In this document: piece after piece, positions 1 through 23,673 of the stretch
How the letters are laid out: each line of letters begins with the position of its first letter
How positions within the stretch are numbered: the first letter of the stretch is position 1
Source of the DNA: a virus
Virus record (IMG/VR): IMGVR_UViG_3300042879_001415
Span: 1-23,673 of that record
Reading direction: 5' to 3' (one strand)
DNA length: 23,673 nt
Notes under the pieces: generated by a model
Database searches by the model: none
What the model was told of the DNA's origin: nothing
The model's input: the letters and a program-made list of their open reading frames with translations, nothing else
Position numbers and translations under genes: made by a program

Positions 1-2
1 TC

Positions 3-326
3 GCCCTTGGCGGCCCAAGGCAGTGGGATGACACCAAGGACCACTGGCGGAATCGCCTCGCCAGAAAGGTCGGCATCAACGCCCGGCGCGTCCGGGCCAT
101 CCTCTCTAACAATGAAGACGTGAGGCTAAGTGCAGATGAGTTTCTTAGCATTGAGGCGCGGTTCCGCGCGCTTGACGAGCGCCTTGAAGACGATCTGCGG
201 GCGCTCTCCGCAGAGGATCGGGATGCGACTTCTGGCGAAGTGCGAGCGGGACGAGAGGCGAATCAGGGAGTGGGTCGCCAAGGTCCAGGCGGACCGCAAG
301 CGCGCCTACAAGCTGATCGGCGGTAG
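3..326 (+). CDS. Small HTH-like phage protein, 5' truncated by the window edge
   Basis: The reading frame is open from base 3 and has no convincing start in the window, so the N-terminus is missing. The visible part carries a helix-turn-helix-like stretch (RLARKVGINARRVRAILSNN) followed by an acidic helical region (EFLSIEARFRALDERLEDD). Small proteins of this pattern are common in early regions of alphaproteobacterial phages and prophages, but I cannot name the family. After about base 220 the frame turns rich in Gly, Gln and Pro, like an out-of-frame reading, while the frame starting at 223 becomes protein-like. The gene may therefore really end earlier, be frameshifted, or overlap the next small gene. 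Function is unknown; DNA binding is only an inference. Confidence 0.55.
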   Translation, partial: ALGGPRQWDDTKDHWRNRLARKVGINARRVRAILSNNEDVRLSADEFLSIEARFRALDERLEDDLRALSAEDRDATSGEVRAGREANQGVGRQGPGGPQARLQADRR

Positions 327-336
327 GGGTCGATGA
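223..336 (+). CDS. Very small basic protein, or frameshifted tail of the preceding gene
   Basis: A 37-residue frame starts with ATG preceded by AGAGG at a spacing of about 5 bases. It encodes a charged helix (CERDERRIREWVAKVQADRK) typical of real phage protein sequence. It lies inside the end of the preceding gene in another frame, and its TGA overlaps the next ATG (positions 333-336) in the ATGA arrangement used throughout this operon. Two readings are possible: an independent overlapping gene, or the true C-terminus of the preceding gene reached by a frameshift near 215-225. Composition favours this frame over the competing one from about 225 on. Function is unknown. Confidence 0.4.
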   Translation: MRLLAKCERDERRIREWVAKVQADRKRAYKLIGGRGR

Positions 337-533
337 TGGACCGCGCCGCCAAACTCGCCTCAGAGGCGCGCCGGATGCTTCACTTTGAGCAGGAATCGTC
401 TGCCAGCTTTGAGGCCAAGCGCATGACGACGCGGCAGATGCTTTGCGAGGACGCGGAGTCGATGGGCTTCGCCCCCAACGAAATCTCCGCCGCTGTTGAC
501 CAAGCTCTTACTGATGCGGGGACGACGCCATGA
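333..533 (+). CDS. Hypothetical small phage protein
   Basis: This 66-residue acidic protein starts MMDRAAKLASEARRML and is predicted to be mainly helical, with a C-terminal segment (APNEISAAVDQAL) that could be a small helical hairpin. I do not recognise a family. The start overlaps the upstream TGA and the stop overlaps the ATG of the following GapR-like gene, so it is probably translationally coupled within the early operon. The second ATG directly after the first would remove one residue only. Its place before the DNA-binding and helicase genes suggests an early accessory function, but nothing in the sequence proves one. Confidence 0.6.
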   Translation: MMDRAAKLASEARRMLHFEQESSASFEAKRMTTRQMLCEDAESMGFAPNEISAAVDQALTDAGTTP

Positions 534-1264
534 GCGCCAACAAGCACAACATCGCGTCCTTGTCCGACCGGCTCTCCAACTTGGCCGACGCTTACAAGGA
601 AGACGTTGCTGGCGTCATTGAGGATGCGAAGAAGGCGGAAGTAGAACCGGCCGCTCTTCGCCGCCTGGTCAGTTGGAAGCGCATTCCTTCGGTCAAGCGT
701 GCCGAGCGCGAGGCAATCGACGACCAGTATCGCTTCCTTGCTGGAGAACTGCCAACGCCGGCCACGCTGCCGCCTGATAGCGAATTGGCGACTGCCGTCC
801 GCATGTTCAACGACGGCATGAGCGTCCGCCAAGTAGCCGAGGAAATGGAAATCTCGGTAGGCAAGGCGCACAAACTTAAGACCCAGGCGGCGGCGTTCAA
901 GGACAGCGTTCACGTTCAAATGAACATGAACACCAAGAGCGCCCGCGAGATGGTCGCCGACGACATCGGCCAGTGGCTTCCGCCGCATGTTCCTGGGACG
1001 GGCGAAATACTCCTAGAGGAAATCAACACAAAGACCAAGCCCGCCAGCGTTTTGCCGTCCCCGGGTACGTGGCAGGGAATCACTGCCGTCCGCGATGCGC
1101 ACCACGCCCGCATCGAGGCTGAACGCGAAGCCCGCCGCCTGAAGCGCCAGCAGGAGAACGCGCACGCGGCCAAGCTCGCGCTCATCACCGACGCCGACAT
1201 GCCGGACAAGCCCCTCGATTTCCTCCGAGGCCCTTCCCCCGCCAACCGGAGCCTCCGCCCATGA
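530..1264 (+). CDS. GapR/DUF2312-like protein fused to a helix-turn-helix domain
   Basis: Residues about 10-73 follow the GapR (DUF2312) pattern: a helix, then DVAGVIEDAKKAEVEPAALR, the RLVSWKR segment, and a closing KRAEREAIDDQYRFL helix. Known GapR is a small alphaproteobacterial nucleoid protein, much shorter than this, that clamps overtwisted DNA ahead of replication and transcription. Here a second domain follows at residues about 86-118 (AVRMFNDGMSVRQVAEEMEI and the following SVGKAHKLK), a resolvase-type helix-turn-helix. A basic, coiled-coil-like segment (RIEAEREARRLKRQQE) sits near the C-terminus. The protein is therefore probably a DNA-binding factor of the phage early operon, perhaps acting on phage DNA topology or transcription. 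The gene overlaps both neighbours by four bases. The GapR match rests on pattern memory and is fairly strong; the role is inference. Confidence 0.7.
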   Translation: MSANKHNIASLSDRLSNLADAYKEDVAGVIEDAKKAEVEPAALRRLVSWKRIPSVKRAEREAIDDQYRFLAGELPTPATLPPDSELATAVRMFNDGMSVRQVAEEMEISVGKAHKLKTQAAAFKDSVHVQMNMNTKSAREMVADDIGQWLPPHVPGTGEILLEEINTKTKPASVLPSPGTWQGITAVRDAHHARIEAEREARRLKRQQENAHAAKLALITDADMPDKPLDFLRGPSPANRSLRP

Positions 1265-2676
1265 CCACCCGCGAAGCCGAGGCAGAGGGACGGGGAATGA
1301 AACCCGAGTATCAGGCGTTTCTCGCGGCCAAGCGCCCGCGCGCTCATGCGACAGGGATTGAGCCGTCAGCACTTAATGCGGGGCTGTTCGACTTCCAGGC
1401 CGCGTGCGTCGAGTTCGCGCTACGGCAGGGAAGGTGCGGGCTCTATCTAGACACAGGATTAGGCAAGACGTTCTGCCAGCTTGAGTGGGCAGATAAGGCG
1501 ATGCGGGCCAGCAATGGCCGCGCGCTGATCCTGACGCCGCTTGCGGTCGCCCGGCAGATGGAGCGTGAGGCGCACGCCCGAGGCTACGACGCCCGCGTTA
1601 TCCGCGACCAGTCGGAAGCACGCGCCGGCATCAACATCTGCAACTATGACCGGCTGGACCGGATCGAGCCGGATGCGTTCGGAGTGGTGTCACTAGACGA
1701 AGCGAGCATTCTCAAGAACTTCAGCGGCAAGACGACCCGCGCGCTGATTGAGACCTTCCGAGATCATCGGTTCAAGATGGCCGCGACTGCGACCCCGGCG
1801 CCTAACGATCACATGGAGCTGGGCCAGCAGTCCGAATTCCTCGGCGCGATGAACGGGAACGAAATGCTGTCCCGCTTCTTCATCAACGACGCCTCAACTG
1901 CGTCGCAGACGTGGCGCTTGAAGAAGCACGCAGAGAATTCCTTTTGGGAATGGATGGCGTCTTGGTCGAGGATGGCACAGTCGCCGGACGATCTGGGATT
2001 TGACGGCGCGCGCTACGTCCTGCCGGAATTAAAGATCATTCGGCATAAGGCAGCGTATGGCGAAGTAAAGCCGATGGACGGCAGCCTGTTCGCGATGGAA
2101 ATGTCCGCCACGTCGATGCACGCCACGAAGAGGCAGACGGCATCCGCACGAGCGGATGAGGCGGCGCGGCTGGTCGATACCAGCACTCAGCCGTGGGTCG
2201 TCTGGTGCGACACGGACTATGAGGCAGACGCCATCGCCCAGCGCATCCCCGATGCGATCGAGGTACGCGGTTCCATGCCGATCGAGCGCAAGGAAGAAAA
2301 CCTCGCGGCGTTCGCGGACGGATCAGCCCGCGTCATCATTACGAAGCCCAGCGTGGCTGGCATGGGGCTCAACTGGCAGCATTGCGCCAGGATGGCCTTT
2401 GTGGGCCGCAGCTTCAGCTACGAGGCTTGGTATCAGGCAGTGCGCAGGTGCTGGCGCTTCGGCCAAACCAAGACCGTCGAGGCCCATATCATTGTCGCTG
2501 AAGGCGAGGATCAGATCGGGCGCGTGATCGACCGGAAGGCCGACGAACACGCCAGCATGAAGCGCGCGATGGCCGCCGCGATGAAGCGCGCCACGACACA
2601 AGCCACGCGCCGCCTTGTTGAATATCAGCCGAAGCATGAGGGGAGGACACCGGCATGGCTACGATCCGCTGCCTGA
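1261..2676 (+). CDS. SNF2-like superfamily 2 DNA helicase
   Basis: All main superfamily 2 motifs are visible. There is a Q-like motif (GLFDFQ, about 41-46), Walker A LDTGLGKT (63-70), a Walker B box in the form SLDEAS (144-149), motif III TATPAPND (176-183), motif V TKPSVAGMGLNWQ (361-373) and motif VI QAVRRCWRFGQ (392-402). The RCWRFGQ form is typical of SNF2-related phage helicases. It should be an ATP-driven DNA translocase acting in phage replication, recombination or defence. The start chosen overlaps the previous stop by four bases. An ATG at 1297, preceded by a purine-rich GGGACGGGGA, is an equally good or better start because relatives tend to begin close to the YQAFLAAK segment. The gene overlaps the following methyltransferase by 22 bases, so the two are probably coupled and may work together. 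Confidence 0.88.
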   Translation: MTTREAEAEGRGMKPEYQAFLAAKRPRAHATGIEPSALNAGLFDFQAACVEFALRQGRCGLYLDTGLGKTFCQLEWADKAMRASNGRALILTPLAVARQMEREAHARGYDARVIRDQSEARAGINICNYDRLDRIEPDAFGVVSLDEASILKNFSGKTTRALIETFRDHRFKMAATATPAPNDHMELGQQSEFLGAMNGNEMLSRFFINDASTASQTWRLKKHAENSFWEWMASWSRMAQSPDDLGFDGARYVLPELKIIRHKAAYGEVKPMDGSLFAMEMSATSMHATKRQTASARADEAARLVDTSTQPWVVWCDTDYEADAIAQRIPDAIEVRGSMPIERKEENLAAFADGSARVIITKPSVAGMGLNWQHCARMAFVGRSFSYEAWYQAVRRCWRFGQTKTVEAHIIVAEGEDQIGRVIDRKADEHASMKRAMAAAMKRATTQATRRLVEYQPKHEGRTPAWLRSAA

Positions 2677-3545
2677 ACGAGAAGCACGGCGACAGGTTCG
2701 CCGCGTATCATGGTGATTGTGTCGACGTGGTCGGCCAGTTGCCGGACAACAGCGTCGGCTTTTCTGTTTACTCGCCGCCGTTCGGCTCCCTGTTCGTGTA
2801 CTCGGAAAGCATATCCGACATGGGCAACAGCACTGACGAGCAGTTTCGTGACCAGTATGCGTTTCTGGTCCGCGAGAAGCTGCGCGTGACCAAGCCCGGC
2901 CGGTTGACTGCGGTGCATTGCTCCGACCTGCCGCTAACCAAGTGGAAGGACGGCGCGGTCGGGATCAAGGATTTCAGCGGAGACATCATCCGCATCCACG
3001 AGGATGCCGGGTGGATACTGCACTCGCGCCGCACGATCTGGAAATGCCCGGTAGTCGAGATGACGCGCACGAAGCACGTCGGCCTGCTTTACAAGCAGTT
3101 GCAGAAGGACAGCGCCAAAAGCCGAGGAGGTATGCCGGACTATCTGATGACGTTCGTCAAGCCGGGCGACAATGCCGAGCCAATCAATCACACGCCAGAG
3201 AATTTCCCGCTGGATCAGTGGCAGGAATGGGCGTCGCCGGTATGGATGAGTGTCAACCAGACGCGCGTTCTGAACGTGAAGGCCGCGCGCAATGCCAACG
3301 ACGAGCGCCACCTTTGCCCGCTGCAGCTTGACGTGATCGACCGGGCGCTGGTCATGTGGTCCAACCCAGGCGATGTGGTCCTGAGCCCGTTTATGGGCAT
3401 AGGCAGCGAGGGCTATTGCTCACTCAAGGCGAAGCGTCGATTTATCGGCGTAGAGTTGAAGCCCGAATACTTTAATCAGGCTTGCCGCACTCTGGGCGAC
3501 GTGGAGGCCAGCGCCGCAACTCTGTTTGACGCAGTGGCAGCATGA
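2655..3545 (+). CDS. Site-specific DNA methyltransferase (N4-cytosine or N6-adenine type)
   Basis: The catalytic motif IV is SPPF (residues 40-43). The AdoMet-binding motif I lies near the C-terminus as SPFMGIGSE (244-252), followed by FIGVELKPEYF. This order, catalytic before AdoMet-binding, is that of beta-class amino-methyltransferases. SPPF rather than DPPY/NPPY is seen in several N4-cytosine enzymes such as M.PvuII, so m4C is the better guess, but target base and site cannot be read from sequence. No restriction endonuclease gene is adjacent, so this looks like an orphan phage enzyme that would modify phage DNA against host restriction or mark it for regulation. The start follows a strong GAGGGGAGG within the end of the helicase gene, and the stop overlaps the next ATG. 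Confidence 0.88.
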   Translation: MATIRCLNEKHGDRFAAYHGDCVDVVGQLPDNSVGFSVYSPPFGSLFVYSESISDMGNSTDEQFRDQYAFLVREKLRVTKPGRLTAVHCSDLPLTKWKDGAVGIKDFSGDIIRIHEDAGWILHSRRTIWKCPVVEMTRTKHVGLLYKQLQKDSAKSRGGMPDYLMTFVKPGDNAEPINHTPENFPLDQWQEWASPVWMSVNQTRVLNVKAARNANDERHLCPLQLDVIDRALVMWSNPGDVVLSPFMGIGSEGYCSLKAKRRFIGVELKPEYFNQACRTLGDVEASAATLFDAVAA

Positions 3546-3700
3546 CTCGCCGCCGTTGCCCCGCCGCGAAGCTAATTCTTGCCGAGCTTCAAGCCGACAA
3601 GGCCCAGGCTCGATACAACCGCACGCGCTCCCACAAGGCACGCTTTGACCTGATAGCCGCCCGTGCTGCTGCTGTAGCCGCAGCGCGGTGGAGGCGATAG
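3542..3700 (+). CDS. Small basic Ala/Arg-rich protein
   Basis: A 52-residue frame starts at an ATG overlapping the methyltransferase stop (ATGA) and ends at a TAG whose last base begins the next gene's GTG. The protein is strongly basic, beginning MTRRRCPAAKLILAELQADK and ending in an Ala-rich helix closed by RWRR. Perfect fit between the two neighbours, with the next gene's Shine-Dalgarno GGAGG inside its last codons, argues that it is translated. I recognise no family. A nucleic-acid-binding accessory role is possible from charge alone. Confidence 0.6.
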   Translation: MTRRRCPAAKLILAELQADKAQARYNRTRSHKARFDLIAARAAAVAAARWRR

Positions 3701-4041
3701 TGGCGCGCAATAAGTACGGTGCCCGCAAGACCGTTGTGGACGGCATCACGTTTGACAGCGTGCGAGAGGCGAACCGCTGGCGCGATCTGCAGGCCCTGGA
3801 AAAGGGCGGCCAGATCAGCCAGCTAGAGCGGCAGTTGACCTTTGTGCTTGCGCCTGCGGTCAACCTTTACGGCGAGAAGCGCAAAAAGACGGCGCTCCGC
3901 TATGTGGCGGACTTTCGATATTTTGATGGCAAAGCTGGCCACTTCATTATCGAGGACGCCAAAGGCCGCGACACGCCCGTCTCGCGCATCAAGCGCCACC
4001 TCATGAAGTCCGTTCACGGAATAGATGTGAGGATTAGCTAG
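3700..4041 (+). CDS. DUF1064-family phage protein, PD-(D/E)XK nuclease-like
   Basis: The protein (113 residues) begins NKYGARKTVVDGITFDSVRE and continues with LEKGGQISQLERQ, then YVADFRYFD and FIIEDAKGRDT. This is the DUF1064 pattern, found in many phages. The family is regarded as nuclease-like: the E of FDSVREA, the D of VADF and the ED-K of IEDAKG could form a PD-(D/E)XK-type active site. It may act as a small structure-selective nuclease in phage recombination or replication, a reasonable but untested role. The GTG start at 3700 is chosen because GGAGG lies five bases upstream; an in-frame GTG at 3688 lacks such a site. It is followed directly by the next ATG. Confidence 0.78.
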   Translation: MARNKYGARKTVVDGITFDSVREANRWRDLQALEKGGQISQLERQLTFVLAPAVNLYGEKRKKTALRYVADFRYFDGKAGHFIIEDAKGRDTPVSRIKRHLMKSVHGIDVRIS

Positions 4042-4311
4042 ATGCCCAGGCCCAAAGGCTTCAGCCCCTCCCCGGAGACGCGCGCTAAGACAAGCGCAGC
4101 CTTGAAGGCAAGAATGCAAGACGACCCAGCCTTCCAGGCGCAAGTGCTGGAAGCACTCACGCGGGGCCGTTCCTGCGTCAAGACCCAAGGCCGCCCGCCG
4201 CGCAAGCGGCCGATGCGAGGCACGCCGGAATCGGGCCTATTCGAGAAGATCCGCAAGGCGCTGGGCTCTGCCGCCGCGCACGCCGAGTTGAGGAGGGGAG
4301 CGAATGGCTAG
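4042..4311 (+). CDS. Small basic protein with a NUMOD3-like motif
   Basis: The N-terminus contains GFSPSPETRAKTSAALKAR (residues about 6-24), which resembles the NUMOD3 DNA-binding motif (pattern S-x-E-T-R-x-K-x-S-x-A-x-K) best known from homing endonucleases. No GIY-YIG or HNH catalytic domain is present in its 89 residues, so it is not itself a homing endonuclease as it stands. The middle carries a basic segment (GRPPRKRPMR). It starts immediately after the preceding stop, with GAGG about ten bases upstream, and overlaps the replication gene by eight bases. It may be a small DNA-binding protein; the motif match is short and could be chance. Confidence 0.6.
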   Translation: MPRPKGFSPSPETRAKTSAALKARMQDDPAFQAQVLEALTRGRSCVKTQGRPPRKRPMRGTPESGLFEKIRKALGSAAAHAELRRGANG

Positions 4312-5131
4312 GATCAGAACCATAAAGCCGGAGTTCTTCACCAGCGATGACACCTGTTCACTGAGCCCGCTTGCCCGGCTGCTCTACGTCGGCTTGTGGT
4401 GCGAGGCCGACAGGGAAGGGCGGCTTGTCTGGGCGCCGCGCACGTTCAAGCGCCGCTATTTGCCGGAAGATGACTGCGAGATCGAAACTGTCTGCGAGGA
4501 ACTAAGGGATGCCGGACTAGTCGTCATGTATGGCGATACCCTGGCGCATATCCCCACCTTCCTAAAGCACCAGCACGTCAATCCGCGCGAGGCTGCATCG
4601 ACCCTACCAAGCCCAGACGACGACGCGTCAGGCACGCGTCAGGCACGCGTCAGTGACGCGCAGGTAGGAAGGGAAGGAAAGGAAAGGGAAGGAAAGGAAA
4701 AACAATCTAACGATTGTTCCGCCGATGGCGGGAAGGCAAAGCGCAAGTCGAAGTTGCCGGAAGATTGGGCTCCGATTGCCGAGCAACTGGAATACGCCAG
4801 AGCGCAGGGCTGTGCAGACCCAGCCGACACCGCCGCACGGTTCCGCTTGCACCATCAGTCCAAAGGCACGCTTGCGCTCGATTGGGACAAGGGCTTTCAG
4901 TACTGGTGCCGCAACGAGAGCAATTTCCGCCGCCCGCAGGCCGGTAAATTTGACCGTACAGAGGCTTTGCCGACTTCCCGCGACGGAGACAGCCAATGGA
5001 GCGCGAGATTGCGTGGCTGGCGTCCTGGGCGCTTCTGGAATCGAGGCGATTGGGGGCCAGATCCGACCGAGCCGGGGTGCAGGGCTCCCGCCTCTGTCCT
5101 GAGCAACTGGCGAAGCGAGGCCATGCAATGA
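4304..5131 (+). CDS. Phage replication initiator-like protein
   Basis: The N-terminal domain (residues about 1-92: ARIRTIKPEFFTSDD, then LARLLYVGLWCEADREGRL, then the RYLPEDD and CEELRDAGLVV segments) is the winged-helix-like domain shared by many phage replication proteins that act like lambda O. A charged linker (about 100-150) is followed by a helical C-terminal domain (LPEDWAPIAEQLEYARAQG through FQYWCRNESNF) and a Trp-rich tail (RLRGWRPGRFWN). Such proteins bind the phage origin and recruit host or phage helicase. The linker-coding DNA holds direct repeats, a homopurine run and a palindrome that look like an origin. The start has a very strong AGGAGGGGAG. No helicase loader of the DnaC or lambda P type follows. 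Confidence 0.75.
   Translation: MARIRTIKPEFFTSDDTCSLSPLARLLYVGLWCEADREGRLVWAPRTFKRRYLPEDDCEIETVCEELRDAGLVVMYGDTLAHIPTFLKHQHVNPREAASTLPSPDDDASGTRQARVSDAQVGREGKEREGKEKQSNDCSADGGKAKRKSKLPEDWAPIAEQLEYARAQGCADPADTAARFRLHHQSKGTLALDWDKGFQYWCRNESNFRRPQAGKFDRTEALPTSRDGDSQWSARLRGWRPGRFWNRGDWGPDPTEPGCRAPASVLSNWRSEAMQ
4623..4666 (+). repeat. Iteron-like 11-bp direct repeats
   Basis: The unit ACGCGTCAGGC occurs perfectly at 4623-4633 and 4634-4644. It occurs with the last two bases changed at 4645-4655, and a degraded fourth copy (ACGCGCAGGT) starts at 4656. Each full unit contains the palindrome ACGCGT. The repeats are tandem, close to one helical turn apart, and lie in the linker-coding part of the initiator-like gene. 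They are probable binding sites for that protein. Confidence 0.6.
4623..4720 (+). other. Candidate phage replication origin inside the initiator gene
   Basis: Three elements follow each other without a gap: the 11-bp direct repeats (4623-4666), a homopurine run of GGGAAGGAAA-type repeats (about 4666-4702), and a palindrome AACAATC-TAAC-GATTGTT (4701-4718). Lambda places its origin within gene O in the same general order: iterons, then an asymmetric purine-rich and AT-rich zone that melts. The seen structure supports an origin; that it works as one is an inference. The purine tract also encodes a Gly-Lys-Glu repeat in a linker where sequence is free to vary. Confidence 0.5.
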
Positions 5132-5156
5132 ACCGCAAAGCCTTTATGGGGAACGC

Positions 5157-5282
5157 ATGAGCAACCCCGACGACAACAAGGAACTGGTGGAGATCGTCGC
5201 GAAGGCTGCGCGCGAGCTTGGGAAAGCCTCGATGCGCGCCCGCGCTGCGCTCCTCACACATACCGCAGAGGAGGGGAAATGA
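5157..5282 (+). CDS. Small hypothetical protein (41 aa)
   Basis: A short frame begins at ATG 5157 with GGGGAACGC just upstream and ends in a TGA that overlaps the next ATG. The product (MSNPDDNKELVEIVAKAARE and so on) is a single predicted amphipathic helix followed by an Arg/Ala stretch. The good ribosome-binding site and exact coupling to the next gene support translation. No family is recognised. Confidence 0.5.
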   Translation: MSNPDDNKELVEIVAKAARELGKASMRARAALLTHTAEEGK

Positions 5283-5464
5283 CTTTCAGAAACCCCGGCT
5301 GGTACTGGGTCAAGCGCGTTGCAGATGAAGACTGGCAGCCCGCCCGCTGGGCTCCAATGAAAGAATACCCCGGAGAATGGCGCTGGGAATTTTTTTACTA
5401 CCGAGGCGAAATCCATCGAGGGCGCGTCCATCGCGTCGGAAAGCGCATTCATGCTCCGTCTTGA
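5279..5464 (+). CDS. Small Trp-rich phage protein
   Basis: This protein of 61 residues is rich in aromatic residues: NPGWYWVKR, WQPARW and GEWRWEFFYYRGE. Spaced Trp residues in short beta-strand-like segments are common in small early phage proteins of this kind, but no function is established to my knowledge. GAGGGGAA sits directly before the start, which overlaps the previous stop. The gene overlaps the next one by 14 bases. Confidence 0.6.
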   Translation: MTFRNPGWYWVKRVADEDWQPARWAPMKEYPGEWRWEFFYYRGEIHRGRVHRVGKRIHAPS

Positions 5465-5675
5465 TCCACCAATTCCTGTAACCGTCATGACCGACACCTT
5501 GCCGACAGGTGTTGAGGCCAAGAGCGGGCGCGGCTGGTGCTACGCCTGGAAAGAGTGCGGCATTGACGGCCACCGTATGTGGATCGTCGTCATGGACGAA
5601 ACAGGCGAGGTGATAGACGTGCCGCAGCCGGAAATCATTGTCGATCCCAATTGGTCTTACGGGAGGCGCATTTGA
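5451..5675 (+). CDS. Hypothetical small phage protein
   Basis: A 74-residue protein with a beta-rich look: GRGWCYAWKECGIDGHRMWI is followed by VVMDETGEVIDVPQPEIIV. The two cysteines and one histidine in the middle are too few for a confident metal site. It overlaps the preceding gene by 14 bases, and its TGA overlaps the TTG start of the next. The ATG at 5487 would give a shorter protein but has no better ribosome site. Composition and coupling suggest a real gene; function is unknown. Confidence 0.55.
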   Translation: MLRLDPPIPVTVMTDTLPTGVEAKSGRGWCYAWKECGIDGHRMWIVVMDETGEVIDVPQPEIIVDPNWSYGRRI

Positions 5676-5875
5676 ACGGCAGACTCTGGACCGCAAACGA
5701 CACCGCCACTTTGCGCCGTATGGCTGGAGCCGGATATTCAGACGGCGAGATTGCCAGCCATCTAGGCTTTGCCCGCGAGACGGTCACGCGACGCAGACTG
5801 TGCCTTGGCTACGCCGCCAGCTTGAAACTTGGGTGGCGACGCCGGTTCATCCGAGATGTTAGGATCGCGGCATGA
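5672..5875 (+). CDS. GcrA-like helix-turn-helix protein
   Basis: The 67-residue protein reads LWTANDTATLRRMAGAGYSD, then GEIASHLGFARETVTRRRL, then CLGY. This follows the N-terminal helix-turn-helix of the GcrA family (pattern WT-x-L-x-G-S-x-IA-x-LG-x-R-x-V-x-LGL). Full GcrA is an alphaproteobacterial cell-cycle transcription regulator of roughly 170 residues that works with sigma70 at methylated promoters; this one keeps only the DNA-binding part plus a basic tail (WRRRFIRDVR). It could be a phage transcription regulator or a mimic of host GcrA. The start is a TTG with GGGAGG five bases upstream, and it overlaps the previous stop (TTGA). Generic Myb-like HTH is the alternative. Confidence 0.65.
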   Translation: MNGRLWTANDTATLRRMAGAGYSDGEIASHLGFARETVTRRRLCLGYAASLKLGWRRRFIRDVRIAA

Positions 5876-6168
5876 GCAAGCCCCTAACACACCAGCAAAT
5901 GCGCTGGAATCGCCACTGGAATTGCCGGCTGGAAGCGGACCCGATGGCGCGGGCAATTTGGAAAGCCGCTAAGGGGAGGTTGACGGTAAAAGAAGCTATC
6001 AAATGCTCCGACGCGGCTAGGAATTCCCTTCTTTTGGAAGCTGAACTATTGGCGGCAGCCGCTTATCCGCAGGTAGTCGCGCAGATCGGCAAGGAATTTG
6101 GCAGTTCAAACAAGAACGACGCCGTATATCGCCGCATGAAGCAGCTCGGAAAGTCCTTGACTTTCTAA
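5872..6168 (+). CDS. Hypothetical phage protein
   Basis: The 98-residue protein has an N-terminal Trp/Arg-rich part (HQQMRWNRHWNCRLEADPMA) and a helical remainder ending KNDAVYRRMKQLGKSLTF. I do not recognise it. The start overlaps the previous stop (ATGA) and has AGGA eight bases upstream. Base composition is noticeably less GC-rich than the genes around it. It is the last gene before one of the few non-coding gaps of the left half, so it may close the early operon. Confidence 0.6.
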   Translation: MSKPLTHQQMRWNRHWNCRLEADPMARAIWKAAKGRLTVKEAIKCSDAARNSLLLEAELLAAAAYPQVVAQIGKEFGSSNKNDAVYRRMKQLGKSLTF

Positions 6169-6190
6169 ATCACAACTAACGCATATGGGA

Positions 6191-6219
6191 AACCGTTACA
6201 CCTCAAGAGGTTAGCGGTT
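6191..6219 (+). promoter_or_regulatory. Imperfect hairpin over the ribosome-binding region of the next gene
   Basis: In the gap between 6168 and 6218 the arms AACCGTTACACCTC and GAGGTTAGCGGTT pair with one mismatch and one bulge around a very short loop. The right arm contains AGAGG, the only Shine-Dalgarno-like sequence before the TTG at 6218. Folding would hide that site, which suggests translational control. No T-run follows, so it is unlikely to be an intrinsic terminator. It could also be a DNA operator. Confidence 0.4.
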
Positions 6220-6604
6220 GGGCTCCAGACCATCCCCACGCAAGAAAATCAGGACTTTGACAGAGGCCCAATTAAGGGCCGAAATCGTTGCGTGCGAAGC
6301 CTGCAAGTGCCGCCCGTGTGCAATCCGTAAGCATGATGCCGAGGAACAGCTTGCGTTCCTTGTATCGCAGGCAAAGCCGGAACCGACAGAAGATTTAAGC
6401 GGGTTCGATCCCGTGCTTTTGGCTGTTGGCATTAGGATGCCCAAGGCCAAACAGAAGCGCCTTTTGGAGCCTGCAGCCAAAGCGGCGGCGCGTGCGAATA
6501 TCAACAAGCTCGTGAAGTTCCGGAGAATTACGGAAGGCATTGCCCGAGAGCAGGGCTACTTTGACCGCTTCCAAGGCATTCGCGGAACCGTGGTGCGCGG
6601 ATGA
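6218..6604 (+). CDS. Hypothetical protein with a cysteine cluster
   Basis: The 128-residue protein contains EIVACEACKCRPCAIRKH (about residues 22-39), whose clustered C-x-x-C-x-C-x-x-C could bind zinc. The rest is helical and basic, with AAKAAARANINKLVKFRRIT. It directly precedes the terminase genes and overlaps the small terminase start, which would fit a late-gene regulator or a packaging-linked DNA-binding protein, but no family is recognised. The start is taken as the TTG at 6218 with AGAGG seven bases upstream; an ATG at 6184 opens only a nine-codon frame. Confidence 0.6.
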   Translation: MGSRPSPRKKIRTLTEAQLRAEIVACEACKCRPCAIRKHDAEEQLAFLVSQAKPEPTEDLSGFDPVLLAVGIRMPKAKQKRLLEPAAKAAARANINKLVKFRRITEGIAREQGYFDRFQGIRGTVVRG

Positions 6605-6867
6605 AGAAGCCATCCGGCCCCTTTGCCGACAAGCTGTGGCGTGACGCTATCCGAAAGGCCGCTTTAGAGCAGGCAGAGGGAAAGCGCGGCCCGAAAAAGC
6701 TGGAACTTGCCGCCCGCGCATTGGTGGATGCCGCCATTGTCGGTGACGTGAGCGCGGCCAAAGAAATGGGCGACCGGCTCGACGGCAAGGTGCCCCAGGC
6801 TGTGACAGGCGAGGGCGGCACCGGCCCTGTTGCATTGGCCATCTCATGGCTGCAACCCAGCACATAA
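6601..6867 (+). CDS. Terminase small subunit-like protein
   Basis: This protein of 88 residues lies directly before and overlaps the large terminase. It has a basic N-terminus (KKPSGPFADKLWRDAIRKAA), then KKLELAARALVDAAIVGDVS, then AAKEMGDRLDGKVPQAV. The last segment is a pattern seen in many short proteins encoded upstream of phage large terminases, where the ADRLDGK-x-PQ box is typical. Small terminases recognise phage DNA and regulate the motor. The protein is shorter than classical ones, so its assignment leans on position and on this motif. The ATG overlaps the preceding stop. Confidence 0.68.
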   Translation: MKKPSGPFADKLWRDAIRKAALEQAEGKRGPKKLELAARALVDAAIVGDVSAAKEMGDRLDGKVPQAVTGEGGTGPVALAISWLQPST

Positions 6868-8201
6868 CCATCCCCTACGCCCCGCGCCGGGCCTTCCTGC
6901 CGTACCACGAGAGCAGCAAGCGTTGGCGCGTGATTGTAGCTCATCGCCGGGCGGGCAAGACCGTGGCGACCGTGAATCAGCTTATCCGCTCGGCGCTGAC
7001 TTGCGACAAGCCCAGCCCGCGCGTTGCCTACATCGCTCCGCTCTACAAGCAAAGCAAAGACGTGGCGTGGTCTTACCTTAAGGAGTTCACGCGGGTTATT
7101 CCGGGCTCTGAGGCAAACGAAAGCGAATTGCGGGTGGACCTACCCAACGGAGGCCGGATTCGCTTGTACGGGGCTGATAACCCCGATGGGATGCGCGGCA
7201 TCTACCTAGATGATTGCGTGCTGGACGAGTTCGCCGACATGCGGCCCCGCGTGCTGCCTGAAATCATCCGCCCGGCCCTGTCAGACCGTAAGGGCAGCCT
7301 GACCATCATTGGCACGCCTCGCGGCCATAACGACTTCCACAAGGCTTGGCAGCAGGCACAGAACGACCCCGATTGGTACGGCGTCATGCTCAAGGCGTCG
7401 GAAACCGGGCTTGTAGATGCCGAAGAATTGACCGCCGCGCGCAAACTGATGACGCCGGAGCAGTACGAGCAGGAATTCGAGTGTTCGTTCGAGGCGGCTA
7501 TCCAAGGCGCGTATTGGGGCAAGGAAATGGCCCAGGCAGAGCGCGACGGCCGCATCTGCGATGTCCCGGTCGATCCTGACTTGCCCGTCTATACCGCGTG
7601 GGACTTGGGCGTGAAGGACAGCACAGCCATCTGGTTCTTTCAGATCATGGCCGGCGGCGTGAACGTCGTGGACTTCTACGAGGCATCCGGCGTCGGTGTG
7701 GAGCATTACGCCGAAGTCATGGAGAAGAAGGGCCACACCTACGGCCCGTGTCTCGTCCCTCACGATGCGATGGTCCGCGAGTGGGGCACTGGCCGAACCC
7801 GCGTTGAAACCATGCGCCGGCTCGGCCTGAAGCCTGAACTTGTGCCGGATCACGCACGCATGGACGGCATCAACGCCGGCCGCTTGACCATCCCCCTGTC
7901 GCGCTTTGACCGCGTGAAGTGCGCTGAGGGGTTGGAGGGCTTGAGGCAGTACCGCGCCGAATACGACGAGGAGCGCAAGGTATTCAAGCCGACGCCGCTC
8001 CACGATTGGGCATCTAACCCGGCCGACGCCTATCGCTATCTGGCTGTCGGCTGGAGAGCCATCAAGGCAGCCGAACCGCCGGCCAAGTCCACGGTGGATT
8101 TCTTCATCGGCACCCCCGAGGGCGCGATTACCTCGAACCTCTCCATCAAAGAAATGATCGAGCGCCAGTCTGCGCGCCGGAAAGAACGTGAGGGCGCATG
8201 A
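6846..8201 (+). CDS. terL: Terminase large subunit
   Basis: This is the DNA-packaging motor ATPase and nuclease. The ATPase domain shows Walker A HRRAGKT (residues 33-39), Walker B with catalytic acid in CVLDEFAD (124-131), and the coupling motif GTPRG (156-160). The nuclease domain has an RNase H-like set of acids: D253 in AWDLG, D307 in HDAM and D394 in NPADAYRY. Length (451 residues) is usual for the family. It docks on the portal, pumps DNA into the prohead and cuts the concatemer. It overlaps the small terminase by 22 bases and the portal gene by four. No clear Shine-Dalgarno is seen, so translation may rely on coupling. Confidence 0.95.
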   Translation: MAATQHITIPYAPRRAFLPYHESSKRWRVIVAHRRAGKTVATVNQLIRSALTCDKPSPRVAYIAPLYKQSKDVAWSYLKEFTRVIPGSEANESELRVDLPNGGRIRLYGADNPDGMRGIYLDDCVLDEFADMRPRVLPEIIRPALSDRKGSLTIIGTPRGHNDFHKAWQQAQNDPDWYGVMLKASETGLVDAEELTAARKLMTPEQYEQEFECSFEAAIQGAYWGKEMAQAERDGRICDVPVDPDLPVYTAWDLGVKDSTAIWFFQIMAGGVNVVDFYEASGVGVEHYAEVMEKKGHTYGPCLVPHDAMVREWGTGRTRVETMRRLGLKPELVPDHARMDGINAGRLTIPLSRFDRVKCAEGLEGLRQYRAEYDEERKVFKPTPLHDWASNPADAYRYLAVGWRAIKAAEPPAKSTVDFFIGTPEGAITSNLSIKEMIERQSARRKEREGA

Positions 8202-10390
8202 TCGGCCAAACCTCCGAAGTGACCAGCGCCGACAACGGCACGGTGGACACCCTCGCCAAGACCATCAAGTCGCAGCAGGATTTTCATAAGTATTGGATGT
8301 CGGCCATCGAACTAGCCGGCAAGACGGAACGCGATTGGCGCGAGGACGCCAAGACGGCGATTTCGCAATTCCGGTCCGACAAAGACGGCTACCGCACCGC
8401 CAAATTCAACATCCTCTACGCCAACATTCAAACGGTGTGCCCGGCGATTTATAACAGCATGCCCACGTCGGACGTGCGGGCGCGCTTTGGCGAGGCTATG
8501 CCGGTGGAACCGCCTCCGGTGCCGCAGAACGACCCGCAGGCCCAGCAGATGGCCGCGCAGGCCACGGCAATGGCCCAGGCGGACGCGGAGCGGAAAAACA
8601 AGGACCGGAGCAACGTCAGCCAGACCATCGAGCGGGCAATCTCGGTTCAGTCCGACCTTTACGACTACGACGACGCGCTGAAATCTGCCGTCAAGGACCG
8701 GGAATTGCTGGGCCGTGCCGTGACGCGCTTGCGGCTCAACCTGGTCAACGGCCCAGATGAGACGGATCAGGAGACAGGCAACGAAATCCCCGGCGCCGTG
8801 GTGTCGAAGCACATCACTTGGGAGCCGGTGATTTGGGACGACTTCAGGCTTGGACCGGCCAAGCGGTGGCAGGATACGCCGTGGATCGCCTTCCATTGGG
8901 TGTTCACGCGCGACGAACTCGAGGGGCTGAACCTGGAACTGGCGTGGAAGGTCAATCTCGACGCCACCGTAGAGGGCCAGCCCGACAAAGACGCGCTGAC
9001 GCCCGACACGTTCAAGCGCGCCAACGTTTGGGAGATTTGGGACCGTTCCAAGCGCAAGATCTACTGGCTGGCCGAAAGCTACGACCAGGGGCCGCTGAAG
9101 ATCGAGGACGACCCCTATAAGCTGCTCGGCTTCTTCCCGATTCCGAAGCCGCGCCTCGCCATCGAAACCACAGATACGCAGGTTCCTATCTGCCCGTTCA
9201 TGGTGTGGCAGGCCCAGCAGGCGGAAATGAACAGCCTCACCCGGCGTATCGGGGCGCTCATCAACGCCATCAAGTTCCGTGGCATCTACGACGGCGCGTT
9301 CGAGAACGCGGTCAAGGCCATGAAGAACCTCGACGAGGGCGAGATGGCCCCGGCGCCGGACGCGGCCCGCGCGCTGGTACAGGGCGACATTGAAAAAGCC
9401 TTCTGGCTTATGCCCATCGAACAGGCGGTTGCTACGCTGAAGCAGCTTTATGAGAGCCGCGAGATGTGCAAGCAGGTCATCTACGAACTGACCGGCGTTG
9501 CCGACATTCTCCGGGGCTCGACCAAGGCCAGCGAGACGCTCGGCGCGCAGGAACTGAAGGCCCAATGGGGCAGCCTCCGTCTGCAGAGCGCGCAGCAGGA
9601 CATTCAGCTACACGCCCGCGACCTTATGCGGATGACGGCCGATTTGATGGCCGAGCATTTCACGCCGGAAGAACTGGAGGCGATGACGGGCATCGCGCTT
9701 ACGCCGGAGCAGGTGAAGCTGCTGAAAACCGACATCAGCCGCGAATTCAATATCGACATTGAGACGGATGGCACCATCAAGGCCGATCTGGGCAAACAGC
9801 AGGAGAACGTTGGCGGCTTCGTGCAGGGGCTTGGCTCGTATTTCGAGGCTGTCGGCCCTGCCGTGCAGGCTGGTTACATGACGCCGCCCGAAGCCGTGGG
9901 CTTGGCCCGCACGTTCGCCCGCAACTTCAAGTTAGGGCGGCAGGCGGATCACATTCTGGACGAATGGCAGAAGCGCCTGGACGCCAAGGCTAAGGAGCCG
10001 CCCGCGCCGCCGCAGCCCGATCCCAAGCTACAGGTCGAGCAGATCAAGGCTCAGACCGCGCAGCAGCAGGCACAGGCGGAAATCGCCAAGACCCAGATGC
10101 AGGGCCAGATTGACCAGCAGACCATGTCGCAGGAGGCCCAACTAAAGCAGGCCGAGTTCGATATGCGCATGCAGGAGATGCAGGCCGAGCAGCAGCGCGC
10201 CCGCGAGACCCACGCCATGGAGATGCAAAAACTCCAGGCGGACGCGGCGCTCACGGCAGGCAAGCACGCGCTCGCCGTGGATCAGCAGGCCCGCGCGCAT
10301 GAGATGGGCCGCGAGAGCCACGCGCAGGGGCTGGAGGCGTTGGAGGCCAAGCGCCGTAGCCGCCCGATGCCAAGGGGAGGCGACAAGTAA
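8198..10390 (+). CDS. Portal protein, P22-like
   Basis: At 730 residues and directly after the large terminase, this fits the large portal proteins of podoviruses such as P22 gp1. Recognisable parts are the N-terminal DWREDAKTAISQF, the KFNILYANIQTVCPAIYNSM segment, the wing/stem-type region with QAEMNSLTRRIGALINAIKF, and VIYELTGVADILRGSTKASE, which is highly typical of this family. From about residue 610 on it is a long Gln/Ala/Met-rich helix (QIKAQTAQQQAQAEIAKTQM and onward), matching the barrel helix of P22 portal that reaches into the capsid. An extra Gln/Ala/Pro-rich insertion lies at about 105-135. It forms the ring through which DNA enters and leaves. Confidence 0.9.
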   Translation: MIGQTSEVTSADNGTVDTLAKTIKSQQDFHKYWMSAIELAGKTERDWREDAKTAISQFRSDKDGYRTAKFNILYANIQTVCPAIYNSMPTSDVRARFGEAMPVEPPPVPQNDPQAQQMAAQATAMAQADAERKNKDRSNVSQTIERAISVQSDLYDYDDALKSAVKDRELLGRAVTRLRLNLVNGPDETDQETGNEIPGAVVSKHITWEPVIWDDFRLGPAKRWQDTPWIAFHWVFTRDELEGLNLELAWKVNLDATVEGQPDKDALTPDTFKRANVWEIWDRSKRKIYWLAESYDQGPLKIEDDPYKLLGFFPIPKPRLAIETTDTQVPICPFMVWQAQQAEMNSLTRRIGALINAIKFRGIYDGAFENAVKAMKNLDEGEMAPAPDAARALVQGDIEKAFWLMPIEQAVATLKQLYESREMCKQVIYELTGVADILRGSTKASETLGAQELKAQWGSLRLQSAQQDIQLHARDLMRMTADLMAEHFTPEELEAMTGIALTPEQVKLLKTDISREFNIDIETDGTIKADLGKQQENVGGFVQGLGSYFEAVGPAVQAGYMTPPEAVGLARTFARNFKLGRQADHILDEWQKRLDAKAKEPPAPPQPDPKLQVEQIKAQTAQQQAQAEIAKTQMQGQIDQQTMSQEAQLKQAEFDMRMQEMQAEQQRARETHAMEMQKLQADAALTAGKHALAVDQQARAHEMGRESHAQGLEALEAKRRSRPMPRGGDK

Positions 10391-10755
10391 TGGAGTTTTT
10401 AAGATTTGGATATTTTGCCCGCGCAGAAGCTGGGCGGAATCCATTTAACCCCGCGTCGCACACGCGGGAATGGTTCGCGTGGGAGCGCGCCCATTGCTAC
10501 GACGCCCATAACGGCCATGTCGATGCGTGGCACGATGAACGCGCTCGGCAGGCTGAAGCGGCGGACGAAAAAAGGCGCGCGGCTCAACGCATCAAAACCG
10601 CCGAACGCAAAGAGCGCCAGAAGGTTTGGCGTGCAGGCGTTGCCCGCATCATGGCCGAAGTTCGCCGCCGGGAAGCAGAGCGCGCCCGCCTCAATCCCGA
10701 GCCACACTACTACAGCAGCGACAACCCCCTAGACGGCGAAAGGCTGTGGGCATGA
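10390..10755 (+). CDS. Arg/Glu-rich coiled-coil protein with an RMF-like N-terminus
   Basis: The 121-residue protein starts MEFLRFGYFARAEAGRNPFN and continues PASHTREWFAWERAHCYDA, resembling the short repeat of ribosome modulation factor-like phage proteins (AGR, NP, then a W-x-x-W box), though weakly. The middle is an Ala/Arg/Glu coiled coil (DEKRRAAQRIKTAERKERQK). The ATG shares a base with the portal stop, and the stop overlaps the next ATG. Function is unknown; a minor head protein is the alternative given its place between portal and scaffold. Confidence 0.6.
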   Translation: MEFLRFGYFARAEAGRNPFNPASHTREWFAWERAHCYDAHNGHVDAWHDERARQAEAADEKRRAAQRIKTAERKERQKVWRAGVARIMAEVRRREAERARLNPEPHYYSSDNPLDGERLWA

Positions 10756-11051
10756 GGGACACCTACGTCCTACGCGGCGAGCAGTGGGTATCCAAGGCCA
10801 CCGGCCAGCCCATGCAGACCCGTGGCGACTTCGTGCCGACGCCGCAGCTTGTCCGCGACATCGCCCCGTATATGAGCATGGCGAGCAAGCAGATGATCGA
10901 CGGGCGCGCTGCCCAGCGGGAGGACCTGAAGCGCACCGGGTGCCGCGTGGTCGATCCTGGCGAATACAAACCGACCTACGAATCGAAGAAGCGGGCCATA
11001 GCGCACAAGCGTGAGTGGACGCCGCGTGCCGAGCCCGAGTTCAGGCGTTGA
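10752..11051 (+). CDS. Small conserved phage protein of the head region
   Basis: The protein (99 residues) begins MRDTYVLRGEQWVSKATGQP and has IAPYMSMASKQMIDGRAAQR followed by EDLKRTGCRVVDPGEYKPTY. Similar short proteins, with a predicted strand pair and the pattern of a residue-specified start followed by S/A-R-x-x-x-R-x-x-L-K-x-x-G, lie between portal and scaffold genes in many podoviruses. They have no established role that I know. The ATG at 10752 overlaps the preceding TGA; the open frame extends upstream to 10626 but that part is Pro/Arg-rich noise. Confidence 0.65.
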   Translation: MRDTYVLRGEQWVSKATGQPMQTRGDFVPTPQLVRDIAPYMSMASKQMIDGRAAQREDLKRTGCRVVDPGEYKPTYESKKRAIAHKREWTPRAEPEFRR

Positions 11052-11076
11052 ATAACCACCTAACGGGTGTTAACAT

Positions 11077-12096
11077 ATGAGCGACACAGAGATTGCCGTT
11101 GCCGAAGTATCGACGCTCGCTCCTGAAGCGGTAGTCGAAGCGCCCGTCGAAAGGTCGATGGACGACACGCTGGCAGCGGAGTTTGAGAGGATCAAGGCCG
11201 CGCGCCCGTCACAGGGCGAGGATGGCAAGTTTCAGGCAAAGGCAGGCGCGACACCCGCGACGCCCGCGCTACAAGTACCCGGCAGCCCCGAGGCTGCGCC
11301 GCCCGAACCGACCAAGTCGGCCATCGAGGCGCCGCAGTCCCTGCCGGCGGACGTGAGAGCAGAGTGGGCCACGCTTCCACCCAAGGTTCAGGAGTTCTGG
11401 GCCAGCCGGGAAGGCGAGATCCACAAGAAGATCACGACCGACGGGGAGCGGCTCAAGTCCCTATCCGCGTTTGAAGAAGTCGCGACAGGCATTCAGGATC
11501 GACTGAGGCAGGTAAACGCCCCGGCCCCGGAGTATTTCCGGCGACTGGCGGCAGCCGACCAGCTTCTCGCCTCTGATGGTGTCAGTGGACTGCAGCAAAT
11601 CGCGCAGATGTACGGGATTGATATTCGGGCCGCGTTTTCTGGCCAGCCCATGCAGGGGCAGCCGGACCCGCAATTCAACGCGCTCTCTCAGGAATTGAGC
11701 GCCATCAAATCCCATCTGACCGCACAGCAACAGGCTGCCGAACAGGCGAAGCTGACCGATGCCGAGAAGAAGATCGAGGCTTTCAAAGCGAAGGCCCCGC
11801 ACTTCGACAAGGTAGAGGCGCTGATGGTGAAGCTCTACGAGCCCGGAATGGACTTGGACGCGCTTTACGACATGGCGACAAAGGCTCACCCAGAAGTCAG
11901 CACGCTTATTCGAGCGGAACAGGAAGCCAAGGCGAAAGCCGAGGCCCTGGAGAAGCAGAAGGCGGAAGCCGCAAAGGCCGCGAAACTCTCCACACTCTCC
12001 CGCAAGCCGGGCAGCGTGGGGGTGGCGGCCAAGGCGGGCGGCAGTTGGGAAGACTCGATGGCGGCGACATTCAGGGGAATTCGGGCGCGCGGTTAA
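11077..12096 (+). CDS. Capsid scaffolding-like protein
   Basis: The 339-residue protein lies just before the coat gene, where scaffolds are encoded. It is acidic and low in complexity at the N-terminus with a GEDGKFQAKAG segment. It continues with ADVRAEWATLPPKVQEFWAS and REGEIHKKI, then a helical region rich in Gln/Ala, a long charged coiled coil (EAKAKAEALEKQKAEAAKAA), and a short basic C-terminus (FRGIRARG) that could contact the coat protein. All this matches podovirus scaffolds, which direct prohead assembly and then exit. It follows a 25-base gap with no clear promoter, and its Shine-Dalgarno is weak (GGGTG). Confidence 0.75.
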   Translation: MSDTEIAVAEVSTLAPEAVVEAPVERSMDDTLAAEFERIKAARPSQGEDGKFQAKAGATPATPALQVPGSPEAAPPEPTKSAIEAPQSLPADVRAEWATLPPKVQEFWASREGEIHKKITTDGERLKSLSAFEEVATGIQDRLRQVNAPAPEYFRRLAAADQLLASDGVSGLQQIAQMYGIDIRAAFSGQPMQGQPDPQFNALSQELSAIKSHLTAQQQAAEQAKLTDAEKKIEAFKAKAPHFDKVEALMVKLYEPGMDLDALYDMATKAHPEVSTLIRAEQEAKAKAEALEKQKAEAAKAAKLSTLSRKPGSVGVAAKAGGSWEDSMAATFRGIRARG

Positions 12097-12108
12097 GGAA
12101 ACCACGCA

Positions 12109-13077
12109 ATGGCATCGCCTAGCTCAGTCTTCACGGAGCTTGTCACCTCGACGCTCCGTAACCACCCGTCGGAGATTGCCGACAACGTCAGCCAGAACAA
12201 TGCTCTGTGGCGCTATCTCAAGCGCAAGGGCAAGATCGATCTGGAGGACGGCGGCTATGAAATCGTCCGCAACCTCGACTACGCCAACAACAGCACGTAC
12301 CAGCGCTATAGCGGGTATGACTCGCTGAACATCGGCCAGACGCAGGTTCTGACGGCCGCCAAGTACGATTGGATGCAGGCTGCGGTCAACGTGACCGCCT
12401 CCGGTCGCGAACTCCGCATGAACAGCGGCGACAACGCGATCTTCAATCTGTCCAAGGCCAAGCTGAAGAACGCCGTTCGCACCGCTGCGAATTACATGTC
12501 GATTGACGTGTACTCCGACGGCGCGCTGACCAACCAGATGGGCGGCCTCGCCTACATCATCCAGACCAACGGTCAAGGCACCGTGGGCGGCATCAACTCG
12601 GCTACCTACACGTTCTGGCGCAACCAGTTCCTGGAAGCGACCGGCACAAATCTGGTAACGAAGTCGAATATCAAGGGCTTCATGAACACGCTGTATCTCA
12701 GCCTCGTTCGTGGCGCCGACAAGCCTGACCTGATCGTCTCCAGCCACGACTTCTTCGCCATGTATTGGGAGTCGCTGCAGGATCAGCAGCGCTACACCAA
12801 CGACAAGGACGAGGCGACCGCCGGCTTCCGCGCCCTGAAGTACGTCGATGCCGACGTGATCTTCGACAGCAACAGCAACTTCTCGACCACGGCTGAGAAG
12901 ATGTACTTCCTGAACACCGACTATCTGGGCCTCGTCGTCCACCGCGATGCCAACTGGTCGCAGATGGATGACAAGGTTTCCGTCAACCAGGACGCCGTCG
13001 TGATCCCGATGCTGTGGATGGGCAACCTCGTCTGCTCGAACCGCTCGCTGCAGGGCATCCTGCTCGACGCCTCGTAA
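12109..13077 (+). CDS. Major capsid protein
   Basis: The 322-residue protein matches a phage coat family that begins with a segment such as SEIADNVSQNNALWRYLKRK. It has the conserved YQRYSGYDSLN, the AAKYDWMQAAVNVTASGREL box, and QMGGLAYIIQTNGQGTVGGI followed by NSATYTFWRNQ. The family is HK97-fold; no N-terminal delta domain or protease site is evident, which fits the use of a separate scaffold. It forms the icosahedral shell. AAGGA lies about nine bases before the ATG. Codon use is strongly biased to C-ending codons, as expected for the most highly made virion protein. Confidence 0.9.
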   Translation: MASPSSVFTELVTSTLRNHPSEIADNVSQNNALWRYLKRKGKIDLEDGGYEIVRNLDYANNSTYQRYSGYDSLNIGQTQVLTAAKYDWMQAAVNVTASGRELRMNSGDNAIFNLSKAKLKNAVRTAANYMSIDVYSDGALTNQMGGLAYIIQTNGQGTVGGINSATYTFWRNQFLEATGTNLVTKSNIKGFMNTLYLSLVRGADKPDLIVSSHDFFAMYWESLQDQQRYTNDKDEATAGFRALKYVDADVIFDSNSNFSTTAEKMYFLNTDYLGLVVHRDANWSQMDDKVSVNQDAVVIPMLWMGNLVCSNRSLQGILLDAS

Positions 13078-13089
13078 GGAGAAACTTCA

Positions 13090-13572
13090 ATGACCATGCT
13101 TGTTGGTGCGGACATCACCGCAACCTACGACTCGACGCAGCTCGCGCTGCAGGGTCCGGCTGCCGCTGGCGACCACTACGAGGCCGCTGGAGGCAAGATC
13201 TACAAGTTCGTCCAGTACGACACGGGCGCCGGTTCCGTCGCCGCTGCTTCGGGCAACGTCTGCTATTACTACGCGCCGGGTGGCGCGTCGGCGGGCGCAA
13301 CCACGGTTGTCACGTCGGACCTGTCCGACTCGGCCAATCTCGGCGCGGGTGTTCTGCAGTCGGCTCCGGCTGACGGCGAGTATTGCTGGGTCCAGATCAA
13401 GGGACCGGCGACGCTCACCACGGCTCTCACGGCTGGCGCCGATGGCAACGCCCTGACGCCGGTTGGCTCGACGGACGGCACGCTCGACGTGTCCGCCGCT
13501 GTCACCGACTCGATCTGCGCTTACGCGGTGGATGCGTCTGCGAAGATCGTGATGTGCGACTTCCCGTTCTAA
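13090..13572 (+). CDS. Probable capsid decoration or head-stabilising protein
   Basis: This Ala/Gly/Thr-rich, beta-looking protein of 160 residues directly follows the coat gene. It has GGKIYKFVQYDTGAGSVAAA and later GEYCWVQIKGPATLTTALTA, a pattern common in small proteins encoded beside phage coat genes. Those are thought to decorate or stabilise the head. AGGAG stands eight bases before the ATG, and codon use is as strongly biased as in the coat gene, indicating high expression. A second ATG lies two codons downstream. An intrinsic terminator follows, closing the head block. Confidence 0.68.
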   Translation: MTMLVGADITATYDSTQLALQGPAAAGDHYEAAGGKIYKFVQYDTGAGSVAAASGNVCYYYAPGGASAGATTVVTSDLSDSANLGAGVLQSAPADGEYCWVQIKGPATLTTALTAGADGNALTPVGSTDGTLDVSAAVTDSICAYAVDASAKIVMCDFPF

Positions 13573-13579
13573 CGGGGCA

Positions 13580-13612
13580 GGGAAGGGGCTTCGGCTCCTT
13601 CCCTTTCTTTCT
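13580..13612 (+). terminator. Intrinsic (Rho-independent) terminator after the head genes
   Basis: The sequence GGGAAGGGGC-TTCG-GCTCCTTCCC forms a ten-pair stem (one G-T pair) with a UUCG tetraloop, followed at once by TTTCTTTCT. This is a textbook terminator located in the only sizeable gap of the structural region, between the decoration protein and the tail genes. It probably reduces transcription of the tail block relative to the heavily made head proteins. Confidence 0.88.
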
Positions 13613-13630
13613 ACAACACAAGGAGATTGC

Positions 13631-14299
13631 ATGTTCGACGCGAAGCAGGAAGACCGCAACGACCTCGCGGTGGTGCCCTTCAAGTTCTGGGTCGATCATG
13701 TGGAGAACGAAAGCGGCGGCCTAGACGCCGTGCATTGGGCGAGTTGGGGCAAGCGCGGTTATGCCAATTGGGAGAAGTCCGAGAAGGTCGCCCGGCTGGT
13801 CAAGGACGCCAAGGCGATGCGCGGCAGGCCCGATGCACAGCCCTGCGTCTGGGACGCCTTGGAGCCGCACTACAACCGCTGGAAGGGCGGCCTTGAGGCC
13901 GTGACGGACGGCTACGCGCTGGAAGGCTGGGCGGGCGGCATCAGCGTCGGCCAGATCGCCAAGTGCAAGTCAATCAACGTGTTCAGCGTCGAAGATCTGG
14001 CCAAGCTGACGGACGAGAACATTCACAAGCTGGGGCCGGACGGTCCGAAGCTGCGGGCGACCGCTGCGGCGTTTGTTGCCTCGCTGAACGGTGAGGGCGC
14101 GAAGCTGGCGAAGGAAAACGCCCGGCTATCGGCCGAAGTCGAGCGGCTCACCAAGGAAGCCGAGGACGACCGCAAGGCCATGCGCGAGTTTATGGCGCAA
14201 CACCAGATCGAGCCGGCGCCAATGCCTGCGGATGCTGCGGGCGCCTTCGCGTCCGAGCATGTATCGCGCCCGGTTGGTCGCCCCCGAAAGGCTGCATGA
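13631..14299 (+). CDS. Conserved phage structural-region protein with a coiled-coil C-terminus
   Basis: The protein (222 residues) has an N-terminal part rich in Trp (FKFWVDHVE, VHWASWGKRGYANWE). A central domain reads VTDGYALEGWAGGISVGQIA and then INVFSVEDLAKLTDENIHKLG, similar to a helix-hairpin-helix motif found in many podovirus proteins encoded after the coat gene. A coiled coil (KENARLSAEVERLTKEAEDD) and a Pro/Ala-rich end with a basic GRPRKAA tail complete it. It may be a head-completion or scaffold-associated protein; the role is not established. A strong AGGAG five bases before the ATG restarts translation after the terminator. Confidence 0.65.
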   Translation: MFDAKQEDRNDLAVVPFKFWVDHVENESGGLDAVHWASWGKRGYANWEKSEKVARLVKDAKAMRGRPDAQPCVWDALEPHYNRWKGGLEAVTDGYALEGWAGGISVGQIAKCKSINVFSVEDLAKLTDENIHKLGPDGPKLRATAAAFVASLNGEGAKLAKENARLSAEVERLTKEAEDDRKAMREFMAQHQIEPAPMPADAAGAFASEHVSRPVGRPRKAA

Positions 14300-14841
14300 T
14301 GGATCAGAAGCCCCGCCAGCGGCTTGCGCGCCTGATGGCCGGTGTTCCGGCCAATTCCTCGCCTATGCCCAACTTTGCGGCCGGTGCAAACCCCAACATG
14401 TCGCCCATGCCGAACGCGGCAGCCGGTGCCACCGTTCCGCCGTCGGCCATGCCCAACTTCGCTGCGCCGGGAAGTTCGTCGGCTTATTTGCCGCCGATGC
14501 GCCTGCCGCCGCTAACGCCGCCACAGTCGGACCCCTACGCATTCTTGCCCCCGTATGCAGGCCCGCGAAACAGCCAGGCGCTGCCGCCCTTTGAGCAGCC
14601 CGGCGGCTCCCTGCCGATGGACCGCTACATGCAGCCGCGCCCGGCTCCCGCGCCTATGCCTGCCCCGGCCCCGATGCCCGCGCAGGCCGCGCCGATGCCG
14701 GAACAGCAGGCCGGAGGGCAGGGCTGGGGTGGCCCAGAGCCTGCACCCGGCACCATTCCCGAGCCCTATGACGCCATGACCGACCCGCGCTATTTGCCGG
14801 AACAGTGGCGCGGGGCCTTTAATACGAGGTGGCAAGCATGA
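14296..14841 (+). CDS. Proline-rich repeat protein
   Basis: This 181-residue protein is dominated by Pro, Ala and Met. Three tandem 14-residue repeats begin at residues 24, 38 and 52, each starting MPN(F/A)AA (DNA 14365, 14407, 14449; exact 42-base period). A PAPAPMP-type region follows (about 115-135), then a more ordered C-terminus (YDAMTDPRYLPEQWRGAFNT). It is likely disordered and may be a flexible virion or connector component. The ATG overlaps the previous stop, and another ATG follows at once. No family is recognised. Reading frame and coupling with both neighbours support a real gene. Confidence 0.6.
   Translation: MMDQKPRQRLARLMAGVPANSSPMPNFAAGANPNMSPMPNAAAGATVPPSAMPNFAAPGSSSAYLPPMRLPPLTPPQSDPYAFLPPYAGPRNSQALPPFEQPGGSLPMDRYMQPRPAPAPMPAPAPMPAQAAPMPEQQAGGQGWGGPEPAPGTIPEPYDAMTDPRYLPEQWRGAFNTRWQA
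14365..14490 (+). repeat. Three tandem 42-bp coding repeats
   Basis: Each unit starts ATGCC(C/G)AAC and encodes 14 residues beginning MPN. The copies start at 14365, 14407 and 14449. The units are diverged at third positions and in their second half, so they are old rather than a recent slippage. Confidence 0.7.
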
Positions 14842-15542
14842 GTTTGCTCACGATGATTGCCAACGTCTGCCGGCGCGTGGGCGAGCCGGTGCCGAACGTC
14901 GTGGTCACGTCCACCGATGCCACCGTGCAGCAGATGCTTTCCTTTGCGAATGAGGAAGGCACAGAGTTGATGAAGTATGGCGATTGGCGGAAGCTGCGTC
15001 GCCAGAAGGTGTTCACGACGCTGGCCCAGGAAGCGCAGACGGGCATGGTGCCGTCGGACTTGGGCAAGTGGCTGGACGAGTCCTTTTGGAACCGCTCGGC
15101 ACGTCGCCCGCTGTGGGGGCCGATTGACCCGCAACTCTGGCAGGCTTGGAAGGCTTTCGACACGTTCCCGGTGATGGACGTGTTCTATATGGAAGGCGAC
15201 GACATCCTCGTCCAGCCGATCCCGGAGGCGGGCGAGACGTTCGCTTTTGCCTACACGTCCAACCTGTGGTGCCAGTCGAACGCGGGCGTAGGACAGTCGG
15301 AATGGCTGGCCGACACCGATACGGGCGTGCTGTCCGAGCGGATCATGACGCTCGCCATTATGTACCGCTATCTTGATGCGCGAGGGCTGGCTTCGCAGGC
15401 GGCATACGAGCAATTCGACCTCCAGCGCCGGCAGGAACTATCGGGCGACTCGCCGCGCTCCACACAGAACCTTGCGAGCGGTGACAGGTGGTGGGCTCGC
15501 CGGCCCGGCATTGTCGTTCCTGAGGGGAATTGGTCCGTCTAA
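14838..15542 (+). CDS. Head-tail adaptor-like structural protein
   Basis: The 234-residue protein begins MSLLTMIANVCRRVGEPVPN and has ATVQQMLSFANEEGTELMKY followed by GDWRKLRR, then PSDLGKWLDESFWNR, PLWGPIDPQLWQAWKAF, and SNLWCQSNAGVGQSEWLADT. This pattern is widespread in podoviruses at the gene position of adaptor (P22 gp4-like) proteins, which sit between portal and tail hub. The start at 14838 is chosen because it overlaps the upstream TGA and has GAGG eight bases before it; a GTG at 14829 would add three residues. The stop shares a base with the next ATG. Confidence 0.75.
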   Translation: MSLLTMIANVCRRVGEPVPNVVVTSTDATVQQMLSFANEEGTELMKYGDWRKLRRQKVFTTLAQEAQTGMVPSDLGKWLDESFWNRSARRPLWGPIDPQLWQAWKAFDTFPVMDVFYMEGDDILVQPIPEAGETFAFAYTSNLWCQSNAGVGQSEWLADTDTGVLSERIMTLAIMYRYLDARGLASQAAYEQFDLQRRQELSGDSPRSTQNLASGDRWWARRPGIVVPEGNWSV

Positions 15543-17122
15543 TGGCCTACATCGCGCCCATCCGCACGCCGCCGCGCCGCATCCAAGGCCCGGCTATGGG
15601 AACGGTTCAGATTCCGGCCTCTACGCGCGGGCTCAACCTCCGCGACGGCATCGCGGCCATGAAACCGGCCGACGCGCTGATCCTCGACAACATGTTTCCC
15701 GAGGCAACCTACCTCCGCGTCAGGAACGGCACCCAAAGCTACGCCACGGGCATCAATGGCTCCGTGCAAAGCATCATGGAGTGGTCCGGCCCGTCCAGCC
15801 GCAAGCTGTTCGCGGCGTCTCCGACCGACATTTACGACATCACCACCACGGGCGCCGTAGGGGCTGCCGTCGTAAGTAGCTTGGGCTCCGGATACTGGCA
15901 GACTACCATGATGACCACGCCCGGTGGCGCGTTCCTTGTGCTGGCGAATGGTGTTAATTCGGTCCGCAACTACGACGGCACAAGCTGGACGACGCCCGCG
16001 ATTACCAACGTCACAAGCTCGACGCTGAATTTCCCGTGCCTGCACAAGTCGCGCATCTGGTTCGTGCAGAACAATTCGACAAAGGCGTGGTATTTGCCGA
16101 CTGCGAGCATTGCGGGCGCGGCCTCGTCTTTTGAACTTGGCGACACGTTCACGGACGGCGGCAAGCTGATCGCCATTGGCGCGGTTAGCCGGGACGGGGG
16201 CTCTGGCTCCGACGACTATCTGGCCTTTGTGAGCAGCCACGGACAGGTGGCGGTCTACCAGGGAGACGACCCGGCATCCGCCAATACGTGGGCGCTGGTG
16301 GGCGTCTACAACGGCGCACCGCCTATCGGCAACCGCAGCACGGCGAACATCGCGGGCGACCTCGCCATTGTCACGGAATCGGCCGTTGTCAGTACCCGGC
16401 AGCTTATGGCCGGTGGGCAGGCGGCAGCGACCCGGCAGGCAATTACCAACCGGATCGACCAAGGCATCCTTGATGCATACACCAGTTACGGCGCGCTCAC
16501 CGGCTGGTCTATGGCGTCCTACCCGCGCTCCCGTATGGCGCTCATAAATGTCCCGACCTCGAGCACGACGGCGTTTCAGTTCGTGGTGAACGTCCAGACC
16601 GGCGCTTGGGCGACCTACGGCAAAAGCGCGTCGCCGCTCAACGCGACGTGTTGGGGGATATACAACGAGGACCCATATTATGGCCGCAGCGATGGCACGG
16701 TCTACCGCGCGGAGTCGGGCTATTCCGACGGCACCGCTGGCATTTCGTGGCAGGTAAAGACCAGTTTCCAGACCTACGGCCGGTCCGGTGGCGTGTCACG
16801 AATGACCATGATTCGCCCGCTGTTCACGGCTGGCGGGCAGGTGGTCCCGGCAATCCGAATGAACGTGGACTACAGGAACGACCAGCCGCTATCCACTGAC
16901 GCTTTCCCGATGGCTGCGGGCGCGCAAGGCGGCGGGTGGGATACGTCCCTATGGGATGTCGGCATGTGGGGCGACGGCGCTTCGCCCTATAGTAACTGGT
17001 ACGCAGCCACCGGCATTGGCACCACGGCGTCCGTTCACATGGGCGGGCAGAGCAACGGAATCCAAGTCATCCTGAACGCTTGGGACTTGAAGTACGAAGT
17101 CGGCCAGCGGGTGGCGCTGTAA
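15542..17122 (+). CDS. Tail hub / packaged-DNA stabilisation-like protein
   Basis: The 526-residue protein contains the N-terminal pattern ASTRGLNLRDGIAAMKPADA, then LILDNMFPEATYLRVRNGTQ. It is then rich in short beta strands with repeated Gly/Thr/Ser turns, consistent with a beta-propeller such as P22 gp10. Further boxes are PCLHKSRIWFVQN, GGKLIAIGAVSRDGGSGSDD and LSTDAFPMAAGAQGGG. In P22-like virions this protein forms the tail hub that keeps DNA inside. A GAGGGGA lies 13 bases before the ATG, which is far, so coupling with the upstream gene matters; a TTG at 15530 is unlikely because the same site would be too close. Confidence 0.75.
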   Translation: MAYIAPIRTPPRRIQGPAMGTVQIPASTRGLNLRDGIAAMKPADALILDNMFPEATYLRVRNGTQSYATGINGSVQSIMEWSGPSSRKLFAASPTDIYDITTTGAVGAAVVSSLGSGYWQTTMMTTPGGAFLVLANGVNSVRNYDGTSWTTPAITNVTSSTLNFPCLHKSRIWFVQNNSTKAWYLPTASIAGAASSFELGDTFTDGGKLIAIGAVSRDGGSGSDDYLAFVSSHGQVAVYQGDDPASANTWALVGVYNGAPPIGNRSTANIAGDLAIVTESAVVSTRQLMAGGQAAATRQAITNRIDQGILDAYTSYGALTGWSMASYPRSRMALINVPTSSTTAFQFVVNVQTGAWATYGKSASPLNATCWGIYNEDPYYGRSDGTVYRAESGYSDGTAGISWQVKTSFQTYGRSGGVSRMTMIRPLFTAGGQVVPAIRMNVDYRNDQPLSTDAFPMAAGAQGGGWDTSLWDVGMWGDGASPYSNWYAATGIGTTASVHMGGQSNGIQVILNAWDLKYEVGQRVAL

Positions 17123-17361
17123 TGGCGATCATCCCCATTTTCCAGCCCAGCGAGGAATTGTTTCGGCGTGCCGTTGACGCCGTGCTGACGGGGGCGGGAA
17201 TGGATAGCGCGGGCGCCTTCGCTTCCGTCCGACTCACGCCAATCACGACGGCAGAGAAGAACGCAATGGCGAACGTCAAAGGCACGCTCGTCTATGACGG
17301 CACCCTCAACAAACTCTGCCAGAACACCGGGGCGGGCTGGGAAACGGTGACAAGCGTATGA
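17122..17361 (+). CDS. Small conserved tail-region protein
   Basis: The 79-residue protein starts MAIIPIFQPSEELFRRAVDA and ends KGTLVYDGTLNKLCQNTGAG, then WETVTSV. The last part resembles the 'NGTLIYNxTxNKxQ-xxxGWExVTS' segment found in tail fibres and other phage surface proteins. It is likely a structural or fibre-attached protein. The ATG shares a base with the hub stop and the TGA overlaps the next ATG, so it belongs to the tail operon. Confidence 0.6.
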   Translation: MAIIPIFQPSEELFRRAVDAVLTGAGMDSAGAFASVRLTPITTAEKNAMANVKGTLVYDGTLNKLCQNTGAGWETVTSV

Positions 17362-17909
17362 GCCACACGATCTTTTTCCCGAGCAACGACGCCGAGAATC
17401 TGAAGCTTTTGGAGTGGGCGGCCCATCGCATCCCGCACCTTACGCCGAGCCAAAGCATGAAGGCGGTGGGCGTCGTGGGCGGCGGTGATCTGACGTTTCC
17501 GCTCCTGGCGGTGTGCATCTATCACAACTACACCGCGCCGCGAGAGATCGACGGTAAGACGTGGTATGGCACCTGTGAGATTTCATTTGCGGCGGCGAGC
17601 CCGAAATGGGCAACCCGTCGCACAATTTCTACCTTGTTGAGCATACCATTTCTACAGTATGCTTGTAGGAAGGTAGTGACGGCTACTCCCTCCACGAACA
17701 AGCGCGCTTTGCGTTTCAACGAAGGGATTGGCCTGAAGCCGGAAGGGACGCTACGGCATCAATATGCCAAGGGCGTTCATGCCTGCATTTGCGGAATGAC
17801 GAAGTCGGAATTCGAGGCCCGGTGGAGAAATCCCCGCCCGAAGGTCCGTCGTCCAACCGGAACGCAGGCATATGGGCAGCAAGAGCGCATCAGCACCCCC
17901 GGCCCCTGA
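17358..17909 (+). CDS. GNAT-family N-acetyltransferase
   Basis: The protein has 183 residues. The GNAT core is visible as YGTCEISFAAASPKWATRRT (about 70-89), followed by SIPFLQYACRKVVTATPSTN and KRALRFNEGIGLKPEGTLRH (about 115-134), then a closing ACICGMTKSEFEARW. The N-x-R-A-x-x-F-x-E-x-x-G-x-x-x-E-G box is the RimJ/RimL-like signature. It should transfer an acetyl group from acetyl-CoA to an unknown amine. Similar enzymes occur in phages of alphaproteobacteria, often in the structural operon; the substrate might be a virion protein, a host protein or a toxin. Its 3' end overlaps the next gene by 38 bases. The middle (about 17620-17690) is richer in A+T than the flanks. Confidence 0.75.
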   Translation: MSHTIFFPSNDAENLKLLEWAAHRIPHLTPSQSMKAVGVVGGGDLTFPLLAVCIYHNYTAPREIDGKTWYGTCEISFAAASPKWATRRTISTLLSIPFLQYACRKVVTATPSTNKRALRFNEGIGLKPEGTLRHQYAKGVHACICGMTKSEFEARWRNPRPKVRRPTGTQAYGQQERISTPGP

Positions 17910-18756
17910 TCCTAAGTACGTCTCGCAGCAGCAGACGCAGAGCAACGTCAACACGGCGGTTGCGAACGCTTACCTGAACCGCGTCAACCAGTACGGGCCG
18001 GACGGGTCTAAGACCTATGCCGTGACGGGCTCGCAGGACGTGGGCGGAACGAACGTCCCGATCTGGTCGGAAACGACGCAGTTAAGCCCTGGCCAGCAAA
18101 AGATTTACGATAGCCAACAGCAGCTAACGCAGGGCACGTCGGATCTGGCCAACCAGTACGTTGGCCGCATTGGCGATGCCACGTCCAAGCCCTACAGCTA
18201 TGACGGCCTCGCCCCGGCTCCGACCTATAACGAGGACTACCGGCGCCAGCAGTTGCAGGCCATTCAGGACCGCAACGCGCCGCAGATGCAGCGCGACCGG
18301 GACGCCCTCAACCAGCGGCTTGCCAACCAGGGCATCTCGCTAGGCACCGACGCCTGGAAGGCCGCACAGGACGATTACAGCCGCTCCGTAAACGACTTTA
18401 GGCTTGGGGCGGATGTGCAGGCGGGCAACGCCGCCGCGCAGCAGTACGGACTGGAGAGCAACACCCGCGACCGCGCGATCCAAGAAATGACGGCGCTACG
18501 GACACAGCCGATCAATGAGGTGGCGACGCTCCTTGGAACGGGCAACGGCGTACAGCAGCCGCAGTTCAGTCAGGTAGCGCAGACGCAGGTAGCGCCGACC
18601 GATGTGAGCGGGAACTACTGGAACCAGTACCAAGGCCAGATGGCACAGCAGGCGCAGCAGCAGAAAAGCTCGGATGCCGCGATGGGCGGACTGTTCGGCT
18701 TGGGCAGCGCGGGAATCAGTGGTGCCGCCAGCTACTTTGGCTTGGCTGCGTTTTGA
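17872..18756 (+). CDS. Conserved podovirus virion protein (probable internal/ejection protein)
   Basis: This 294-residue Gln/Ala/Asn-rich protein belongs to a pattern seen in many podoviruses: an N-terminal SAPPAPDPKYVSQQQTQSN, then NQYGPDGSKTYAV, LSPGQQKIYDSQQQL and QMQRDRDALNQRLANQGISL. It continues with GVNDFxxGADxQAGN-like and DRAIQEMTALRTQPINEVAT, then FSQVAQTQVAPTDVSGN. The C-terminus is Gly/Ala-rich and hydrophobic (GGLFGLGSAGISGAASYFGL), compatible with membrane insertion. It is probably ejected or lines the DNA channel, by analogy with P22/T7 internal proteins; the exact job is unknown. Confidence 0.72.
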   Translation: MGSKSASAPPAPDPKYVSQQQTQSNVNTAVANAYLNRVNQYGPDGSKTYAVTGSQDVGGTNVPIWSETTQLSPGQQKIYDSQQQLTQGTSDLANQYVGRIGDATSKPYSYDGLAPAPTYNEDYRRQQLQAIQDRNAPQMQRDRDALNQRLANQGISLGTDAWKAAQDDYSRSVNDFRLGADVQAGNAAAQQYGLESNTRDRAIQEMTALRTQPINEVATLLGTGNGVQQPQFSQVAQTQVAPTDVSGNYWNQYQGQMAQQAQQQKSSDAAMGGLFGLGSAGISGAASYFGLAAF

Positions 18757-18764
18757 TCGCGCAC

Positions 18765-19487
18765 ATGAAAAACCCTGTTTCCAACCACAAGAACATCGCC
18801 TTTCAGTTCAGCGGCGGGAAGGACAGCCTCGCGCTCGTCCACCTGTTGCGCCCGCATTGGGATCGACTGACGCTCTACCATGTCGATACTGGCGACTTGC
18901 TGCCGGAAGTCCGCGAGATCGTGGATAGCGTCGAAGCTATGGTGCCATCGTTCGTCCGCATTGAGACGCAGGCGGCTGACTGGAACGAGCGCTTCGGCCT
19001 GCCTAGCGATCTTGTGCCAAGCTCCTGCACGCCTTTGGGTGTGAAAATCGGCATGAGCGACCGCCGCCTCGTAGATCGTTTCGAGTGCTGCGCGTTCAAT
19101 ATCATGGTGCCGATGCACAATGCGGCTCTGAACGACGGATGCACGCTCGTCATCAGGGGCACAAAGCGCGCAGACATGAAGCGGCTCCCGGCTGAAAACG
19201 GGCCGACTGGTCTTGGATATGACCTGTGGCTGCCGCTTCTTGAATGGTCTGACGCTGATGTATTCGCCTATCTCCGTCAGGTTGGCGCTCCGATCTGCCG
19301 CGTCTACGAAAACGGCGTTCAGTCGCCCGAGTGCGCGACGTGCCCGGCTTGGTGGAGCGAGGGCAGGGCGGCGTACCTTGCCAAGTATCACCCGGACTTG
19401 AGCGCCTCCTACCACGCAAAGCTTGCGACGGTAGCCGCTGAAATCTCGCCCTTGTGGGCTCATCTGCAGCGGGAGATCGCCGGATGA
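18765..19487 (+). CDS. PAPS reductase-like PP-loop ATP pyrophosphatase
   Basis: The PP-loop FSGGKDS (residues about 15-21) and following LALVHLL place it in the PAPS reductase/ATP sulfurylase-like family of adenylating enzymes. Downstream are LYHVDTGDLLPEVREIVDSV and RGTKRADMKRLP. There is a possible metal or thiol pair FECCAF and an ECATCPAWW box near the C-terminus. Family members reduce PAPS, activate sulfur donors or modify bases in DNA and RNA; phage copies are mostly of unknown substrate, and DndC-like DNA phosphorothioation is one idea. It lies alone among virion genes, with no sulfur or DND partners, which is odd. The ATG is used; a TTG at 18753 overlapping the preceding stop would add four residues. 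Neither start has a clear Shine-Dalgarno. Confidence 0.78.
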   Translation: MKNPVSNHKNIAFQFSGGKDSLALVHLLRPHWDRLTLYHVDTGDLLPEVREIVDSVEAMVPSFVRIETQAADWNERFGLPSDLVPSSCTPLGVKIGMSDRRLVDRFECCAFNIMVPMHNAALNDGCTLVIRGTKRADMKRLPAENGPTGLGYDLWLPLLEWSDADVFAYLRQVGAPICRVYENGVQSPECATCPAWWSEGRAAYLAKYHPDLSASYHAKLATVAAEISPLWAHLQREIAG

Positions 19488-21157
19488 CCGTCCTTCCTGA
19501 CGATAACCTTGCGTACACGCTTGCGGGCGTCGGCCGCCGCCGTAGCCCCTACGATACCCGGCGCTCCTTTGCCGAACGCCTCTCCGCGCAGGGAGCAGAT
19601 ACAAGCCCTGTGTCGTCTCCCTGGCAGGGTGCGGCGCGTCTTGCGCAGGCATTGGCCGGTGCATACGGGACGTACAAGGCCGACACCGAGGAAAAGCAGG
19701 CCACCGAGGACCGCAACACCAAGCTTGCCGCCGTCATGGCGGAACAGGACCCACAGAAGCGGATTGGGCTGCTGTCTGCGATTGATCCCGAGTACGGCGC
19801 TCGGATTTCGGGGCAGATGGCCGTCGAACAGGCCAAGATAGACCGGCAGACGCAGGGGCTTGGGCAGGTTGCCAGCGGCTACGGCGCGCCCGGTCCTACG
19901 CAGGCGGGTCCGCCTTCGGGCGGCGGTGGCGTCAATCCCAACAACATCGGCAACGTGCGCCCGGTGGGTGCGTCCAGTGGCTTCCAACAGCCTGCGACGC
20001 TTGACGATGGTGTGCGCCTCGCGGTGAACAACGTCAGGGCCTATCCGGCGAAGTTCAACAACGGCCAGCCGATGACGCTGGTACAGATCGGCCAGCGGTG
20101 GGCGCCCGTGGGCGACGGTGCGAACGATCCGCGCCAGTGGGCTATCAACGTCGCCAGCATTGGCGGATTGGACCCGAATCAGCCGCTAGACCTTAACGAC
20201 CCTGCGACGGCGGCCAAGTTCGCGCGAGGCGTTCACGGCGCAGAGCATGGCGCGAACAAGGCCATGCCGGTTGATGCCTATGCTCGCATTCTTACGGGTG
20301 GCCCCGGCCCGCAGATCGCACAGGGCACCGCCGACACCAACGGTATGCCGCCGACGCCCTCCCCGCAGGGCGTGCAAAGCCCGACGATGGTTGCCCAGCC
20401 GCAGATTCCGCAGCGGATGACGCCGCGTGACATGCCCCCGCAGATGGCCGCGCCGTACATCGACCGCTTGCGCCGTGGCGGCTACGGCATGAACCCGGCC
20501 GAAGCCGAGCAGCGCATGGTCGCGGATATGCAGCGCGCTCTAGACGTGTCTTTTGAGAACCAGAAGCTGGAATATCAGCGCCTTCAGGGCGACTACGAAT
20601 ACAGGCGCAAGCGCGGAGATGCACAGTCGGAGGCCGAGCAGAAGCGCCGCCTTGACGCCGAGGAGCATGACCGCCGCGAAAGCACGAAGCCAATGAATGA
20701 CACGCAGTCTCTTGCTGCGACTTACGCAGACCGTATGGCGGAAGCAAACGCAGTAGTGGCAAAATTGCCAATATCGGTGCAAACCGCTGGAGAAGGCGGT
20801 TTAGTAGGCTCTATTCCTTTCATTGGCGACTACGCTGCCAATCAAGTTCGCTCGGCTGAATATCAGCGCTACCAGCAGGCAAAGAACAACTTTATTTATT
20901 CGCAACTCCGTAAGGAGTCTGGGGCTGCGATTGGTAAAGACGAATATGTGGCGGCGGATCGTCAGTACTTCCCGCAGCCTGGAGACTCGAAAGAGGTCAT
21001 CGCGCAGAAGGAAGTTAATCGGCAGATCGCCGTTAACGGCATGTCTCGGAGTGCTGGTCCGACCTATCGGCCAACTCAATCTCGCAGCAGCGTTTCGTCG
21101 TCTGGCAGTGAGGGTGGCACGCGCCAGCGCATCAGCCTCGACGGCAAGCCGCTATGA
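19484..21157 (+). CDS. Internal virion (ejection) protein with muralytic-like domain
   Basis: The protein has 557 residues. It has an N-terminal helical region, then (about 150-275) a Gly-rich entry NPNNIGNVRPVGASSGFQ. This leads to a domain with LDDGVRLAVNNVRAYPAKFN, TLVQIGQRWAPVGDGANDPR and QWAINVASIGGLDPNQPL, a pattern known from phage 'structural protein P5-like' peptidoglycan hydrolases. A Pro-rich linker and coiled coil follow, then (about 402-530) a domain with NFIYSQLRKESGAAIGKDEY and FPQPGDSKEVIAQKEVNRQI, frequent in ejection proteins. It probably degrades peptidoglycan during DNA entry. The DNA of that last domain is visibly less GC-rich, suggesting mosaic origin. It overlaps both neighbours by four bases. 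Confidence 0.72.
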   Translation: MTVLPDDNLAYTLAGVGRRRSPYDTRRSFAERLSAQGADTSPVSSPWQGAARLAQALAGAYGTYKADTEEKQATEDRNTKLAAVMAEQDPQKRIGLLSAIDPEYGARISGQMAVEQAKIDRQTQGLGQVASGYGAPGPTQAGPPSGGGGVNPNNIGNVRPVGASSGFQQPATLDDGVRLAVNNVRAYPAKFNNGQPMTLVQIGQRWAPVGDGANDPRQWAINVASIGGLDPNQPLDLNDPATAAKFARGVHGAEHGANKAMPVDAYARILTGGPGPQIAQGTADTNGMPPTPSPQGVQSPTMVAQPQIPQRMTPRDMPPQMAAPYIDRLRRGGYGMNPAEAEQRMVADMQRALDVSFENQKLEYQRLQGDYEYRRKRGDAQSEAEQKRRLDAEEHDRRESTKPMNDTQSLAATYADRMAEANAVVAKLPISVQTAGEGGLVGSIPFIGDYAANQVRSAEYQRYQQAKNNFIYSQLRKESGAAIGKDEYVAADRQYFPQPGDSKEVIAQKEVNRQIAVNGMSRSAGPTYRPTQSRSSVSSSGSEGGTRQRISLDGKPL

Positions 21158-23274
21158 GCGAGTTTGAAGTCGATCTTGGCGACGGCCGCACGGTGGTTGT
21201 AGACGCCCCGGATGCTGCACAGGCCGCCAATGCCGCGCGCACGTTCCTTGCCCGCGAGAAGGGCAGCAAGCCGCAGGGAAAATCCGACGCCGCAGCCAAT
21301 GCCTTCGGGCAGGGCGCGACGATGGGCTTTGGCGACGAGTTGGCGGCCGGTGTGCGCTCGGCGTTCCCTAAGCTGTCTAACTGGATGATGAGCGGCCCCG
21401 CTCTCCAGCGTGACGAGAGCATTGGCGGCAGCCCGACGCCGCAAACCGTCTCCAATGCCCCGACGCAGGGCCAGCGGTACGACGAGGAACTAGCCCGCCA
21501 GCGCGCTCAGACGCAGGCCGATTCCAAAGCCTATCCGACCATGACCACAGGCGCGAACGTCGCGGGCACGCTCGCCGGCACGGGCGCAATGATGCTGCTC
21601 CCTGGTGGGCAAACGCTGCTCGGCGGTGGCGCGACGAGCCTACCCGGCATGATGGCGCGGGGCGCGGCCTCCGGTGCTGTCCTTGGCGGCGCTCAAGGCT
21701 TTGGCGAAGGCGAGGGCGGCTTTGAGAACAGGGCAGAGAATGCGCTTCTCCCGGCCGCCATAGGTCTCGCCGTGGGTGGCGTTCTGCCCGTTGTCGGATC
21801 TGCCGCAAAGTACGCCTATGAGAAATTCGCGCCGGGTGTGCTGCGTGCGACCGGCAATCTTGCCGACAAGTTCACGACGCAAGGCCCCTACAAGTCCCTG
21901 TCTGCTGCTGCTCCCGAAGGTGGGAACATCACACAGGACAGCTTGGCGGCCCGGATTGCCGACAATTCGCGCATTGCAGCGGGGAACATCGAAGGCGACG
22001 CGGCGGCCCAGCGCCTTGCGCTCGAAATCGCCCGCAGCGGTGGGACCGGACAGGCGCGCGCCAAGCTGGGCGATTTGGGCCAGGGGGCTTTCCTTGCCGA
22101 CACCAGCAAGGGCGCAACGCGGCTTGCCAATCTCGGCGCGATCCTGCCGGGCGAGGCTGGCGAGAAGTACGCCGGGGCTTTCGGACAGCGCAACCGCGAG
22201 ACGGGCCAGCGGATGCTTGGGGCGATGGGCGATCAGGCCAACGTGCCCAGCGTCTACGACGCGCAGAAGTTCCTGCAGGCATACAAGACGCAGACCGGAA
22301 GCGAACTTTATGACCCGGTCTTGCGTAGCGGGAAATTCAACGTCTCCCCGGAGATGGAGGAACTTCTGAATGTTCCGGCCATCCGCAAGACGATGGATCA
22401 GATCATCGCGGATGCCGAAGAAAACGGCGTGAAACTTGGCGCGGCGGAAGCGGCGCACATGGTCAAGCGCATGTTGAACAAGAACACGCAGGCGGCTTTC
22501 CAGTCAGGCCGCGCGGTCAATCAGTCGTTTGTGGACGAGATCGGCAGCAAGTGGGAGCGCGCCCTGTGGGATGCTAACCCCGGCATTAAGGCGGCCGACG
22601 AAGCCTATTCCAAGGTTGCATCGCTCTACAACAAGCGCACGGGCGAAGGCTGGCTAAAGCGCGGCAGCGACTTCATGAAATCAGGGCAGGGAGACGCGGC
22701 AGTCAACGTCTCGCCGGCTGCCTTGGCTGCAGACTTGCCGGGCGCGGATTTGCGCCAGATCCAGGCGTTCCGGGTTGGCTCGTCAAACGTCATGCGCGAC
22801 GCCGCCACCAGCGGCCCGGAATCGACGCGCCGACTCGCCAAGGCGATTTCCGACAATCAAATCATGCAGCAGAAGCTGGCCGAGATTTACGGCCCTGATG
22901 CCGCTGAACAGCTTATCAAGCGATCCAACGCCGAGCGCGCCTTTGCAGACACGCAGAACAAGGTTCTGCAAGGCTCACAGACTGCCGAGCGGCTTGCCGC
23001 TATGGCGGACGACGCGGCGTTGAGCATCCCACAAGGCGGCGCGACAACGCCCGCCAGCATCTTGCAGATGATCGCAACGGGCTACCAGAAGGCCCGCCAG
23101 CCCAGCGAAGCGGTGCGCTCGCGTCTGGCTGATCTGCTCGCCAATCCCAACGCTCAAATGAACGCGGAAACGCTTTCACTGATTGACGCCATTCTCAAGC
23201 AACAGGGCGCGGCTCGTCCCGTCAACGCTGGTATTTCCGGCGCTGCGGGCGGTTTCGCCTCATCTCCACGGTGA
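21154..23274 (+). CDS. Large internal virion / ejection protein
   Basis: The protein has 706 residues. The N-terminus (SEFEVDLGDGRTVVVDAPDA) and FGQGATMGFGDELAAGVRSA are typical of podovirus ejection proteins. Two Gly/Ala-rich hydrophobic stretches follow, at about 131-185 (ANVAGTLAGTGAMMLLPGG and MMARGAASGAVLGGAQGFG) and 198-218 (LLPAAIGLAVGGVLPVVGSA), which could insert into the host membrane. The rest is helical and polar with many Gln, Ala and Asn. It likely forms part of the channel carrying phage DNA across the envelope, together with the two preceding virion proteins. The ATG overlaps the upstream stop by four bases. Confidence 0.7.
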   Translation: MSEFEVDLGDGRTVVVDAPDAAQAANAARTFLAREKGSKPQGKSDAAANAFGQGATMGFGDELAAGVRSAFPKLSNWMMSGPALQRDESIGGSPTPQTVSNAPTQGQRYDEELARQRAQTQADSKAYPTMTTGANVAGTLAGTGAMMLLPGGQTLLGGGATSLPGMMARGAASGAVLGGAQGFGEGEGGFENRAENALLPAAIGLAVGGVLPVVGSAAKYAYEKFAPGVLRATGNLADKFTTQGPYKSLSAAAPEGGNITQDSLAARIADNSRIAAGNIEGDAAAQRLALEIARSGGTGQARAKLGDLGQGAFLADTSKGATRLANLGAILPGEAGEKYAGAFGQRNRETGQRMLGAMGDQANVPSVYDAQKFLQAYKTQTGSELYDPVLRSGKFNVSPEMEELLNVPAIRKTMDQIIADAEENGVKLGAAEAAHMVKRMLNKNTQAAFQSGRAVNQSFVDEIGSKWERALWDANPGIKAADEAYSKVASLYNKRTGEGWLKRGSDFMKSGQGDAAVNVSPAALAADLPGADLRQIQAFRVGSSNVMRDAATSGPESTRRLAKAISDNQIMQQKLAEIYGPDAAEQLIKRSNAERAFADTQNKVLQGSQTAERLAAMADDAALSIPQGGATTPASILQMIATGYQKARQPSEAVRSRLADLLANPNAQMNAETLSLIDAILKQQGAARPVNAGISGAAGGFASSPR

Positions 23275-23280
23275 TCTAGA

Positions 23281-23673
23281 TGAGCCGCAACGGCAGTGGG
23301 ACGTATTCCCTTCCGCAGCCTCCCTTTACGGCTGGCACGACCATCGCGTCTAGCGCGGTCAATTCCGACTTCTCGGACATTGCCGCCGCTCTTACGCAGT
23401 CCATCAGCAAGGACGGGCAGACGGTCTACACCGGCAATCAGCCAATGGGCGGCAACAAGCTCACGGGGCTCGGGGTGGGAACGTCCCCAACCGACAGCGT
23501 GCGCGTGTCTCAGGTTGCGGATGGTGCCATTAACTATGGCGGCGTTGCGGGCGGTACGGCCGACGCGATCACGCTTTCTCCTGTGCCGGGCATCACGGCC
23601 TACGCGGTCGGACAGACCTTCACCTTTAAGGCGGCATCTACCAACACCGGGGCAATGACCGTCGATGTCAGCA
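23281..23673 (+). CDS. Tail fibre-like protein, 3' truncated by the window edge
   Basis: The frame starts six bases after the previous stop and is open to the end. The N-terminus MSRNGSGTYSLPQPPFTAGT, then TIASSAVNSDFSDIAAALTQ, SISKDGQTVYTGNQPMGGNK and LTGLGVGT, is the usual start of phage tail-fibre and spike proteins, with a virion-attachment region in front of the receptor-binding part. The specificity part is beyond the window. Only a weak Shine-Dalgarno (GGTGA) is visible, so coupling with the preceding gene is likely. Confidence 0.7.

Follow-up and report, generated by a model that had tools for sequence, protein, structure and literature searches.

The linker-coding part of a phage replication initiation gene carries a row of phased short repeats, a purine tract and an inverted repeat, and the sequence comparisons make it very probable that this element is a phage replication origin embedded in the gene for the protein that starts replication, with a layout like that of the lambda origin and an organisation like that of RepA_N plasmids. 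The DNA analysed, called the window below, is the whole of positions 1 to 23,673 of IMG/VR virus record IMGVR_UViG_3300042879_001415 (23,673 nucleotides). The gene, its domains and the element are located as follows.

4304..5131, plus strand: phage replication initiation protein, 275 aa (PHROG 16167, E 3e-35; PHROG 1408, E 4e-32)
4304..4618, plus strand: N-terminal winged-helix domain, residues 1-105 (AlphaFold2 pLDDT >90 over most of it; invariant residues across relatives)
4623-4628, no strand assigned: iteron core 1, ACGCGT, read GAC GCG TCA = DAS
4634-4639, no strand assigned: iteron core 2, ACGCGT, read ACG CGT = TR
4645-4650, no strand assigned: iteron core 3, ACGCGT, read GCA CGC GTC = ARV
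4656-4661, no strand assigned: iteron 4, degenerate, ACGCGC (Tandem Repeats Finder, 3.9 copies of the 11-bp unit)
4666-4702, plus strand: strand-asymmetric purine tract of the GGAAGGGAAGGAAAGG type, a 37-nt run encoding GREGKEREGKEK
4701-4718, no strand assigned: inverted repeat AACAATC-TAAC-GATTGTT with 7-bp arms, read in the sequence
4751..4918, plus strand: C-terminal DnaT-like domain, residues 150-205 (PF17948 DnaT, E 0.0084, under the curated cut-off)

The whole cluster, 4623-4718, sits in codons of the disordered linker of the initiator. An earlier note on this DNA had claimed three 11-bp ACGCGT repeats, a homopurine stretch and an AACAATC/GATTGTT palindrome, and all of them were found, the repeats being accompanied by the degenerate fourth copy. 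The repeat unit, ACGCGTCAGGC, is 11 bp long with a spacing of 11 bp in the window and has a 6-bp palindromic core (consensus SACGCGTS). Tandem Repeats Finder gave its top two scores in the 23.7-kb window, 63 and 64, to 4623-4664 and 4669-4700. When the codons of the window gene were resampled with the protein kept, at least three ACGCGT were obtained in 0.04% of the resamplings and 37 or more purines in a row in 0.085%, and the window's own ACGCGT copies already cover all three reading frames. Only 0.24% of the 40-mers in the window are less stable than the tract together with the palindrome, and the tract is a putative unwinding or strand-capture element.

The window protein belongs to both PHROG profiles listed, each of which is annotated 'replication initiation protein'. 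In the AlphaFold2 model, linker residues 110-144, nearly the whole part encoded by the repeats and tract, are disordered (pLDDT <50), and the helices of the C-domain lie at residues 159-208. What the family conserves is the N-terminal winged-helix domain, which putatively binds the iterons; in the window protein this domain had no Pfam match, and searching the PDB with its sequence gave no significant match. The DnaT-like domain, a putative helicase-recruitment part, is swapped in relatives. The nearest N-domain in a named genome, that of Enhydrobacter aerosaccus, matches the query alignment at 81% identity, which makes an alphaproteobacterial host plausible. A DUF1064 gene (PHROG Holliday junction resolvase) at window positions 3688-4041 lies just upstream of the initiator gene, as a DUF1064 gene likewise does in a relative on a Bradyrhizobium plasmid (L472). 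At 18753-19487, among late genes, we noticed an ORF like a PAPS-reductase-type protein with an SGGKDS motif.

Further evidence comes from relatives in IMG/VR, of which 106 were confirmed and 80 kept, giving 65 non-redundant linkers. ACGCGT occurs in nearly every one of them, with spacings of 11 bp (88 times) and 10 bp (29 times), and was observed 223 times versus 21.5 +/- 4.2 by synonymous resampling (maximum 35 in 300 trials). The copies are distributed over the three reading frames as 68/66/56, where they are read as DAS, TR or RV, and they are far denser in the linker (0.0286 per bp) than in the rest of the ORF (0.0004). The iterons precede the purine run, the longest run having a mean of 34.5 nt versus 13.9 expected. 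The N-domain is conserved among these relatives and the C-terminal parts are mostly unrelated to each other. It is clear from the alignment of relatives, a check that the earlier note had proposed, that the repeats and the tract are retained between flanking domains that have drifted apart. Because ACGCGT is in excess, occupies all three frames and is dense only in the linker, the linker peptide (DAS, TR, RV; GREGKGKEGK) reads as the shadow of the DNA. The sequences show that selection acts on the linker DNA itself, which is tied to this initiator, and that the linker owes its present form to this selection. The repeats, their spacing and the tract are kept whatever the reading frame and whichever C-domain is attached, and so, more weakly, is the following inverted repeat.

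The same pattern could be thought a by-product of selection on the protein for a charged, flexible, low-complexity linker, helped by replication slippage, since the segment is predicted to be disordered and of low complexity and short repeats can be amplified by slippage. However, a single DNA word appears equally often in each of three frames and yields different peptides, and synonymous resampling yields counts that are tenfold too low. In one relative (L068, gene start 5001) the tract is inverted, with pyrimidines on the coding strand (TTCCTTTCCTTTCCTTTCC), and hence encodes a different peptide; repeats are also found in codons of a folded domain in the sister clade described below. The frame and synonymous tests refute a purely protein-level or slippage explanation as a full account, and we consider this alternative extremely unlikely. 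The suggestion of the earlier note that DNA function may have shaped the protein is, in turn, supported by the three-frame use and the excess over synonymous recoding.

The viruses with this initiator make up a large family of phages that has been little studied. In a sister clade, which was sampled by protein and is hence free of motif bias, a second array of three to four ACGCGT 11 bp apart lies in codons of the folded N-domain (FSRVLDALTTRGF; L391-L470, L098, L100, L105, L107 and L110; ORF nt 190-240). At least three ACGCGT were present in the N-domain codons of 60 of the 61 members, 183 copies being observed versus 5.5 by synonymous resampling, and the purine tract was present in 61/61. 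Gammaproteobacterial cultured relatives (HK639, Louie, yong1 and others) have TGCAAG/CAGTGC repeats and a CTGATTC tract; in gammaproteobacterial L084-L092 and L220-L299 this tract (peptide PDSLNLIPDSL) replaces GGAAGG. In actinobacterial relatives (Charlie, prophiGD102-1, Fishburne, Streptomyces prophages) the repeats are TGCGC, TCGCGA or others, and the tract is of the GGGAACAG type. For motifs picked after viewing the sequences, the counts were 293 versus 33 expected for CTGATTC, in the two frames where it creates no stop codon, and 100 versus 3.7 expected for the actinobacterial tract, in three frames. These motif-specific tests were used instead of a plain 6-mer repeat scan of the distant relatives, which is insensitive at degenerate iterons. 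The prophiGD102-1 initiator (L096) has 11-bp TGCGCGGATTT-like repeats in N-domain codons (nt 1677-1716) and again in the linker (nt 1871-1965), followed by the actinobacterial tract.

The iteron type tracks the N-domain tree, with 11 changes versus 55.9 after shuffling; we take this as inheritance and not as specificity, because shared ancestry alone gives such clustering. Lambdoid members carry the gene with cII on one side and the gene of a P- or DnaC-like loader on the other, and members of the family were also found on circular plasmid records. A broader reading, for which the chances seem to us about even, is that of a superfamily in phages of Proteobacteria and Actinobacteria with a self-encoded origin. 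In one clade the origin would extend into codons of an N-domain helix, so that origin DNA and the domain reading it constrain each other, and the clade-specific tracts (GGAAGG, CTGATTC and the actinobacterial one) would make up a new class of elements that serve unwinding or strand capture in a sequence-specific way.

The inverted repeat was examined in the 40 nt or less past the tract. The mean perfect stem was 4.9 versus 3.8 in a control from the same gene (Wilcoxon 2e-10), and stems of at least 7 were found in 16% of relatives versus 0% in two control stretches. The stem sequences vary by phage (CAGATAC/GTATCTG, CCGCTAC/GTAGCGG, AACAATC/GATTGTT). The case for the hairpin is weaker than that for the iterons and the tract, because additional inverted iteron copies (CGCGTC...GACGCG) supply part of the stem signal. 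Helix stability was compared at 95 loci, where 52% of the tract windows were among the least stable 5%, versus 14% of random positions.

Additionally, we scanned for the repeats without regard to the gene. The 31 phage records searched (30 IMG/VR contigs, possibly fragments, and one isolate, from Vibrio) contained 63 forward-strand matches of ACGCGT-N4/5-ACGCGT, all of them inside the initiator ORF; 61 were placed by coordinates and two lie in the initiator gene of the Vibrio isolate. The reversed pattern, used as a control, gave zero matches in the same records, and the exact pair was absent from 4 of the 31. A protein-independent scan of IMG/VR for triple repeats found at least 78 loci, and among the 78 newly fetched loci listed, 68 were N-domain ORFs (worst E 5.7e-12). 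The ten listed triple-ACGCGT loci outside the initiator family are L099, L102, L111, L122, L130, L138, L143, L148, L162 and L169.

The array might instead be an operator within the gene, through which the initiator or another regulator controls expression of the gene and not the start of replication. Operators, too, can consist of short palindromes that are repeated in phase and recognised by a winged-helix protein, and such a role could go together with origin function. Yet the array lies 320 bp into the coding sequence, away from the gene start, with the purine tract and often the inverted repeat after it, and its association with replication-initiation proteins holds for phages of many hosts; we therefore regard control of expression in place of replication as unlikely. 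The element might also be a recombination site, a conserved block of homology for the exchange of C-terminal domains among phages. These domains are radically different around the conserved block, and domain exchange has to break in or near the linker. Such a block does not account well for repeats phased at 10-11 bp with a clade-dependent sequence, nor for the recurrence of the array inside the N-domain of one clade, where there is no domain boundary, and a recombination site seems very unlikely. C-domain exchange may follow from the element without being what it is for.

Absence of the repeats beside the replication protein, which the earlier note would have counted against its reading, is confined to a chromosomal subclade (L336, L339-L343) and to isolated relatives, among them L052, where the ACGCGT motif is also missing. 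The subclade, with N-domains 72-74% identical to the query alignment, keeps the purine tract and has no ACGCGT iterons. Its members are located in bacterial chromosomes (Enhydrobacter, Asaia and Rhodospirillales assemblies) and are possibly prophage remnants; L340 resembles a repressor-initiator cassette in chromosomal surroundings and is perhaps a remnant. GC skew, computed for one 38-kb relative, showed no switch at the element, its maximum being about 6 kb away.

If the element is an origin, it could work in the following way. The N-terminal winged-helix domain would bind the helically phased ACGCGT iterons, and the resulting nucleoprotein complex would strain the adjoining purine tract and inverted repeat, so that they melt and a single strand is exposed. 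The variable C-domain, DnaT-like in the window protein, would then recruit a host or phage helicase loader and DnaB, and replication would start.

A likely replication origin is supplied for hundreds of phages and prophages, no origin being annotated in those of their records that were read. Its signature, placed in the linker of a MARIRTIKP-type initiator, is a set of clade-specific phased repeats with an asymmetric tract after them. The element is also a strong natural case of a DNA function dictating protein sequence. We found no publication on this element in this family in the open-access literature, which is weak evidence of novelty. A lambdoid phage, Pseudomonas phage MD8, reportedly has repeats within the gene of its O-like gp56; the accessible part of that report (PMC8508860) gives neither the repeat sequence nor a comparative analysis, and the two are likened by description only. 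RepA of mycobacteriophage Miko was experimentally necessary and sufficient for prophage replication (PMC7157519); we dropped it as proof for the present family, as it does not match the N-domain profile.

The RepA_N plasmids offer an experimentally studied likeness, described here from the accessible part of the report on pSK41 (PMC5703833). There Rep attaches through its N-domain to four boxes inside rep, and the middle segment, whose codons are those of ori, is a linker; a Rep protein from which this linker is deleted in frame rescues Rep-defective plasmids that carry ori, and the C-domain is genus-specific. RepA_N initiators (pSK41, pTZ2162; PF06970) resemble the present family in this layout, with a winged-helix N-domain, central Rep boxes, an ori-encoded linker and a host-specific C-domain. 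In the present family the repeats similarly lie in mid-gene, between a conserved N-domain and a variable C-domain. The top PDB folds returned by Foldseek for the N-domain include RepA_N structures 4pt7, 5kbj and 4pta, as weak matches (E 0.03, TM 0.41-0.48), and neither the window protein nor any of the 32 proteins scanned matched the PF06970 profile at E 0.01. The accessible text does not mention a tract of the GGAAGG type for RepA_N, whereas one is present here, and the hosts are mainly Proteobacteria and Actinobacteria here and Firmicutes for RepA_N.

Homology to lambda O was likewise rejected: hmmscan found no PF04492 match in the window protein (lambda O itself, 5.7e-36), hmmsearch gave E 0.55 and hhalign a probability of 0.4%. 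Sequence comparison links the initiator family to neither lambda O nor RepA_N. The layout, in contrast, agrees with the likening to lambda made in the earlier note, as iterons, purine tract and inverted repeat follow in the order read in lambda O. The lambda origin lies inside initiator gene O, and in both genes the element is encoded between the N-terminal DNA-binding part (putative here) and the C-terminal part; in HK639 and other lambdoid relatives the gene occupies the position of lambda O. The details differ. The lambda iterons, annotated at 18 bp, are inverted repeats of 18-19 bp bound by O dimers, whereas the window has an 11-bp unit with a 6-bp palindromic core. The asymmetric stretch of lambda, AAAAGAAAAAAGAAAAGA, is nearly all A, and strand asymmetry has been noted for its AT-rich region (PMC5043065), whereas the tract here is a GGAAGG-type purine run. 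The second array inside a folded domain sets the sister clade apart from lambda. Taken together, these comparisons suggest that lambda, the RepA_N plasmids and the present family have one layout without detectable sequence homology, a likeness that bears on the question of whether intragenic origins have arisen by convergence.
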